From positions 1 to 64,000 of the forward strand of contig SUVL01000005.1 in assembly GCA_015062005.1 (NCBI GenBank): DNA of 64,000 nucleotides, given 5' to 3'. The notes below the pieces were generated by a model. The model was not told where the DNA came from. It did not search any database and worked only from the letters and a program-made list of their open reading frames with translations. Shown piece after piece: positions 1 through 64,000 of this stretch (within the stretch, counting starts at the first letter, position 1; the number at the start of each line of letters is the position of its first letter). This DNA comes from Akkermansiaceae bacterium. GTDB taxonomy: Bacteria > Verrucomicrobiota > Verrucomicrobiia > Verrucomicrobiales > Akkermansiaceae. Made by a program: the position numbers and the translations under genes.

Positions 1-107
1 AACACGGGCATGATGAGTGCATTCTTAGTAGCCTCCTCGGTCTGCACCGTTTCACGCAGACGAGGCAAGCGAGATGCCAACTGAGTGAGAGAATCTATAA
101 TATCCAT
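1..107 (-). CDS. Restriction-enzyme R-subunit-like protein, N-terminus only
   Basis: An ATG at 107 opens a frame that runs off the left edge, giving 35 residues. The segment LRETVQTEEATKNALIMPV resembles the start of HSDR_N_2-type proteins (type I restriction R subunit N-terminal nuclease domain), in which a TEEATKNALVMPF-like stretch precedes the nuclease fold. That family memory is the only basis; the nuclease and helicase motifs would lie outside the window. It is on the same strand as the CRISPR-cas genes but beyond the array trailer, so it is a separate unit. If right, two defence functions are neighbours. Confidence 0.55.
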   Translation of the reverse strand, partial: MDIIDSLTQLASRLPRLRETVQTEEATKNALIMPV

Positions 108-325
108 AATTTCAAGAACATTCTACCATCCAACCCTGTTTTTACAAGACAAAAAGTAGCTATAACCGTTTTTTGATACTTCTGCCTCTGAGCAAAAATC
201 CTTATTTGAGTCAAAATAAACACCACCATCATCCCTCCGGCGGGATTTGATCAAGCCAGGCTTTGCGCCCTCGCTTATGCAATATGCAGCACCGCTGCGC
301 TAGTTTGCTAACCTGAGCTTACCTC
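108..325. other. Non-coding gap beyond the CRISPR trailer
   Basis: No gene is seen here. The stretch is AT-rich up to about 230, then more GC-rich next to the oldest CRISPR repeat. It should hold the promoter of the restriction-like gene and the end of the array transcript. No clear terminator hairpin was found. Confidence 0.5.
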
Positions 326-1708
326 CCGCCATTCAGTAACACAGGCATCAGAGAGTGGCACCCACGGACTACTAGGAACTGGCAGACCTGATGAACCCGC
401 CATTCAGTAACACAAGCATCAGCGAGTGGCGCACCGCTGTGCCGGTGGAGCTCTCCGGGGTGACCTGCCGCCATTCAGTAACACAAGCATCAGCGAGTGG
501 CGCGAGTTGAGTGAGATTTACCCGACGTATTGAGTTATCCGCCATTCAGTAACACAAGCATCAGCGAGTGGCGCTCTGTACCATGAGGGGCAATCTGACA
601 TTGCGCTACCGCCATTCAGTAACACAAGCATCAGCGAGTGGCGCGATTTCCGTTGCCTAAATTCAATGACGCGATTTATCCGCCATTCAGTAACACAAGC
701 ATCAGCGAGTGGCGCGATATGCTTGCAGTGAATCCTGACGCAGCCAACCCGCCATTCAGTAACACAAGCATCAGCGAGTGGCGCCCCGCCGGGCTCGGGG
801 TTTAATCGTTTATCGGCTTCCGCCATTCAGTAACACAAGCATCAGCGAGTGGCGCATAGCTCTATTTCCCATATCTTTAATCTCGCCCGCCGCCATTCAG
901 TAACACAAGCATCAGCGAGTGGCGCCGTGTTAAACTACCGCAAGGTGTGCCCGGGATAGACCGCCATTCAGTAACACAAGCATCAGCGAGTGGCGCGTGC
1001 ATGATGTTCTTCATATCTCTAATCTTTTGTTCCGCCATTCAGTAACACAAGCATCAGCGAGTGGCGCGGGGACTAGAGGGGGATTATAGGGGGTGTATAG
1101 GGCCGCCATTCAGTAACACAAGCATCAGCGAGTGGCGCAGGATTTTGAGGGCAGTGGCATGGAGCCGTTCCAGCCGCCATTCAGTAACACAAGCATCAGC
1201 GAGTGGCGCGCCGTGTTGGCCGTAGCCATAACCATGTCCGCTTCCGCCATTCAGTAACACAAGCATCAGCGAGTGGCGCTAACTTACACCGTGGAAGAAA
1301 ATGCTTAATTTCAACCGCCATTCAGTAACACAAGCATCAGCGAGTGGCGCCCGGCGAATTGCAAAAGCTGGTGGCTGCGCACTTGCCGCCATTCAGTAAC
1401 ACAAGCATCAGCGAGTGGCGCCCCGCAAGCGCATCTTCCTGTTTGGTGCGCCGATGTGCCGCCATTCAGTAACACAAGCATCAGCGAGTGGCGCTGTCAT
1501 CTGCCATGTGGCAGAGCACTGGGACGACCCCCGCCATTCAGTAACACAAGCATCAGCGAGTGGCGCCATGATGACATCTGGACATATTGGACAGGGGCAC
1601 CCGCCATTCAGTAACACAAGCATCAGCGAGTGGCGCACCCCTCCCGCCTGTTCAAAGAGGGCGATATTGTTCCCGCCATTCAGTAACACAAGCATCAGCG
1701 AGTGGCGC
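326..1708 (-). CRISPR. CRISPR array, type V-B, 20 repeats and 19 spacers
   Basis: Twenty 36-bp repeats begin CCGCCATTCAGTAACA on the + strand and end GCGAGTGGCGC. Starts: 326, 397, 468, 539, 609, 680, 749, 820, 890, 961, 1032, 1103, 1174, 1244, 1315, 1386, 1459, 1531, 1601, 1673. Spacers are 33-37 bp, mostly 35. Nineteen repeats are identical. The leftmost (326-361) has three changes (344 A to G, 352 C to A, 360 G to A), marking it as the old, trailer end. The leader therefore lies on the right, next to cas2, and transcription runs leftward on the minus strand, so the crRNA repeat begins GCGCCACTCGCTGATG and ends ACTGAATGGCGG. Nineteen near-perfect repeats suggest a recently active array. Confidence 0.97.
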
Positions 1709-1805
1709 TGCGGAACTTCTAGAGGTTTAAAAAACAGCAATTCCACTTGCTAATAACGAGCACCGATGTCGCTTACACTGGAATCAGGCGTTCGTTGCGG
1801 TTTCT
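1709..1805 (-). promoter_or_regulatory. Candidate CRISPR leader
   Basis: This AT-richer stretch joins the last perfect repeat to the tracrRNA region. Array polarity, with the degenerate repeat at the far end, places the leader here. Read on the minus strand it has a short T-run (plus 1729-1734, AAAAAA) shortly before the first repeat. No confident -35/-10 pair was found, so the array may be read from here or by read-through from the tracrRNA promoter. Confidence 0.5.
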
Positions 1806-1867
1806 CTCGTCAGCTAACATACTGAACACGAGCAACCGCGAGCACTGTCTAAGCATAGCGAAGTCAA

Positions 1868-1939
1868 TCACACACTCGCAGATGTCAATATACTGAAGTT
1901 TGCCGAAGGCGGTGACAAACGATAGGCGGATATAACCAA
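1868..1939 (-). ncRNA. Candidate tracrRNA of the Cas12b system
   Basis: Read on the minus strand, this region is complementary to the crRNA repeat in separate blocks: CCGCC (1929-1925) can pair with the repeat's final GGCGG, TTCAGTA (1897-1891) with TACTGAA, CATC (1884-1881) with GATG, and GCGAGTG (1879-1873) with CACTCGC. Between the first two blocks lies a hairpin with arms GTTTG and CAAAC plus an inner CCG/CGG pair (1920-1898). This order, short anti-repeat, stem-loop, second anti-repeat, is the layout of known Cas12b tracrRNAs. A promoter ends just upstream, predicting a start near 1938. The 3' end cannot be placed. Family layout is known; pairing is seen; function is inferred. Confidence 0.75.
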
Positions 1940-1944
1940 GGGAG

Positions 1945-1973
1945 AGAGTACAGGGAAACAAACCTAAAGTCAA
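1945..1973 (-). promoter_or_regulatory. Promoter for the tracrRNA
   Basis: On the minus strand TTGACT (1973-1968) and TACTCT (1950-1945) are 17 bases apart. The -35 box overlaps the last codons of cas2. The sequence GTTGACTTTAGGT around it is nearly the same as GTTGACTTCAGGT in the cas12b promoter. Confidence 0.65.
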
Positions 1974-2267
1974 CTAAATAATTGTGATTCTCGTACGTTT
2001 AAGGTAAGGAAGCCCAATAAACTCGATATTCAGGGGAGTAGATTCATCGTCTGTGCCCATATCTACGAAAATAACCTGGTCGCAGGCATGATTAATGATT
2101 TTGTTCAACTCCATCTTCAAACGAGCCAGCATAGTCGCATCCAGAGAAGACTCAAAAACCGAACATTGAATACGAGAACCAAACGATTCGCAAACTTTAG
2201 CAGTCTGGCGTAACCGTTTCGGGTCAGATATATCATAACACACAAGGTAGCGACGGCGACGGCTCAT
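1974..2267 (-). CDS. cas2: CRISPR-associated endoribonuclease-fold protein Cas2
   Basis: Cas2 forms the dimeric core of the Cas1-Cas2 spacer-integration complex. The 97-residue product starts MSRRRRYLVCYDISDPKRL, with the typical first strand ending YDI and the conserved Asp after it, and has the usual length. The ATG at 2267 overlaps the cas4-cas1 stop codon as ATGA, so the two are translationally coupled; an open frame extends further upstream to 2411, but that part lies inside cas4-cas1 and is not Cas2-like. It is the last protein gene of the operon before the tracrRNA and array. Confidence 0.95.
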   Translation of the reverse strand: MSRRRRYLVCYDISDPKRLRQTAKVCESFGSRIQCSVFESSLDATMLARLKMELNKIINHACDQVIFVDMGTDDESTPLNIEFIGLPYLKRTRITII

Positions 2268-3937
2268 CTTGTAACAAAACCATGAAAGAATTGGACATCT
2301 CCTCGACAAAACCGCCAGAGCTGCCGCATTTGCACCTCCATCATACGGCGATAACTCATTCGATACCCAAAAGCCGGATGAGTAACCTCCGTATCCAGTC
2401 GCCGCGCCCACGCCCGCCAGAATTGGCGACGGCCGGAATCCTTCAACATCGTGCCGCGCGCGGTTTCTACAAAATCAGCGCGAGATATTTCACCTCGATT
2501 TATGAGAGAGATGACCACGGAATCCACAACAAGGGGACGGAACTCCTCCATCATATCCAACGCCAAGGCGGGACGTCCATATCTCGGGCTATGAAAAAAT
2601 CCGAGAAATGGGTCAAGTCCAACGGTATATGCCATTCCGGTCAATTCCTTGGAAAGGATAGAATAGCCAAGAGACAACAATGCATTCACCGGATCACGGG
2701 GCGGGCGGCGGTTGCGTCCGTCAAATCCAAATCCCATGGGATCTTTGAGCATGGTAGAAAAATGTGAAAAATACAAGGCGGCGGACATCCCCTCGACCCC
2801 GCGCAGGGCTCCCAGACCAGGCTGCAAGGAACACGAATCACGCAGCCGCACCAGCTCCCGCAACACCGAATCTGGAGCATTACCATTGCGCATCAGAATA
2901 ACCCGCTGATTATGGATTTTAGATTTAATGATTTCTGAAGCTATTACCAGACGTTTATCAGGCAATGTCCACATTCTGTATTGTCCCATGCGAGCATCAA
3001 CCCCGGAAAGCGGCAAACCACCAGACATTCCAATAAACCGCCCTGCCGCACTGAAATAGGAAACAGGTATAGAATGTTCCATCAGCGCCGTAACAGCCTG
3101 TGCACTTACCTGCACTGGACCGTACAAGTAAACAGCCTGGAGCTGGTGCAGGGGATGACGCGCCACAAGTTCACCCTCCAGGCGGACTTGAACTTCGCCG
3201 CCCCTGATACCCACTGCCGCCCGATTATTCTGTACCACCAGGATTTCCCCCTTATCATTCTCTGGCATCGGGGGCCGCGGTGTTTCCGATTCCGTTTTTC
3301 TTCCGACATCGCCAGCAGCCCACGCTTTACTTTCCAAGGGCAGGCAAATGGGATAAGCCGAACACGCCAGACAGCGGGAAAAGTGTTCAACCGGCGGTGG
3401 GCAGTTTCCCTGCGCTGCCACCTCAATAGCAGCTGCTATATATGCCTTGCACTTATCAAAAAGCTCATCCGTTAACTCCAGGGAGACGTGTCGCTTAACG
3501 GCAGCATAATACACGCTTGCAGCACTAACTTGCACACCGGACTCCGCTAACAGCAAAGCGTATGCAGCTAACTGGACAGCATCGTTTTCCTTAACCTCCC
3601 AATCGCCGGAATCGTTGCGCGCCGGATGCCCTTTTTTATAATCAACAAGACTTACGCAACCCGTTTCAGCATCCTTTTCCAACAAATCCACCACACCTGC
3701 GATGCGCAATTTTTCCGAAGACAAGGCCACCGACCGCAAAGTACCTCCCTCTGCGGTCAGCGCCTCGTGTTTCAAACGGCTTGGGTCATCCACTCTGGAA
3801 TGTATGGCATCACCCTCAACGGTATCTTCGTTAGCAACAAAGAGATTCTCCACCCACTGCAAGTAAAACAAGCGCGGGCAATAAACGTAGTTATGCAACC
3901 GTCGAACAGGTAAAAGCGGAATTTCTTCAGAACTCAT
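2264..3937 (-). CDS. cas4-cas1: Cas4-Cas1 fusion, spacer acquisition enzyme
   Basis: This 557-residue protein joins two adaptation enzymes. Residues 1-205 are Cas4, a RecB-type nuclease that trims new spacers: iron-sulfur cysteines C20, C189, C192 and C198, nuclease residues D84 and the D99-Y-K101 motif, and Q122/Y126. From about 225 it is Cas1 integrase, with active-site candidates E382 (RGVEG), H449 (GFFHSPRYG) and D461 (LALDMMEE). The fusion is a hallmark of type V-B (and some I-U) loci. It overlaps cas12b upstream and cas2 downstream by ATGA junctions. All catalytic residues I looked for are present, so acquisition should work. Confidence 0.95.
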   Translation of the reverse strand: MSSEEIPLLPVRRLHNYVYCPRLFYLQWVENLFVANEDTVEGDAIHSRVDDPSRLKHEALTAEGGTLRSVALSSEKLRIAGVVDLLEKDAETGCVSLVDYKKGHPARNDSGDWEVKENDAVQLAAYALLLAESGVQVSAASVYYAAVKRHVSLELTDELFDKCKAYIAAAIEVAAQGNCPPPVEHFSRCLACSAYPICLPLESKAWAAGDVGRKTESETPRPPMPENDKGEILVVQNNRAAVGIRGGEVQVRLEGELVARHPLHQLQAVYLYGPVQVSAQAVTALMEHSIPVSYFSAAGRFIGMSGGLPLSGVDARMGQYRMWTLPDKRLVIASEIIKSKIHNQRVILMRNGNAPDSVLRELVRLRDSCSLQPGLGALRGVEGMSAALYFSHFSTMLKDPMGFGFDGRNRRPPRDPVNALLSLGYSILSKELTGMAYTVGLDPFLGFFHSPRYGRPALALDMMEEFRPLVVDSVVISLINRGEISRADFVETARGTMLKDSGRRQFWRAWARRLDTEVTHPAFGYRMSYRRMMEVQMRQLWRFCRGDVQFFHGFVTR

Positions 3938-6900
3938 GTAGGAATATCATCCGATGTGTCGTTTTCATCAGTATGCAGCAATTGTTCCACCAAGCGCGCG
4001 TCTATGCCTGCATTTTTCAACTGCTGAATATTGAACAAATGGCACATCTGCCACTGTTTTCTCTTCATTATCCCCCATAGCGTTTTCCCGTAAGCCAGAT
4101 AAGCCCTCGTCTCTGCATTACCATAGGCAGCAAAGTACTCATCTTTCCACTCGGAAGAAACAGCAAATGCGGATATCTTATTTCCTTCGGGCTGAATGGA
4201 TTTCAACTTGGTCAAACTCCACCCTGTCTTCAAGCTTTTCTCGCGAGCATTGTCGCACACCGGCACAAAACCAGCCTTCTTCATCTCCATACGGACCCGG
4301 TGCAGCAAGTGCAGCGATTCCGGGGCAGCCAATCCTCGCCAAGCGACATTCGTAGCCGCATTCATATCAGCATTGCGCAAGGTAAACTTCCCCCCTTTCT
4401 GAGATAAGAACAGCTCACCTCCATTTGCCAGCTCTCCTCCTTTTGTCAAATGCGGCAATACCAAAGTCACCTTTTTCGTCTTGCTAGCATTCACAACTTC
4501 ATCCCATATGGCTTGATATACAGCTGCCGCCTTACATTCGTTTCCTTTTCCATTTCGTTGCAACCACTTCAGATACTCCGGCTTCAACATCACGGGACGG
4601 AAACCTGGTTCCGAGGTCATTGAATCAAACTTGGAAGTGTAATGAGCATGGGTAAAGACAACCGGAATGCCGAATATTTCCTCAAGGAGCTGCGTCACCT
4701 TTGCCACAATCTGCCGGTGAGCCCAACGCATCAACCCTGAGTTCTCAAGCGGAGCCCGGTCCAGAGAAGTCAGATAACGGCTGAGATTCTCCATTACGAC
4801 AAAATCTACAGGCTCTCGCCCGTGAATACGCTCATATTCGCCATGAATAACATCCAGCCCACCTGAATTCTTGTGAGGACGAGAGGATTTCAAACGAACG
4901 CCCAATGCCTGAGCAACGATGTCGTGAGCAATCAAATTGACGCGTTGCTCGCGCATATTCTCGATTTTTTCCAAAATCTCAGGACATGGATCAATGACTT
5001 TTTCATCTTTTAACCTGCGTCCAAATGTAACAGATTCACCAGGAACAAATGATAACACTTTCCCCATGGACTGCAACAGCTGCCTGAGCGTTTCAAGCTG
5101 AGTCAAACGGGCAACAGACAAACCACCGCGATGGAAAACTGGTCGATGCGGTATACCGTCCTCTTCTGTTAAGCGCATCACGCCGGAGCCCTGCCAGCCC
5201 TTGCGTCGCTCCGGCTCCCATTTCCAAGACCCGTGTTTGCGAGGCAAAATAAGGCTTGTTACTCGTTCTGCATACTTAGGCAACATACTGCGCAGCTCTT
5301 CAGCTGCATCCAGAACCCTCTCATAAACCTCATCTTCCTGGTGCGCTTCCAGAAGAACACAGACTCCGGGTATTATCTCTGCGTACGCAAAATAATCCGC
5401 CATGCGCTTTAACACAGCAGGTTTTCTACCAGGATCCTTAAGCCCGGACAAGAAAGACAAGTATGTTTTCAGTCGACTTGTCAAACTCTTAAAGCTTTTG
5501 AGCGTTCTATTGCCCAGACGAAGCACATCTTCAGATTCATTCTCATCAAACTGAGCACCAGCAGCTTCAATAATCAACTTGGCAATTCTTCTATCTTCAG
5601 GGGAGGCAAGACTTACGGCTGGAATCTTTTTATCGCCAACTCGACGAGGTTGCTCCCCCGGAAGGCGAGATAAACCTTGCTTAATCACATAGCCATACCA
5701 TTTAGCGTTTGAGCTATCCCCTATCAAGCGACCTATTAGCTCATCACCTCTGGAGTTAGAAGAAGTAGAGCAGGTTGAGACACGCAACAGTGACCAGGCA
5801 ACCGAGCTACGAAGACCTAAATCTATGCCCAACACTGTAAACTCCTTTTCCTGTTCCCACCAAGGGCGATTCTTACCTTTGTAGGTAGCAGGCCAGTGCA
5901 AATGAAGTTTCTCATCCCTGCCTCCGAGGAATTGACCGGCCCAACGAGCAGCCTTGCCAAGAGACTTCTGAAGAGCAGACACATCCAGTGACACGGGGAA
6001 GTTCAGGTAATAACAAGCCTCCGAGCCCTGCCCCCAAACCTGCAAACCAATGGCAGGCGTACGTTCCAGGCGAACAGGTGCAATATCATCCCCCAAAGCC
6101 TTCATCATCGGTTGCAACCACGGCAGGGTCGTATTTTCTCCCTTTTTAGGAACCATCCATTTGCCAGCGTCCTGCCCCATCTCATCCCTCAAAAATCTTG
6201 GAGCTGAGAAAGTAACACGAATCGAGTCCGTTTCCCAATGTCCTTTAGCATTCCGAACGACCACCTGCATACGCAAACCACCCTCACAACCGGGAATATA
6301 CTCACACCCCTTTCCATTTCCAAAATTGGAAAGATCGGAATAAATCATCTGGCGAGGAGATGCTACCACATCCGCAGCAGTCACCCTGACATCACGGCTG
6401 TATTTCTCAACCTGCCCGCACAAGTATTGCCAGTTGGAAAAATCACGCAGTATATTCTTGGACCTAGGAAGTTTCTCATCTTTCAATGCATGATAATCAT
6501 GCCAGATAGGCCGATACTCATCCTGACACAGCGCTGCAAACAGCACTTGGGAGCCAAATCTTTTGCTTTTAGCCTGATATTCACGAACAATCTTGGATAA
6601 ATCGTGGCTGCTGCAGTCCCCCGTGAGCTCCCTTTTCAACCACAGAGCCCTCACTTCCTCATAATCATTCAGTGTTCGTGAGGAAATGTGGTATTCAGTA
6701 ACAGGGTCAGGCGAAATTTCCGCTACAAGTTTTTTGAGAAGCTCAAACCGATAATCACCCCCTAATACAGCCACAGTCTTTTCCTCATCAGGTTCCACAT
6801 AATCCTTCGTTTTTTTACCTCTCTCAACATATTCTAACTGCGCAACATACTTCGCCCGCTCTGCATCACGTTCTTTCGTTTTAAGCTCAAAACCATGCAG

Positions 6901-8016
6901 CGTTTTCAAAGCTTCCTTAAACGCAAGAATATCCCATTCTTTGGAATACATGCGGTTATCCGATGATTCCCAGTTAGGCAATGCCGAAAAACCTTTGTAA
7001 ACGTAGCCTCGTTTTCCGCGAGCCAATATGAGCGGGTCATTTTCCAGGCTGAAGCAATCATACTCTCTTACTTCATCCGTTTTTTTAGGCTTCTCTTTTC
7101 CAAGTTTAGACGCCAGATGCGCAGCAGAAATGCGGCCAGGATAAAACATGAAGTATATACCCGCCTGTTCCACATCTACGGAAATTCCCCGACTACTCTT
7201 AGCCAAGCGAAGACCTTTTAAAGGCATTCGATTAAGAAGATCCTGCCGCATTTGCTCACGAAAACCGTCAATTTGCACATACTTGGGGAGAGTTGCTATT
7301 TTCAAGTTCCCATTATCTAAAGATGACAATAATTTATGAATAGAAGTTATTACCTTTTCCTCCTGTTCTTCAGGATCATAATACAAGGGCTCATCATGAT
7401 TTTCATTAGGTATTGTTTTCACAACCCACGATAAGTCCATTTCCTGCGCCAAAGCGTATAACTCCTCATCAGAAACATCATCGCGATTAAGCTCCCTCAG
7501 CAGCTTCTGTTTCCCAGAATTCGCCTTACGTTCTTTGATACTATAATCAAAATTACCTTCAAAATCCGAATTACACAATTTAGGAAGAAGCTCTCGTCCT
7601 TGTTGTTGAATAGCTCCCTCCCCCTTCTGTGTTTGTTCAATCACGTAATGCTCGACATACGGCAAAACATCCAGCCTATCGCACCCTTCATAAATATGTG
7701 CCACGGCATCATCAAACGTAACTCCGTCTGCCAGACTCAAAGTACGTGCTATGGAGCGCTGCAACGTACAAGCACCAACCTTACTTCTAGGCAAATCTTC
7801 CCATATTGCCCTCACCTGTTTCTTGAATCTACTTCCCAGAGTCTCTTTCCCATCTTCCGCCATCCCTGCCAACGCGACCAAGTGGTAGTTGACAGCATCT
7901 TGAAAAAGACGATTCGTTCTTTCCAATGCGGCTAATGCAGATTCCTTATCCTGCGGCAGGTTCTCATCTTCAAAACGAGCCTGCACAATACGTCCCTGAT
8001 AAATACGAGTAGCCAT
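3934..8016 (-). CDS. cas12b: Type V-B effector nuclease Cas12b (C2c1)
   Basis: Cas12b is an RNA-guided DNA endonuclease needing crRNA and tracrRNA and cutting both strands with one RuvC site. The three RuvC motifs are intact: D732 in VLGIDLGLRSS, E1076 in VVMENLSRYLTS and D1217 in NADMNAATN. Around RuvC-II the text LMRWAHRQIV followed by SKFDS is typical of Cas12b and not Cas12a. From memory the closest known sequence is the Opitutaceae TAV5 protein, which shares ENLSRYL-S and the ending DDIP. At 1,360 residues it is longer than the roughly 1,100-1,130 of Bacillales orthologues. It is the first gene of the operon and its base composition is AT-richer than the flanking core genes. Confidence 0.95.
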   Translation of the reverse strand: MATRIYQGRIVQARFEDENLPQDKESALAALERTNRLFQDAVNYHLVALAGMAEDGKETLGSRFKKQVRAIWEDLPRSKVGACTLQRSIARTLSLADGVTFDDAVAHIYEGCDRLDVLPYVEHYVIEQTQKGEGAIQQQGRELLPKLCNSDFEGNFDYSIKERKANSGKQKLLRELNRDDVSDEELYALAQEMDLSWVVKTIPNENHDEPLYYDPEEQEEKVITSIHKLLSSLDNGNLKIATLPKYVQIDGFREQMRQDLLNRMPLKGLRLAKSSRGISVDVEQAGIYFMFYPGRISAAHLASKLGKEKPKKTDEVREYDCFSLENDPLILARGKRGYVYKGFSALPNWESSDNRMYSKEWDILAFKEALKTLHGFELKTKERDAERAKYVAQLEYVERGKKTKDYVEPDEEKTVAVLGGDYRFELLKKLVAEISPDPVTEYHISSRTLNDYEEVRALWLKRELTGDCSSHDLSKIVREYQAKSKRFGSQVLFAALCQDEYRPIWHDYHALKDEKLPRSKNILRDFSNWQYLCGQVEKYSRDVRVTAADVVASPRQMIYSDLSNFGNGKGCEYIPGCEGGLRMQVVVRNAKGHWETDSIRVTFSAPRFLRDEMGQDAGKWMVPKKGENTTLPWLQPMMKALGDDIAPVRLERTPAIGLQVWGQGSEACYYLNFPVSLDVSALQKSLGKAARWAGQFLGGRDEKLHLHWPATYKGKNRPWWEQEKEFTVLGIDLGLRSSVAWSLLRVSTCSTSSNSRGDELIGRLIGDSSNAKWYGYVIKQGLSRLPGEQPRRVGDKKIPAVSLASPEDRRIAKLIIEAAGAQFDENESEDVLRLGNRTLKSFKSLTSRLKTYLSFLSGLKDPGRKPAVLKRMADYFAYAEIIPGVCVLLEAHQEDEVYERVLDAAEELRSMLPKYAERVTSLILPRKHGSWKWEPERRKGWQGSGVMRLTEEDGIPHRPVFHRGGLSVARLTQLETLRQLLQSMGKVLSFVPGESVTFGRRLKDEKVIDPCPEILEKIENMREQRVNLIAHDIVAQALGVRLKSSRPHKNSGGLDVIHGEYERIHGREPVDFVVMENLSRYLTSLDRAPLENSGLMRWAHRQIVAKVTQLLEEIFGIPVVFTHAHYTSKFDSMTSEPGFRPVMLKPEYLKWLQRNGKGNECKAAAVYQAIWDEVVNASKTKKVTLVLPHLTKGGELANGGELFLSQKGGKFTLRNADMNAATNVAWRGLAAPESLHLLHRVRMEMKKAGFVPVCDNAREKSLKTGWSLTKLKSIQPEGNKISAFAVSSEWKDEYFAAYGNAETRAYLAYGKTLWGIMKRKQWQMCHLFNIQQLKNAGIDARLVEQLLHTDENDTSDDIPT

Positions 8017-8039
8017 CGTGATATGCGTGTTACCTTACA

Positions 8040-8071
8040 TGGTAGACTACCACAAGAACACCTGAAGTCAA
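8040..8071 (-). promoter_or_regulatory. Promoter of the cas operon with a palindromic operator-like site
   Basis: On the minus strand TTGACT (8071-8066) and TAGTCT (8049-8044) are 16 bases apart, placing the transcript start about 20 bases before cas12b. A perfect 13-bp palindrome, TGGTAGTCTACCA (8052-8040), covers the -10 box, as expected for a repressor site. Confidence 0.6.
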
Positions 8072-8263
8072 CAAAAAATTATCAATAGACGTCTATTTCG
8101 CAAACACGTCACTAATCTTTGACGCATTGCCCCCCGAATGCGATAGAGAGCAGAACAAAACGGATATACCGGCAGTAGGCTAACACATGCACATCGCAGA
8201 GTCAAGATTTTCAAACTTCTGGGTTGCATCAACATCAGCCCAACTGCAACCTCCCACAACAAG
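8072..8263. other. Non-coding gap between cas operon promoter and DUF2828 terminator
   Basis: No gene is seen. The stretch separates the cas operon from the terminator of the upstream DUF2828 unit, so the two systems are transcribed separately. Confidence 0.5.
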
Positions 8264-8288
8264 CAAAAAGCCACCCCCGGGTGGGGGC
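8264..8288 (-). terminator. Terminator after the DUF2828 gene
   Basis: Minus-strand hairpin CCCCC-ACCC-GGGGG followed by TGGCTTTTTG, about 60 bases after the DUF2828 stop codon. Confidence 0.65.
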
Positions 8289-8350
8289 CTGGGGGTGGTG
8301 ATGGGTGGGGGATGGGCTTGTGACTTTTGGGTTGAATGTGTGAGGGGGGA

Positions 8351-9895
8351 TCAGGAGGCCAGGGTGATGGGCTGGTAGCGGTCGGAGTTGAGGACGCTGA
8401 GCATGAAGTGCTCCGGGGTTTTATCGGAGAGAATCTGCTCGAACATGCCGGGCTTGCAGCCGCCGATGAGGGTGGTGCCCTGCGCATCGCGGGTGACGGG
8501 TACGTTGCCGTAGTTGCACCGGGCGGCATTCCAGAAGACGAGGCGGGGCATGGTGTAGCCGGCGGCGGCGTAGCGCTGCGCAATCATCTGACAGGCGGTG
8601 GGGTTGCCCGCGCCCTGCACGCAGTAGTCGAACTGCATATCGGAGATGATGATGATGCACCGGGGCATCTGCTCTGCCGGCAGGTGGGCCTGCACGGCGG
8701 AGCGGAGCACGAGGTCGAACACTGCCTCCAGGTTGGTGTTCATGCCCCAATCCATGCCGAGCATGTACTCCACCTTCTGCTGCAGCGGCCAGGCGGGGTC
8801 CACTTCCACCAAGGAGGGCTCGGCGGAGAAGGTGATGAGCTTATCCTTGAAGATGCCGGTGTTGCGCTCGGCCACGTAGAGGCCCAGGGACATGGCGACA
8901 TCGACTGGACTGGGATTGCCACCAGAGAACATGGAGCCGGAGACATCCACCACGGCCAGCCAGTTGGCACCGGCGGCCTCGCCGAAATAATCCGGCAGGG
9001 AACGCCACATGTTGTCCAGCTGCAGGAGCTCGAGCTCACTGGCGTTCTCACGGCATTTGTTCATGATGTCGTAGGGGTAGAGGGTGCGCACGTTCACCTT
9101 GGGTTCTGCCTCTTCCACCACGTAGTTTTCCACGATGAGCGACTTGTGCAGCGACTCTACATAGGCGCGGTAGCGCTCTCCATCGTTCTTCATGAAAGCC
9201 TTGCGGTATTTCACCCCGGCGTTGGAGGGCACGGCACTGTAGCTGAAGGTGTAGTCCCGGCGGGTAAGGCGGGTCTCCAGCACGTCGATCTGGCGGCGGA
9301 GGGCCACGAGGGTCTGGCGGTACTGCTTCTCGCTGAGATCGAGGGCGCGGTAGAGGCGCCGGGCCAGCGCGCGGGTGGCGGCAGAGGAGGTGTTGCACGA
9401 GGGCATCCACTTGGCCAGCAGGGAGATGGCGGCCTTCCGTCCCTGCTCTGCCAGGGTGGCCTGGTCTGCCTTCAGCTGCTCTGCCACCAGGGAAACGATG
9501 GCGGAGTCCAGCGCGGCAGAGACACCGAAGAGGGCGAAGAGGTCATCCCAGCGACCGTAGTCGGGGATGTGGCGAATGATGCCGCTGCGCAGGAAGAGCT
9601 CCGTGTCCAGCTCCGCCACGGTGCGGATACCGGCGCGGAATACCTCGCGCTCTCCCTGGCCGCCGTTGCCGCGGATATCGCGCAGGTAGAACAGGCAGCG
9701 GAGGGTGCCGAGCTTGTCCTCGCGGTAGGCGGCACGCACAGCCTGGGGCACATCGGCGGGGGTCTTACGCAGGGCGGCTCCGCCCGAGAAAAGGTCCAGC
9801 AGGGCGGAAAGGGTGGAGCGGCAGGCGGACATGCCGTTGGTGGTTGTGGTGGAGTTGTTGCACTCCTTCATGGCATTGAATAACGGATTGGTCAT
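8351..9895 (-). CDS. DUF2828 protein with C-terminal vWA domain, Ro60-like
   Basis: A 514-residue protein of the DUF2828 family. The N-terminal helical part carries the family words LRCLFYLRDIRGNGGQ and IPDYGRWDDLF; the C-terminal vWA domain has a complete metal site, D317-V-S319-G-S321, the GMNT threonine near 387 and IISDMQFD. These match plant DUF2828 proteins (ITFS..PSL, WGMNT, SDMEFD) that I remember. A helical N-terminus plus vWA is also the plan of Ro60/Rsr, which binds Y RNAs. Directly upstream on the same strand are four Y-RNA-like modules, so RNA binding is a strong inference. I chose the ATG at 9895; a TTG at 9937 would add 14 residues without family resemblance. Confidence 0.85.
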   Translation of the reverse strand: MTNPLFNAMKECNNSTTTTNGMSACRSTLSALLDLFSGGAALRKTPADVPQAVRAAYREDKLGTLRCLFYLRDIRGNGGQGEREVFRAGIRTVAELDTELFLRSGIIRHIPDYGRWDDLFALFGVSAALDSAIVSLVAEQLKADQATLAEQGRKAAISLLAKWMPSCNTSSAATRALARRLYRALDLSEKQYRQTLVALRRQIDVLETRLTRRDYTFSYSAVPSNAGVKYRKAFMKNDGERYRAYVESLHKSLIVENYVVEEAEPKVNVRTLYPYDIMNKCRENASELELLQLDNMWRSLPDYFGEAAGANWLAVVDVSGSMFSGGNPSPVDVAMSLGLYVAERNTGIFKDKLITFSAEPSLVEVDPAWPLQQKVEYMLGMDWGMNTNLEAVFDLVLRSAVQAHLPAEQMPRCIIIISDMQFDYCVQGAGNPTACQMIAQRYAAAGYTMPRLVFWNAARCNYGNVPVTRDAQGTTLIGGCKPGMFEQILSDKTPEHFMLSVLNSDRYQPITLAS

Positions 9896-10066
9896 GGTTG
9901 TGTTAACTATTAGGTTGTGTGTGGTGATTACAGGCAAATCCGCTTTCTTCTGGGGTGTGGAGTCAATCCGCCTATCGTGCCGGCGCGGGCGCTGCTTCGC
10001 AGCAGGACCTGTTGGCTGTCAGGGTAGTGCTTACTTGTACTTTTTTCTCAGATGAGAACTATTTGC

Positions 10067-10158
10067 CAAGACACAGGGGGCTTCGCGAGAAGCCCCCACT
10101 TTCATCTGTTTAACAAACAGAGCCTTTTTCAGGGCGTGGTTTGCTGTGTGTGTCTTTG
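10067..10158 (-). ncRNA. Y-RNA-like module D (hairpin type)
   Basis: Read on the minus strand it opens CAAAGACACACACAGCAA and closes TGTGTCTTG, so AAGACACA pairs with TGTGTCTT (8 bp). Inside are CTGTTT-GTT-AAACAG and a 9-bp GC-rich hairpin with arms GGGGGCTTC and GAAGCCCCC. The opening motif is the same as in modules A-C, but there is no tRNA mimic. The GC-rich hairpin could instead act in termination, although no T-run follows it. Confidence 0.5.
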
Positions 10159-10162
10159 TGGT

Positions 10163-10283
10163 CAAGACTCCGGATATGTTTTAACGGCTCTACCGACTGA
10201 GCTACATCAGCCAAGGGGCCGACGATGGGATTCGAACCCACGACAAGTTAATCTACATAATGCGTTTGCTGTAGGAGTCTTTG
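10163..10283 (-). ncRNA. Y-RNA-like module C (permuted tRNA mimic)
   Basis: Minus-strand order: AAGACTCC; TTAAC; variable TTGTC; T-arm GTGGG-TTCGAAT-CCCAT; acceptor arm CGTCGGC; loop CCCTTG; acceptor arm GCTGATG; TA; D-arm GCTC-AGTCGGTA-GAGC; GTTAA; GGAGTCTT. All cloverleaf stems pair: acceptor 7 bp with two G-U pairs, anticodon-position stem GTTAA/TTAAC 5 bp, T and D arms complete. The ends leave through the anticodon position into an 8-bp outer stem, and the acceptor is a closed hairpin, so it cannot be aminoacylated. That is the design of bacterial Y RNAs such as Salmonella YrlA. The pairing is seen; the Y RNA identity is inferred. Confidence 0.82.
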
Positions 10284-10357
10284 AGAGGGGTGAGCCACCC
10301 TGCCGCTTTCGCGGCCCGGGTGGGGTTAAGGGTTGGCGGGGATGGCGCAGACGAAAT
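10284..10357 (-). other. Linker between modules B and C with a GAAA-loop hairpin
   Basis: On the minus strand CCACCC and GGGTGG enclose CCGC-GAAA-GCGG, a GNRA-capped stem-loop ending just before module C. It may be a processing or stability element of the polycistronic RNA. Confidence 0.45.
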
Positions 10358-10456
10358 CAAGACACCTTTGTGCCGCACTTATGTACCTGTCGTACGTGCA
10401 TATGGCACAAACTCTTTTGGGGGGTTAACCAGTGCAGTTGCTGGATGTGTCTTTTG
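10358..10456 (-). ncRNA. Y-RNA-like module B (long-hairpin type)
   Basis: Opens AAAAGACACATCCAGCAA and closes GGTGTCTTG on the minus strand, giving a 7-bp outer stem AAGACAC/GTGTCTT. Inside, TTTGTGCC pairs with GGCACAAA, continued by GCAC/GTGC and GTAC/GTAC, forming a long stem. There is no T- or D-arm. The shared opening motif is the reason for grouping it with A, C and D. Confidence 0.5.
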
Positions 10457-10473
10457 TTCGCCCACGGTGGGGA

Positions 10474-10570
10474 CAAGACTCCGTTTTTTTTGCTGCTCTA
10501 CCATTGAGCTACTCAGGTTGAGTGAGGATTTGAACCCCAAACACGCATCGTATTGCTGTACGAGTCTTTG
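10474..10570 (-). ncRNA. Y-RNA-like module A (permuted tRNA mimic)
   Basis: Minus-strand order: CAAAGACTCGTACAGCAA; T-arm TGGGG-TTCAAAT-CCTCA; short acceptor-like hairpin CTCA-ACC-TGAG; TA; D-arm GCTC-AATGGTA-GAGC; A-rich run; CGGAGTCTTG. AAGACTC pairs with GAGTCTT in the outer stem. T-loop and D-loop sequences are those of real tRNAs, but T precedes D and the acceptor is only a 4-bp closed hairpin. It is the first module after the promoter. A tRNA scanner would miss or misread it because the order is permuted. Confidence 0.8.
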
Positions 10571-10738
10571 GAAATCTTCATCGACCGGGCAGCCCGGCAC
10601 ACGCGGCATCATCCCCTGGCAAGGGACACGCATGCAGACAGCTGATCACAAAGACGGCATCGTTCAACGAAAGTTGTGGGTAGTAGTCGGGGAACCTTCC
10701 TCAATGCATCACGGCCTCAATCAAACGAATGCAGGGCG

Positions 10739-10766
10739 AATTTAGCACACCCCGGACCATTGTCAA
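10739..10766 (-). promoter_or_regulatory. Promoter of the Y-RNA-like array
   Basis: On the minus strand a perfect TTGACA (10766-10761) and TAAATT (10744-10739) are 16 bases apart. It predicts a transcript start near 10731, about 160 bases before module A, reading through modules A-D toward the DUF2828 gene. The 160-base leader contains no open frame I recognise. Confidence 0.7.
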
Positions 10767-10828
10767 GCATTTTTTCTCATTTTGTGTAAAAAAAAATCAC
10801 ACATGTCCCAAAGTTTGAGTACTAATCT

Positions 10829-10930
10829 CGATAAATTGATGTTTGTCGTTGTCGGGGCACGGGACTTCAGTCCCGAAATAACGGTGCTTCCAATCGGGAC
10901 TGAAGTCCCGTGCTCCGACAGAGTTCCCCC
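10829..10930. repeat. Dispersed palindromic element, copy 1
   Basis: Starts CGATAAATTGATG. Two long arms, GCACGGGACTTCAGTCCCGA and its complement, flank a loop with AATAACGGTGCTTCCAA, with GTCGG/CCGAC outside. Near-identical copies lie at 31971 and 46104. It separates the Y-RNA promoter from the purC region. The stretch from 10931 to 11127 has further inverted GGCTCATT/GAGCCG pieces and no gene. Confidence 0.9.
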
Positions 10931-11127
10931 TTTGGCGAAATAAATTAGTTCCCAAATAGAAAATTGCGAAGGAATCATGTCGAAGTCCCGGGTCCCAAAA
11001 AACGACGAGCACCTGTTTTCGGCTCATTTCACCCTTATTTACGGCTCATTCCAGCACCCAGATGAGCCGATTTCAAGCGCATTTTGAGCCGAAAGGGCGT
11101 TTTAAGGCTCCGGTGGTTAGTTCAGGC

Positions 11128-11155
11128 TTGACAATGGGGGTCAGGTAGGTATACT
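11128..11155 (+). promoter_or_regulatory. Promoter of purC
   Basis: TTGACA (11128-11133) and TATACT (11150-11155) are 16 bases apart, giving a 5' leader of about 30 bases before purC. Confidence 0.75.
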
Positions 11156-11192
11156 TCCCGCGGGGAGAAGCACAAGCCCCCGTCAAAAAATC

Positions 11193-11897
11193 ATGGAACC
11201 TATTTACGAAGGCAAAGCCAAGAGACTGTTCACTACGGAAGATCCGAATGTTCTGCGTATGGAGTATAAGGACTCCGCCACCGCTTTCAATGGCGTGAAG
11301 AAGGAGGACTTCGAGAACAAGGGCCGTTTTAACAAGGCTATCACCCTCATCATCTACCGCATGCTTGAGGAGAAGGGTGTGCAGACGCACCTGGTGGATG
11401 ACGTGGACGACATCAACCTGCTGGTGAAGAAGGTTTCCATTATGCCGCTGGAGGTCATCGTGCGCAACGTGGCCGCCGGTTCGTTCTCCAAGCGCATGGG
11501 CGTGGCCGAGGGCACGGAGTTCAAGAAGCCCATCGTGGAGTTTTCCTACAAGGACGACGCGCTGAATGACCCCTTCATCAACGATGACTACGCCCGCGAG
11601 ATGGGCGCCGCCACCGAGGAAGAGTGCGCTTCCATCAAGCAGATGGCCCTGCTCATCAACGAGACGCTCAAGGAGTTCTTCATGACCGCCAACCTGCGCC
11701 TCATCGACTTCAAGATTGAGTTTGGCCGCCTGGCCAGCGACCCGAGCCAGATTGTGCTGGCCGACGAGATTTCCCCGGATACCTGCCGCCTGTGGGATGT
11801 GGCCACGGGCAAGAAGATGGACAAGGACCGCTTCCGCCAGGGGCTGGGTGGTTTCATGGAGGCCTACGCCGACGTGCTGGACCGCCTGCAGAAGTAA
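11193..11897 (+). CDS. purC: Phosphoribosylaminoimidazole-succinocarboxamide synthase
   Basis: PurC (SAICAR synthetase) joins aspartate to CAIR with ATP in cytosolic purine synthesis. The 234-residue product starts MEPIYEGKAKRLF, the usual opening with the GKAK nucleotide loop, and carries VRNVAAGSFSKR, LRLIDFKIEFG and LADEISPDTCRLWD, all family signatures. Length is standard for the bacterial single-domain form. It heads a purine cluster with the PurS-like gene, purL and purQ, but a terminator-like hairpin follows it, so downstream genes may be only partly co-transcribed. Confidence 0.97.
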   Translation: MEPIYEGKAKRLFTTEDPNVLRMEYKDSATAFNGVKKEDFENKGRFNKAITLIIYRMLEEKGVQTHLVDDVDDINLLVKKVSIMPLEVIVRNVAAGSFSKRMGVAEGTEFKKPIVEFSYKDDALNDPFINDDYAREMGAATEEECASIKQMALLINETLKEFFMTANLRLIDFKIEFGRLASDPSQIVLADEISPDTCRLWDVATGKKMDKDRFRQGLGGFMEAYADVLDRLQK

Positions 11898-11911
11898 AGC
11901 TTACCCCCCAT

Positions 11912-11946
11912 GCCACCGGCGGACACGAGCCACCGGTGGCTTTTTT
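11912..11946 (+). terminator. Terminator or attenuator after purC
   Basis: Stem GCCACCGG...CCGGTGGC followed directly by TTTTTT. Confidence 0.7.
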
Positions 11947-11984
11947 CCTTACCCGCGCGCCCGCGCAAAACACAACATAACATT

Positions 11985-12434
11985 ATGGCAACACTGACGT
12001 TTGAAGTATTCAGCCGATTCCAGTCGGCCACGGACGCCAACAAGCTGCTCTACACGCCGATTGCAGACCAGCTTACATACAACCACACCCGCCTGTACAC
12101 CATCGAGTGCGAGGGCGACACCGAGGCCGCCGCAGCCTACATGCGCAGCGTGCTGGTGGATTCCATCTCGCAGAAGGTGCAGGAGGACGGCACCCCTGCC
12201 CTGAGCGGCGAGCTGTTCAGCATTTCCTACGGCATCAAGAAGGGTGCGCTGGATCTGGAGAAGGAAGCCATCCTCACCAACTATCGCGGTCGCAAGGGGC
12301 TGCCCTTCGACATCACCGCCCTGACCATCACGCAGAAGATTTATGTCTTCGGCCAGGGGGATGCCGCCGCCCTGTCGGCACGTTTCTGCAAGGACGTGTG
12401 CAACCCCGCCATCCATACCTGGAAAATCAACTAA
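11985..12434 (+). CDS. PurS-like protein, candidate FGAM synthase subunit
   Basis: A 149-residue product between purC and purL. PurS is the small bridging subunit of the three-part FGAM synthase, usually about 80 residues. Here YTIECEGDTEAAAAYMRSVL followed by VDSISQKV resembles the PurS pattern of strand, helix, then LLxDPVxQ. The second half, with ITALTITQKIYVFGQ, could be a second PurS-like lobe. The neighbouring PurL is the small type that needs PurS, and no other PurS is visible. The ATG at 11985 was chosen because the in-frame extension upstream lies over the terminator. Function is inferred from position and weak similarity. Confidence 0.6.
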   Translation: MATLTFEVFSRFQSATDANKLLYTPIADQLTYNHTRLYTIECEGDTEAAAAYMRSVLVDSISQKVQEDGTPALSGELFSISYGIKKGALDLEKEAILTNYRGRKGLPFDITALTITQKIYVFGQGDAAALSARFCKDVCNPAIHTWKIN

Positions 12435-12515
12435 AAGTACGAAATACGAATTACGAAGTACGAATTAAAAAATTCAATCGTCATTTGTCAATCGTCAATA
12501 GTCAATTCAAAAATT
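12435..12515. repeat. AT-rich spacer with short TACGAA repeats
   Basis: Repeats of TACGAA and TCAAT before purL. Related TTCGTAATTC-type text lies before purQ (14940-14975), in the other orientation. No promoter boxes were recognised. Confidence 0.5.
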
Positions 12516-14909
12516 ATGGCAACATATCGTACCATTCCTGTTCGTAATCTGAGCGAGGCCGAGCTGACGGAGCTGAGCCAGAACATGAAACTTTCCCTTT
12601 CCACCGAGGATATGCTGGTGGTGCAGCAGATTTTCTGCGAGATTGACCGCGACCCCACGGATGTGGAGCTTGAGGTGATTGCCCAGACCTGGTCTGAGCA
12701 CTGCAAGCACCGCATTTTCGCCGCCACCGTGCAGCACACGGTGGATGGCCAGACGGAGGAAATCAAGAGCATGTACAAGACCTTCATCCAGCGCCCGACC
12801 AAGGAAATCATGGCGCAGAAGCCCGGTTTTGTGCTGAGCTGCTTCGTGGACAACGCCGGCTTCATCAAGCTGGACGACAAGCTTTCCGTGTGCCTGAAGG
12901 CCGAGACGCACAACCACCCCTCCGCCATCGAGCCCTACGCCGGTGCTAACACGGGCCTGGGCGGCGTGATTCGCGATATTCTGGGTGCCGGCAAGGGCGC
13001 CAAGCCCATCGCCAACCTGGATGTGTTCTGCTTCGGCGCCCCGGACACCCCGCAGGAAATGGTGGAAGGCCACAACATCATCCACCCGCTGGGCATCATG
13101 CGCGGCGTGGTGCATGGCGTGCGCGACTACGGCAACCGCATGGGTATTCCCACCACGAGCGGCGCCATCCAGTTTGACCCCACCTACATCTACAACCCGC
13201 TCGTATTCTGCGGCACCGCCGGCGTGATTCCGCAGGAGGACATCGCCAAGGAAATGAAGCCCGGCCTGGCCGTGGTGGTCATCGGCGGCCGCACCGGCAA
13301 GGACGGCCTGCACGGCGCCACCTTCTCCTCCGCCGCCATGGGCGAAGCCTCTGCCGAGGAAGACCAGCAGGCCGTGCAGATCGGCAACCCCATCGAGGAA
13401 AAGAAGACGCTGGACGTGATTCTGGAGGCCCGCGAGCGCGGCCTCATCGAGTTCGTGACGGACTGCGGCGCCGGTGGTTTCTCCTCCGCCGCGGGTGAAA
13501 TGCTTTCCGAGACCGGCGGCAACCTGTACCTGGAGCGCGCCCCGCTCAAGGAGACCAACATGCTTTCCTGGCAGATTTTCCTTTCCGAATCCCAGGAGCG
13601 CATGGTGCTGGCCGTGAAGCCGGAGAACCTGGACGAGCTGCAGAAACTGGCCGATACCTTCCAGACGGAAATGACCGTGCTGGGCGAATCGAACGACAGC
13701 GGCGTGCTGCGCGTGTGGCACAACGGCGAATGTGTGGTGGAGATGGATAACTCCAAGCTGCACGATGCCCCCACCAAGCACCTCACCTCCGTGTTCAGCA
13801 AGGGCGAGGCCAGAACCGGCCTGGCGCTGGATGACAGCAACCTGAGCGGCGACCTCAAGCAGCTCTTCGGCGATTTCGCCATCGTTTCCCGCGAGCCCAT
13901 CATCCGCGAGTACGACCACGAGGTGCAGGGCAACACGGTGCTCAAGCCCCTGGCCGGCGCCAGCGCCGATGCCCCGCAGGATGCCTCCGTCATCGATATC
14001 GACGGCTCCGACAAGCTCATGTCCCTGGCCCTGGCCATTCTGCCGGAGTGGGGCAAGACCGACCCCTTCGCCATGGGTACCGGCACGGTGGATGAAACCG
14101 TGCGCCAGCTGGTGCTGGCCGGCACCAACCCGGACAAGATTGCCCTGCTGGATAACTTCTGCATGGGCAACCCCGAGGAACCCACCGAGCTGGGCCGCAT
14201 CGTGGAATGCGCCAAGGGTATCCGCGAGGCCGCCCTGGCCTACGGCGCTCCCTACGTTTCCGGTAAGGACAGCTTCTACAACTACTTCGAGACCGAAGAA
14301 GGCCCGGTGAACATCCCCGTGACCTTCCTCTGCTCCGGTTTCGGTGTGGTGGAGGACGCCTCCCACGTGCGCGGTGCTTCCCTGCGCCGCAGCAACAGCG
14401 CCATCTTCATGGTGGGCAACACCGAGGACGAAATGGGTGCCTCCGTCTATGCCCGCGTGAAGGGAATCTCCGGCGCCAAGGTGCCGCAGACCGACTGCGC
14501 GAAGAACTACGAGCTCTACAAGGCCTACTACGAGAAGGCCCTCACCCAGGGGCTGGTGCTCTCCGCCCACGACCTCTCAGAGGGTGGTCTCGCCGTAGCC
14601 GCAGCAGAGATGGCCTTCTCCGGCATCGGCGGCATGCAGATTGACCTGGATGCCCTGCCCACCACGGGCGGCTGGCAGAACAACGCCGTGCCCTGCTTCT
14701 CCGAAAGCACCGGCCGCTTCCTCGTGGAGGTGGATGAGGACATGGCCACTGAGTTCCAGGCTGCCATGGCCGGCTTCCCCTGCGCCCGCATCGGCTCCGC
14801 CACCACCGATGGTCAGCTCACCATCACCGCCAAGGGCAGCACCGTGCTGCAGGCGGAGATTGCCGAGCTGAAGAACATCTGGAAGAATGGTTTGACTCCC
14901 TTCTATTGA
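12516..14909 (+). CDS. purL: Phosphoribosylformylglycinamidine synthase, PurL subunit
   Basis: PurL converts FGAR to FGAM with ATP and ammonia delivered by PurQ. The 797-residue chain is the small form without a fused glutaminase. Motifs seen: TWSEHCKHRIF near the start, KAETHNHPSAIEPYAGANTG for ATP and substrate binding, GGRTGKDGLHGATFSS, and DCGAGGFSSA. It lies between the PurS-like gene and purQ, consistent with a three-part enzyme. It is somewhat longer than the Bacillus protein (about 740 residues). Confidence 0.95.
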   Translation: MATYRTIPVRNLSEAELTELSQNMKLSLSTEDMLVVQQIFCEIDRDPTDVELEVIAQTWSEHCKHRIFAATVQHTVDGQTEEIKSMYKTFIQRPTKEIMAQKPGFVLSCFVDNAGFIKLDDKLSVCLKAETHNHPSAIEPYAGANTGLGGVIRDILGAGKGAKPIANLDVFCFGAPDTPQEMVEGHNIIHPLGIMRGVVHGVRDYGNRMGIPTTSGAIQFDPTYIYNPLVFCGTAGVIPQEDIAKEMKPGLAVVVIGGRTGKDGLHGATFSSAAMGEASAEEDQQAVQIGNPIEEKKTLDVILEARERGLIEFVTDCGAGGFSSAAGEMLSETGGNLYLERAPLKETNMLSWQIFLSESQERMVLAVKPENLDELQKLADTFQTEMTVLGESNDSGVLRVWHNGECVVEMDNSKLHDAPTKHLTSVFSKGEARTGLALDDSNLSGDLKQLFGDFAIVSREPIIREYDHEVQGNTVLKPLAGASADAPQDASVIDIDGSDKLMSLALAILPEWGKTDPFAMGTGTVDETVRQLVLAGTNPDKIALLDNFCMGNPEEPTELGRIVECAKGIREAALAYGAPYVSGKDSFYNYFETEEGPVNIPVTFLCSGFGVVEDASHVRGASLRRSNSAIFMVGNTEDEMGASVYARVKGISGAKVPQTDCAKNYELYKAYYEKALTQGLVLSAHDLSEGGLAVAAAEMAFSGIGGMQIDLDALPTTGGWQNNAVPCFSESTGRFLVEVDEDMATEFQAAMAGFPCARIGSATTDGQLTITAKGSTVLQAEIAELKNIWKNGLTPFY

Positions 14910-14979
14910 TAGTTAATAGTGAATAAGGAATAGTTACATAACTACTTCGTAATTCGTAATTCTTAATTCGTACTTCAAT

Positions 14980-15687
14980 ATGCCTCACGCATTACTTCTC
15001 AAATACCCCGGCACCAACTGCGACGTGGAAACCGCCCGCGCGCTGAACGCCGCCGGCTTCTCCACCCAGGTGCAGCCCATCGCCACCGCCACCCCGGCCC
15101 ACGTGGCCAAGGCCCAGCTCGTCGTATTCTCCGGCGGCTTCTCCTACGGTGACTACGTGATGAGCGGCCGCCTGGCCCAGCTGGAAACCGAGCGTTTCCT
15201 GGGCGATGCCCTGCAGAAGCACCACGCCAATGGCGGCTTCCTCTTCGGCATCTGCAACGGCTTCCAGATTCTCACGAAGCTGGGCATCCTGCCCAAGGCC
15301 TCCCTTATCTGGAACAAGAGCGAGCGCTTCGAATGCATGTGGGACAAGCTGGTGAAGGTGGCCCCGAACTGCCCCTACACCACCTACCTGCCCGAGAATT
15401 TCGAGCTCCCCTCTGCCCACGCTGAAGGCCGCCTCGTCTGCGAACCCGGCGATGCCCAGAAATACCTCGACTCCGGCTGCGTCGCCCTCCAGTACGCCGA
15501 TAACCACAACGGCTCCGAGCTCCGCATCGCCGGCCTCATGGACCCCACCGGCCGCGCCATGGGTCTCATGCCCCACCCGGAGCGCTTCCTGAAGCCCCGC
15601 CACCACTACGACCCCGATTGGTCCGGTGACCCCGACTGGGGCTGGGGCTACTACTTCTTCAAGGGCGCTTATGATGCCTTGAAGTAA
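14980..15687 (+). CDS. purQ: Phosphoribosylformylglycinamidine synthase, glutaminase subunit PurQ
   Basis: PurQ is a class I glutamine amidotransferase that frees ammonia for PurL. The 235-residue protein starts LLLKYPGTNCDVET, has the nucleophile C92 in FGICNGFQ and the His/Glu pair in LMPHPERF near the C-terminus. VFSGGFSYGDYV is the family oxyanion region. It follows purL by 70 bases of AT-rich sequence and ends the purine cluster at a strong terminator. Confidence 0.96.
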   Translation: MPHALLLKYPGTNCDVETARALNAAGFSTQVQPIATATPAHVAKAQLVVFSGGFSYGDYVMSGRLAQLETERFLGDALQKHHANGGFLFGICNGFQILTKLGILPKASLIWNKSERFECMWDKLVKVAPNCPYTTYLPENFELPSAHAEGRLVCEPGDAQKYLDSGCVALQYADNHNGSELRIAGLMDPTGRAMGLMPHPERFLKPRHHYDPDWSGDPDWGWGYYFFKGAYDALK

Positions 15688-15712
15688 CTAGCTATCAGAG
15701 CTTTTTTCACGC

Positions 15713-15750
15713 ATCCGCCGCGATTCCGATGAGCCGCGGCGGATTTTTTT
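15713..15750 (+). terminator. Terminator after purQ
   Basis: Stem ATCCGCCGCG/CGCGGCGGAT followed by a run of seven T. Confidence 0.85.
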
Positions 15751-15795
15751 CTTATCCTTGACAAGGACAGGGCAGCATAATACTATGTAAGCGAC

Positions 15796-16569
15796 ATGCG
15801 GAAGAAACTGGAGAGCAAAGTACGCGAGCTTCACAAAAACAAAACATGGAGTCTCCCTTACTTATCTCTGGTTCCCCGCCGGATTCAGGAAGCCCAGCTG
15901 CATTTCATGGGGGCTGAAAAGTACCATAAGCTCACCACATGGGAAAAGATTCTTCTTTTACTTATTCCGGCAGACCAATATGTAAGCAGCAAGGAGCTTC
16001 GCGAGTTCTTCCCCATCCACCAGGCAGACATGGGAAAACTCCTCTCCAAACTCCGAGACGAAGGGTATCTGCAGGACTCCGGCAAAAGCAATGCTAAAAA
16101 ATACAGTCTGAAGGACAAGCTGGGAGAAGAAGTCCGGAAAGCATATACGGCTGTCAGTTTCATGGCACCTAAGGACGATTTCATGGCACCTAAGGACGAT
16201 TTCATGGCACCTAAGGACGATTTCTTGGCACCTAAGGGCGATTTCATGGCACCTAAGCCATCCAATACAGCAACCATACCAGCCCACAAACGAGTCATTC
16301 AGGAACTGGGCATACCTGCCCCGCTCGAAAAGCAGATTGAGGAATACAGGCGTAAAGACCGCCAGGCTCCGGAAGGAACCATGTCGCTCATCCTGGACAT
16401 CTGCCATACTCGATGGGTAACGACACTGCAATTGTCCATACTGCTCAACCGCGAAGTCCGACCGCTCCGCAAAAACTTCCTCCAACCCGCAATCCTTTGC
16501 CGGAAACTGGAACACCTGTACCCGGAATCACCTAAAAATAAGAACCAGGCCTACCGCACGGTTGAATAA
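15796..16569 (+). CDS. Winged-helix-like protein with a seven-residue tandem repeat
   Basis: I do not recognise this 257-residue protein. Residues about 45-110 look like a winged helix (WEKILLLLIPADQYVSSKEL, then LLSKLRDEGYLQ). A low-complexity middle, residues 122-154, has five units of F(M/L)APK(D/G)D. The C-terminal part (TMSLILDICHTRWVTTLQLS) looks like a second winged helix, as in replication initiators or RecG-type C-terminal domains. It overlaps the SNF2 gene by 8 bases, suggesting co-translation. A DNA-binding partner of the helicase is possible but unproven. Confidence 0.6.
   Translation: MRKKLESKVRELHKNKTWSLPYLSLVPRRIQEAQLHFMGAEKYHKLTTWEKILLLLIPADQYVSSKELREFFPIHQADMGKLLSKLRDEGYLQDSGKSNAKKYSLKDKLGEEVRKAYTAVSFMAPKDDFMAPKDDFMAPKDDFLAPKGDFMAPKPSNTATIPAHKRVIQELGIPAPLEKQIEEYRRKDRQAPEGTMSLILDICHTRWVTTLQLSILLNREVRPLRKNFLQPAILCRKLEHLYPESPKNKNQAYRTVE
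16159..16257 (+). repeat. Five in-frame 21-bp tandem repeats
   Basis: Units start at 16159, 16180, 16201, 16222 and 16243 and encode FMAPKDD, FMAPKDD, FMAPKDD, FLAPKGD, FMAPK. The first three are identical at the DNA level, so copy number could change by slippage without shifting the frame. Confidence 0.95.
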
Positions 16570-19231
16570 TCCACCCACATTTTCGTTGAGCCTGGCCGGT
16601 GGGCGGCCGGGCGTGGTGCCGGCGGGGGCATTTCCCCGGCTGGAGCGGGCGTTTGCACGCAGCGCGGGGGCAGGCATGCTGGATTTGCTGCGGCATGGGC
16701 TGCCGCTGGGCGCGGGGGCTTTCCCGGCATGGCTGCGGGAGCGGGCGCAGGAGCTGCTCATGCAGCATCTGCGCCGCCTGCGGCGGGGGGATGATGCCGC
16801 TCTGCAGCTCTCAGCGCAGCAGGCAGCCGCCTGGCTGGAGGGTATGCCACCGGTCTATGGTGGCACGGTGACGGCGGGAATGCTGGTCGAGTGGTTCGGC
16901 ACGCTCGGGGAGGCGCTGGCCCGGCAGGCAGAGCGAGAACTGACTACACCGGAGCAATGGCTTGAATCGCTGGGCGAGGGATGGCAGCAGCTGGGCAAGT
17001 TGTGTTTTCACCTGGCAGAAAATGGCGGTGAGGGGGCAGAATCGCATCCCTTTGCCTTTCTGGCCACCTTCATTCACCGCGCCGGGCAGGATGGCAAGCC
17101 GCGCCACGCGCCGCTGGCGCTGGCCCGCCAGCTGTATGCCGGCGATGCAGGCACCCTGGCCACCCTGCTGCGGCCGCTGCAGCAGGCTGCGGCTGAGCAC
17201 CCCTTCCTGAACCAGCTCATCAACAGCGGGGAGGTATACAAACCCTGCGCCTGGGGGCCGCGGCAGGCCTACGATTTTCTGGAAAGCCTGCCGGTGCTGG
17301 AGCAGGCCGGCATCGAAACCCGCATGGTGAACCTCTGGCAGAGCCGCCCGCCGCGCGTGGAGCTGGAGGTGCAGCTCCACCCCGGCAGCGAAAGCCAGAA
17401 ACCCGACCGCGCCCCCGCGCTGAATATCTCCACCCTGCTGCGCTTCAGCCCCCGCGTGGTGCTGGGCAACTATGCCCTCACTGAGGCTGAGCTGGAGGAG
17501 CTGCTGGCCGGGGAGGACGGCCTCATCCGCTTCCGTGGCGAATGGGTGAGGCTGGACAGGGAAAAGCTCGAAAAACTGCTCAACAGCTGGCGCCAGGCCA
17601 CCCGCATGGCCGCCGGGGGCATCCCCCTGCTGGCCGGGCTTCGCTGGCTGCTGGGCAAGCACAGCAGCGCCCTGCCCAATATTCCCCCGCCGGATGAAGA
17701 CGGCATGCGCGCCATCGCAGCGCCGGCCCTACAGGAAGCCCTGCAGCAGCTCTGCCTGAGCCCGCAGGAGCCGCAGCTGCCTGCCGCACTGGCCGCTACC
17801 CTGCGCCCCTACCAGAAGGATGGTGTGCGCTTCCTGCTGGGGGTGACCGAGGCGGGCTTCGGCGCCTGCCTGGCGGATGATATGGGCCTGGGCAAGACGC
17901 TGCAGGTCATTGCCTGGCTGGCGCATCTGCACGCCACCGGTGCGCTGGCGGAGCGCGCTGCGCTCATCGTGGCACCGGCCTCGCTGCTCACCAACTGGCA
18001 GGACGAGCTGCGCAAATTTGCCCCGCAGCTGGACACCCTGGTGTTGCACCCGGACATGCTGAGCCGCCAGGATGTGGACTACCTGCAGAAGAACCCCGGC
18101 TGGCTGCTGCGGCGGGTGCATGTGGCGCTCACCACCTACGGCATGGCCACGCGCCTGGCCGAGCTGCTGGCTGCCGAGCCCTTGCCCGCCCTGGTGCTGG
18201 ATGAGGCCCAGGCCATCAAGAATGCAGACTCGCAGCGCACCCGCGCCCTCCTGCAGCTCTGCTCACCGCGCCGCGTGGCGCTCACCGGCACCCCGGTAGA
18301 AAACTCGCTGGGCGAGCTGCGCAGCCTCTTCCACTTCCTCACCCCCGGGCTGCTGGGTACCGAAAAGGAATTCAACACCCTGGTGCAGAAAATGGGTACG
18401 GATTACACCCCCCTGCGCAAGCTGGTGCGCCCCTTCATGCTGCGCCGTCTGAAGACTGACCCAGACCTGCTGCCGGAGCTGCCACCCAAGACCGAGCAGC
18501 CCGCCTACTGCCTGCTCACCCCGGAGCAGACCCGTCTCTACGCCCGCGAGGTGGAAAAGTTGCAAGCCATTGTGCATGAGCCGGACTCGCAGACACGCCT
18601 CACCCTGCTGCTGCCCATCCTGAGCCACCTGAAACAAATCTGCAACCACCCCGCCCAGTACCTGGGCGAAAGCTACTACGACCCCGCCCGGAGCGGCAAG
18701 ATGAGCCGCCTGGGCCACCTTGCGCGGCAGATTGCCGCAGCGGGCGATGCCGCACTCATCTTCACCCAGTACCGCAGCATGATGGAACCGCTGCACGATT
18801 TCCTGGCCGGCATCTTCGGCGCCCCCGGCCTGGTGCTGCACGGCGGCACCCCCATTGCAGAGCGGCGGGAGCTGGTGCAGCAATTCCAGCACCCCGGCGG
18901 GCCGCCCTTCTTCCTGCTCTCGCTCAAAGCCGCCGGCACCGGCCTCACCCTCACCCGGGCGCGGCACGTCATCCACTTCGACCGCTGGTGGAACCCCGCC
19001 GTGGAAAACCAGGCCAGCGACCGCGCCTACCGCATCGGCCAGCAGAACCCGGTCATCATCCACCCCCTCATCTGCCGCGGCACCATCGAGGAAAACATCC
19101 ATACCATGCTCACCCGCAAGCGCGACATGGCCGACAAGCTCCTCGCCGGCGGGCTGGAAAAACTCCTCCTCCACCTCTCCCCGCAGGAGCTCTGCGAACT
19201 CATCAGCGGCGCTCCCAATTGCTCCCCATAG
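16562..19231 (+). CDS. SNF2-family DNA helicase/translocase
   Basis: An 889-residue SWI2/SNF2 ATPase. The N-terminal 400 residues are a family-specific extension. The motor starts at LRPYQKDGVRFLLG, with Walker A DDMGLGKTLQ, Walker B LVLDEAQAIKN, motif III ALTGTPVENSLGEL, and the C-terminal lobe with LSLKAAGTGLTLTRA and SDRAYRIGQQ. Bacterial relatives remodel protein-DNA or RNA polymerase complexes. The start is a TTG at 16562 inside the end of the previous gene; the next ATG would remove 38 residues. The start region is unusually GC-rich. Confidence 0.9.
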   Translation: MNNPPTFSLSLAGGRPGVVPAGAFPRLERAFARSAGAGMLDLLRHGLPLGAGAFPAWLRERAQELLMQHLRRLRRGDDAALQLSAQQAAAWLEGMPPVYGGTVTAGMLVEWFGTLGEALARQAERELTTPEQWLESLGEGWQQLGKLCFHLAENGGEGAESHPFAFLATFIHRAGQDGKPRHAPLALARQLYAGDAGTLATLLRPLQQAAAEHPFLNQLINSGEVYKPCAWGPRQAYDFLESLPVLEQAGIETRMVNLWQSRPPRVELEVQLHPGSESQKPDRAPALNISTLLRFSPRVVLGNYALTEAELEELLAGEDGLIRFRGEWVRLDREKLEKLLNSWRQATRMAAGGIPLLAGLRWLLGKHSSALPNIPPPDEDGMRAIAAPALQEALQQLCLSPQEPQLPAALAATLRPYQKDGVRFLLGVTEAGFGACLADDMGLGKTLQVIAWLAHLHATGALAERAALIVAPASLLTNWQDELRKFAPQLDTLVLHPDMLSRQDVDYLQKNPGWLLRRVHVALTTYGMATRLAELLAAEPLPALVLDEAQAIKNADSQRTRALLQLCSPRRVALTGTPVENSLGELRSLFHFLTPGLLGTEKEFNTLVQKMGTDYTPLRKLVRPFMLRRLKTDPDLLPELPPKTEQPAYCLLTPEQTRLYAREVEKLQAIVHEPDSQTRLTLLLPILSHLKQICNHPAQYLGESYYDPARSGKMSRLGHLARQIAAAGDAALIFTQYRSMMEPLHDFLAGIFGAPGLVLHGGTPIAERRELVQQFQHPGGPPFFLLSLKAAGTGLTLTRARHVIHFDRWWNPAVENQASDRAYRIGQQNPVIIHPLICRGTIEENIHTMLTRKRDMADKLLAGGLEKLLLHLSPQELCELISGAPNCSP

Positions 19232-19324
19232 GGAATGGAAATGCAATTTTTCTGATTTTCATAAACAAACCAGCCTCAGCTGTGCGCTACATGGATAAGT
19301 CAACAAATCGCCCACCCCTCTCTT

Positions 19325-20611
19325 ATGGAAAACAACCCTGTAAAAATTGAAAACTACTTCTTCTCATTTTTCCGCGAAAAACTGGAAAAAGAAGCTTCCC
19401 GACTCCCTGAAAATGCTGATGATATTTATGCCAGAAGCATCCGCGCCCTGATGGACAATGATTTAGATAACGGCATTCCGTGTCTGATTGACGCAGCAGA
19501 AGGCAACACCACAGCCAGCTACCTTGTGGCTGTGTTTCACATCATGAACCCCTACCTGAGCGATGTAGTGCGCACCGAATGCGTGGATCTGCTGAAAAAA
19601 CTGGCTGACACCCACTATCAGGATGCCATGTATGCACTGGCATTCTACTATCTGGCAGATGACAGTCCCGAACAAGATGATACACTCGCCGCCAGGTGGT
19701 TTGGCGAGGCAGCCCGGGCCGGGCATCCCCTTGGCATGTACGAATACGGCTCCTGCCTTCTGGCCGGCAAAGGCGTGCAAAAGGATTTAACGGAATCCGC
19801 CCGGTGGTATCGTGAGGCAGCCGATGCCGGGGTAGATCTGGCGCAGTTCGAGCTGGGAATCCAGTTACTTCTGGGCGAAGGAGTTAAAGAAAATTTCCCC
19901 TTAGGCATCCACTATATCAAGATGGCGGTGGACAACGGTCACCCCGGAGCCATGGCGGCTCTTGCACAGTTGTACTACGATGGCAGAGGGCTTCCGGAAG
20001 ATAAGAAGCTTGCCTACCAGCTATACCGGCAGAGCTTCGCCAGAGGCAACGGCAAAGGGGCCTACGGTCTTGCCCGTTTCTATCTGCTCGGTGAAGTCGT
20101 CGGGCAGGACTACATCACCGCCTGCTGGCTTGCCCTCAAAGCAAAACCCATGATGGGGCCGATTGCCGATTCCTTCCTGAGGAAAATGATCGAAAACCTA
20201 TACAGCAACGCCAGAGAGAACAAGGATGAACATTCATTCATCATGCTGGCATGGCTGCACGCCTGCGGTATGATAGGCGATGACAAAAACGGAACTGCAC
20301 TGGAAATGCTGCGCAGTGTAGCCCAGACCGGGGACATGCTGGCCAGGAGCCTGCTGCTGCGCTACTATCCGGAAGACCAGTTTCCCGAAACCGCCAGCAC
20401 GGACGAATGCGTTTCCTTTTTCCAGAAAATGAGTGAACAGGGCCACATCTGGGCAGCCCGCGAGCTGGCACTCATGGCCATCAGCCAGCAGATTGAGCGA
20501 TCCAAAGACGAGCAGCTCGAACTACTCAACCGCGCCGCAGAGCTTGGCGACCTCATCCTGGAACACGAGATACGGAACTACCTGGATTCCATCAAGGCAG
20601 ACGAACCCTGA
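19325..20611 (+). CDS. Sel1/TPR repeat protein
   Basis: A 428-residue protein made of Sel1-like helical repeats, visible as A..WF.EAA..GHP.G.Y..G and A.RWYREAADAGVDLAQFELG-like units from about residue 115 to 240 with fainter ones on both sides. Such repeats are protein-protein scaffolds. There is no signal peptide, so it is probably cytosolic. It ends 9 bases before the convergent pdxH gene. The partner cannot be told from the sequence. Confidence 0.85.
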   Translation: MENNPVKIENYFFSFFREKLEKEASRLPENADDIYARSIRALMDNDLDNGIPCLIDAAEGNTTASYLVAVFHIMNPYLSDVVRTECVDLLKKLADTHYQDAMYALAFYYLADDSPEQDDTLAARWFGEAARAGHPLGMYEYGSCLLAGKGVQKDLTESARWYREAADAGVDLAQFELGIQLLLGEGVKENFPLGIHYIKMAVDNGHPGAMAALAQLYYDGRGLPEDKKLAYQLYRQSFARGNGKGAYGLARFYLLGEVVGQDYITACWLALKAKPMMGPIADSFLRKMIENLYSNARENKDEHSFIMLAWLHACGMIGDDKNGTALEMLRSVAQTGDMLARSLLLRYYPEDQFPETASTDECVSFFQKMSEQGHIWAARELALMAISQQIERSKDEQLELLNRAAELGDLILEHEIRNYLDSIKADEP

Positions 20612-20620
20612 GCAAACAAA

Positions 20621-21259
20621 TCAGGGTTGCAGGCGCTCGATGCTCCAGGAGCCGTCCGCCTGGAGGGTATACATGAAACGGTCATGCACCCGGCCGGGGC
20701 CGCCCTGCCAGAACTCCATGTGGTGTGGCACAATGCGGTATCCACCCCAGAAATCCGGCAACGGCACCTTTCCTTCCGCGAACTTGTGTTTCAGCTCCGC
20801 CAGCTTCATCATGAGCAGCTTGCGCGTAGAAATCACCTGACTCTGGTGCGACACCCAGGCCCCCAGCTGCGATTCATGCGGGCGGCTCAGGAAATACTTG
20901 AGCGTCTCCGCGCGTGAGATTTTCTCCGCCCTGCCGTAGACAATAATCTGGCGTTCCAGCGTGACCCAGGGCAGCAGCATGCACATCTCCGGGTTGGCCT
21001 CTATCTCCTGAGCCTTGCGGCTGGTATAGTTCGTGAAGAAAACATAGCCGCGGTCATCGTAGTACTTGAGCAGAACGGTGCGCAGGCTGGGCATACCCAG
21101 CGGCGTAGCCGTGGCAATGCTCATGGCATTCGGCTCAGGGATACCGGATTCGAGCGCCTGCTTGAACCAGCGGTCGAACTGTTCAAAAGGAGTGGCAGCC
21201 AGATCCCTGCGGTGCAGCGTGTCCTTCAGATATTCTTCGCGAAAGGCGGATAAGTCCAT
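20621..21259 (-). CDS. pdxH: Pyridoxamine 5'-phosphate oxidase
   Basis: PdxH oxidises pyridoxamine or pyridoxine phosphate to PLP with FMN. The 212-residue product has SLRTVLLKYYDDRGYVFFTNYTSRKAQEI split over the FMN site, the PHESQLGAWVSHQS signature and the C-terminal RVHDRFMYT with WSIERLQP, the conserved end. Start chosen at the ATG at 21259 (MDLSAFREEY), since upstream residues are unlike the family. It is a single gene convergent with the Sel1 protein. Confidence 0.96.
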   Translation of the reverse strand: MDLSAFREEYLKDTLHRRDLAATPFEQFDRWFKQALESGIPEPNAMSIATATPLGMPSLRTVLLKYYDDRGYVFFTNYTSRKAQEIEANPEMCMLLPWVTLERQIIVYGRAEKISRAETLKYFLSRPHESQLGAWVSHQSQVISTRKLLMMKLAELKHKFAEGKVPLPDFWGGYRIVPHHMEFWQGGPGRVHDRFMYTLQADGSWSIERLQP

Positions 21260-21316
21260 GCCCCCAATATACCACCCCGCCTTGTTTTCCGCAAGTTCTA
21301 TTATTTTGCAGTGTCT

Positions 21317-21760
21317 GGAGTCCCACGCGTGTCCCAAAGATTTGGGACATGAGGATTTACGATTGACAATTTACGATTGACAAATTGAAAGTTAGCGGCT
21401 TACGCCGACGGAATCACCAATGCATGCTTACTGCCGATGGTGAGGCGTATGATACCCCACTACGAATTTTCACACAGAATACTATGCCTTTATGTTGTTT
21501 AGGACTATTTTTCCATAATCTTTGGGACACATATGCTGGAGTCCCACGCGTGTCCCAAAGATTGGGGGCACGAGGATTTACGATTGACGAATTGAAAGCT
21601 AGCGACTTACGCCGATAGGGACACAAATGAAAGCTTACTGCCGATGGTGAAGTTTGTGATACTCCTTCCACATTTTTCTCTTCTCCGCACTCAATATGGG
21701 CAGATAACGGCTCTTTCCCTTCAACCTTTGGGATACATGTGCTGGAGCCGCATTTTGTCA
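21317..21760. repeat. Imperfect 220-bp tandem duplication upstream of recA
   Basis: TGGAGTCCCACGCGTGTCCC occurs at 21317 and again at 21537, each followed by AAAGATT, GAGGATTTACGATTGAC, GCTTACTGCCGATGGTGA and GTGATAC-like text in the same order; a third partial start (TTTGGGATACATGTGCTGGA) is near 21730. The palindrome GTCCCAAAGATTTGGGAC in it also has a relative near 32130. No gene is supported across 21260-21809. Confidence 0.8.
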
Positions 21761-21809
21761 TCCGGCATTCGCGCGCACGCGTTAATCGGCGCTGTGGCGT
21801 AATTTGCGC

Positions 21810-21838
21810 TTGCCACGGGGTAGTGAAACAGGTAGACT
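21810..21838 (+). promoter_or_regulatory. Promoter of recA
   Basis: TTGCCA (21810-21815) and TAGACT (21833-21838) are 17 bases apart; the ATG is only 9 bases after the -10 box, so the mRNA would be nearly leaderless. No LexA-type operator was recognised. Confidence 0.7.
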
Positions 21839-21847
21839 GAGGGGGAT

Positions 21848-22882
21848 ATGAGCAAAGAGATTTCCCCCGACATGGACAAGGTGATGGCGCAGCGCCAGCG
21901 CGCGCTGGATGCCGCCATGCTCCAGATTCAGAAAGATTTTGGTGAGAACGCCATCATGCGTCTTGGCGACCGCAAGACCATGGAGGTGGAAACGATTCCG
22001 ACCGGCAACCTCTTAATTGACCGGGCCCTGGGTGTGGGCGGTTTCCCGCGCGGCCGAATCGTGGAAGTTTTCGGGCCCGAGTCCTCCGGTAAGACCACGC
22101 TGACCCTGACCGTGATTGCCCAGGCGCAGAAGGCGGGTGGCCTGGCAGCATTCATCGATGTGGAGCACGCCCTGGATCCAGCCTACGCCGCCAAGCTGGG
22201 TGTAAACCTGGATGACCTGCTCGTCTCCCAGCCGAACAGCGGCGAGGAAGCCCTGCAAATCTGCGAAGCCCTGGTGCGTTCCAACGCCATTGATGTGGTG
22301 GTAGTGGACTCCGTGGCTGCCCTGGTGACCAAGCAGGAACTTGAAGGCGACATCGGCGACAGCACGGTGGGCGCCCAGGCCCGCCTGATGAGCGCAGCAC
22401 TGCGCAAGCTCACCTCCCTTATTTCCAAGGCCCGCACCATCTGCATCTTCACCAACCAGATTCGTGAGAAAATTGGCGTGATGTTCGGCAACCCGGAGAC
22501 AACCCCCGGCGGCCGCGCGCTGAAGTTCTACGCCTCCGTGCGTTGCGATATCCGCCGCATCGGCCAGATTAAAGGAACGGACGGCTCCGTTTCCGGCAAC
22601 CGCACCAAGCTGAAAGTAGTCAAGAACAAGGTGGCTCCGCCCTTCAAGGAATGCGAGTTCGACATCATGTACAACGAGGGCATCTCCTCCGTAGGCAGCC
22701 TCATCGACCTGGCCATGGAATTCGACATTGTGCAGAAGCGCGGTTCCTGGTTCAGCTACAACGGCGGGCAACTTGCCCAGGGGCGTGATGGTGCCAAGGA
22801 CGCCCTGCGCAACAACCCCGAGCTCTACACCGAAATCGAGGCCAAGGTGCGCGAGAAGATGGACGCCGCCGGCACCAAGTAA
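21848..22882 (+). CDS. recA: Recombinase RecA
   Basis: RecA coats single-stranded DNA, pairs homologous strands and triggers SOS cleavage. The 344-residue product has Walker [10 protein letters not shown] (76-84), [10 protein letters not shown] (Walker B), the KAL-type stretch LMSAALRKL and the [20 protein letters not shown] loop, all standard. Length is typical. It has its own promoter and a terminator, so it is monocistronic despite the close SprT-like gene downstream. Confidence 0.99.
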
Positions 22883-22896
22883 AACTCATTGCTGAC

Positions 22897-22925
22897 AGGC
22901 GGCCGGCACCCCGGCCGCCTTTCTT
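22897..22925 (+). terminator. Terminator after recA
   Basis: Stem AGGCGGCCGG/CCGGCCGCCT followed by TTCTT, just before the SprT-like gene. Confidence 0.75.
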
Positions 22926-22929
22926 CCCT

Positions 22930-23478
22930 ATGCCCGCAGCAGCAGTGCAGCCCATCCCCCTGCCCCCGCGCCCCGCTGGTGCCACACCGGCGGATGTGGA
23001 GGCCTATGCAGCCGCCTGCCTGGCCCACCTGCACCTGGCAGGCTGGAGCTTCGGCTGGGACAAGACCACACGGCGGCTGGGCTGCTGCAAGATGCAACGG
23101 CAGCGCATCAGCCTTTCGCGCTACTATGCCGAGGCATATGCCACCCGGGAACCGGAGCAGCTCTGGCGCACCCTGCTGCACGAACTAGCCCACGCCCTGG
23201 CCTGGGTACACCACCAGAGCCGCGGCCACGGTGCGGTATGGAAACGCTACTGCGCCGCCCTGGGGATTCCCGGTGAACGAGCCAGTGTGCGAGGCATCGA
23301 ATTCGAAGCCCCCCGCAGGAAAGCCCGCTTCTGTCTCTGCCACAGTGAAACCGGGGAAATCTACCGCACCTACACCCGGCACCCCCGAAGCAGCGCCGCC
23401 AGACTGAGCAACTGCTACATACCCGGCCGCAAGGCTGAGACCCTGGGCAAGCTCATTATCAAACCCATCGCTTCGTAA
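22930..23478 (+). CDS. SprT-like zinc metallopeptidase-fold protein
   Basis: A 182-residue protein with HELAHALAWVHH (HExxH zinc site) and the following SRGHGAVWKRYCAALG that defines SprT/Spartan-like domains. SprT family members act on DNA-protein crosslinks, though the role in bacteria is less clear. The C-terminal part has three cysteines (CLC and NCY) where other members have a zinc ribbon of four; the ribbon may be degenerate. It begins just after the recA terminator and is 12 bases before the PBP gene, so it heads the envelope operon. Confidence 0.8.
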   Translation: MPAAAVQPIPLPPRPAGATPADVEAYAAACLAHLHLAGWSFGWDKTTRRLGCCKMQRQRISLSRYYAEAYATREPEQLWRTLLHELAHALAWVHHQSRGHGAVWKRYCAALGIPGERASVRGIEFEAPRRKARFCLCHSETGEIYRTYTRHPRSSAARLSNCYIPGRKAETLGKLIIKPIAS

Positions 23479-23490
23479 TCAACCACCAAC

Positions 23491-26058
23491 ATGGCACGCT
23501 ACAAGGCACCGCAGGATGACTACCCCGAGCCCGCACCGCGAGAGCGGGTGGATTACCGCGTGCAAGCGCCACCCCGCCGCCGCCAGGCCCCGCCCCGCAG
23601 CAGCCATGATGACTACGAGGAGTACTACGAAGAACCGGCGCCAGCCCCACGCCCCGCACCCCGCCGCGCCTGGGAGAGCGAGCCCGAGGCCTACGAACCG
23701 CTGCCGGAAGATGTGAACCCCATCCGCGAGTTCCAGAGGCCACCCCGCAAGGGCACCGGCTGTCTGCGCGCCGTGTGGCTCATGTTCACCCTGCCGCTGC
23801 GCATGGTTTTCTGGGCGCTGCGCCACCTGCCCCGCATTGTCCTCATCCCCACAAAAATCATACTGAGCCTGGCCTTTGCCGGGCTGGTGCTGGGCAGCAT
23901 CCTGGCCATCATCTACGGCGTGAAAGCCGAGCGCTACGACCTCTCGCAGGTCACCCGCATGCCGGAGCGCACCATCGTGCTCGACCGCAAGGGCAACGAA
24001 ATCGGCACCCTGCACGGCGAGAACCGCCGCAGCATCTCCAACATTCACGAAGAAGTGCCGCGGTACATGATAGATGCCCTGGTAATGCAGGAAGACCGCT
24101 CCTTCTGGACGCACGGCGGCATCGACCCTCGCGGGCTGCTGCGCGCGGTGGCCCAGGTCTTCAAGCACCACCGCACCACCCAGGGTGCCTCCACCCTGAC
24201 CATGCAGCTGGCCAAAAACACCTACAACCACCACGAGCGCGATTTCGATGCCAAGTTCACCGAAATGGCCCTGGCCCGCCGCATCGAATCCACCTACGAC
24301 AAGGAAACCATTATCACCTGCTACCTGAACCGCGTATTCTGGGGGCATACCTTCCTGGGGCTCAAACAGGCAGCTTACGGCTACTTTGACAAACTGCCGC
24401 GAGACCTCACCGTGGGCGAGGCGGCCATGCTGGCCGGCATCATCTGCAGCCCCAACCAATTCTCACCCTACCGCAACCCTTCCTCCGCCAGGGTGCAGCG
24501 CGACAAAGTGCTCAAACTCATGTACGAGCACGGCAAAATCACCCGCAATGAGTACGAGGACGCCCTCAAGGAACCGCTGGTGACCCGCAAACCCGAGCGC
24601 CGCGGCAACGACAACTACGCACTGGACCTGGTTCGCTCCGAGGTGGACCACCTGCTCTCCCTGCTGGATTCAAAGGATGAGCGGCTTAAGGAAGAGGTGG
24701 TAGTCTCCGGCGGGCTGCGCGTACAGACCACCCTGGATATCGACTTGCAGGATGACGCCATGCGCGAGATTGATACGCGGCTCACCGCCATGTTCGAGAA
24801 ACAGAAGGGCTGGAAACACCAGACCCGCGCCCAGTTCAAGGCACTGAAAGCCAAAGCTTCCCCGGAAGAAGCAGACAAACTGCGCCCGAAATACTTGCAG
24901 GCCGCCTGTGCCGTCATCGACAACGCCACCGGCGCCCTGCTGGCAGTGGTAGGCGGACGCGACAGCACCGAATCCCCCCTGAACCGGGCGCTGCAAAGCC
25001 GGCGCCAGGTGGGTTCGGTTTTCAAGCCACTGGTGTATGCCGCCTATTTCGAGAGGGGCTACGGCCCGCGTTCCCTGCTGTCGGATAACTCCATCATGCG
25101 TGGCGAAATAGCCGGTGCACCCCGCTGGAGACCGCGCAATTCCGATGGCCGGTTCACCGGCAACCACCCTGCCTCATGGGGGCTGCTGAAAAGCCGCAAC
25201 ACCATGGCCGTGCGCGCCGGCAACATCGCAGGGCTGCAGAACGTCATCAACACTGCCCTGTACGCCGGTTTCCCCCGCCCTTCCAAAACACCGGGACCCA
25301 CCATCTACCTGGGCACCTGGGAAGCCTCCCCCCTGGAAGTGGCAGGAGCCTTCACCGCCTTCGCCAATGGCGGAGTGCGCCCCACGCCCTACATCATCCA
25401 GCACATCACGGATAAAGACGGCCGGGTCGTGTGGCAGAACACCCCGAGCGCCCGCCGCGTGTGCTCCACCCGCTCAGCCAATGCTGTTTCTGCCGTACTC
25501 CAGCAAATTACCAAACCGGGCGGCACTGCCGGCAGCGTGCAGCGCCTTGGCTTCAAACACCCCTGCGGCGGTAAGACCGGCACCACCAACAACTACACCA
25601 ACGCCTGGTTCTGCGGCTTCACCACCGACCTGACCGCCGCCGTGTGGGTAGGCTTTGACCGCCCCACCATGATTGCCGATAAAGCCTACGGCGGCACCGT
25701 GGCCCTGCCGCTCTGGGTAGGAATCATGCAGTGCGCCTCCGCCCGCGGCTACCAGATGAAGGGCATCCGCACCGCGCCGGCAGCCGGCCGCAACAGCGGC
25801 ATACGCCTCTGCCGCACCTCTGGTATGCTGGCCCACGCCGGCTGCGAATATGAAGGCAAGGCCTATATCGAAACCATGGCAGATTTCACCAAACCACGCC
25901 CGCTCTGCACCGTGCATGCCGAACTGGCTGAAGACCCGGATAATGACGGCGGCGTGGATGAAGTAGCCGAAGACCCGGATGCCACCCCGGATATCGATGG
26001 CTCCGCCGAAGAGCTTATCAACGCCCTGCCTCAGGACGATGTGGCAGAAGAAGTGTAA
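23491..26058 (+). CDS. Class A penicillin-binding protein (PBP1A type)
   Basis: This bifunctional enzyme polymerises and cross-links peptidoglycan. The 855-residue chain has a Pro/Arg-rich cytoplasmic region of about 110 residues, one membrane segment (about 118-150), the GT51 glycosyltransferase with QEDRSFWTHGGIDPRGLLRA and QGASTLTMQLAKN, then the transpeptidase with SVFK (active-site Ser), SRN and KTGTTN motifs. An acidic tail follows. It lies 12 bases after the SprT-like gene and 10 before the MBOAT gene. The long basic N-terminus is unusual and may bind cytoskeletal partners. Confidence 0.94.
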   Translation: MARYKAPQDDYPEPAPRERVDYRVQAPPRRRQAPPRSSHDDYEEYYEEPAPAPRPAPRRAWESEPEAYEPLPEDVNPIREFQRPPRKGTGCLRAVWLMFTLPLRMVFWALRHLPRIVLIPTKIILSLAFAGLVLGSILAIIYGVKAERYDLSQVTRMPERTIVLDRKGNEIGTLHGENRRSISNIHEEVPRYMIDALVMQEDRSFWTHGGIDPRGLLRAVAQVFKHHRTTQGASTLTMQLAKNTYNHHERDFDAKFTEMALARRIESTYDKETIITCYLNRVFWGHTFLGLKQAAYGYFDKLPRDLTVGEAAMLAGIICSPNQFSPYRNPSSARVQRDKVLKLMYEHGKITRNEYEDALKEPLVTRKPERRGNDNYALDLVRSEVDHLLSLLDSKDERLKEEVVVSGGLRVQTTLDIDLQDDAMREIDTRLTAMFEKQKGWKHQTRAQFKALKAKASPEEADKLRPKYLQAACAVIDNATGALLAVVGGRDSTESPLNRALQSRRQVGSVFKPLVYAAYFERGYGPRSLLSDNSIMRGEIAGAPRWRPRNSDGRFTGNHPASWGLLKSRNTMAVRAGNIAGLQNVINTALYAGFPRPSKTPGPTIYLGTWEASPLEVAGAFTAFANGGVRPTPYIIQHITDKDGRVVWQNTPSARRVCSTRSANAVSAVLQQITKPGGTAGSVQRLGFKHPCGGKTGTTNNYTNAWFCGFTTDLTAAVWVGFDRPTMIADKAYGGTVALPLWVGIMQCASARGYQMKGIRTAPAAGRNSGIRLCRTSGMLAHAGCEYEGKAYIETMADFTKPRPLCTVHAELAEDPDNDGGVDEVAEDPDATPDIDGSAEELINALPQDDVAEEV

Positions 26059-26068
26059 CTAATCAACT

Positions 26069-27478
26069 ATGGACTTTTCAACCGCCTCATTCTGGTGCAG
26101 CCTGCTGCCGGCCATTCTGGTTCTGGCCGCAGGAGACTACCTGCTGCGCCACCGCCCTGAAGCAAAGCAGCTTTTCCACAAGTGGCTCATGCTGCTTCTG
26201 AGCCTGGTGCTGCTGGGCATTGCCAATGAAACCACTCTGGTTATCTTCCTGAGTGTCACCATCAGCGCTTATTTCCTGTGCCGCTGGGGCGGCTCCCTGG
26301 GCATGACTGCCCGCCGCTGGCTGCTGGGCGGGCTGATTCCCTTACTCCTGCTCCCCCTCATCTACTACAAATACGGCTATTTCTTCGGCAGCGCCATCCT
26401 GCAGCAGCAATGGGATACCCTGCGCGACCTCATCATCCCCATCGGCATTTCGTTCTACACCTTCCAGGTAATCGGCTTCTGCATCGATACCCTGATGCGC
26501 AACGAACCCATGCCCAAGTGGCTGGACTACATGAACTTCTGTGCCTTTTTCCCCCAGATTGTGGCAGGCCCCATTGAACGCCGCGCCGACCTGCTGCCCC
26601 AGGTGGAGAAGATGGAACTGGCCTGCACCCGCAGCAACCTGGAGCAAGGCATTCCCTACATCATCCTGGGGCTTTTCTTCAAACTGGCCCTGGCCGATAA
26701 CCTGGCCTATGCCATGTGGGATGGCTACTGCTGGGGCAATGCGTGGATGGTTTGGATTAACAACCTGCTTTTCACCTTCCGCATCTATTTCGACTTCGGC
26801 GGATACGGTCTCACCGCCTACGGCCTGGCCCGCTGCATGGGCATCACCCTGCGCATGAACTTCCTGAGCCCCTACACTGCCTGCAATATCAAGGATTTCT
26901 GGCGCCGCTGGCACACCTCGCTCACCCAGTGGTTCACCGACTACATCTATTTCTCGCTGGGCGGCAGCCGGACGAAACGGTGGGCGCTTAACATGCTGTT
27001 TGTATTCCTCATCTCCGGCCTGTGGCACGGTGCCGGGTGGAACTTCATCATCTGGGGCGGGCTGGCTGGTGTGGCGCTTATTGTCCACCGCGTTTTCCAC
27101 AATGCAGGTCTGCGTCTCTGGGCTCCGCTGGGCTGGCTCATGACCTTCGGATACATGGTATTTGTCTGGATGTTCTTCTACATCTCTGACACAGCCTTAC
27201 TCTGGAAACAGCTGGAATGCATTTTCTCTGCCGAATGCTACAGCATACGGGAGCTGATGGCTACTCTGGGCTGGCAATACCGCGTGCTTGAGCATTCCCA
27301 TATTCCGGCAACTCTGGTTCTTTCAACTGTCTGCATCGCCATTGAAGCGGTGTCGTGGAGAAAAAACGGCACGCCCTACGGCCTGCTGCTCAGCCCCACC
27401 AGCTGCGGAATCATGGTTGCCCTCATGATTCTCCTGCACAACCCAACCCCCAACCAATTCATTTACTTTGCCTTCTGA
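26069..27478 (+). CDS. MBOAT-family O-acyltransferase (AlgI-like)
   Basis: A 469-residue polytopic membrane protein with many hydrophobic segments. IPIGISFYTFQVIGFCID, FFPQIVAGPIERR, KDFWRRWHTSLTQWF and LWHGAGWNFIIWG (with the conserved His) are MBOAT/AlgI signatures. AlgI-type proteins move acyl groups across the membrane for O-acetylation of polysaccharide. The next gene is a membrane-anchored partner of the AlgJ/AlgX or DltD kind. Placement after a PBP suggests a cell-wall or surface glycan as target. Confidence 0.9.
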   Translation: MDFSTASFWCSLLPAILVLAAGDYLLRHRPEAKQLFHKWLMLLLSLVLLGIANETTLVIFLSVTISAYFLCRWGGSLGMTARRWLLGGLIPLLLLPLIYYKYGYFFGSAILQQQWDTLRDLIIPIGISFYTFQVIGFCIDTLMRNEPMPKWLDYMNFCAFFPQIVAGPIERRADLLPQVEKMELACTRSNLEQGIPYIILGLFFKLALADNLAYAMWDGYCWGNAWMVWINNLLFTFRIYFDFGGYGLTAYGLARCMGITLRMNFLSPYTACNIKDFWRRWHTSLTQWFTDYIYFSLGGSRTKRWALNMLFVFLISGLWHGAGWNFIIWGGLAGVALIVHRVFHNAGLRLWAPLGWLMTFGYMVFVWMFFYISDTALLWKQLECIFSAECYSIRELMATLGWQYRVLEHSHIPATLVLSTVCIAIEAVSWRKNGTPYGLLLSPTSCGIMVALMILLHNPTPNQFIYFAF

Positions 27479-27485
27479 TAACACC

Positions 27486-28481
27486 ATGAAACGTCTCATC
27501 ATCTGCATATCAGCAGGCATCATCATTGCTTTGGTTCTCAGCCAGCTGTACAGCCTGTACCTCCACCCGGAAATCTGCTTCTTCCGCGATGCTGATGCCA
27601 CCAGCACACGCTGGGAACAGCAGTTACGCCAACAGGGTCACACATGTTACATACTGGGCGGCGGTTCAGAAATCCGCTCCAGCCTTTCTCCCCGCATCAT
27701 GCAACAGGAAGGCGGTATTCATGCTGTCAACACGGCCACGGCAGCCCCCTTCGGACTAGCGGCCAATGCCGCCATTGCGCTCAACCACTTACAGAAAGGT
27801 GACACACTGGTACTCAGCGTCATCAGCGTAAGCGATGAAAACGCAAAAGCCAAGGAAGGCGGCATCAAACTTGTGGTTCAGCTTTTCGGCAAATCCGCCT
27901 TCACCCGGGGAGGAATTCCCTTTAATCCGGACTCCCTGCTGGCCATGATATCATCAGATGCCGGCAACATGTTTGTAACCGCAATTCGCAAGCTGACAAG
28001 AGGATACTCGTATATCTACTCAGTCCAATCGACCGTACACCCGGATGGCTGGATGGAAATTCACCAGCGCGGCATGGAGAAAGCAGCCATACCTGCCGCC
28101 AAGCCGACGGACCTCAGGGTAAGCCCCACCTGCACCGGTATCCTGATGCATGCAAAAAACCAATGCAGGGAAATCGGGGCTGATTTTGTTGTGATGCTGC
28201 CTGTCGGCTATACCAACCTCCACGAAACGCCGCTTCGTCTGCTGCATGCCCTGCAGATTACCCGCCTGGGTATTCCGGTGCTCCGGGATGAGCGGCTTGG
28301 CCGAATGACTGACACAACGAAACTGGCAGATACCACATACCATCTCAACGCCGAAGGCACAGTTGAGAACAGCCGCATCATCGCACACCTGCTGGCTGCA
28401 AAATCATACTGGACAGAAGCAGAGCTGCTGGAGCGACTCCGCGCACTGGGAATTCCGGAAAACGCTGAAACTCTCCCCTGA
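27486..28481 (+). CDS. Membrane-anchored partner of the MBOAT acyltransferase
   Basis: A 331-residue protein with one N-terminal membrane anchor (about residues 4-24) and an exported domain. It carries YILGGGSEIRSSL near the start and HLNAEGTVENSRIIA near the end, positions where SGNH-like esterases and DltD/AlgJ partners keep their Ser and His. I do not see a full SGNH motif set, so catalysis is uncertain. It follows the MBOAT gene by 7 bases, the usual arrangement for a two-part O-acetylation pair. The ATG at 27486 is chosen since it begins the anchor. Confidence 0.6.
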   Translation: MKRLIICISAGIIIALVLSQLYSLYLHPEICFFRDADATSTRWEQQLRQQGHTCYILGGGSEIRSSLSPRIMQQEGGIHAVNTATAAPFGLAANAAIALNHLQKGDTLVLSVISVSDENAKAKEGGIKLVVQLFGKSAFTRGGIPFNPDSLLAMISSDAGNMFVTAIRKLTRGYSYIYSVQSTVHPDGWMEIHQRGMEKAAIPAAKPTDLRVSPTCTGILMHAKNQCREIGADFVVMLPVGYTNLHETPLRLLHALQITRLGIPVLRDERLGRMTDTTKLADTTYHLNAEGTVENSRIIAHLLAAKSYWTEAELLERLRALGIPENAETLP

Positions 28482-28492
28482 TACCCGGCCGT

Positions 28493-29953
28493 ATGTCCCG
28501 CTGCACCCTTGCCAAAAAGAACGGAAGCCGTATACTCAGTCTCGTGAAGCGTTTGTTCCTCCTACTCCTGCTGGCATTCTGCAGTCTGGCCCAGGCCTGG
28601 CAGCAGGTCAGTGAGAACGCACCCGAACCAGCGCGCGAATTCCGCGCCGCCTGGGTGGCCACCGTCTTCAATCTGGACTGGCCCAGCCGCGCCGGGCTCT
28701 CCGCCGCCCAGCAGAAAGCAGAACTGCTCCACATCATTGAACAGGCAGCGCGCCTGCGGCTCAACGCCATCATCCTGCAAGTGCGCCCGAATGGCGATGC
28801 CGTGTACAAATCCAACCTGGAACCCTGGAGCGCCTGGCTGAGCGGCCCCGGGCAGAACCCCGGCTATGACCCACTGGCCTTTGCCATTGCAGAAGCGCAC
28901 CGCCGCGGCATCGAGGTACACGCCTGGTTCAACCCATTCCGCGCCACGGTAAGCAGCCGCCCCGTAGGGCGCGGGCATGTGGCGCGCCGCCAGCCTGGCT
29001 GGATTCTCAAAGCCGGCAGCACCACCATCCTGAACCCCGGCCAGCCCCAGGCCCGCGGGCATGTGCTGCGCGTCATCATGGATGTGGTGCGCCGCTACAA
29101 TGTGGACGGCGTGCATCTGGACGACTACTTCTACCCCTACCCCCCGCACAACAATGTGCGCGATGGCCGCACCCCCGCTCAGCGCCGCGCCGCCATCGAT
29201 ACCTTTGTGCAGGAGCTCTACCGCCAGGTTAAAGCCACAAAGCCGTACGTACGCGTCGGCATCAGCCCTTTCGGCATCTGGCAACCGGGATTCCCCAGTG
29301 AGGTGGAGGCCGGGGTCAATGCCTATGAGGACCTGGCCTGCGATGCCCGCAAATGGCTGGCCAGAGGCTGGGTGGACTACCTCTCACCCCAACTCTACTG
29401 GCGCTGCGAGGGGCCCCAGAGCTTCCCGGCTCTCATGCGCTGGTGGAGCGGCATCAACCCCGGCCGGCCGGTCTGGCCCGGCATTGCCTCCGTGCGCATC
29501 GACAGCAAGGAAGACCCCGGCCGCAAAGCCTCTGAAATCGGCCGCCAGATCAGCTATTCCCGCTCCCTGGCCCGCCAGAGCAGCGGCCAGCTCTTCTGGA
29601 GCTGGAAATCCCTGGGTACCAACCGAGGCGGCATCCAGAAGGAACTGGCAAAATTCTACCGCACGGTGGCGCTGCCGCCGGCCATGCCCTGGTGCGGCAG
29701 CACCCGCCCCGCTGCCCCGCTGGTTCAGGCGCAGGACTCCGGCAGCGGCTGCACCGTCACCTGGCAGGGACAGGCCCGCAAATGGGTGCTGCAAGTGGGC
29801 AGCAGAGGCCGCTGGTTCACGATGGACGTACTCCCCGGGAACTGCAGCAGAATCACCATCCCAGCGCAAATTGCCAACACACTGGACCGCATCGCCATAC
29901 GCCCCATCTCCCCCACCGGCGTGAGCGGCTCCCCCGGAATTCTGGCCCGATAA
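28493..29953 (+). CDS. GHL10-family glycoside hydrolase, exported
   Basis: A 486-residue protein with a signal-type hydrophobic segment (about 20-36, ending SLAQA). The GHL10 (DUF187-like) domain is clear: EFRAAWVATVFNLDWPS, NAIILQVRPNGDA, GIEVHAWFNPFRAT, YNVDGVHLDDYFYP, RVGISPFGIW and WVDYLSPQLYW. Relatives such as YngK/DigH cut denuded glycan strands of peptidoglycan. It closes the SprT-PBP-MBOAT run, supporting an envelope-remodelling operon. A C-terminal Ig-like extension follows the barrel. Confidence 0.88.
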   Translation: MSRCTLAKKNGSRILSLVKRLFLLLLLAFCSLAQAWQQVSENAPEPAREFRAAWVATVFNLDWPSRAGLSAAQQKAELLHIIEQAARLRLNAIILQVRPNGDAVYKSNLEPWSAWLSGPGQNPGYDPLAFAIAEAHRRGIEVHAWFNPFRATVSSRPVGRGHVARRQPGWILKAGSTTILNPGQPQARGHVLRVIMDVVRRYNVDGVHLDDYFYPYPPHNNVRDGRTPAQRRAAIDTFVQELYRQVKATKPYVRVGISPFGIWQPGFPSEVEAGVNAYEDLACDARKWLARGWVDYLSPQLYWRCEGPQSFPALMRWWSGINPGRPVWPGIASVRIDSKEDPGRKASEIGRQISYSRSLARQSSGQLFWSWKSLGTNRGGIQKELAKFYRTVALPPAMPWCGSTRPAAPLVQAQDSGSGCTVTWQGQARKWVLQVGSRGRWFTMDVLPGNCSRITIPAQIANTLDRIAIRPISPTGVSGSPGILAR

Positions 29954-29997
29954 CACGATTTTTGGGCTAAAAAAGCCTCGGTAACTATAATTTAGGA

Positions 29998-30025
29998 TTG
30001 AACTGTACAACAGGGCTGATATAAT
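29998..30025 (+). promoter_or_regulatory. Promoter of the MFS transporter gene
   Basis: TTGAAC (29998-30003) and a perfect TATAAT (30020-30025) are 16 bases apart; the ATG is at 30036, so transcription should begin 3-4 bases before it. Confidence 0.8.
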
Positions 30026-30035
30026 ATCGTCCGTT

Positions 30036-31862
30036 ATGAGTACAGACGCAACCAAAGTCGAGCTTCCGAGCTCCGTAAAACGCTATGCCCTTTACCTGAT
30101 GGTAATGGCAGGCCTTGGTGGTCTTCTGTATGGCATTGACGTAGGCGTGATTGCCGCCGCCCTGCCGTACATTGAAAAGACCTCTTCCTACACTCCGCAA
30201 GAACTGGCCATCGTGGTGGCTGCGGTTCTTTTCGGCTCCGTTCTTTCCTCCCTGTTCGCCGGCATGCTGGCTGAATGGCTGGGCCGCAAGAAGGTGATTA
30301 TCATCTCAGCCCTGCTCTTCACGCTGAGTATCCCCGTCATCTGCTTCTCCAATGGCGTGTTCGAGATGCTGATGGGTGGCCGTATTCTGCAGGGTGCAAG
30401 TGCCGGTCTCGTGGGTGTGGTGGTGCCCATGTACCTGGCTGAGTGTCTGGATGCCAACTCCCGCGGCAAGGGTACCGGCATGTTCCAGTTTATGCTTACC
30501 GTGGGTCTGGTGTTTGCGGCCCTCATCGGTCTCGTGACCACCATGTGGGTGGGCGCTGCCGATGACCCCACCGTGACCGCCGAGAGCAAGACGATGGCCT
30601 GGCAGGTTATCTTCTGGTGCTCCGCCATCCCCGGTCTCATCCTCTTCTTCGGCGCCTTCAAACTGAAGGAATCCCCCCGCTGGCTGTACCGCCGCGGTCA
30701 GCGCGAGCTGGCTCTCTGCTCCCTGGCCTCCAACAACGGTGATGCTGCCGCCAAGGAGATTCTGGACGAGATGATTGCTGCCGACGCTGCCGAGGAAGCT
30801 GCCAAGGCCGATATGGCCGAAGCCGCCAAGGGCGATTCCCTCCTCCAGCGCAAGTATGTGATTCCCTTCATCCTGGCCGTGGTGGTTCTGGCCTGCACGC
30901 AGGCTACCGGTATCAACTCCGTGCTGAACTACTCCGTGAAGATCTTCCAGCAGGCAGGTCTGCAGGGCGAAGTGGCCAACTGGGCTGACCTCGCCATCAA
31001 GATTACCAACATGGTGATGACCATAGTGGCTGTGACCCTGGTGGACAAGAAGGGCCGCACCTTCCTGCTCAAGATGGGCACGCTGGGCATCATCGTAGGC
31101 CTGGCTGGCGTGGGTGCCATGTTCCTCTCCGTGGAGAACAACCGTGTTGACGTGACCAAACAGGTTGCCGCCGCCGTGCAGGATAATTCCCTGAACATCT
31201 CCGCAGCCGATGCCGTGAAGGCCGCTATGACCCCCGAGATTGCCGCCGCTCACCCCGAATTCATGCAGGGTGAATCCGTGGCTCCCGGCATGCAGCTCAT
31301 CGTGACCTACACGCAGGGCCAGTCCAGCATGCAGGATGTGGCCGAGGTATTCGCTGATTCCGCAGCTGAAGGCTCCGCCATCGCCATCGCCAAGAGCACA
31401 GCTCTGGCCCCCACCTTCATGGACAAGCTCTGCTTCTGGACCACTCCGCTGCCCGAAGGCGCCGTGAAGGAAGTGACCATCACCCGCGCTGAAATCGGCA
31501 TGAAGCCCAACGCCGTGACCGGCTGGATTGTGACCGGCTTCTTCGTGGTCTTCATCTCCTTCTATGCCGCAGGTCCCGGCGTGTGCGTATGGCTGGCTCT
31601 CTCCGAGCTCATGCCCACCCGCATCCGCGCCAACGGCATGGCCATTGCCCTGCTCATCAACCAGGGTGTATCCACCACCATTGCAGGCACCTTCCTGCCC
31701 TGGGTGGGTTCCTCCGGTTACTCCACCGTATTCTTCTGGCTGGCTGGCTTCACGGTGATTTACTTCATCACCGCCGCCTTCTTCCTGCCGGAAACCAAGG
31801 GCCGCACCCTCGAGGAAATCGAGCAGTACTTCAAGACGGGCAAGATGCCCGAAAAGAACTAA
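30036..31862 (+). CDS. Sugar-porter family MFS transporter with loop insert
   Basis: A 608-residue sugar porter. GLLYGIDVGVIAAALPYI, AEWLGRKKV, GRILQGASAGLVGVVVPMYLAE (the PMYLAE-type signature), ESPRWLYRRG and the closing LPETKGRTLEEIE are family marks. TM7 has QATGINSVLNYS. Unusually, about 120 hydrophilic residues (about 370-490, from VENNRVDVTKQV to ITRAEIGMKPNA) sit between two late membrane segments where other members have a short loop. The gene stands alone between promoter and terminator. The substrate is probably a hexose. Confidence 0.92.
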   Translation: MSTDATKVELPSSVKRYALYLMVMAGLGGLLYGIDVGVIAAALPYIEKTSSYTPQELAIVVAAVLFGSVLSSLFAGMLAEWLGRKKVIIISALLFTLSIPVICFSNGVFEMLMGGRILQGASAGLVGVVVPMYLAECLDANSRGKGTGMFQFMLTVGLVFAALIGLVTTMWVGAADDPTVTAESKTMAWQVIFWCSAIPGLILFFGAFKLKESPRWLYRRGQRELALCSLASNNGDAAAKEILDEMIAADAAEEAAKADMAEAAKGDSLLQRKYVIPFILAVVVLACTQATGINSVLNYSVKIFQQAGLQGEVANWADLAIKITNMVMTIVAVTLVDKKGRTFLLKMGTLGIIVGLAGVGAMFLSVENNRVDVTKQVAAAVQDNSLNISAADAVKAAMTPEIAAAHPEFMQGESVAPGMQLIVTYTQGQSSMQDVAEVFADSAAEGSAIAIAKSTALAPTFMDKLCFWTTPLPEGAVKEVTITRAEIGMKPNAVTGWIVTGFFVVFISFYAAGPGVCVWLALSELMPTRIRANGMAIALLINQGVSTTIAGTFLPWVGSSGYSTVFFWLAGFTVIYFITAAFFLPETKGRTLEEIEQYFKTGKMPEKN

Positions 31863-31887
31863 TCCACCAATTAGTTTAACCACTTTC

Positions 31888-31927
31888 ACCGGCTCCCCCA
31901 ACGCCGCTACCGGGGGAGCCGGTTTTT
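31888..31927 (+). terminator. Terminator after the MFS gene
   Basis: Stem ACCGGCTCCCCC/GGGGGAGCCGGT followed by TTTTT. Confidence 0.85.
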
Positions 31928-31970
31928 TAGTAATCAGCTGGTAGCGGTTAATGAGCATTGGCAGAGTGGT

Positions 31971-32068
31971 AAATTGATATTTGTCGTTGTCGGGGCACGG
32001 GACTTCAGTCCCGAAATAACGGTGCTTCCAATCGGGACTGAAGTCCCGTGCTCCGACAGAGTTCCCCC
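31971..32068. repeat. Dispersed palindromic element, copy 2
   Basis: Same element as at 10829, nearly identical across the two arms and the loop. Between it and 32186 lies a GTCCCAAAGA-type palindrome related to the recA upstream repeat, and no gene. Confidence 0.9.
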
Positions 32069-32186
32069 ACAAATTCCAATTTGTTGATTAGTTTCGAATT
32101 TTTAGAAGTGCCCAATTGTAAATCCACGTATCCCAAATCTTTGGGACACGTGTGGGTGCCTCACTGCCATAACACAAAAATCGGGC

Positions 32187-32216
32187 TGGACTCCTGCATG
32201 TGTTTTCTGCTAGAAT
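32187..32216 (+). promoter_or_regulatory. Probable promoter of the CoA-transferase gene
   Basis: TGGACT (32187-32192) and TAGAAT (32211-32216), 18 bases apart, 20 bases before the ATG. Confidence 0.5.
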
Positions 32217-32236
32217 AGGAGCAGTAAGCAGGGAAT

Positions 32237-33724
32237 ATGCGATACAAAGTATTGACAGCTGAAGAGGCCGCAGCCATGATTCCACATGGCGAATGCGTGG
32301 GGTTCAGTGGATTTGCAAACGCCGGTGCGCCCAAGGTCATCCCCATGGCCATGGCGGCACACGCGCGGGCGGAGCACGAAGCCGGGAGGGAATGGCGCAT
32401 CAGCCTCATGAGCGGTGCCACCACCAGCACCCTGGTGGCCGGCTGCCTTGCGGCGGAGAACGCCCTCATCCGCCACATGCCCTACCAGTCCAGCCCGGAG
32501 ACCCGCCGGGCGGCCAATGAGGGCACCATGCACTACAACGACCTGCACGTATCCCTCATGGCCCAGCAGATGCGCTATGGGCACCTGGAGCGCCCCACCA
32601 CGGCGGTCATCGAATGCTGCGAAGTGACCGATGATGGAGAACTGACCCTGACCACCAGCGAAGGCAACACGCCCACCTTCGGATTGCTGGCGGACCGCAT
32701 TATCCTGGAGCTGAATTCCTTCCACGACCCGCGGCAGCTCCGCTGCCTGCATGACATCTTCATCCCCAGCGACCCGCCGCAGCGCACCTTCATTCCGCTG
32801 AATAACCTGGACGACCGCATAGGCCGCCCGACCATGAAGGTAGATCCGGAAAAGATAGTGGGCGTGGTACTTACCCACGAGCCGGACTACATTGCCCCAT
32901 TCAAGGATTTGTCAGAAGTAACGCTGCAGATTGGGGAGAACATGCGCAAGTTCCTGGAAGCCGAGTACCTGGCAGGTCGCATTCCGGCAGAAGGGCTGCC
33001 GCTGCAGAGCGGCGTGGGCAATGTGGCCAACGCGGTGCTGGCCAGCGTGGGGCGTTCCACCATCATCCCGCCCTTCAAGATGCACACCGAGGTGCTGCAG
33101 GACACCGTGGTGGAGCTCATGAAGCAGGGGCGCTGCCTCTTTGCCAGCAGCTGCTGCATCCATGTGTGCGATGAGACCTTGCAGGAAATCTACCAGAACT
33201 TCGATTTCTACCGGAGCAAGATTCTGCTGCGCCCGGTAGAAGTCTCCAACAACCCGGCCATCGCACGCCGCATAGGACTCATCTGCATGAACACGGCGCT
33301 GGAGGTGGATATCTTCGGCAACGTGAACTCCACGCACATTGCCGGCACCCACATCATGAACGGTATCGGCGGCAGCGGCGACTTTGCCCGCAGCGCCGCC
33401 TACACCATCTTCTCCTGCCCCTCTGTGGCCAAAGGCGGTACCATTTCCGCCGTGGTGCCCATGGTTTCACACACCGACCACACGGAGCACGATGTGCACG
33501 TCATCATCACCGAACAGGGCGTGGCCGATTTACGCGGACTCTCCCCCCGGGAGAGGGCGGAAGTCATCATCGAGAACTGCGCGCACCCGGACTACCGCCC
33601 GCTGCTGCGCAAATACCTGGCCCGCACCACCAAAGGCCACACCCCGCATGACCTGCACAAGGCATTCAGTTTCCACAATGCCTTCTCCGACACCGGGGAT
33701 ATGCGCAACGCCGATTTGAATTAG
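32237..33724 (+). CDS. Succinyl-CoA:acetate CoA-transferase family enzyme
   Basis: A 495-residue member of the acetyl-CoA hydrolase/transferase family. VGFSGFANAGAPKVIP opens the first half, and ALEVDIFGNVNSTH with IMNGIGGSGDFARSA is the CoA-binding signature; the Glu in RPVEVSNNP is the expected covalent carboxylate, as in AarC. Such enzymes swap CoA between succinyl-CoA and acetate (or propionate), fitting fermentative acetate/propionate production. AarC-type and Cat1-type activity cannot be separated here. Its stop codon overlaps that of the convergent small regulator. Confidence 0.88.
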   Translation: MRYKVLTAEEAAAMIPHGECVGFSGFANAGAPKVIPMAMAAHARAEHEAGREWRISLMSGATTSTLVAGCLAAENALIRHMPYQSSPETRRAANEGTMHYNDLHVSLMAQQMRYGHLERPTTAVIECCEVTDDGELTLTTSEGNTPTFGLLADRIILELNSFHDPRQLRCLHDIFIPSDPPQRTFIPLNNLDDRIGRPTMKVDPEKIVGVVLTHEPDYIAPFKDLSEVTLQIGENMRKFLEAEYLAGRIPAEGLPLQSGVGNVANAVLASVGRSTIIPPFKMHTEVLQDTVVELMKQGRCLFASSCCIHVCDETLQEIYQNFDFYRSKILLRPVEVSNNPAIARRIGLICMNTALEVDIFGNVNSTHIAGTHIMNGIGGSGDFARSAAYTIFSCPSVAKGGTISAVVPMVSHTDHTEHDVHVIITEQGVADLRGLSPRERAEVIIENCAHPDYRPLLRKYLARTTKGHTPHDLHKAFSFHNAFSDTGDMRNADLN

Positions 33725-33981
33725 ACCTGCGGCTCCGGTCTTACCTTGGGAGGTCGCCCGCCCTTGCTTTCAGGTTTCGGGAAGAGGGATTCGTGCGTCA
33801 GCATATCCGCCGGCAGGGGCAGCTGGGCATTGCCTCCGTGCTGTTCCTGCAGCTGGCGGGCAAACAGGCGGACCGCAGCCAGCAGCACCGAGTTGCGGGT
33901 GCGCTGAAACTGACTGGCCGCACTGTTTGCCTGCTCAAGCAATCCGGCAGGGCAGCGGAAGCTCAATATCCTGGTGCGCAT
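33721..33981 (-). CDS. Small ribbon-helix-helix-like protein
   Basis: An 86-residue basic protein, MRTRILSFRCPAGLLEQANS..., with a strand then two helices (QFQRTRNSVLLAAVRLFARQ), the pattern of a ribbon-helix-helix DNA-binding fold, and a tail GGRPPKVRP that resembles an AT-hook. It follows the ankyrin gene by 16 bases on the same strand. Longer frames upstream are antisense-like. Identity rests on pattern only; it could regulate its own operon. Confidence 0.55.
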   Translation of the reverse strand: MRTRILSFRCPAGLLEQANSAASQFQRTRNSVLLAAVRLFARQLQEQHGGNAQLPLPADMLTHESLFPKPESKGGRPPKVRPEPQV

Positions 33982-33997
33982 GGCCTCAAAAAAATAA

Positions 33998-34606
33998 TCA
34001 GTGATGGTGCCCGCAGCTGCAATCGCCATGCTCATGCCCGCAGCTGCAACCGGAGTCGCCGCAGCTGCAATGCTCCGCTTCCGGGTCGTAGTCAGCATCC
34101 TCAATCTCCGGGGGCAAGGGAGCATCATCCTCCGGGTGGTAGGGCGGCTCCAGACGGGCTGCCAGCCCCGGCGTGGCTGCCACCTCGGCCGCAAAGCGGC
34201 CATGCAGGTTGCGGGTGCGCAGATTGGCACCGGCGGCCAGCAGCTGGTCCACGATGGTTTCGTAGCCGTAATAGGCAGCGAGGTGCAACGGAGGCTGGCC
34301 GTAGGCATTGCGGGCGTTCACATCCGCACCGGCGGCCAGCAGCAGAGCAATCAGCCCGGTGTCCGGCTCCACCCCCATGGAAGCCAGGTCAGGAGCAAGA
34401 TCCACCTCATCCTGCAACAGGAGGGTGGCCGCCTGGCGGAGCGTCTCCGGGGCCTCCCCGTTCACGATGGCATCCAGAAATTCCTGCACCGGCTCATCAA
34501 AATCATCCGGGTCCAGGTCAGCAGCCATTTCGCGCAGTTCTTCAGGCTGCACGCGCGGTTTTTCCTCCTCCTCCAGCGTCACACTGTTCCATTGCAAATC
34601 GCTCAT
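33998..34606 (-). CDS. Ankyrin-repeat protein with Cys/His-rich tail
   Basis: A 202-residue acidic protein. Two ankyrin units are visible (GLIALLLAAGADVNARNAYG, then PPLHLAAYYGYETIVDQLL and AAGANLRTRN). The C-terminus is a metal-binding-looking tail: CSCGDSGCSCGHEHG then DCSCGHHH, with three CxC pairs and five His. That tail resembles nickel- or zinc-handling tails. There is no signal peptide. The start at 34606 (MSDLQWNS) is used. It is followed by the small RHH-like gene, a possible metal-responsive pair, which is inference. Confidence 0.7.
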   Translation of the reverse strand: MSDLQWNSVTLEEEEKPRVQPEELREMAADLDPDDFDEPVQEFLDAIVNGEAPETLRQAATLLLQDEVDLAPDLASMGVEPDTGLIALLLAAGADVNARNAYGQPPLHLAAYYGYETIVDQLLAAGANLRTRNLHGRFAAEVAATPGLAARLEPPYHPEDDAPLPPEIEDADYDPEAEHCSCGDSGCSCGHEHGDCSCGHHH

Positions 34607-34681
34607 GCCCGTACTATACTCCAAATCCTCATTTCTTTCCAGCACAATTATCGGGCTCCCGCATAAGCGGGTATTTTGAGC

Positions 34682-34709
34682 TTTACAACGGGGCTTAAAT
34701 GTGTAGCAT
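34682..34709 (+). promoter_or_regulatory. Promoter of the transglutaminase-like gene
   Basis: TTTACA (34682-34687) and TAGCAT (34704-34709), 16 bases apart; it supports the ATG at 34717, 7 bases downstream, as the start. Confidence 0.55.
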
Positions 34710-34716
34710 GGTAGTC

Positions 34717-36972
34717 ATGGCCAAGATTGCTGACAAAAGCCGAAAAAATGCGAACAAGAATAAATCCGGCAATGGCTGGATAGTCATTCTGCTGCTGCTC
34801 GCCCTGGGGGGCGGCGGTTATTATGGTTATGATTACTACCAGCAGCTCGAACGCGAAAGAAAAGCAGAATTAGCAATCAAACAAGCCCGGAAGGCGGCAG
34901 ATAAACGCCTGGCCGATGAAATGGCACGACTGGCTGCAGAAAAAGCGGAGCAGGACCGCCTGGCCGCCGAACAAGAGGAAGCCCGCCGCCGCGCTGCCGA
35001 GGAGGAAGCCAGGCGAAAGGCTGAAGAAGAGGCCGAGCGACTCCGCAAACTGAAGGAGCAGAAAAACGACGAGCCCAAACCAACGGATACCAAGGCGGAA
35101 GATACCCCAGCCCAGGAGCCTGAGGCGAACGATGCCTATACCAAGCCAGTGCCGCTGCACGGCGCCAATGCAACAGGAGCCAGCGCCCGCAAGCAGTTCG
35201 ATGAGCTGGTGGACGTTCTTCTGAAGGAACAGGATTTTGCCGCTTTTGAAAAGGCCATGGCGCCCCGGATTAAGGAAAGCACAGCCAACTACACCGGCAA
35301 TGGCAAGCTCAACTACGCCCAGTACAAGAACAACCGCAACCTGATTCAGGCGGTTGACCTCTGCCTGCTCATCAACATGGCTGGTGAAAAAGAACTCAAG
35401 GAGGTGCTCAATACCGAGGGTGACGACAACGACAACAACGGTATCGACTTCTTCCGCTGGGCGCTGCGCGACAAAAGCCAGCCCCTCCACCAGTTCATGC
35501 AGCATTTTGCCACCCAGGAAGGCCGCCCCGAAAATGCAGGGCACTCCATCCGCCAGTTCTACACCATCTGGGCCGCCCTGGAGGAAAAGGAAAGAGGCAA
35601 ATACCTCAACCTGGCCATTGCCGGTGCGCTGGTGAATCCGGATGCCGGCCAGGCACCCGGTGGCTACCGAGACCAGAATGAGCCCCGGCTCACCGTACCG
35701 GAAGTGTGTGCCTACCTCAAGGAGATGGATAAAAAAAACAAGCTGGTCACGAACATCAAGAAGCTGAGCGTCTCCCAACTGCTGCACGTGGTGGACGTGC
35801 GCCTGCCGCAATGCGAATTTGACTGGGCTGCTGAGAACGTGAATTACGACCAGTCCAACTGGGGCGCCGCCTATAACTCCATCAAATACGTGATGGAACG
35901 CGCCGCCACCAACAAGGATTTATACGAGAAATACTCATTCGAAGAAATCAAGGAAGAAGGCGGCGTGTGCCGCGACCAGGGATACTTTGCCTGCAATGCC
36001 GGCAAATGCCGCGGCGTTCCGGCTGTATACATTGTGGGCGATGGTGACCGTGGCCCGCATGCCTGGATGGTCAACCTGGTGGACAATGTGCGCTGGGTGC
36101 AGACCAATTCCTACGGCTACAACAGCGGGCGATTCACCAACCCCTGCTCCGGCCGCAGCCAGCACGAATCCGTGCTGCTCAGCCTCGATGCCAAAACCAC
36201 TGATGCCAAACTGGCCCCCGCAGCGGATGCCATGGTGCTGGCCGCTTACCTTTCCCGCATCGGCTGCGCCAGGGAAGCCCAGAGCACGGCCAAATATGTA
36301 ACCACGGCCTTTCCCACCCTGACAGCCGCCTGGACCCACTATGTCAAGGTGCTCGGGCAGGACGAAAACAATCTCCCGCCCGACAAGGTCTGGCGCAAGA
36401 TCACGGCCGACCTCTTCCAGCTGAGCCGGAAAAACTCTGAGTTGATGGACATTGCAGCCGAGGTGGAAGAGAAATACCTGCTGAGCGGAAAAAACGCCGC
36501 CAGCAAGCAAATGGCGCTGCGCCGCTCACTCAGCCAGCTGGACCGCCGCGGCGGAGATGACCGGGCAGACCTTGTCCTCAACGCCGTGAACCGCCAGGCA
36601 GAAGTGTTTGCAGAATCCGGCAACCTGACAGGACTGGCCGGGCTCTACCGCAAACAACTCAAGAAATACGTAGGGCGCGGTGATATCTTCGGCCAGCTGC
36701 TGGGGCAATACATGGGCCACCTGGGGGACGGAGCTCCAGCCCGCGCCTGGGGCGTTCTTGCCAAAGACGCAGAAAAACTCTTTGAAAAACACGTGCGCAG
36801 CGGCGGCGGCGACCTCTTCAAACTCAAAAAGGAAGTGCAGATTCAGCACCAGATCGCCCAGGCCTGGCGCAACGCCGGCAACGAACGCAAGGCTGAGAAA
36901 ATGCAGGAAGATGCCGATGCCCGACTGGAAAAAGCGCAGAACCGCTACGTGACCGACGACGACGAGGATTAG
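34717..36972 (+). CDS. Membrane-anchored protein with coiled coil and transglutaminase-like core
   Basis: A 751-residue protein. One membrane segment (about 20-38, WIVILLLLALGGGGYYGY) is followed by a long Ala/Glu/Arg coiled coil (about 45-120). The central part has GGVCRDQGYFACNAGKCRG and, 30 residues on, GPHAWMVNLVDNVRW: the Cys and His spacing of transglutaminase-like cysteine peptidases. The rest is helical, possibly TPR-like, and the end is acidic. It is probably anchored in the inner membrane with the domain outside. I do not recognise a named family. An ATG at 34699 would add six residues but lies inside the promoter. Confidence 0.7.
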   Translation: MAKIADKSRKNANKNKSGNGWIVILLLLALGGGGYYGYDYYQQLERERKAELAIKQARKAADKRLADEMARLAAEKAEQDRLAAEQEEARRRAAEEEARRKAEEEAERLRKLKEQKNDEPKPTDTKAEDTPAQEPEANDAYTKPVPLHGANATGASARKQFDELVDVLLKEQDFAAFEKAMAPRIKESTANYTGNGKLNYAQYKNNRNLIQAVDLCLLINMAGEKELKEVLNTEGDDNDNNGIDFFRWALRDKSQPLHQFMQHFATQEGRPENAGHSIRQFYTIWAALEEKERGKYLNLAIAGALVNPDAGQAPGGYRDQNEPRLTVPEVCAYLKEMDKKNKLVTNIKKLSVSQLLHVVDVRLPQCEFDWAAENVNYDQSNWGAAYNSIKYVMERAATNKDLYEKYSFEEIKEEGGVCRDQGYFACNAGKCRGVPAVYIVGDGDRGPHAWMVNLVDNVRWVQTNSYGYNSGRFTNPCSGRSQHESVLLSLDAKTTDAKLAPAADAMVLAAYLSRIGCAREAQSTAKYVTTAFPTLTAAWTHYVKVLGQDENNLPPDKVWRKITADLFQLSRKNSELMDIAAEVEEKYLLSGKNAASKQMALRRSLSQLDRRGGDDRADLVLNAVNRQAEVFAESGNLTGLAGLYRKQLKKYVGRGDIFGQLLGQYMGHLGDGAPARAWGVLAKDAEKLFEKHVRSGGGDLFKLKKEVQIQHQIAQAWRNAGNERKAEKMQEDADARLEKAQNRYVTDDDED

Positions 36973-36997
36973 TTCCTCGCGCCCCTGACGCACCCAG

Positions 36998-37035
36998 CAC
37001 AACAGGCGCCCGGGGCATCCCGGGCGCCTGTTGTG
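36998..37035. terminator. Bidirectional terminator
   Basis: Perfect stem of 17 bp, arms CACAACAGGCGCCCGGG and complement, loop GCAT, between convergent genes. Confidence 0.8.
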
Positions 37036-37051
37036 TTAAGTTCAAAGGCAA

Positions 37052-38278
37052 TCACTTCACCACAGTGAGGCTTTCAGCCTGCTCGCGGGTGAGTTCGATG
37101 CAGTTCCAGGGAAGGCCATACTTATTGAGAGCCTCCATAAAGGGATCCGGGTCATTCTGCTCCATATTGAACACGCCGGCGCCGCTCCAGGTGCCGGTGA
37201 GAATCATGCGGCCACCAATGGCAGCAGGTACGCCAGTGGTATAAGAAATGGCCTGGGAGCCCACTTCCTTGAAGCACTCCTCGTGGTCGCAGATATTGTA
37301 AATGTACACAGCTTTATACTGGCCGTCCTTCCTGCCCTGGATGACGCAGCCGATGCAGGTGCGGCCGTGGGTGGTCTTGCCCAGGTCGCCGGGGTCCGGC
37401 AGCACGGCTTTCAGGAACTGCAGCGGCACAATCTCCACGCCGTTGTATACAACCGGGTCAATGCGGGTCATGCCCACATTCTTCAGCACCGTGAGGTGGT
37501 TGATGTAGTTCGGGGAGAAGCTCATCCAGAACTGGGCGCGCTTAATGGTGGGGATATGCTTCACGAGGGATTCCATCTCCTCGTGGTACATGCGGTAAAT
37601 CTCGTAGGTACCCACACCCTCAGGGCAGGCAAAGGGCTGGTGCTTGCTCATGGCACCGGTCTCCTGGAAAGCGCCGTCCTCCCAGTGGCGGCAGGGGGCG
37701 CTCACCTCGCGGATGTTGATTTCCGGGTTGAAATTGGTAGCAAAGGCCTGGCCGTGGTCACCACCGTTCACATCAATAATATCAAGGTATTCAATCTCAT
37801 CGAAGTGGTGCTTGAGGGCCCAGGCGGTGTACACATTGGTCACACCCGGGTCAAAGCCGGAACCCAGCAGGGCATACAGGCCGGCCTGCTTGAAGCGCTC
37901 CTGGTAGGCCCACTGCCAGCTGTACTCGAACTTGGCCACATCGCGCGGCTCATAGTTGGCAGTATCCATGTAATTCACCCCGGCCTCAAGGCAGGCATCC
38001 ATAAGGGGCAGGTCCTGGTAGGGCAACGCCACGTTCAACACCAGGTCAGGATTCACCTCCTTGATGAGTGCCACCGTAGCGGCCACATCATCGGCATCGA
38101 CGGCATGCGTCGTAATCGTCACACCCTCGCGGGCGAGCACGTCTGCCGCAATGGCATCGCACTTGCTCCTGGTTCGCGAGGCCAGATGGATGCTCTCATA
38201 CACATCCGACATCTGGGCGCACTTGTGGGCCACTACGTGCCCCACACCACCGGCTCCGATAATGAGTACAGTTTTCAT
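37052..38278 (-). CDS. Saccharopine dehydrogenase family enzyme, probably carboxynorspermidine dehydrogenase
   Basis: A 408-residue NAD(P)-dependent enzyme. It opens MKTVLIIGAGGVGHVVAHKC, a Rossmann GxGxxG site, followed by LNVALPYQDLPLMDACLEAG and SGFDPGVTNVYTAW. This set matches the LYS9-like/CANSDH family, which reduces an imine between diaminopropane or putrescine and aspartate semialdehyde in polyamine synthesis. A partner decarboxylase (NspC) is not next to it. The ATG at 38278 gives the tight start; six more residues upstream are unlike the family. Saccharopine or lysine metabolism is the alternative. Confidence 0.8.
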   Translation of the reverse strand: MKTVLIIGAGGVGHVVAHKCAQMSDVYESIHLASRTRSKCDAIAADVLAREGVTITTHAVDADDVAATVALIKEVNPDLVLNVALPYQDLPLMDACLEAGVNYMDTANYEPRDVAKFEYSWQWAYQERFKQAGLYALLGSGFDPGVTNVYTAWALKHHFDEIEYLDIIDVNGGDHGQAFATNFNPEINIREVSAPCRHWEDGAFQETGAMSKHQPFACPEGVGTYEIYRMYHEEMESLVKHIPTIKRAQFWMSFSPNYINHLTVLKNVGMTRIDPVVYNGVEIVPLQFLKAVLPDPGDLGKTTHGRTCIGCVIQGRKDGQYKAVYIYNICDHEECFKEVGSQAISYTTGVPAAIGGRMILTGTWSGAGVFNMEQNDPDPFMEALNKYGLPWNCIELTREQAESLTVVK

Positions 38279-38377
38279 CGCACGCGCAGAATGCACTATA
38301 AGTCACCACAAGTCAAGGATTTTTCTCTTTCATGTCCAAGAAATCGCCCCCCCCGGAGCAACTATTGCCACCCGTGC

Positions 38378-38416
38378 AAAATCCCCCGGCTGCGGGAGGC
38401 GCAACCGGGGGATTTT
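38378..38416. terminator. Bidirectional terminator between bamA and the upstream flank
   Basis: Stem AAAATCCCCCGG/CCGGGGGATTTT, 27 bases beyond the bamA stop codon. Confidence 0.8.
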
Positions 38417-38443
38417 CCATTACCTGGTGCAAGCCAGGCGGCG

Positions 38444-41059
38444 TTAGTACTTATAGTCCACGTAGAACTGGAACTGGCCATCATCATCCACGCAGTTCTC
38501 GCTCTTGAAGGGAATGGCGTAGTCCACAGCCAGCGGGCCCATGGGCAGGTTGATGCGCAGGCCGATACCATAGTCAGCAGCCCATTCCGTAGGCTGGAAA
38601 TCGAAGCTGTCCTTATGCACGAAACCGGCATCCACAAACATGGCGAAGCGCACGGATTCCACCACCGGGAAGGTCACCTCGAACTGCACAAAGGCAGAGG
38701 TGTTACCACCCATGGTCTCATCACCAGCCAATGCTTCATCCACCATACCCACGTCGCGGTAGCGGAAACCACGCAGGTTGGCAGGCCCACCCAGGTAGCA
38801 ACGCTCAAAGATGGGCACTTCCTCATCGCTCTTCACGGTATCAATCGTCTCAAGGCCGAAGTTGATGCTGAAGATGGAATCCCAGAAGGAGTTGTAGTAG
38901 TAAGAACCACTCAGTCCCACAGTGTAGGTTTCCGTGGTGCTGCCGGGGCCACTGTAGCCGATGTGCCCTTCCAGGTTACCACCCTTGCGGGGCGTGACCA
39001 TGGAATCTCGGGAGTCATACTCATAGCTCAGGCGGAAATGGCTGCGGGTGTAGTCGCCATCCTGCTCACGGAAGAAGACGGGAGCATTACCCTGAGCCTC
39101 GATACCGTACTGTTCAATGCGGTATTCGAACTTCACGGCAGTCAGGTCACTGAGAGCCTTGCGCAGGGAAACGGCATAGCCATAGTTGTTCTGCTCATAG
39201 TAATCACTCAGGTACGTAGACTTGGAATAGTACAGCTCATTACCCAGGGCAAGTTTGGTATCCAGGAACCAGGGTTCCAGAAGGTAGACGGAAGCGCTGC
39301 TGTACTCCGTACCGAGCTTGCCGCTCACGGTAAGGCGCTGACCGCCGCCCACGAAGGTACCGCCGTTGACAAAGCCGCGGATATCGAAGTTGGACTGAGT
39401 GATGGTGGTATAGAGGTACACATTCTCCACCGTGGAGAATGCCACACCCAGTGTCAGGCTGCCGGTCATCTTCTCGTGAACATTCACGTTGATATCGCGG
39501 TAGCCGCTGGTAGTGGAAAGCCCCTGGGCCACTTCCACCTGGTCAAAGTAGTTCAGGTTTTCGAGGCGCTTTCTTGCGGTTTCCAGGTCCACGGAGTTGA
39601 GGTTTTCACCCGGTTTGAGGGGAAGTTCGCGCAGAATAACGTGCTGGCGCGTCTTGGTATTCCCGCGCACATTGATGCGCCCCACCTTGTAGCGGTCGCC
39701 TTCCTTCACATCGTAGCGGATGTCAACCAGGTGCATACCATCGGCATCCACCCCCACTTCGTTGATGTCCGGGCGCACGTCCGCATCGGCATATCCCTTG
39801 GCGCCGTAGTAGCGGCGAATCATCGTCACGTCATCCGAAACCTTCTGCAGGGAGTAGATGTCGCCATCCAGCATGCTCATGCCGGGCTCCAGCTCCTTGG
39901 CCGTGTAGGCGGTAAGCGGGCCGAACGTCACGTTACGCACCTTGTAGCGGGGGCCTTCATCCACCGTCACCTTGAGGTGCAGTTTCTGGCGTCCTTCCTT
40001 ATTGGGGCTGGCAGTGTACTGCACATCGGCCAGGCGGGCACGCAGGTAACCATAGTTGCGGTAGTGTTTCACAATAGCCTCCAGGTCATCCTCCACCTGC
40101 TCGCGGTCGATGCGGCCGGATTTGGTAATCCAGGTGAAGAAACCGCGTTCCTTGGTCTGCATGAGCTGGCGCAGCTGTTCGTCATCAAACTGCTTGTTAC
40201 CTTCAAAATCGATGGAGTTCATGCTGACCTCACGATTTTCGGTAATATGGAACATCACGTCCTTGTACGAGCCGCTATCCGTCTTCTGGGCCTTCCACTC
40301 CACCTGGGTATCGGGGTAACCAGCTTCCTGGTACGCCCGGATTATGTTGGCACGGGCAGTAGCCAGCGAGGCATCGCTCAGCACCGTACCAGACTGCAAT
40401 TTGCAGGTTTCGCGAAGGTCATCATCATCAAACTCCTTATTGCCGGTAAAGCCCACACCGGCCAGCACGCTACTGGCGCGCACATTGAAAACCACCTTCA
40501 CCGCCTGGCCGGTGGGCTGCACCGCCACCGTTGCATCCGGGTCCACAAGCCCGCGCTCAATCAGGCGCTCCAGGTCGGCATTCACGCGTACGGAGGAGTA
40601 CTCACTCCCGGCGCGGGTCTGCACCACATCCATCAGGCGGCGGTCCGGCAGCACCTTATCGCCCGTGTAGCTGAATTCCACACCAGCCACCTGCTTGCCG
40701 TCGAATGCGGCATCATTCTGGAACAACCCGGTGGCTGGCCCCAGTTCGCGTACCACTTCATCCTCATCCAGCAAACGGGTATCGGAGGCGGCTGAAACAA
40801 GCCTGGTTTCCACCGGCCTGGCAGCAGGAGCCTGCTCAGCAGCCTTCCTGGCCGCAGTCTTCTTGCCACGCATCGCCTGCAGGAACGGGTCCTGCTCCGG
40901 GGCGGCGGGAGCACTCGTTTTCTCCTGTGCAGCCTGCTGGTCCTTCATCATGGCATCCAGGAAGGGGTCTCCTGTGGATTCCTGAGCAAAAGCCGGTGCC
41001 GCAATCGTCAGCGCCAACGCTGTAAGCGTAGCACTCCAGTGGAATGTGGGCTTCTTCAT
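38444..41059 (-). CDS. bamA: Outer membrane assembly factor BamA
   Basis: BamA folds and inserts outer-membrane beta-barrels. The 871-residue chain has a signal peptide (ending APAFA), an Ala/Gln/Lys-rich linker (about 25-95), five POTRA-like units (roughly 100-480, each with FxGN and SxVRxxLxxL-like text, such as IDFEGNKQFDDEQLRQLM), and a 16-strand barrel. LRGFRYRDVG is the conserved loop-6 motif, and the chain ends FQFYVDYKY with an aromatic last residue. The N-terminal linker is longer than in proteobacteria. The ATG at 41059 is used. It diverges from nuoB. Confidence 0.95.
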   Translation of the reverse strand: MKKPTFHWSATLTALALTIAAPAFAQESTGDPFLDAMMKDQQAAQEKTSAPAAPEQDPFLQAMRGKKTAARKAAEQAPAARPVETRLVSAASDTRLLDEDEVVRELGPATGLFQNDAAFDGKQVAGVEFSYTGDKVLPDRRLMDVVQTRAGSEYSSVRVNADLERLIERGLVDPDATVAVQPTGQAVKVVFNVRASSVLAGVGFTGNKEFDDDDLRETCKLQSGTVLSDASLATARANIIRAYQEAGYPDTQVEWKAQKTDSGSYKDVMFHITENREVSMNSIDFEGNKQFDDEQLRQLMQTKERGFFTWITKSGRIDREQVEDDLEAIVKHYRNYGYLRARLADVQYTASPNKEGRQKLHLKVTVDEGPRYKVRNVTFGPLTAYTAKELEPGMSMLDGDIYSLQKVSDDVTMIRRYYGAKGYADADVRPDINEVGVDADGMHLVDIRYDVKEGDRYKVGRINVRGNTKTRQHVILRELPLKPGENLNSVDLETARKRLENLNYFDQVEVAQGLSTTSGYRDINVNVHEKMTGSLTLGVAFSTVENVYLYTTITQSNFDIRGFVNGGTFVGGGQRLTVSGKLGTEYSSASVYLLEPWFLDTKLALGNELYYSKSTYLSDYYEQNNYGYAVSLRKALSDLTAVKFEYRIEQYGIEAQGNAPVFFREQDGDYTRSHFRLSYEYDSRDSMVTPRKGGNLEGHIGYSGPGSTTETYTVGLSGSYYYNSFWDSIFSINFGLETIDTVKSDEEVPIFERCYLGGPANLRGFRYRDVGMVDEALAGDETMGGNTSAFVQFEVTFPVVESVRFAMFVDAGFVHKDSFDFQPTEWAADYGIGLRINLPMGPLAVDYAIPFKSENCVDDDGQFQFYVDYKY

Positions 41060-41069
41060 ACGTGCCAAT

Positions 41070-41096
41070 CCTATACTCCGCTTTGTCTCTCGTCAA
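41070..41096 (-). promoter_or_regulatory. Promoter of bamA
   Basis: Minus strand TTGACG (41096-41091) and TATAGG (41075-41070), 15 bases apart; the start codon is 10 bases on. Confidence 0.5.
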
Positions 41097-41170
41097 GATT
41101 TTATTAAAGCATCACATACAATATGCCCGCGCGCTAACTTCCTTTTTGAGAGCAGGCTGCCAAATTTGGC

Positions 41171-41198
41171 TTGCGTTTCACTCAAAATGCGGTATGCT
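41171..41198 (+). promoter_or_regulatory. Promoter of the nuoB-ispE operon
   Basis: TTGCGT (41171-41176) and TATGCT (41193-41198), 16 bases apart, about 40 bases before nuoB. Confidence 0.6.
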
Positions 41199-41239
41199 AG
41201 TGCGAGCAGGGCAGCGCTTCACCCCTGCCCGTACCCATT

Positions 41240-41827
41240 ATGGCTAGCGAAAACCTTCAGGAACTCGAGACAAATTTCATGTGCGACCCGGATGCAGACG
41301 GTGGATTCGTCTACACCACGGTAGAGGCCGCCATTAACTGGATGCACAAATACTCCATGTGGCCCATGCCCATGGGTACCTCCTGCTGCGCCATCGAATA
41401 CATGGCTGCATCCTGCTCCCGTTATGATATTTCCCGCTTCGGTGCAGAAGTAAACCGCTACGCCCCACGCCAGGCCGACTTCATGTTCATCTGCGGCACC
41501 ATTACCTACAAGATGGCCGCACTGGTGCGCCGCATCTGGGACCAGATGCCCGCGCCGAAGTGGTGCATTGCCTGCGGTGCCTGCGCCTGCACCGGCGGCA
41601 TGTTCCGCAGCTACTCCGTGCTGCAGGGGGTAGATAAGATTGTGCCGGTGGACGTGTACATCTCCGGCTGTCCTCCCCGCCCGGAGGCTCTGCTGCAGGG
41701 TCTCATCACGCTGCAGGACAAGATTATGGCAACAGACCACCCGCTCAAGGGCTTCTTCAAGGAGCACGACCTGCGCCAGGCCCAGAACGCCCACACCATC
41801 CCCGCCGGCATCATCACGCAGGACTAA
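41240..41827 (+). CDS. nuoB: NADH-quinone oxidoreductase subunit B
   Basis: NuoB carries the N2 iron-sulfur cluster that passes electrons to quinone in complex I. The 195-residue product has TSCCAIEYMA (adjacent Cys), CGACACTGGMF and VYISGCPPRPEALLQ, the four-cysteine ligand set. Length is standard. It starts an operon with nuoC; nuoA and nuoD are not adjacent. Confidence 0.97.
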   Translation: MASENLQELETNFMCDPDADGGFVYTTVEAAINWMHKYSMWPMPMGTSCCAIEYMAASCSRYDISRFGAEVNRYAPRQADFMFICGTITYKMAALVRRIWDQMPAPKWCIACGACACTGGMFRSYSVLQGVDKIVPVDVYISGCPPRPEALLQGLITLQDKIMATDHPLKGFFKEHDLRQAQNAHTIPAGIITQD

Positions 41828-41848
41828 CCGATTTTTCCTAACGACACC

Positions 41849-42421
41849 ATGAACCTTTCCGAACTTCAGAAAGCCGCTGCTGACAAGATCTGCGCCCGTT
41901 TCCCGCAGATTACCAGCAAGGAATTCCGCGGAGATATCACCCTGACCATTGCCCCGGAGATTCTGACCCAGGCCATGCGCTATGCCAAGGACTCCTGCGG
42001 GTTCGACATGCTTGTGTGCGTTTCCTCCGTCGACCACTTGGGCGAGGAGCCGCGTTTCGAGGTCAACTACACCATCACCCAGGCCGAGACCGGTGCCAAC
42101 CTGCTGGTGCGCACCCCGGTGAGCGAGGCCGAAAACACCGTGCCCAGCATGGTGCCGGTGTGGCGCTCTGCCAACTGGCTGGAGCGTGAGCAGTATGACC
42201 TGATGGGCATTGAGTTTGCCGGGCATCCGGATCTGCGCCGCATCATGATGTGGGAAGGCTACCCCTACCACCCGCTGCGCAAGGATTTCCCCGTAGCCGG
42301 CAAGGATTTCGAACAGGCCGGTGTGGCCTTTACCCAGAAAGCCCCCACGGGCGGCGCGCCGTTCATCACGACGCCTGGTGTCAAGACCGCCGGCGAACGC
42401 GAACCGCGCTCCCGCGGCTGA
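41849..42421 (+). CDS. nuoC: NADH-quinone oxidoreductase subunit C
   Basis: NuoC is the 30-kDa peripheral arm subunit of complex I. The 190-residue product carries ANWLEREQYDLMGIEFAGHP and MMWEGYPYHPLRKDFP, the family signature (ERE.yDl.Gi.f.gHp). It follows nuoB by 21 bases. A Gly/Pro-rich tail of about 25 residues follows. The next gene is a lipoprotein rather than nuoD. Confidence 0.96.
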   Translation: MNLSELQKAAADKICARFPQITSKEFRGDITLTIAPEILTQAMRYAKDSCGFDMLVCVSSVDHLGEEPRFEVNYTITQAETGANLLVRTPVSEAENTVPSMVPVWRSANWLEREQYDLMGIEFAGHPDLRRIMMWEGYPYHPLRKDFPVAGKDFEQAGVAFTQKAPTGGAPFITTPGVKTAGEREPRSRG

Positions 42422-42433
42422 TACCGCCCCCCC

Positions 42434-43024
42434 ATGCGGAGCCTCCCCGGCATCATTACCATTCTGGCTGCAGCCATGCCCCTTCTGGTGGCAAGCTGCA
42501 GCCATTCTGACCCTCGCACCCAGGCGCTCATCGACCTGCGCGATGAAGTGGAGGACCAGCTGGAAGAGCTCGTCCCCGGCGACTGGATTGTAATTGGCCC
42601 CGGCAACGCCCTGCAGCAAGCCGTCACCCTCCCCCAGGTGCAGCATCTGACCGTCAGCGCCACCAATGTGAGCACCCTGCGCCAGACCCTGGATCTCATG
42701 GAGCGGGAAGGCAAGCTCAGCCCCCGCCTGTGGGTCTGCCGCGAGCTGGAGCAGACCGGCAAGCGCAGCACCCCCGGCAACGCACGGCTGCGCACCCACC
42801 TGCAGGAGCTGCTCACCGGCCGCACCCATTTCTCGGTGGATGAGCGTATCATCACCATGCAGCTCAGCGCCCTGAAGCAGCCCCGCAAAGTACTCTTCAT
42901 CCACACGGATACCACCATACCGCACAGCAGCATCGGCATTGAACTCGATTACGCCGGTACACAGTGCATTCCCACCCCGGCCACCAACAGACCAACCTAC
43001 CGCCATGCCGACCTTATCCCCTGA
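42434..43024 (+). CDS. Putative lipoprotein of unknown function
   Basis: A 196-residue product with a lipoprotein signal: hydrophobic start, then LLVASC with the lipobox Cys at about 22. The rest is mixed alpha/beta without a motif I know; text such as VIGPGNALQQAVTLP and HLTVSATNVSTLRQTL hints at a nucleotide- or sugar-binding-type fold but is not diagnostic. It lies 12 bases after nuoC and overlaps the next gene by 20 bases, so it is translated with it. Confidence 0.6.
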   Translation: MRSLPGIITILAAAMPLLVASCSHSDPRTQALIDLRDEVEDQLEELVPGDWIVIGPGNALQQAVTLPQVQHLTVSATNVSTLRQTLDLMEREGKLSPRLWVCRELEQTGKRSTPGNARLRTHLQELLTGRTHFSVDERIITMQLSALKQPRKVLFIHTDTTIPHSSIGIELDYAGTQCIPTPATNRPTYRHADLIP

Positions 43025-43322
43025 CCAAGACCCCGTAGCGCGCGCCCAGGCCTGGGTGGGCGATGCCGTGCTGGCGCTCTATGTGCGCGAGTGGATTCTC
43101 TCCTTCAAAGGAGAGATAGACGGGGCTCTCTTCATCGAATTCACCAGCAACAACTTCCTGCGCCTCACCGGAAACGCCACCGGAGTGGAAGCACAGATCG
43201 GCCGCATCTACAAGGCTGAAGGTTTGGCCGCAGCCAATACCTGGATAGAGGAAAACCTGCGTCCGCGCATGGAACAGAAGCTGCACAAGCTCCGCTCCGT
43301 CCACCCCCACCACAAAAGATAA
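43005..43322 (+). CDS. Mini-RNase III-like protein
   Basis: A 105-residue single RNase III-like domain: AQAWVGDAVLALYVREWIL carries the family's GDAVLxLYVR helix with the metal-binding Asp, and FIEFTSNNFLRL follows. Mini-III (MrnC) matures 23S rRNA in Gram-positives and lacks a dsRNA-binding domain, as here. It is a little shorter than the usual 120-130 residues. The ATG at 43005 is inside the lipoprotein gene. Confidence 0.75.
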   Translation: MPTLSPDQDPVARAQAWVGDAVLALYVREWILSFKGEIDGALFIEFTSNNFLRLTGNATGVEAQIGRIYKAEGLAAANTWIEENLRPRMEQKLHKLRSVHPHHKR

Positions 43323-43331
43323 GATACCCTC

Positions 43332-44090
43332 ATGAAACTCGTCAGCTGGAATGTGAACGGCATACGCGCCACCCTGGGCAAGGGGCTGGCGGAAAAGATG
43401 GACGCCCTGCAGCCGGATATCCTCTGCCTGCAGGAAGTAAAAGCCCGCCCGGAGCAAGTAAGCGACCTGTGGCTGGCCAGCTGGCCGCACACGCTGTGGA
43501 ACCCCGCCCAGCGCCCGGGCTATTCCGGGGTACTCATCCTGTCCAAGGTAGAGCCACTCACCACCACCCTGGGCATCGGCTGCCCGGAGCATGATGCAGA
43601 GGGCCGCGTGGCGACCATGGAATTTGCCGATTTCTACCTGGTGAACTGCTACACCCCGAACTCCCAGAACGAGCTTGCCCGCCTGCCCTACCGCCAGGAA
43701 TGGGATGCCGCCTTCCGCTCCTATGTGGCCGGGCTGGCAGAGAAGAAGCCCGTCATCTTCTGCGGTGACCTGAACGTGGCGCACGAGGAAATTGACCTGG
43801 CCCGTCCCGCTGCCAACCACTTCTCCGCCGGCTTCTCGGATGAGGAGCGCGCCGGGTTCACCGAGCTGCTGAATGCCGGTTTTGCGGATACCTTCCGCCG
43901 CCTGCACCCGGATGCACGAGATGCCTACTCCTGGTGGAGTTTCCGCGGTGGTGCGCGCGCCCGGAACGTGGGGTGGCGTATCGACTACTTCTGCGTTTCC
44001 GAATCCATGCTGCCACGCGTGCAGAGCGCTGAGATTCACGCCGATATCACCGGGTCGGATCACTGCCCGGTCTCCATCACCTTGAATTAA
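43332..44090 (+). CDS. xthA: Exodeoxyribonuclease III / AP endonuclease
   Basis: A 252-residue ExoIII-family enzyme that cuts at abasic sites in base-excision repair. MKLVSWNVNGIRA, LCLQEVKA (metal-binding Glu), GDLNVAHEEIDLARP, YSWWSFRGGARARNVGWRID and TGSDHCPVSI (active-site Asp-His) are all present in order. Length fits the family. It sits 9 bases after the Mini-III gene. Confidence 0.97.
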   Translation: MKLVSWNVNGIRATLGKGLAEKMDALQPDILCLQEVKARPEQVSDLWLASWPHTLWNPAQRPGYSGVLILSKVEPLTTTLGIGCPEHDAEGRVATMEFADFYLVNCYTPNSQNELARLPYRQEWDAAFRSYVAGLAEKKPVIFCGDLNVAHEEIDLARPAANHFSAGFSDEERAGFTELLNAGFADTFRRLHPDARDAYSWWSFRGGARARNVGWRIDYFCVSESMLPRVQSAEIHADITGSDHCPVSITLN

Positions 44091-44108
44091 TAAAGAATTG
44101 ATTAACGC

Positions 44109-44780
44109 ATGAAACCACTTACCAAACTGGGAGAAAAGGCCCTGGAAAACGGCTCCGTGTGGGAGCTCTGGGAGCGCGATGGCGTGCTCACCCTGCAGCT
44201 GGACGGCATGCCCTGCGCCAACTCCTTCACCTACGGCAGCGAAGAGGCTATGGCCGAGCTCGCCACCTCCCCCATCACCCGTGCCGGGCAGCCCTGCATC
44301 ATGATAGCCGGGCTGGGGCTGGGCTACGGTCTGGCCAAGGCCATGCAGTGCCTCCCCAAGGATAAAGCCCGCTTCATCGTGGCGGAACCCGTGGCGGAAA
44401 TCGTGAAATGGAACCGCGAGCACGGCGAAAACAAGGCGCTCTGGGAAGACAAGCGCGTTTCCACCGAGCCTGCCAGCGCAGCTGAACTCTGCCGCAAACG
44501 CACCGGCTCGCTGCATGCGATTCTGCTGCGCAGCGCGCACACCCGCTGCGAGATGACACTGGGCGATGCCCAGGCCTACTTCAACGCCCTGAAGGGTGGC
44601 AGCCTGCTGGTCATCAACCTCTCCAAGGCTGATAAGCGCCTGGAAGCCACGCTGCGCCGCGCCGGGTTCGAGGTCAGCACCACTGCCGTTCCCGCCTCCT
44701 CCAAGGGCAAACAACTGCGCCTGCACACCCTGGTGCTGGCCCGCCGCGGGCGCTTTGTTCCCTTCGCAGAGCGCGCGTAA
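44109..44780 (+). CDS. SAM-dependent methyltransferase-like / spermidine-synthase-fold protein
   Basis: A 223-residue protein with a Rossmann methyltransferase pattern: IMIAGLGLGYGLAKAM (GxGxG loop), FIVAEPVAEIVKW (acidic residue for the adenosyl ribose) and the start GVLTLQLDGMPCANSF, reminiscent of spermidine synthases. Key residues for aminopropyl transfer are not clear, so the reaction is open. It shares the nuoB-ispE operon, with 18-base gaps on either side. Confidence 0.65.
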   Translation: MKPLTKLGEKALENGSVWELWERDGVLTLQLDGMPCANSFTYGSEEAMAELATSPITRAGQPCIMIAGLGLGYGLAKAMQCLPKDKARFIVAEPVAEIVKWNREHGENKALWEDKRVSTEPASAAELCRKRTGSLHAILLRSAHTRCEMTLGDAQAYFNALKGGSLLVINLSKADKRLEATLRRAGFEVSTTAVPASSKGKQLRLHTLVLARRGRFVPFAERA

Positions 44781-44798
44781 TTCCTCCGCCTCACCGCC

Positions 44799-45221
44799 AT
44801 GCAGTTTCCCTTCTACAAGCGCCGCATTCCCACCCTGGAAGAACTCCAGGAGCAGCGCGATATACGCACAAAGGGCATTCATGGCATGCTCAAGGTTTCC
44901 GGCATCATCTTCCTGGTGCTGGTGGCTCTCATCGCCTCCGTGTTCCTGCTCACCCCCATCCTGGAACTGCACCTGCTGGAGCAGGAACGCACCCGCGCCG
45001 AACAACAGCTCAAACGGGCCAAGGCCGTAGAAGCAGAAGCCTACAACAAACTCCTCTGGATGGCTGACCCGGAATACTTCGAGCAGGTAGCCCGCGACCG
45101 CGCCAACATGGCCAAAGACGGCGAACACGTCATCCGCCGCCCCTCAGCCGAGGAACTCCAGCAGATGGAAAAGGAAGCCCAGAAAAAACAACAGCCGCGC
45201 AAGAAAAAACGCCGCGATTAA
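44799..45221 (+). CDS. Septum formation initiator family protein (FtsB/DivIC-like)
   Basis: A 140-residue bitopic protein: basic N-terminus, one membrane segment (about 32-53, VSGIIFLVLVALIASVFLL), then a coiled coil (HLLEQERTRAEQQLKRA) and the YFEQVARDRANMAKDGE stretch typical of FtsB/DivIC. Such proteins link FtsL/FtsQ in the divisome. It ends in a strongly basic tail (KKKQ...KKKRRD). The fold assignment rests on length, topology and that motif. Confidence 0.78.
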   Translation: MQFPFYKRRIPTLEELQEQRDIRTKGIHGMLKVSGIIFLVLVALIASVFLLTPILELHLLEQERTRAEQQLKRAKAVEAEAYNKLLWMADPEYFEQVARDRANMAKDGEHVIRRPSAEELQQMEKEAQKKQQPRKKKRRD

Positions 45222-45246
45222 CTCTCATCCCCCCTCACCCATTACC

Positions 45247-46098
45247 ATGTCTACTTACCAGGCACCGGCAAAAATCAACCTTTCCCTGCGCGTCCAGAAC
45301 AAAGTGCGCGAAGATGGCTACCACAATGTGGATATCCTGATGGCCCCCATCGACCTGTACGACACGCTCGACTTCCACAACTCCCGCACCACCACCTTGC
45401 TCTGCGATACCCCCGGTGTGCCCACCGATGAAAGCAACCTGGTATTCAAAGCCATCCGCGAATTTGAAAAGGTGTACGGCCGCAAAGCCAAGCAGCGCAT
45501 CACCCTCACCAAAAACATACCGCACGGAGCCGGGCTCGGCGGCGGCAGCAGCGATGCCGCCATCACCCTCCAGGCAGTAAATGAGATTCTCGGCACCAAC
45601 TACGAGCTGGAAGAACTCAGCACCATGGCCACTGCCCTCGGCAGCGATGTGCCCTACTTCCTCACCCCCACCATCTGCCGCTGCAAAGGGCGCGGTGAGA
45701 TTGTGACCCCCGTGCCTGAGCTTGCCGGGTGGAGCAGCCCCATCGTGCTGCTCAAACCCGCCTTCGGCGTGAGCACCCCCACCGCCTACAAGGGCCTCAC
45801 CTGCAGCCGCCGCCTCAAGGGAATCAACTACGGCGCCCAGAAAGTGGACGACATTACCCTGGTGAACGACCTGGAGCGACCGGTCTTTGCCAAGTTCCCC
45901 ATCCTGGCCCGCATGAAGCACTGGCTGCTGGAGCAGCCCGGCACCCGCGCCGCCCTCATGAGCGGCAGCGGCTCCACCATGTTCGCCCTCACCGAAACCC
46001 CGGAGCAGGCCCGCGCAATAGCCGCCCGCGCCCTTCAGGAGATTGACCCCAACCTCTTCACCCACTGCGGCACCGTCAATCCCCAGTCCAAGGCTTAA
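45247..46098 (+). CDS. ispE: 4-diphosphocytidyl-2-C-methyl-D-erythritol kinase
   Basis: IspE phosphorylates CDP-ME in the MEP pathway of isoprenoid synthesis. The 283-residue GHMP kinase has YQAPAKINLSLRV, the ATP loop PHGAGLGGGSSDAA and a C-terminal MSGSGSTMFAL. Length is typical. It is the last gene of the nuoB operon and ends 5 bases before a palindromic element that may serve as its 3' end. Confidence 0.96.
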   Translation: MSTYQAPAKINLSLRVQNKVREDGYHNVDILMAPIDLYDTLDFHNSRTTTLLCDTPGVPTDESNLVFKAIREFEKVYGRKAKQRITLTKNIPHGAGLGGGSSDAAITLQAVNEILGTNYELEELSTMATALGSDVPYFLTPTICRCKGRGEIVTPVPELAGWSSPIVLLKPAFGVSTPTAYKGLTCSRRLKGINYGAQKVDDITLVNDLERPVFAKFPILARMKHWLLEQPGTRAALMSGSGSTMFALTETPEQARAIAARALQEIDPNLFTHCGTVNPQSKA

Positions 46099-46103
46099 TT
46101 TAC

Positions 46104-46225
46104 TCGATAAATTGATGTTTGTCGTTGTCGGGGCACGGGACTTCAGTCCCGAAATAACGGTGCGTCCAATCGGGACTGAAGTCCCGTGCTCCGACAGAGT
46201 TCCCCCACAAATTCCAACTTATCGG
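46104..46225. repeat. Dispersed palindromic element, copy 3
   Basis: Same arms as copies at 10829 and 31971, with one change in the loop (CGTCC for CTTCC). This copy shows the outer inverted ends best: CGATAAATTG at 46104 and CAACTTATCG at the right. Confidence 0.9.
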
Positions 46226-46267
46226 GTAGCCCTGAGTTTTCGGAGGTGCAATAAGTTAATGATAAGC

Positions 46268-46309
46268 AAAAAAACGCACCGGGCAGGAAACGTGCTCCGC
46301 CCGGTGCGT
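46268..46309 (-). terminator. Terminator of metY
   Basis: Stem ACGCACCGGGC/GCCCGGTGCGT; the minus strand continues into a run of seven T. Confidence 0.8.
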
Positions 46310-46329
46310 GTTGGAAATGAGAGTGTGGT

Positions 46330-47604
46330 TTAAATCTGAGCCAGGGCCTGCTTGAGGTCATCGATGATGTCGTCGGCATCCTCGATACCCACGGAGAAGC
46401 GGATAAGGTCGGGCTTCACGCCGGCTTCGATGAGCTGCTGGTCGGTGAGCTGGCGGTGGGTGTGGCTGGCGGGGTGGAGCACACAGGTGCGGGCATCGGC
46501 CACGTGGGTCACGATGGCGCAGAGCTTGAGGCTGTCCATAAACTTGATGGCGCGCTCGCGCCCCCCCTTGATGCCGAAGGTCACCACGCCGCAGGTGCGG
46601 CCGCCGTCGAACTGCTTCTGGGCAAGCTCGTAGTACTTGTTGTCCGGCAGGCCGGCGTAGTTGCTCCAGGCCACATCGTCCTGGGTGGAGAGGAACTCGG
46701 CCACCTTCTGGGCGTTCTCGCAGTGGCGGGGCACTCGCAGGTGCAGCGTCTCCAGGCCCAGGTTGAGCAGGAACGCATTCATGGGGGAGGGAATGGAACC
46801 CAGGTCGCGCATGAGCTGCACCGTACACTTGGTGATGTAGGCGCCGGCGCCGAAGGCCTCCGTGTACACCAGGCCGTGGTAGGAATCATCCGGCGTAGTC
46901 AGCCCGGGGAACTTGTCGGCATGGGCATTCCAGTCAAACTTACCGCTGTCCACCACGACACCGCCCACCTGGGTAGCGTGACCATCCATGTACTTGGTGG
47001 TGGAGTGAATCACGATATCGGCACCGTGCTCGAAGGGGCGGCAGTTAATCGGCGTGGCGAAGGTGTTATCCACAATCAGCGGCACGCCGTTCTTGTGGGC
47101 GATGCGGGCCATCTTCTCAATATCCAGCACCTGCAGGGAGGGGTTCGAGATGGTCTCGCCGAACACGCACTTCGTATTCGGGCGGAACGCCTTCTGGATT
47201 TCCTCTTCCGGGGCGTCCTGGTCCACAAAGGTGCAGTCGATGCCGAACTTCTTGAAGGTCACGGCAAACAGGTTGAAAGTACCTCCGTAAAGAGCGCTGG
47301 TACACACAAAGTGGTCTCCGGCCTCGCAGATATTGAACACAGAGTAGAAGGAAGCTGCCTGGCCAGATGAGGTCAGAATAGCAGCCACGCCGCCTTCCAG
47401 CTCTGCAATCTTCTTGGCCACACACTCATTTGTGGGGTTCTGCAGGCGGGTGTAGAAGAACCCGGCTTCCTCCAGGTCAAACAAGCGGGCCATCTGCTCG
47501 CTGGTCTCGTAACGGAACGTGGTCGACTGGTAAATAGGCAGCACGCGGGGCTCTCCCTTGCCCGGCTGCCAACCGCTCTGGACACAAATGGTGGATGTCT
47601 TCAT
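46330..47604 (-). CDS. metY: O-acetylhomoserine sulfhydrylase (MetY family)
   Basis: This PLP enzyme makes homocysteine from O-acetylhomoserine and sulfide. The 424-residue product starts TSTICVQSGWQPGKGEPRV and carries TRLQNPTNECVAKKIAELEGG, SSGQAASFY, LIVDNTFATPINCRPFEHGADIV and HSTTKYMDGH with the PLP lysine. Length near 425 and the QNPT motif favour MetY over MetB/MetC. It has its own promoter and terminator. Confidence 0.93.
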   Translation of the reverse strand: MKTSTICVQSGWQPGKGEPRVLPIYQSTTFRYETSEQMARLFDLEEAGFFYTRLQNPTNECVAKKIAELEGGVAAILTSSGQAASFYSVFNICEAGDHFVCTSALYGGTFNLFAVTFKKFGIDCTFVDQDAPEEEIQKAFRPNTKCVFGETISNPSLQVLDIEKMARIAHKNGVPLIVDNTFATPINCRPFEHGADIVIHSTTKYMDGHATQVGGVVVDSGKFDWNAHADKFPGLTTPDDSYHGLVYTEAFGAGAYITKCTVQLMRDLGSIPSPMNAFLLNLGLETLHLRVPRHCENAQKVAEFLSTQDDVAWSNYAGLPDNKYYELAQKQFDGGRTCGVVTFGIKGGRERAIKFMDSLKLCAIVTHVADARTCVLHPASHTHRQLTDQQLIEAGVKPDLIRFSVGIEDADDIIDDLKQALAQI

Positions 47605-47616
47605 AACTTGCCGCCG

Positions 47617-47645
47617 AGTATAGCATTCTGCGGATTACCGCACAA
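47617..47645 (-). promoter_or_regulatory. Promoter of metY
   Basis: Minus strand TTGTGC (47645-47640) and TATACT (47622-47617), 17 bases apart. Confidence 0.6.
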
Positions 47646-47684
47646 GCATACTGACATAGAAACCCGCAGCAAATTATCACCGGC

Positions 47685-48734
47685 TCATTTAGTGAGGGCA
47701 ACTGCCCGCAAGAAGGCGGGGCAGAAACGGCGCAGCAGGAAGAACAAGCCGCTGCATATCGCCAGAATCACCAGCGGCATATAGAGGCACTGGATCCCGG
47801 TGAACTTGCCACCGTAAGAACCGGTAATGGCGAGGCGCAGCGCATGCAGCACGATGTAGTGCGTCACGTAGATGAAGAAGGAAGCCGGGGCCAGGGCCAC
47901 CACGGCGCGGCAGAAGCGCGGCAGGTACTGCTCGCACAGCGCGCCGATACCCATGGTGCAGCTCACCCCCAGCAGCACCAGCGCACTGCTCTGCACCGGC
48001 GGATAGAAGCCGAACAGATATACCAGCGGCAGCAGCAGCAGCGCCGCCACCACCGGGGCCCAGGCATAGCCGCGCACCCAGGCCGTGAACTGCGCAAAGT
48101 CCGCATGGCGGCGAATCCAGAGCCCCAGCGAATAGAAGCCCAGCGCCAGGATGCTCTCATACAAACGGAAAGGCAGCCAGCCCACGTACCAGGACTTGTG
48201 GCTGCGGGCGGTCTCGAAATCGCGGGCGCAGAGCACATCACTCCCCGCGAAGCAGAGCAGCACCAGCACCAGCAGCAGCTTGCCCGGCAGCCGCTGCAGC
48301 AGCGGGCTGAAGAGCGCCAGCAGAATCAGCGTGCGCAGAAACCACAGCGGCACGTTGTCAAAATCCCAGTAGCACCAGTTGAGAAGCCCCATTTCCCGCG
48401 GCACCAGCTCCCAGCTGAACCAGCTGAAATCCCCCGCCAGCGTCTGCCCCCAGTGCATCATGGGCTGCAGCAGCAGGATGGAGGCCACCGCCGTCCAGAA
48501 AATGAAAGGCACCAGCAGCGTGCGCGTGCGCTTCCAATCCAGCCACTGCCCTGCTGCCGCCTTATGCGTAAAATACCCCGCCGCCAGGAAGAAGAAGAAA
48601 ATCAGGCTGCGGTAGTTGAACAGGTCGATGATGTAGTTGAAGCTGCCATACGGCCGGTCCACGTGGCGCAGCACCACGAAGAATGCCGTCCACACGCGGC
48701 AGAAATCTATCCATTGAATGCGTGAGGACGGCAT
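47685..48734 (-). CDS. Acyltransferase 3 family membrane protein
   Basis: A 349-residue polytopic protein starting RIQWIDFCRVWTAFFVVLRH, the first-helix signature of acyltransferase 3 (OafA-like) with the catalytic His. About ten hydrophobic segments follow. Relatives O-acetylate sugars of the surface or peptidoglycan. The start is 18 bases after pssA, so both may be in one operon. Substrate is unknown. Confidence 0.85.
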   Translation of the reverse strand: MPSSRIQWIDFCRVWTAFFVVLRHVDRPYGSFNYIIDLFNYRSLIFFFFLAAGYFTHKAAAGQWLDWKRTRTLLVPFIFWTAVASILLLQPMMHWGQTLAGDFSWFSWELVPREMGLLNWCYWDFDNVPLWFLRTLILLALFSPLLQRLPGKLLLVLVLLCFAGSDVLCARDFETARSHKSWYVGWLPFRLYESILALGFYSLGLWIRRHADFAQFTAWVRGYAWAPVVAALLLLPLVYLFGFYPPVQSSALVLLGVSCTMGIGALCEQYLPRFCRAVVALAPASFFIYVTHYIVLHALRLAITGSYGGKFTGIQCLYMPLVILAICSGLFFLLRRFCPAFLRAVALTK

Positions 48735-48752
48735 AAGCTGAGGAAATGAGGA

Positions 48753-49598
48753 TTAAATCTGGGCCTCGTCCTCATCATCATCCGCAGCCTCAATGGCGCG
48801 GCGCATGCGGCGGGTCAGGAAGGGGCGCACCACCAGGCCGTAGCCCAGGTAGCACACGAAGACGAAAGCCGGTGCAATCCAGGGGAAGAAGATGAAGGCG
48901 CAGATGACGACAACCGCCATGAGGATGGCCATGGCCGTGCCCTTCTTCTCAAAGTTCACATGCTTGAAGCTGGGGTAGATGACGCGGCTCATCATCAGGA
49001 TGGCCACCACGGCCATGACAGCGGCCATGATGTACTGCCACACCGGGGGAATGATGAGATTGCGGTTGGAGGTAAGGTCAATCACCAGGTACATGGTGCT
49101 CACCACCGCACCGGCAGCCATGGGCACCGGCAGCCCCACAAAGTCCATGCTCTGGTTCGGCTTCTTAGGGGCGGCGGCCATGCAGTTGAAGCGGGCCAGG
49201 CGCAGCGCCGCGCACAGCAGGTACAGCACCGCAATAGCCCAGCCCAGATAAGGCACATCCAGGTTGAACAGCACGGCCTGAGCCAGCAGCATAGCCGGAG
49301 CAATACCGAAGGAGACCACATCGGCAATGGAGTCGAACTCGCGGCCGAAGGGGCCGTCGCTCTTGCACATGCGGGCCACGCGGCCATCCAGCAGGTCGAA
49401 GATGCAGGCGGCAAAGATGAGGTAGGTGGCGTGCTGGTAGTGCACGAAGGCCTCTTCTGTGCCAGAGGGGAACTTCATACCCTCAAAGATGGTGAGGATA
49501 GCGAAGAAACCGCAGAGGAGGTTGCCGGCCGTGAGCAGGTTCGGCAACACCGGAATCTTGGGTTCATCCGGATAAACCGGGGGCTGGGGAGTAGACAT
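48753..49598 (-). CDS. pssA: CDP-diacylglycerol-serine O-phosphatidyltransferase
   Basis: A 281-residue membrane enzyme of the CDP-alcohol phosphotransferase family. The motif DGRVARMCKSDGPFGREFDS followed by IAD (DGxxAR...GxxxDxxxD) is complete; the N-terminus IPVLPNLLTAGNLLCGFFAI is typical of PssA type II. It makes phosphatidylserine for phosphatidylethanolamine. A second CDP-alcohol reaction cannot be excluded, but length and N-terminus favour serine. It is 36 bases after alaS. Confidence 0.9.
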   Translation of the reverse strand: MSTPQPPVYPDEPKIPVLPNLLTAGNLLCGFFAILTIFEGMKFPSGTEEAFVHYQHATYLIFAACIFDLLDGRVARMCKSDGPFGREFDSIADVVSFGIAPAMLLAQAVLFNLDVPYLGWAIAVLYLLCAALRLARFNCMAAAPKKPNQSMDFVGLPVPMAAGAVVSTMYLVIDLTSNRNLIIPPVWQYIMAAVMAVVAILMMSRVIYPSFKHVNFEKKGTAMAILMAVVVICAFIFFPWIAPAFVFVCYLGYGLVVRPFLTRRMRRAIEAADDDEDEAQI

Positions 49599-49634
49599 GT
49601 TGTTTCGTTTCTATTGGTTTGGTAAGTGTATCAT

Positions 49635-52445
49635 TCAGGAGAGTGCTTCCGTGGCCTTGGCAATGAGTTCCGCCCTGGCGGAGATATCCTTGCCGGAGCC
49701 ACGTGCCATATCGGCCTTGCCGCCGCCCTTGCCGCCCACGATGGGCGCCAGCGTGCGGATGAGGTCACCGGCTTTCAGACCGACAGCCTGGGCCGCCTCG
49801 CCACAGTAGGCGCCCAGGGAAAGGCTGGCGCCGTCATCAGCCACCAGGAAGGCGGCAGCGGCGTAGTGGCGCTTGCGCAGGCCGTTGAAGAGCTCGGTGA
49901 GCAGTTCGTTGCCACCCTCGGCGCAGACCACCACATTGCCCCCGGTCAGCTTCTCGGCCAGCAGCGCATCGGCAGCACCGGCAGCGGCAGCCACCTGGGC
50001 CTTCTTCAGCTGCTTCTCGGCCTCGATGGCGCATTCCTTCAGCTTGTCGCAGTAGGCGTTGTAGTCATCCAGCAGGGAGTTGATGGTGGCGATATCCTTT
50101 GCCTCGCGCAGCTTCTGGGCGGGTTTGGCATCGTTGGAAGGCACGGGCACGATGGGCTGGCCCAGGTCGGCCAGCTTGCCGTTGGCCTCGGTGAGCTTAT
50201 CGAGCATTTCCTTACCCTCGGGGATACGGGCGGCCACCATATCACGCACCACCTCGTATGCAGCGGCACCGGTGGCAGCCTCGATTCGGCGCACGCCGCT
50301 GGCAATGGCGCCCTCGCTCTTAATCTTGAAGAAGCCCAGCTGCTTCGTGCTGGCGGCGTGCGTACCGCCGCAGAGCTCCATGGAAACGCCGTTGAACGCG
50401 CCGGCCTCGCCACCCATCTGCACCAGACGCACCACATCGCCGTACTTATCGCCGAAGAACTGGCAGATTTCCGGATGCTTCTTGATTTCGGTCATCGGGT
50501 ACTCATTGCAGACCACGGGCAGGTCCTCGTTAATCCACTGGTTCACCAGCACCTCCACGCGGCGCAGGTCGGCCTTGGAGATAGCGCCGCTGTTCACGTC
50601 GAAACGCAGGCGGTCGGCATCCACCAGGGAGCCCTGCTGGGCGATATCCTCGCTCACCAGCGTGCGCAGGGCCTTGTGCAGCAGGTGCGTGGCGCTGTGG
50701 TGCGATTCCAGCGCACGGCGGCGCTCCACATCCAGCTGCAGCTCCACGGTATCGCCCACGGCGGGGGCCACGCCATCGGCCGTGGAAACCAGGTGGGCGC
50801 GGGCCTTGCCAATCTGCTGCACACCGATGACCGGGCAGCTGTCGCCCCCCAGGGAGAGGGTGCCGCCATCGCTCATCTGGCCACCCATTTCGGCATAGAA
50901 GGGGGTCTTGTCCGTAATCACGAAGAGAATGCCCTCAGCCTCGTGTACTTCGGTCACGGTGGCGGTGGTGGCGTCCTCAGTGTAGCCGGTGAACTCTGTC
51001 ACCTGCTCGGTCTTGAGGTCCAGGGCGCGCACCACCTGCTTCTTCTGGGCAGCCTTGGCGCGCTGGCGCTGCTCCTCCATGAGCTCGTCGAAGCGGGCGG
51101 AATCCACCTCCAGCCCGCGTTCGCGGGCCATGAGGGCGGTCAGGTCAATCGGGAATCCGTAAGTATCGTACAGCTTGAAGGCGAAATCACCGGAAACCTT
51201 GCCGGTGGCAGCCACTTCCTTATCGAAGAGCTCCAGGCCGCGGTCCAGCGTTTCGTTGAAGCTGGTTTCCTCACGCAGCAGCACCTCTTTGATGGTGCTC
51301 TTGCGGCCCACCAGCTCGGGGAACACACGGCCCATCTCGCCGGCCAGCGTATCCACCAGCTCGCTCAGGAAGGGTTTTTCCAGCCCCAGGATGCGGCCAT
51401 AGCGCACGGCGCGGCGCAGGATGCGGCGCAGCACATAGTTGCGGCCGTTGTTGCCGGGCAGAATACCGTCTGCAATGGAGAAGCTCAGCGTGCGGATGTG
51501 GTCGGCAATCACGCGGAAGGCCACGCTCTCGCGCAGTGTCTCCTTCTGCTCGGGCGTGGCATCCTGCGGGTAGATATCCACGTACTTGCGGCCGGAAATC
51601 TCCTCGATGCGGCTGAAAATGGGGCGGAACACGTCCGTGCTGTAGTTGGACACGCGTCGGGAGAAATCGGTAAAGCCCTTGGTGCACTGCATCATGGCGC
51701 AGGCGCGCTCGAAGCCCATGCCGGTATCCACATGGCAGGCCGGCAGCGGGCGGAAGGTGCCATCGCTCTCGGCATTGTACTGAATGAACACGAGGTTCCA
51801 GATTTCGATGCACTTGTCGCTGTCGCCATTCACCAGGCGGCCCTGGGTGTCGCCCTCGGGGGTCAGGTCCACATGCAGCTCGGAGCAAGGGCCGCAGGGG
51901 CCGGTCTCGCCCATCATCCAGAAGTTGTCCTTCACGCTGCCGTTCACCACGTGCACTTTCGGGTCCATGCCCTTGGCTGTGAAAAGGGCGGCCCAGGTAT
52001 CGTAGGCCTCCTGGTCGAACTCGCCGGGGTCGCCCTTGGACTTATCCGGGGCATACACAGTGGCATACAGACGCTCCACGGGGAAACCCCAGCGCTCCAC
52101 GATGAGCTCCCAGGCCCAGGCGATGGCCTCTTTCTTGAAATAGTCGCCGAAGGACCAGTTGCCCAGCATCTCAAAGAAGGTGTGGTGGTAGGAATCCTGG
52201 CCCACATCCTCCAGGTCATTGTGCTTGCCGCCGGCGCGAATGCACTTCTGCGTATCGGTGGCGCGGGCGGGTTTCCACGGCGGGGTCCACACACCCAGGA
52301 AATACGGTACAAACTGGTTCATGCCTGCGTTCGTGAACAGCAGGCCCGGGCTCTGCGGCATGAGTGAGGCGGAAGGCACTACGGCATGCTGCTTCTCCTG
52401 GAAGAAATCAAGGAAACTCTGGCGAATCTGCGCGGATGTCATCAT
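49635..52445 (-). CDS. alaS: Alanine-tRNA ligase
   Basis: The 936-residue chain has the class II core (IRQSFLDFFQEKQHAVVPSAS, LLFTNAGMNQFVPYFLG, GKHNDLEDVG), the editing domain with the HSATHLLHKALR zinc motif and CGGTHAASTKQLG, and the C-Ala domain to the end. It is somewhat longer than the E. coli enzyme (876). Two adjacent ATG codons start it (52445, 52442). It leads a minus-strand run with pssA and the acyltransferase. Confidence 0.98.
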   Translation of the reverse strand: MMTSAQIRQSFLDFFQEKQHAVVPSASLMPQSPGLLFTNAGMNQFVPYFLGVWTPPWKPARATDTQKCIRAGGKHNDLEDVGQDSYHHTFFEMLGNWSFGDYFKKEAIAWAWELIVERWGFPVERLYATVYAPDKSKGDPGEFDQEAYDTWAALFTAKGMDPKVHVVNGSVKDNFWMMGETGPCGPCSELHVDLTPEGDTQGRLVNGDSDKCIEIWNLVFIQYNAESDGTFRPLPACHVDTGMGFERACAMMQCTKGFTDFSRRVSNYSTDVFRPIFSRIEEISGRKYVDIYPQDATPEQKETLRESVAFRVIADHIRTLSFSIADGILPGNNGRNYVLRRILRRAVRYGRILGLEKPFLSELVDTLAGEMGRVFPELVGRKSTIKEVLLREETSFNETLDRGLELFDKEVAATGKVSGDFAFKLYDTYGFPIDLTALMARERGLEVDSARFDELMEEQRQRAKAAQKKQVVRALDLKTEQVTEFTGYTEDATTATVTEVHEAEGILFVITDKTPFYAEMGGQMSDGGTLSLGGDSCPVIGVQQIGKARAHLVSTADGVAPAVGDTVELQLDVERRRALESHHSATHLLHKALRTLVSEDIAQQGSLVDADRLRFDVNSGAISKADLRRVEVLVNQWINEDLPVVCNEYPMTEIKKHPEICQFFGDKYGDVVRLVQMGGEAGAFNGVSMELCGGTHAASTKQLGFFKIKSEGAIASGVRRIEAATGAAAYEVVRDMVAARIPEGKEMLDKLTEANGKLADLGQPIVPVPSNDAKPAQKLREAKDIATINSLLDDYNAYCDKLKECAIEAEKQLKKAQVAAAAGAADALLAEKLTGGNVVVCAEGGNELLTELFNGLRKRHYAAAAFLVADDGASLSLGAYCGEAAQAVGLKAGDLIRTLAPIVGGKGGGKADMARGSGKDISARAELIAKATEALS

Positions 52446-52486
52446 AACGATGGAAATATGCGGTAAAGATATATTGGTACGCGCCT

Positions 52487-52515
52487 AGCATACACCGCTT
52501 CCGCCCCTATGTAAA
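52487..52515 (-). promoter_or_regulatory. Promoter of alaS
   Basis: Minus strand TTTACA (52515-52510) and TATGCT (52492-52487), 17 bases apart, with a 5' leader near 35 bases. Confidence 0.6.
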
Positions 52516-52683
52516 GCAAATATGCTGGTTCTCCCCCCTCACACGCGCCGAACGGCGCGTGTTTTCACTCAGGCCATGCCTGTTTTCACCTTTCACACGC
52601 GCCAAGCGCGTTTTCATATTTCCAGAACTTCCATCCACCCTCTTGGGGGAACTTCCAAATAGTCCGGAAATTATAATGCAGCC

Positions 52684-53024
52684 CGATAAATTGGACTTTG
52701 GCGAGCCAACGGCGAGCGGAATTTTGAGCCCGGAGGGCGATAGAATCATAGCCCAGCGTGGAGCCGCAATGCGGCGGAACGCTGGGTTTGGTGTTAAATA
52801 TACCCGGAACCCCGAACGAAGCGGGCGGGTGGCAGAAAGCGCGGCTAAAACACTAAGCCAAAGCTTCTGCCACCCACTCCGCTACGCTCCGGGGTTCTGA
52901 TATGTTCTTCGATTTACCCAGGGTTCCGCAGCTGACGCAGCTCCACCCTGGGCTCATGTTCTGTCGCCCTCTCCGAGGGCTCAAAATTCCTCGGGCTTTC
53001 AGCCCGACAAGTTCCAATTTATCG
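52684..53024. mobile_element. Non-autonomous palindromic element (MITE-like), 341 bp
   Basis: Ends are inverted: CGATAAATTGGACTT at left, AAGTTCCAATTTATCG at right. Further inward GGAATTTTGAGCCC pairs with GGGCTCAAAATTCC-type text, and several GC-rich hairpins (CCCAGCGT/ACGCTGGG; CGGAACCCCG/CGGGGTTC; CCCAGGGT/ACCCTGGG) fill the middle. No transposase is inside. The ends resemble those of the three shorter palindromic elements. The rest of 52516-53119 has further palindromes (ACACGCGCC/GGCGCGTGT) and no gene. Confidence 0.7.
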
Positions 53025-53119
53025 AGATACCTGACTTTTCAGAAGTCCTCTTTGGACTTCTCCGAGACAAGATAGCCCCGTGCCCTGACATGGAAGTATC
53101 CACCCCAATTAATCACTAA

Positions 53120-53371
53120 TCATTTCCTCATCGCCTTGCGCTCAGTCTCATCCAGCTTGCCGTCCTTGTTGGTATCGTACTTATCGAGCATGCGCTGGTG
53201 GGCATCAGGGCGAGCATCCTTGCGCTCCGGCATTTTACCGGCAGCACCCCAGTGCGCAGGCTTCGCCGGGCGCTTCGGCATCTGTCCCCCTGCCCCCCAG
53301 TACGCGGGGCGGGGCTGTTCCTGAGCCATAACCGGCACCACCAGGGCAAAAAGCATCACTATCGTTCTCAT
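53120..53371 (-). CDS. Small exported EF-hand protein
   Basis: An 83-residue protein with a signal peptide (ending PVMA), a linker with two AYWGAGG/AHWGAAG-like units, and one EF-hand, DTNKDGKLDETE, a full calcium-binding loop. A second hand would normally pair with it, so it may dimerise. The -10 box TAGAAT lies 6 bases before the ATG. Function is unknown beyond likely calcium binding outside the cytosol. Confidence 0.7.
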   Translation of the reverse strand: MRTIVMLFALVVPVMAQEQPRPAYWGAGGQMPKRPAKPAHWGAAGKMPERKDARPDAHQRMLDKYDTNKDGKLDETERKAMRK

Positions 53372-53416
53372 GCCGCCATTCTAGCACAGCACAATCCCCC
53401 TGCCCAGCACCAAATT

Positions 53417-53502
53417 CTTGGAAAAGTGGCATTTTTACCCCATTTTTATCTTGGAAAAGTGGCATTTTTGTGGTACTTTTTCCTTGGAAAAGTGGCATTT
53501 TC
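53417..53502 (+). repeat. Three direct repeats before the DUF4143 ATPase gene
   Basis: CTTGGAAAAGTGGCATTTT occurs at 53417, 53450 and 53483, exactly 33 bases apart, that is three helical turns on one DNA face. The last copy ends 12 bases before the ATG. If translation began at the TTG at 53418, they would encode LEKWHF three times in frame, so they could be either operator-like sites or an N-terminal repeat. Confidence 0.9.
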
Positions 53503-53513
53503 CCATTTTATAT

Positions 53514-54860
53514 ATGCTTAAACGAAAGATAGACAAGCGAATACAGGATTTCTACAAAGAAACCAGCAAAGCTCTTCTCATTACCGGAGCCCGTCAGATA
53601 GGAAAAACATACTCTATTCGACAGTTCGGGACTCATTTCAAGAGCTTCATTGAGGTGAATTTTGTAGAAATGCCACAGGCTATCGAAGCCATTCGCACCG
53701 CAGGAAGCAGCAAAGATATACTTCTGCGCCTTTCCGCCCTGACCGGAGCACCTCTCATCAAAAACGAAACACTCATTTTCTTTGATGAGGTTCAGTTATG
53801 CCCAGAAATCGTTACAGCTATCAAGTTTCTGGTAGATGAAGGTTCCTACAGATATATCCTGAGCGGTTCCCTGCTCGGCGTAGAGCTCAAGGATTTAAGG
53901 TCAGAACCTGTGGGATACATGGGTATCATGGAAATGTTCCCGCTGGATTTCGAGGAGTTTATCACCAATATCGGAGTAAAGGAAACTGTCATCAACACCC
54001 TGCGCAAATCATGGGAAGAACTTCGAGCGGTTGATTCCATCATACACCGGAAAATGATGGAACTGTTCCGCCTGTACCTGGTGGTGGGTGGCATGCCCGC
54101 TGCCGTGAGCAGCTATGTGGAGACAAACAACCTGCAGAATGTACTGCTGGCTCAGCAGGATATACTGCAGTTATACAAGCGCGATATCACGCAGTACGCC
54201 CCGAACAACAAACTGCACATTGAGGAAATCTTCAACCTGATTCCTCCGGAACTCAACTCTGCCAACAAGCGTTTCATACTGAAAAGCCTGCATGATAAGG
54301 CACGCATGAGAAACATGGAGAACAGCTTCCTCTGGCTTCAACGCGCAGGAGTCGCTTTACCAGTATACAACGTGGAGGAACCGAAAATGCCGCTATTACT
54401 GGCGCGCTCCCGAAATCTGTTCAAATTATTCCAGAACGATGTAGGTCTGCTGGCTGCGCAATACGCAGAAGGGATCCAGCTGCGCATCATCCAGGGCGAA
54501 GCCGATATCAATTTCGGCTCCGTTTACGAAAACGCCGTAGCACAGGAGCTGGTGGCGCACGGGTTCACCCCCTGCTACTTCAACAGTAAGAAACGAGGTG
54601 AACTGGATTTCATCATTGAGCAGAATGGTAAAGTTCTCCCCATTGAAGTAAAATCCGGCAAGGATTATACCGTTCACCGAGCTCTGGCCAACATCATGGA
54701 GTGCAGTGAATATGACCTGCCAAAGGCAATTATCTTCAATAACAATAATCTGCGGCAGGAAGGCAAACTAATCTACGCGCCTATCTACATGGTTATGTTC
54801 CTCGAACGAAGGAACGATGCCCCGACCTGTTACAAAATTGATCTATCTGAATTATCATAA
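53514..54860 (+). CDS. AAA ATPase with DUF4143 C-terminal domain
   Basis: A 448-residue protein. The ATPase starts MLKRKIDKRIQDFYK and has Walker A ITGARQIGKTYS and Walker B LIFFDEVQL. The C-terminal DUF4143 carries a nuclease-like core, NSKKRGELDFIIEQNGKVLP followed by IEVKSGKDY, the D...ExK motif of PD-(D/E)XK folds. Such single-gene families are common in anaerobes and archaea with unknown function, possibly mobile or defensive. The gene stands alone behind three direct repeats. The ATG at 53514 is preferred over the upstream TTG. Confidence 0.85.
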   Translation: MLKRKIDKRIQDFYKETSKALLITGARQIGKTYSIRQFGTHFKSFIEVNFVEMPQAIEAIRTAGSSKDILLRLSALTGAPLIKNETLIFFDEVQLCPEIVTAIKFLVDEGSYRYILSGSLLGVELKDLRSEPVGYMGIMEMFPLDFEEFITNIGVKETVINTLRKSWEELRAVDSIIHRKMMELFRLYLVVGGMPAAVSSYVETNNLQNVLLAQQDILQLYKRDITQYAPNNKLHIEEIFNLIPPELNSANKRFILKSLHDKARMRNMENSFLWLQRAGVALPVYNVEEPKMPLLLARSRNLFKLFQNDVGLLAAQYAEGIQLRIIQGEADINFGSVYENAVAQELVAHGFTPCYFNSKKRGELDFIIEQNGKVLPIEVKSGKDYTVHRALANIMECSEYDLPKAIIFNNNNLRQEGKLIYAPIYMVMFLERRNDAPTCYKIDLSELS

Positions 54861-54997
54861 AAAGGCTTCTCATTACCCCGCCCTGCTCAGCTGAATGGGA
54901 TTTGAAACCATACCCCCACGCTGCCGTTGCGGAGGAAGGCCCACACCAAGATTGAACACCTTCTCCGCAACGCTCAGAACACCTGATTTTCTCCACC

Positions 54998-56053
54998 ATG
55001 TTTTCTTTCTTCAATAAAAACAAGCGTCTGCTGAAACAGGCAGAAAAGGGCAATACCCGAGCTGTACTCCGGCTGCTGGCCAGAGGAGCCGATGTCAACT
55101 CTACCGATGAGGATGGTTTCTCACCCCTGATTGAGGCTCTGCGTTGGGAGCATCAAGACACAGCCGAGGCTCTCATATCAGCCGGGGCAGATGTGAACCA
55201 CCACGACTCCCTGCATGGAGAGACGCCGCTCACCATTGCCGGCTGGAACGGTCAGACCAAAGCAACAAAGCTACTGCTGGCCGTCGGAGCAGAAGTGAAT
55301 GCGACCAACAAATACGGCACAACTGCCCTGATTTCTGCGGCCCGGGGCGGCCACACCGAGGTCGTGCGGTTGCTGCTGACCGCCGGGGCTGATATCCACG
55401 CCCGCTGCCAGGACGGCAATGCATTGAGCGTAGCCCTTTCTCTGCACCACCAGGAAACAGCCGAAGTTCTGAAGGCCGCAGGGGCCACCCTGAACCTGAC
55501 GGAAGCCGCTTACTGCGGGCAGAGTGACCTTGTGCGCCGGCATCTGGCCGAGGGTGCCGCCCCAGATGAAGGAGCAGCCATCGTGAGGGCGGCTTTCGGG
55601 GGACACACCGAAATTGTCCGCTTACTGGTGGAAGCCGGGGCGGACATAGATGCCCAGGACACCATAGAACAGATGACTGCCCTGCACCATGCAGCCCGCT
55701 GGGGGCGCGCCGAAATGGCAGAGCTCCTGCTGAAAGCCGGAGCACGCGCCGATATCCGGGACAAAGACCGTTTCAACGCCCTCGATATCGCCGTGTGGAG
55801 CGGCCGGGCAGAGGTGGTTCGCCTGCTGCTCGCGCATCGTCAGCCGGACGTGAATGTTCGCATTGGCGGCTTCTGGCTGTTGCATTGGGCCGCATCTCGC
55901 GGCGACACCGAGATTGTGCGCATGCTGCTCCAGGCCGGTGCCGATGTGCATGCCAGAACGCTCATTTTCCATGAAACCGCGCTCAAGCTGGCGCTCAAAG
56001 CCGGGCACCGGGAAACCGCCAAACTTCTCCGCTCCGCCGGTGCTAGTGAGTAA
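54998..56053 (+). CDS. Ankyrin-repeat protein
   Basis: A 351-residue cytosolic protein that is almost entirely ankyrin repeats: about ten units such as LLARGADVNSTDEDGFSPLI, GHTEVVRLLLTAGADIHARC and GDTEIVRMLLQAGADVHART, from about residue 20 to the end. No signal peptide or catalytic domain is seen. It is a binding scaffold of unknown partner. It differs from the ankyrin protein at 33998, which has a metal-type tail. A terminator follows at once. Confidence 0.9.
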   Translation: MFSFFNKNKRLLKQAEKGNTRAVLRLLARGADVNSTDEDGFSPLIEALRWEHQDTAEALISAGADVNHHDSLHGETPLTIAGWNGQTKATKLLLAVGAEVNATNKYGTTALISAARGGHTEVVRLLLTAGADIHARCQDGNALSVALSLHHQETAEVLKAAGATLNLTEAAYCGQSDLVRRHLAEGAAPDEGAAIVRAAFGGHTEIVRLLVEAGADIDAQDTIEQMTALHHAARWGRAEMAELLLKAGARADIRDKDRFNALDIAVWSGRAEVVRLLLAHRQPDVNVRIGGFWLLHWAASRGDTEIVRMLLQAGADVHARTLIFHETALKLALKAGHRETAKLLRSAGASE

Positions 56054-56055
56054 GG

Positions 56056-56093
56056 CAACAAGAGGCCCCGCCAGCTGGCGGGGCTTCTTGTTG
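56056..56093. terminator. Bidirectional terminator
   Basis: Stem CAACAAGAGGCCCCGCC/GGCGGGGCTTCTTGTTG, with one G-T step, loop AGCT, between convergent genes. Confidence 0.85.
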
Positions 56094-56103
56094 AGGGCTG
56101 AGC

Positions 56104-57189
56104 TTACATCTGCGGTGCGGCGGGAGCCGGCGCAGAGGTCGGCGGAACCGGGGCCACAGCCTTGCGGATATTCTGCAAGGCCTCGAAAAGCGGGCTCACG
56201 GCATCGCTGCCTACCAGGATATGCGGGAACTTAATCTTATCCAGGTTGCGGATAGTTTCCACGCGGATGATGTTTTCGCCAATGGCTTCGTTGAGGGCTT
56301 TCTTACCGGCGGCTTCCAGAATCATACCTTCGGATTCAGCCTTCTTCATGGCCACGATGGCGGCGGCCTCCTGTTGCTTGGCGTAGAGTTTGGCATCGGC
56401 CTCAGCCTTGGCACGGAGGAGTTCACCCTGGGCTTCCTGGTTCACGCGGTTGGCCTTGGCGCGGCCCTCGGCCTCGGCAATTTCCTCGGAACGCTTGGCG
56501 ATTTCCAGCATGATAGCCTGGCGCTCATACTCCTGCGTGGCCTCCACCTTCTTGGTGATACCGGCCGTCACGCTTTCCGGCGGCAGGGTGGAACCGATAG
56601 TCACGGATTCCACGATGAAGGGGCTGCCCGCCAGCTGCTTGCGCAGGCTGGCTTCCACCATCTGGGTAATCTCGGGTATCTTGGCAGGAGCCTCCAGGCC
56701 GCGGAACTGGGCAATGGCCGTACGCACAGCCGTGCGGAAAGGCTGGCAGATAAAGGAATTGTATGCATCTCGGGCAATCTCGTCCGGGTTATTCGGCACC
56801 TCGGCAATGGCGCCGTAATTCTCCACGAACTCCTTGACCTTGTTCGCATCGATGCGGTAGACCAGGTAAGCCTCTGCCTTCATTTTGAGCTGGTCCGCCG
56901 CGCGGATGTCATCGAAGGTTTCCGTCATGGTATACGGCGTCACACAAATCGGGATGGATTTCTGGCGCCACACATAACCAGTACCGCCCGGGCCCTTGAT
57001 GACACTGCGGAACTCCTTGATTCCGAAGATGGGATTGGTGTATACATAGGCGGCGTAGCCGCCATCCACCTTCTCGTTGGAGCAGTTCATGGCCACAATG
57101 AGGCCGGCACCACCGGCTATCAGCAGCAACCCGGCACCAATGGTAGACCAGATGCCGGCCTTCTGGGTAGTTGTATAGATTTTGGACAT
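56104..57189 (-). CDS. SPFH/prohibitin-family membrane protein
   Basis: A 361-residue protein with one N-terminal membrane segment (about 12-34, WSTIGAGLLLIAGGAGLIVA), a Band 7 domain (to about 230; FIVESVTIGSTLPPESV is the typical end) and a long Glu/Ala-rich coiled coil (EIAKRSEEIAEAEGRAKANR and after). The tail is Pro/Ala-rich. SPFH proteins form ring scaffolds with FtsH-type proteases. The start at 57189 follows a TTGACA box (57224-57219) closely. Confidence 0.88.
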   Translation of the reverse strand: MSKIYTTTQKAGIWSTIGAGLLLIAGGAGLIVAMNCSNEKVDGGYAAYVYTNPIFGIKEFRSVIKGPGGTGYVWRQKSIPICVTPYTMTETFDDIRAADQLKMKAEAYLVYRIDANKVKEFVENYGAIAEVPNNPDEIARDAYNSFICQPFRTAVRTAIAQFRGLEAPAKIPEITQMVEASLRKQLAGSPFIVESVTIGSTLPPESVTAGITKKVEATQEYERQAIMLEIAKRSEEIAEAEGRAKANRVNQEAQGELLRAKAEADAKLYAKQQEAAAIVAMKKAESEGMILEAAGKKALNEAIGENIIRVETIRNLDKIKFPHILVGSDAVSPLFEALQNIRKAVAPVPPTSAPAPAAPQM

Positions 57190-57237
57190 GCCCCTGTTTA
57201 GCATAAGAGGGGATGCCCTGTCAAACAAAATCGCATC

Positions 57238-58569
57238 CTATTTCCCCAGGCAGAAGGTGGCAAACACGCGAGTGAGGATATCCTCGGTATCGATGCGGCC
57301 GGTAATGGAACCGAGCGAATCGAGCGCCGCGCGAAGGTCCACATCCACAAACTCCGGAGATTCCCCGGCAACGAGAGCCGCGCGGGCGGCCGCCAGGGAA
57401 TCCAGCGCCTCCTGGAGCGCATGGCGGTGCCGGGTATTGATGGCCGCCAGGGAATCGCGCTCGCCTGAATCATGCAGGAAGAGCTTTTCCACCGCCAGCT
57501 CCAGCTCACGGAGCCCGGTTCCCTCTGCGCAGGAAATGCGGATGGCTGCGGACTCCCCTGCCCAGTCTGCGTGAGCCGGCTGGTCACATTTGTTGAGCAC
57601 CAGCAGACGGTGCGCACCGGTTTCCGGCAGTGGCAGCGGTGCCCGCGGGGCGGTCACATCTGCCACCTCCAGCAGCAAATCCGCCTCGGCCCCGGCGCGC
57701 CGGCTGCGCTCCATGCCGGCGCGTTCAATGGCATCCGCGCTTTCATGCAGCCCGGCGGTGTCAATAAGGCGCAGGCGCAGCCCGCCCAGGGCCACGCTTT
57801 CCTCAATCGTATCGCGCGTGGTGCCGGCCGTGCTGCTCACAATGGCGCGTTCATAGCCCAGCAGCATGTTCAGCAGGCTGGATTTCCCCACGTTCGGCGC
57901 GCCCACAATCGCCGTGCGGATTCCTTCGCGCAGCAGGCGGCCTTCATCCGCCGTGGCCAGCAGGCGGCGCGTCATGGATTCCACGGCATCCAGCTGCGCC
58001 AGCAGGGTATCCGTGGTATCCGGTGCAATATCCTCCTCCGGAAAATCAATGTAGGCCTCCACGTGCGCCGCCACGTTGATAAGGATGTCTGCTGCGGCGG
58101 TCACCTGGCTGCCGATGGCACCCTGGAGCTGGTTCTGCGCAGCGCGGAGAGCCAGGTCGCTCCCGGCGGAAATGATATCCATGACAGCCTCGGCCTGGGT
58201 GAGATCCAGCTTGCCGTTCTCAAACGCCCGGCGGGAGAATTCCCCCGGCTCTGCCGGGCGGGCTCCGCAGGCCAGAAGTCGCTCCAGCACCCGCCGCGTC
58301 ACCAGCATGCCGCCGTGGCAGCTCAGCTCCACCGTATCCTCACCGGTAAAACTGGCAGGCCCCGCAAAATAGGTGGCCACGCACTCGTCGATGATGCCGC
58401 CGCGTGCATCACGCACACGCACCAGCGTGGCCAGCCGCGGCTGCAGCCCCCTGCCCGCCGTGCACCGCTGCACCACCGGCAGCGCCTCCGCCCCGCTCAC
58501 CCGGATAACGGCAAGCGCTCCGGTTCCGGGGGCAGTAGCCAGGGCGGCTATGGTTTCACTCTGTGTCAT
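57238..58569 (-). CDS. mnmE: tRNA modification GTPase MnmE
   Basis: MnmE with MnmG modifies uridine 34 of tRNAs. The 443-residue chain has the folate-binding N-terminal domain (ETIAALATAPGTGALAVIRVSG), a helical part, a G domain (GAPNVGKSSLLNMLLG, TAGTTRDTIEE, NKCD) and the C-terminal CLGK box with the catalytic Cys. Longer starts upstream exist, but MTQSETIAALAT matches the family start. The gene runs in the same direction as the SPFH gene, 48 bases upstream of it. Confidence 0.97.
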   Translation of the reverse strand: MTQSETIAALATAPGTGALAVIRVSGAEALPVVQRCTAGRGLQPRLATLVRVRDARGGIIDECVATYFAGPASFTGEDTVELSCHGGMLVTRRVLERLLACGARPAEPGEFSRRAFENGKLDLTQAEAVMDIISAGSDLALRAAQNQLQGAIGSQVTAAADILINVAAHVEAYIDFPEEDIAPDTTDTLLAQLDAVESMTRRLLATADEGRLLREGIRTAIVGAPNVGKSSLLNMLLGYERAIVSSTAGTTRDTIEESVALGGLRLRLIDTAGLHESADAIERAGMERSRRAGAEADLLLEVADVTAPRAPLPLPETGAHRLLVLNKCDQPAHADWAGESAAIRISCAEGTGLRELELAVEKLFLHDSGERDSLAAINTRHRHALQEALDSLAAARAALVAGESPEFVDVDLRAALDSLGSITGRIDTEDILTRVFATFCLGK

Positions 58570-58694
58570 CACCGGGGCTGATATTCCCATAACGCAGCGC
58601 ATTGCGCAACCCTTTTTTATGTCCCGACTGCCCGATTTCTTGCTTTGCACTGATAAATGTTCACTTGTCAAGGGCAAAAAAATTCATTTTAGGC

Positions 58695-58722
58695 TTGATT
58701 TGTAGGGAAATGCTGCTATAGT
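58695..58722 (+). promoter_or_regulatory. Promoter of the polyglutamine lipoprotein gene
   Basis: TTGATT (58695-58700) and TATAGT (58717-58722), 16 bases apart, about 65 bases before the ATG. Confidence 0.65.
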
Positions 58723-58792
58723 TTGTTTAGCCCGCCAAGCTATCCTTGCTTGGTTGGGTGCATCAAACAACATCAAAACTAGTAAGATAATT

Positions 58793-58921
58793 ATGAAGAA
58801 GATCGCTATCCTCGCTCTTACGGCCGCCGCTTTCGTTTCCTGCCAGCAGCAGCAGCAGCAGCAGCAGGTGACCCCCGAGCCGGTTGCTCCCGCTCCCGTG
58901 GTGACTCCCGTTAAGAAGTAA
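58793..58921 (+). CDS. Small polyglutamine lipoprotein
   Basis: A 42-residue gene, MKKIAILALTAAAFVSC followed by eight Gln (eight CAG codons) and then VTPEPVAPAPVVTPVKK. The lipobox is AFVSC, so the mature protein is about 26 residues: lipidated Cys, polyQ, a Pro/Val tail and two Lys. It has a promoter upstream and a terminator downstream, which supports it as real despite its size. The CAG run is a slippage site. It resembles small Lpp-like envelope lipoproteins in size only; function is unknown. Confidence 0.75.
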   Translation: MKKIAILALTAAAFVSCQQQQQQQQVTPEPVAPAPVVTPVKK

Positions 58922-58963
58922 GTGATTCAGGAAAGTTTATCTTTCCCCATTACTCAACAAATT

Positions 58964-58993
58964 GCGCGTCTGGTTCTGCCAGATGCGCTTTTT
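58964..58993 (+). terminator. Terminator after the small lipoprotein
   Basis: Stem GCGC(G)TCTGG/CCAGA(T)GCGC followed by TTTTT. Confidence 0.75.
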
Positions 58994-59142
58994 GTTTTTA
59001 TGCGCTATGCAACATGGAGTATCATTTGCAGCTCTGGCATGCACGCCAGAGCCATGCGACCCATCTCAGCGTAGCTTTAGCGGTAACTAGTCGCTTCGCT
59101 CAATGAAATACTTGCTATCGCATGAGAGAAGGAGAGTCACTG

Positions 59143-59177
59143 AAAAATCCCGCACGGCTGGTACCGTGCGGGATTTT
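59143..59177 (-). terminator. Terminator of the first autotransporter
   Basis: Stem AAAATCCCGCACGG/CCGTGCGGGATTTT, 33 bases past the stop codon on the minus strand. Confidence 0.8.
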
Positions 59178-59210
59178 GGAGAGAGCAGATTTTCTCAGGC
59201 AGATTCCTGA

Positions 59211-62200
59211 TCAGAAATCGTAACGCAGACCGATGTTGCCACGGAAGCCGGTGGAATCCGGGCGGAAGGTCACATCCGCATCGGCATAGAGCGTGGTGTG
59301 CTGCTCCACAGGGAGGGAGATACCGGCACCCAGTTCAAAACCGGTTCCAGTGCTGTCTGCCCCCTTCACCTTGTAAAGGTCGCTGGTGCCGATGCCCACC
59401 ATGGCCTCATCGGTCGTATCACCAAAGTCCTGGGTGATAAGGGCGCGGGCTTCGACCACGGCGTTGCGCTCATGCACGGTCTCGTACAGCACACCCTGGT
59501 AACGGGCGCCGATACCCAGCGTGCCGTAGATGTAGCTGTCGCCATCGTAAGTCAGGCCGGCATTGCCGATGCTGCCTTCCTCAGCGTAGCCGTCCACCTT
59601 GGCGGAGGTCAGGCTCAGGCTCACCATGGGCTGCAGAATGTGGGTGAACTCATAGTTCAGCCCCACGGTGTAGCCGATTTCGTAGTAGGCGGAGAGGGTG
59701 GTACCATCCGTGCTGCCGGAGCCGGTGTAGCGGTTGGAGCCGAGCCCCACCGTACGCTCCAGGTCCATATCGTTTGTACCGACAGTGAGGATGAGCATCT
59801 GCACCCAGCGCTCCTTCTGGTGGCGGGCAAAGAAGCTCACGTAGTAGGCGTCATTGTTGCCGCTGGCGTTATCTGCGCTGTCCACATCCAGCTCGCCATA
59901 GGAGGCGGAGAAGGACATACCCACCACCGTGTTGGCGGTCAGGTCGAGGTTGGCACCCACGGTAGCACCCCAGGTGTTGAAATCATAGCCGCTTTCGTCA
60001 CCGGAACCATCGGTGGAAATGAAGCCGCCATCTGCCTGGGCCCAGGCCTGCAGACCCACATAGTCCCAGTCGGTGGTCAGGCCAGCATTAGTACCTCCAC
60101 CCATCTGGATGACACGGTTGCGCAGGTTCTTCTGCACATCCTGCACACCGCGGCGCTGGGAATCCGCCAGAACGGTAGTTGAAGCGCCAGAGATAGCGGA
60201 GAGCAGCTCCTGACGTTCCGTCAGGCTGTAGCGGAACAGCTGACCAAGATCCTTCTGCAGCTGGGCCAGCGGGGTGCCGCCTTCCACATCCTCAATCTCA
60301 TCCAGCGCTTCCATGGTCGCTGTGCGGTTGGCCGTGTCCGTCAGCTCGTCCTTGAACTTACCTTCAGACTTCACACCGGTGATGACGATGTTTCCATTCT
60401 CCATGGTCACCTCAGCATCCACGTAGGACTGAATGTCCAGCGTGATGGTGTCCTTCGTGGTCAGGTCTTCCAACGTGCCGCTGTTCACCGTCAGCAGGGT
60501 GTAGCTGGTCTTGGCATCGAAGTTCAAATCCTCACCGCTGATGACGAGTTCCGTGAGGGTGAGCGTATCGCCATCGATTGTGCCGGTCAGCGTCAGGGAA
60601 TCCAGGGTGGAAGGATTATTCTGCTGCGGCTGCTTGTTGATGGTCATGGCATCGCCATCCGCACCGCCGAAGGAGTTACCGGCCGCAATCGTGACATTGG
60701 TCATCTCTGCGCTGCCGGGAGTGGTCAGCACCACGCCTTCCCCGATGTTAAGATTGCTCAGCTGCACACCGGTGCCCTCCACATTGATAGCCGTGCCGGA
60801 AGTGCGGGTCACGGGCGCAGTCACCCTGGCCCCGCTCAGCTTGTAGCCATCCGCCAGGTTAATGGTGCCGGTGGAGATGGTGGAAGCCTTGATGCTTCCG
60901 GAAGCCAGCTCCAGGTTACCGGCAGTCACCCCCTGCATGATGGAGGCAGCGCCATCCAACGTCAGGTTCAGCCCGGTGGCACTGCCCAGCTTCACCTGGG
61001 CACCGCAGGCGGAATCCATGTCAATCGTGGCATCATCCGCAATGGCTCCGGCAGAGATACCGGCGGCATTCAGGCTCACGTTGCCGCTCAGCAGGGTACC
61101 GGACTCTGCCGTGGAAATGCTGATGCTGTTGACCACCGGCACCTCTTCCTCACCGGTCTCACCGGTGAGCGGGGCCACCTCGCCGCCTTCTTCTGCCGGC
61201 GGCTCCGGAGCAGCAATCTCGTATGTGGTCAGGTTATAGGTAAGTGCGGAGGTCTTAATGGAACCGGCCTTGAGGGAAGTTTCCTCGTCCTCAATCATGT
61301 TGGCTTCCACGGAACCGGCCTCGATGGTGCCGATTTCGGCAGCACCATGCACCGCAAACTTACCGCCCGCCTTGGCGGATGTTGCCGTCAGCGCTCCATA
61401 GGGATTGGACGAGGTGCCCACCTTCAGATCGCCACCGGCGGTCACCGTATCGCTGGTAATCATGCCGGTCATTTCAATGGAGCCGGATGCAGCAATGGTA
61501 TCGACATCGAGAGTGGCATACCTGACCCCATCAGCAACGTTCATGCTGCCCACAATGCCCAGGTCACCATTCTCATTGCTCAGACCGGCCATGGCAACAC
61601 TGACGGGCTTCTTCAAATCATCATAGGAAACCGCAATAACGGTCATCTTCCCTTCTTCGCTATCTGCCGTGCGGGTAATGGAGGAAGCGGCACCAACAGC
61701 CGTCCTGGTCAGATCGACATCGAATCGGGAGGCACTCTTGATTTCCAGGTCACTGCCGGCACCGAGGGAGACCAGGTTGATATCGGTGGAGTCACCCATC
61801 TCGAGTTTCACAGCACCCGGACCCGCAATCTTCATTTCAGCGGCCTTTACGGCATCGCTCAGCGCGGTGGAACCCACAATCAACCGTGTTCCTTCATCAG
61901 CGCCAAAGCCCACGCCCATCCCGGCATCACCGGCAAGTATGTTATTGTCAACTTCTGTGGTGCGGTCGTAGGTAAGTGTGTACACATCATCAACATACTC
62001 GCCGAGCGTTTCGGTTCCCTCCTCTGCCGGGGCATAGAGATAAAGCACACCATTGCTGCCGGTGAACTGCACCGGAGCCATTGCGGGGTCATGAGATTCC
62101 GGCTGGGTGGGAGCCGACTCACCGGGGTCACCCACAGCATCATCACCCTCTACCGTGCTCTCAGCCGTGGCAGGAACGCCGGTCAGGTATGCGCCTTTCA

Positions 62201-63035
62201 ACAGGCCCTCCACATCTGCCGTGCCGGTAATCAGCCACGCCTTGTCATCATCACCGGACCCGGCGGAAAAAAGCGTGGTGCAGATTTCCGTTGGACCGTG
62301 AGAGCTCGTGAAATAACCATCCACCGTGGTAAAGAACTCAGCCAGATTCTCTGAGGTATCCACTTTCACATTCTTGAGCAGACGCACGCGGGATTTGTTC
62401 AAGACGGAATTCACCGTGTACTCACGTCCTACAGGAACACTGTCCTGAGTGGCCTCGCCCTCATAAATATAGCCTCCGAATGTAACATCCGAAATACCGA
62501 TCAGATACAGGTCACCCGTACCCTTAGCCTCATTATACACCCACTGCAGAGTGACTTCCACTTGCGAAGAACGCCCCGACAGCGAAGACAAGCCCTGATC
62601 CTCCGTGAGATTCTCAACGCCTTCCTTGGTGACCATAAAGACATTCTGCCCGAAACTGGTGCAGTAAATGGCGAACTGGTCAGATTTCATATTCCTGGGC
62701 TTCTGAACTTTATCTTTCGTGATATTCGAACTCAGCCCCGGAACCTCCACATTACCCACCAGCACGGCACCGGTCGGATTTGTATTATCCGAACAACGAT
62801 TAGGCGCGAGGATGCCGGCCACACTCATCACCCAGCTGCTGGTCATAGCCGGGGTGGTAACAGGCATTGGAATCGCCCGGGTTCCCTCTTCGGGCGAGTA
62901 CCTGTAATAATCCGGGGTTTTCTGAACCTTATAATCAAATGTGGCAGGAGCTGCTGCAGAAGCAACAGGGGCAGACGCGAGGGCCACTACCGCAAGCAAG
63001 GCAGCACGGAGGCCTTTGGGGAGGTGGAGTTTCAT
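59211..63035 (-). CDS. Autotransporter adhesin-like outer-membrane protein
   Basis: A 1,274-residue type V secretion protein. Signal peptide: MKLHLPKGLRAALLAVVALA to ASA. The passenger (about 30-960) is Ser/Thr/Gly/Ala-rich with repeated short units like GSIEMTG, AGSVEAN and KAGSIKTS, the look of a right-handed beta-helix. A linker with QRRGVQDVQKNLRNR precedes the C-terminal beta-barrel (last about 280 residues), ending GNIGLRYDF with the expected final Phe. A neighbouring gene has a near-identical barrel. Likely a surface protein for host or mucin contact. Confidence 0.9.
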   Translation of the reverse strand: MKLHLPKGLRAALLAVVALASAPVASAAAPATFDYKVQKTPDYYRYSPEEGTRAIPMPVTTPAMTSSWVMSVAGILAPNRCSDNTNPTGAVLVGNVEVPGLSSNITKDKVQKPRNMKSDQFAIYCTSFGQNVFMVTKEGVENLTEDQGLSSLSGRSSQVEVTLQWVYNEAKGTGDLYLIGISDVTFGGYIYEGEATQDSVPVGREYTVNSVLNKSRVRLLKNVKVDTSENLAEFFTTVDGYFTSSHGPTEICTTLFSAGSGDDDKAWLITGTADVEGLLKGAYLTGVPATAESTVEGDDAVGDPGESAPTQPESHDPAMAPVQFTGSNGVLYLYAPAEEGTETLGEYVDDVYTLTYDRTTEVDNNILAGDAGMGVGFGADEGTRLIVGSTALSDAVKAAEMKIAGPGAVKLEMGDSTDINLVSLGAGSDLEIKSASRFDVDLTRTAVGAASSITRTADSEEGKMTVIAVSYDDLKKPVSVAMAGLSNENGDLGIVGSMNVADGVRYATLDVDTIAASGSIEMTGMITSDTVTAGGDLKVGTSSNPYGALTATSAKAGGKFAVHGAAEIGTIEAGSVEANMIEDEETSLKAGSIKTSALTYNLTTYEIAAPEPPAEEGGEVAPLTGETGEEEVPVVNSISISTAESGTLLSGNVSLNAAGISAGAIADDATIDMDSACGAQVKLGSATGLNLTLDGAASIMQGVTAGNLELASGSIKASTISTGTINLADGYKLSGARVTAPVTRTSGTAINVEGTGVQLSNLNIGEGVVLTTPGSAEMTNVTIAAGNSFGGADGDAMTINKQPQQNNPSTLDSLTLTGTIDGDTLTLTELVISGEDLNFDAKTSYTLLTVNSGTLEDLTTKDTITLDIQSYVDAEVTMENGNIVITGVKSEGKFKDELTDTANRTATMEALDEIEDVEGGTPLAQLQKDLGQLFRYSLTERQELLSAISGASTTVLADSQRRGVQDVQKNLRNRVIQMGGGTNAGLTTDWDYVGLQAWAQADGGFISTDGSGDESGYDFNTWGATVGANLDLTANTVVGMSFSASYGELDVDSADNASGNNDAYYVSFFARHQKERWVQMLILTVGTNDMDLERTVGLGSNRYTGSGSTDGTTLSAYYEIGYTVGLNYEFTHILQPMVSLSLTSAKVDGYAEEGSIGNAGLTYDGDSYIYGTLGIGARYQGVLYETVHERNAVVEARALITQDFGDTTDEAMVGIGTSDLYKVKGADSTGTGFELGAGISLPVEQHTTLYADADVTFRPDSTGFRGNIGLRYDF

Positions 63036-63145
63036 AACGGAGTTTAATAGAAAAAGGTGTGTACACAGCGGCCATGCGGCCAGACTATGGATAATCTACC
63101 AAAATCCCCCTTGCATGACAAGAGGAAAAGCTTAAATTCGGCAAT

Positions 63146-63180
63146 AAAAATCTCCCCGGCACCGCAAAGGCACCGGGGAG
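63146..63180 (-). terminator. Terminator of the second autotransporter
   Basis: Minus strand stem CTCCCCGGTGCC/GG(T)GCCGGGGAG followed by ATTTTTA. Confidence 0.75.
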
Positions 63181-63201
63181 GCAGAAAAAGCGGGGATTTC
63201 T

Positions 63202-64000
63202 TCAGAAATCGTAACGCACGCCGAGATTGGCACGGAAGCCGGTGTAATCGGCACGGAAGGTGGCATCCGCATCAGCATAGATCGTGGTATGCTGCTCGAC
63301 GGGGAGGGAAAGGCCCACACCCAGTTCAAAGCCGGTACCGGCAGTATCGGCCCCATTCACCTTGAAGGCCTCACCATCACCCACGGCAACCACGGCTTCA
63401 TCGGTCGTATCACCGAAATCCTGGGTGATAAAGGCGCGGGCCTCGACCACCGCGTTGCGCTCGTGCACGGTCTTGTAGAGCACGCCCTGGTAACGCGCGC
63501 CGATACCCAGGGTACCGTACACGTAGGAGTCGCCATCGTAAGTGATGGCAGCATCACCGATGGGACCCTTTTCGGTGTAGCCATCCACCTTGGCAGAGGT
63601 CAGGCTCACACTCAGCAGGGGCTGCAGGATGTGGGTGAACTCATAATTCAGGCCGTAGGTGTAACCGATTTCATAGTATGCGGAAACGGAGGTACCGTCC
63701 GTAGTACCTTCACCCTTGTAACTCTGCACCGTGCGTTCCAGGTCGATATCATTCGTGCCGAAGGTGACGATAAGCATCTGCACCCAGCGTTCCTTCTGGT
63801 GGCGGGCAAAGAGGTTCAGGTAGTAAGCGTCATTGTTGCCGGTAGCGCTGTCCGGGCTGTCCACATCGAGCTCGCCATAGGAAGCGGAGAAGGACATACC
63901 CACCACCGTGTTGGCCGTGAGGTCGAAATTGGCACCGACCGTGGCACCCCAGGTGTTGAAATCATAGCCGGGATCACCATCCTTGGTATTGGAGGAAGTG
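63202..64000 (-). CDS. Second autotransporter, C-terminal barrel only
   Basis: The frame is open to the right edge and gives the last 265 residues, the C-terminal autotransporter beta-barrel, ending GANLGVRYDF-like with Phe. It is highly similar to the barrel of the upstream neighbour at 59211: GATVGAN(L/F)DLTANTVVGMSF, FARHQKERWVQML and VLY(E/K)TVHERNAVVEAR are shared. The passenger is beyond the window. The pair arose by duplication; the barrels are the conserved part. Confidence 0.9.
   Translation of the reverse strand, partial: TSSNTKDGDPGYDFNTWGATVGANFDLTANTVVGMSFSASYGELDVDSPDSATGNNDAYYLNLFARHQKERWVQMLIVTFGTNDIDLERTVQSYKGEGTTDGTSVSAYYEIGYTYGLNYEFTHILQPLLSVSLTSAKVDGYTEKGPIGDAAITYDGDSYVYGTLGIGARYQGVLYKTVHERNAVVEARAFITQDFGDTTDEAVVAVGDGEAFKVNGADTAGTGFELGVGLSLPVEQHTTIYADADATFRADYTGFRANLGVRYDF

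Follow-up and report, generated by a model that had tools for sequence, protein, structure and literature searches.

The window analysed here, 64,000 nt comprising positions 1-64,000 of contig SUVL01000005.1 (Akkermansiaceae bacterium, assembly GCA_015062005.1, source genome 2.43 Mb), carries on its minus strand an array of four short RNA-like modules, the gene for the DUF2828 protein P0001, whose start lies about 170 bases downstream of the last module, and a type V-B CRISPR-Cas locus at 327-8016, which comprises 20 repeats, a short ORF read as Cas2, a Cas4-Cas1 fusion, and Cas12b. The features are as follows:

10739..10766, minus strand: promoter-like site TTGACA-16-TAAATT, 5′ of the array (weak evidence)
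10474..10568, minus strand: module A, a permuted tRNA mimic; outer stem AAGACTC/GAGTCTT, then CAGCAA; YrlA score 41.0 bits
10539-10523, 10522-10512 and 10509-10495, minus strand: T-arm, 4-bp acceptor hairpin and D-arm of module A
10358..10453, minus strand: module B; outer stem AAGACAC/GTGTCTT and CAGCAA; a long hairpin replaces the tRNA body
10163..10281, minus strand: module C, a permuted tRNA mimic by the pairing of its tRNA arms; YrlA score 33.2 bits
10241-10225, 10224-10205 and 10202-10187, minus strand: T-arm, 7-bp acceptor hairpin and D-arm of module C, which also keeps a 5-bp anticodon-stem remnant
10067..10156, minus strand: module D; outer stem of the type seen in A-C and CAGCAA; plain hairpins
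8351..9895, minus strand: P0001, DUF2828/DUF7788 (PHROG 850), 514 aa, predicted to be Ro60-like from its predicted fold
3934..8016, minus strand: Cas12b of the type V-B CRISPR-Cas system, 1360 aa, directly downstream of the Ro-like gene

Every module begins with AAGAC[A/T]C, three further bases, and CAGCAA, and its 3′ end is the complement of the first seven bases followed by G. A preliminary description of this DNA had placed four minus-strand Y-RNA-like modules here, each with a common 18-base opening and a G[A/T]GTCTTG close; all four are present with both elements and a perfect 7-bp outer stem, their boundaries lying 1-3 bases from those first given, and the proposal of one constant end combined with differing other ends is borne out at the sequence level by the outer motif common to A-D. 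Against 0.12 expected, the window contains five copies of the 16-base opening AARRYNCNNNCAGCAA, and four of them belong to the array modules. Across the 2.43-Mb genome the opening pattern is found eight times, four of them outside the array, and the downstream complement is absent from all three of these that were examined (the fourth is C44). Single-sequence folding z-scores are modest for A (-1.7) and B (-2.2) and clearer for C (-3.1) and D (-5.3), and ARAGORN calls no tRNA in the window. The perfect TTGACA reported to precede the array is in place, with TAAATT as the -10 element, a 16-nt spacer, and 10 of 12 consensus bases; as a promoter it is weak evidence, because shuffling the region yields 0.8 such sites on average. 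Upstream of this site, a miRNA-family match at 10853-10917 was rejected as merely a near-perfect 27-base inverted repeat (10850-10920).

Relatives of the array were sought next to DUF2828 genes in a set of 166 loci, made up of the best 80 of 573 genome loci, the best 80 of 412 viral loci, five viral loci from an earlier scan, and the window; 122 were left once near-identical or short upstream regions had been removed, and they represent the top of the similarity ranking instead of a random draw, with some genome loci possibly being prophages or stray contigs of phage origin. A strict finder detected 228 coding-strand modules within 1.5 kb upstream of the DUF2828 gene in 101 of the 122 loci (62 of 67 genome and 39 of 55 viral loci), compared with two on the opposite strand and zero to four in ten shuffles; it found none upstream in the remaining 21. 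Loci with 0, 1, 2, 3, 4, 5, and 6 modules number 21, 34, 31, 20, 10, 4, and 2, respectively, and the median module and spacer lengths are 69 and 21 bases (n = 228). Downstream of the gene, 29 modules lie on the same strand, in 17 of the 122 loci, and one on the opposite strand. The array is not special to Verrucomicrobiota; it tracks the DUF2828 gene, and its module design, in runs of one to six, recurs in many phages and in gut microbes, including Clostridia-type genomes.

The outer stem covaries among these relatives, which also share CAGCAA. Because the 228-module finder itself demanded pairing, the fair test is one that fixes the 5′ side only: in it, a perfect complement of the motif's own 7-mer follows 36-230 bases farther on for 182 of 207 motifs (95 loci), whereas stems swapped between motifs find 16.3 complements on average and 28 at most in 300 rounds. 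Among the 228 modules, AT, GC, TA, and CG pairs all occur at stem position 6, and AT, GC, and TA pairs at positions 1 and 4, while the triplet ahead of CAGCAA (or CTGCAA) ends in A in 185 of the 207 motifs. A conserved stem formed by the 5′ and 3′ ends is a trait of Ro-associated Y RNAs. Non-conservation of the paired bases in relatives, which had been named as a finding that would tell against the modules, was looked for and did not occur.

Within the outer stem, modules A and C hold the tRNA-like domains of the window, and both are permuted tRNA mimics as first described, with T-arm, acceptor hairpin, U8-A9, and D-arm in swapped order. Together with 21 modules chosen from relatives and phages, they follow the order T-arm, 3′ strand of the acceptor, short loop, 5′ strand of the acceptor, U8, and D-arm. 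In these 23 modules, 115 of 115 T-stem, 135 of 161 acceptor, and 91 of 92 D-stem pairs are formed, values that none of 5000 swaps equalled, with the proviso that T-loop, acceptor, and D-arm positions were picked for best pairing, which biases the comparison in favour of the unswapped value. The result stands for the 17 modules left when near copies are removed; one outlier (L008 5402) forms just 2 of 7 acceptor pairs. An anticodon stem of at least 3 bp can be found in 19 of the 23, the 3-bp cases being possibly due to chance, and these remnants together with the swapped arm order indicate that the permuted body is a tRNA opened in its anticodon loop.

A second topology retains the normal tRNA order. 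ARAGORN recognises such tRNAs inside eight of the 228 modules, one of them without a clear anticodon, compared with none in 5 x 228 shuffled sequences, and the Rfam tRNA model reaches its gathering score within modules of L042, L049 (two), L064, and L072; judged by eye, the acceptor stems of normal-order modules appear shortened to 4-6 bp. A strict T-arm is present in 30 of 228 modules, in 24 of the 101 module-bearing loci, against 0.05 in shuffles, by a test that misses degenerate arms. Mimicry of tRNA is therefore not general, as 198 of the 228 modules have no strict T-arm. Regarding origin, module C aligns across the junction between a tandem pair of tRNA-Gly(GCC) genes in its own genome, in the order of one gene's 3′ half, the spacer, and the next gene's 5′ half, over 69 columns with 52 identities and 11 gaps. 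This is a hint, not proof, that the permuted mimic may correspond to two tandem tRNAs sliced out of register, since tRNA arms are conserved anyway. Two further tRNA-related arrangements were observed: Cronobacter phage S13 has two tRNAs (L203:3886-4128; 121 and 113 nt) with a similar insert in the anticodon region that contains a common hairpin, and, upstream of a module-bearing DUF2828 gene, a large tRNA cluster contains a ROOL RNA (L049:3677-4251; 310 bits).

The protein encoded beside the array matches DUF2828 (7.5e-24) and DUF7788 (8.4e-47) in Pfam as well as phrog_850 (3.6e-120), and these two Pfam families are its only ones, with no match to TROVE (PF05731). Its predicted fold combines helical repeats with a vWA domain bearing an invariant DxSGS, and the best fold matches, nearly full length, are the Ro60/TROVE structures 9kop, 9l5y (Thermus phage phiLo Ro60), and 2nvo (Rsr), with 12-17% identity over aligned residues. 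A profile search of P0001 against Ro60 chains gave no match, and no direct sequence link between DUF2828 and Ro60 was found; because the sequence matches neither TROVE nor Ro60, the connection rests on the predicted fold. The name 'Ro-like RNA binding protein' has been given to both the DUF2828 and TROVE families. P0001 is thus described here as a predicted Ro60-like ring protein and the likely partner of the four modules; a gene for a protein of Ro60-like predicted fold adjoining RNA modules is a further Ro-Y RNA trait. P0001 matches 681 of 50,697 phage records and 4 of 72,556 plasmids.

Among the nearest known systems are YrlA and other bacterial Y RNAs with their partner Rsr (Salmonella, Deinococcus), with which the modules have in common an end-to-end outer stem, a permuted tRNA-like body, and a neighbouring gene for a Ro60-like protein. 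The YrlA likeness claimed at the outset holds for the permuted T-arm, acceptor, and D-arm body of A and C, but both modules fall below the Rfam YrlA (RF02553) gathering score of 69 (41.0 and 33.2 bits), and their outer motif, GRYNC-NNA-CAGCAA with a closing G, differs from the YrlA consensus. None of 12 relatives reaches the gathering score, and the best value elsewhere is 47.8 (L205). The likely partner also differs, being DUF2828, non-TROVE by sequence, where YrlA has Rsr. Furthermore, up to six modules stand upstream of one DUF2828 gene, most without a tRNA body and some with one in normal order. On the side of likeness, the Salmonella operon, written rsr-yrlBA-rtcBA in a passage of PMC7790460, implies two Y RNAs.

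TROVE proteins are themselves encoded by phages: the TROVE protein of this phylum, found in one of 145 phylum genomes and not in the source genome (G000), matches 95 of 50,697 phage records. The docking motif of the window modules is not common to TROVE loci, as the strict CAGCAA test gave three plus-strand and two minus-strand matches over 49,924 bases in eight TROVE phage loci and one Verrucomicrobiota locus, which is background level, compared with 23 and 2 in 13 DUF2828 phage loci. Two permuted tRNA bodies in a row were nevertheless seen upstream of the TROVE gene in the Streptomyces phages BRock (L215:1400-1920) and GiJojo (L217:1400-1930) and in the Rhizobium phage RHph_Y65 (L219:925-1225), without the CAGCAA code and, by eye, with a common GATGCGxAG or TTGCGA with TACTTC; the tRNA-like end is therefore common to TROVE and DUF2828 loci, and the docking code is different. 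A further hit, at the TROVE locus of Vibrio SRILMA, was discarded since it looks like an ordinary tRNA. The Verrucomicrobiota TROVE locus has no YrlA, two loose CAGCAA matches, one of which, 129 bases downstream of the gene, has a 7-bp stem and lacks the closing G, and two strict matches farther away, all regarded as background; when its protein was compared with viral contigs, no relative was found.

In named phages, modules occur near the DUF2828 gene in nine of 13 loci, 22 modules in total:

Listeria cka15: three modules, at about 25,289-25,552
Mycobacterium Winky: three modules, one a permuted tRNA, downstream of the gene
Escherichia SUSP1: four modules, one permuted, downstream of the gene and between tRNA genes
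Campylobacter NCTC12673: two modules
Bacillus FADO: three modules
Cronobacter S13: one module, permuted, downstream of the gene
Sinorhizobium N3: two modules, one permuted
Enterococcus EA1: three modules, two permuted
Staphylococcus PG-2021_12: one module, downstream of the gene

The strict test over the 13 loci gave 23 plus-strand and two minus-strand matches, of which one inside a SUSP1 ORF and the two on the FADO minus strand were excluded. In KVP40, Aeh1, XbC2, and pEa_SNUABM_12 the strict test finds nothing within 2 kb of the gene, and a looser scan of these four yielded a few mismatched, start-codon-spanning, or intragenic matches that were not counted. These loci, such as those of Winky and CKA15, resemble the window in protein family and in the module design near the gene; the window differs in lying on a bacterial chromosome, beside purC and CRISPR-Cas, and in having two permuted mimics among its four modules. 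For CKA15, the one transcribed region for which a passage of PMC12282133 gives coordinates, 26,236-26,727, does not cover the three modules but lies upstream of them by about 700 bases, and Table 1 of that article lists the DUF2828 protein CKA15_055 as detected by mass spectrometry in purified phage particles, so the protein may reach the host cell along with the phage.

Among 59 genomes of the genus, a close copy of the DUF2828 protein (80-100%) is present in four and a distant one (30-38%) in four others. The array DNA matches 41 of the 59 at E 0.001, and among the matches listed, genomes without the array align to the T- and D-arm stretch of module C and resemble tRNA genes. Strong matches occur in three of the four close-copy genomes; in the fourth, G260, the best value of 2e-8 is barely better than some tRNA-like matches, and its modules were seen directly in its locus (L008). 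A separate outer motif, GAACTT, TT, CTGCAA, accompanies distant copies L188-L190 together with a permuted tRNA, and a 38% copy in Akkermansia (L187) has no modules. L009 holds five modules where the window has four, which amounts to a whole-module difference between near-identical loci; L007 also has five, one with a stem mismatch.

In all four Akkermansia genomes with a close copy, the cassette adjoins CRISPR-Cas. L007, whose protein is 98% identical, has the type I-E genes for Cas3, Cas8e, Cas11e, and Cas6e after the Ro-like gene, and L009 has the same downstream ORFs at the level of ORF reading. In L183, the L008 stretch as read from G260, cas12b and cas4-cas1 ORFs followed by a CRISPR array precede the Ro-like gene. 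As cas12b occurs in 10 of the 59 genomes and the four loci may trace to only two or three separate events, the link between cassette and CRISPR-Cas is suggestive, not proven. A repeat scan of 167 loci, covering arrays within the analysed flanks, flagged six, of which L008 has a CRISPR array and the other five read as coding repeats. At the junction on the purC side, the Ro/Y cassette is followed by I-E (L007, L009) or V-B (window), as if CRISPR types had been swapped.

Taken together, these features probably reflect a Ro-Y RNA array acting in RNA quality control or repair. The four modules would likely be transcribed as one RNA and then cut into separate Y RNAs, each of which could dock through its 7-bp stem and CAGCAA on the predicted Ro60-like DUF2828 ring. 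The ends opposite the docking stem, two permuted tRNA bodies and two other hairpins, would recruit different partners; RNA that is structured or damaged would be held by the ring, with the choice of tethered nuclease or tRNA-handling enzyme set by the exchangeable Y RNA. By analogy with the Rsr-Y RNA-PNPase machinery of Deinococcus, described in passages of PMC8394870 and PMC4726728, the task would most likely be quality control or repair of RNA, with tRNA at its centre. A repair role fits the presence of RNA ligase genes in the neighbourhood of DUF2828 in Listeria cka15, XbC2, and pEa_SNUABM_12 (the last two without modules) as well as the Salmonella operon.

The main rival, possible though on balance unlikely, is that the modules are tRNA decoys, whose tRNA-shaped ends would occupy or distract enzymes that cut or modify tRNA, such as the anticodon nucleases of phage defence, with the ring merely stabilising them. 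Such a role would suit the two tRNA topologies and the T-arm-bearing modules, the position of modules in or near phage tRNA gene clusters, the same three RNA ligase neighbourhoods, and the permuted form, which lacks an anticodon loop and would therefore itself escape cutting there; yet most modules have no strict T-arm, a decoy needs no ring protein, and we know of no nuclease targeted in this way. Should the modules instead be 5′ untranslated structures regulating the DUF2828 mRNA, their usual place directly upstream on the same strand would be explained, but we regard this as improbable given the 29 modules found downstream of the gene in the 122 loci and the likewise downstream modules of the phages Winky, S13, PG-2021_12, and SUSP1, the last between tRNA genes.

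A role in CRISPR-Cas, with the modules serving the type V-B locus as tracrRNA or accessory RNA, would account for the proximity of the two here and at three other Akkermansia loci and is nonetheless very unlikely: the CRISPR repeat has no exact match of at least 10 bases, sense or antisense, in 8017-10800, so that no anti-repeat of a tracrRNA was found there and an origin of the modules from a repeat or tracrRNA was rejected, the sister locus with the 98% identical protein has type I-E instead, and L008 alone among the 167 scanned loci contains an array. The alignment of module C over the tRNA-Gly junction could also be read as decay of phage-derived tRNA genes into functionless remnants, a reading made scarcely credible by the covariation of outer and inner stems across phyla and by the common outer motif kept in modules without a tRNA.

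Within the preferred Ro-Y RNA reading, a more specific scheme can be put forward tentatively. DUF2828 arrays may display freely exchangeable ends by means of a single docking code (7-bp GRYNC stem, NNA, CAGCAA, closing G) that TROVE systems do not share, the ends including tRNA bodies in two topologies, opened either at the anticodon, as in the permuted form, or at a shortened acceptor; the permuted ends might derive from out-of-register slices of tandem identical tRNA genes in phage and host clusters, and the cassette might have been captured from phages beside CRISPR-Cas for defence or repair.

Chen 2014 reportedly described Y RNAs of bacteria and phages that contain tRNA-like domains, in an abstract said to mention at least one Y RNA with such a domain per species. 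Passages in later articles credit phage Y RNAs to that work, in mycobacteriophages (PMC12282133), mention phage YrlA with reference to Sim and Wolin 2018 (PMC7765460), and mention phage TROVE proteins (PMC7824862). Y RNAs of bacteria and phages are thus already in print, and the present system is best seen as a Ro-Y RNA system arranged as an array, with a docking code of its own and diverse ends. A literature search by titles and abstract openings found no paper on multi-module DUF2828 arrays, which may be in print elsewhere, and, on the same basis, none on DUF2828 that concerns Ro or Y RNA. For DUF2828, a large Pfam family of unknown function, the modules supply a likely RNA partner whose recognition signature is simple, and the binding targets of phage Ro-like proteins become testable in laboratory phages. 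The arrays also display the modularity of Y RNAs directly, as a constant end joined to an exchanged end, and the likeness to a tandem tRNA-Gly junction offers a concrete possible origin for permuted tRNA mimics. Elsewhere in the window, an ORF at 15796-16569 encodes a run of tandem MAPKDDF repeats.
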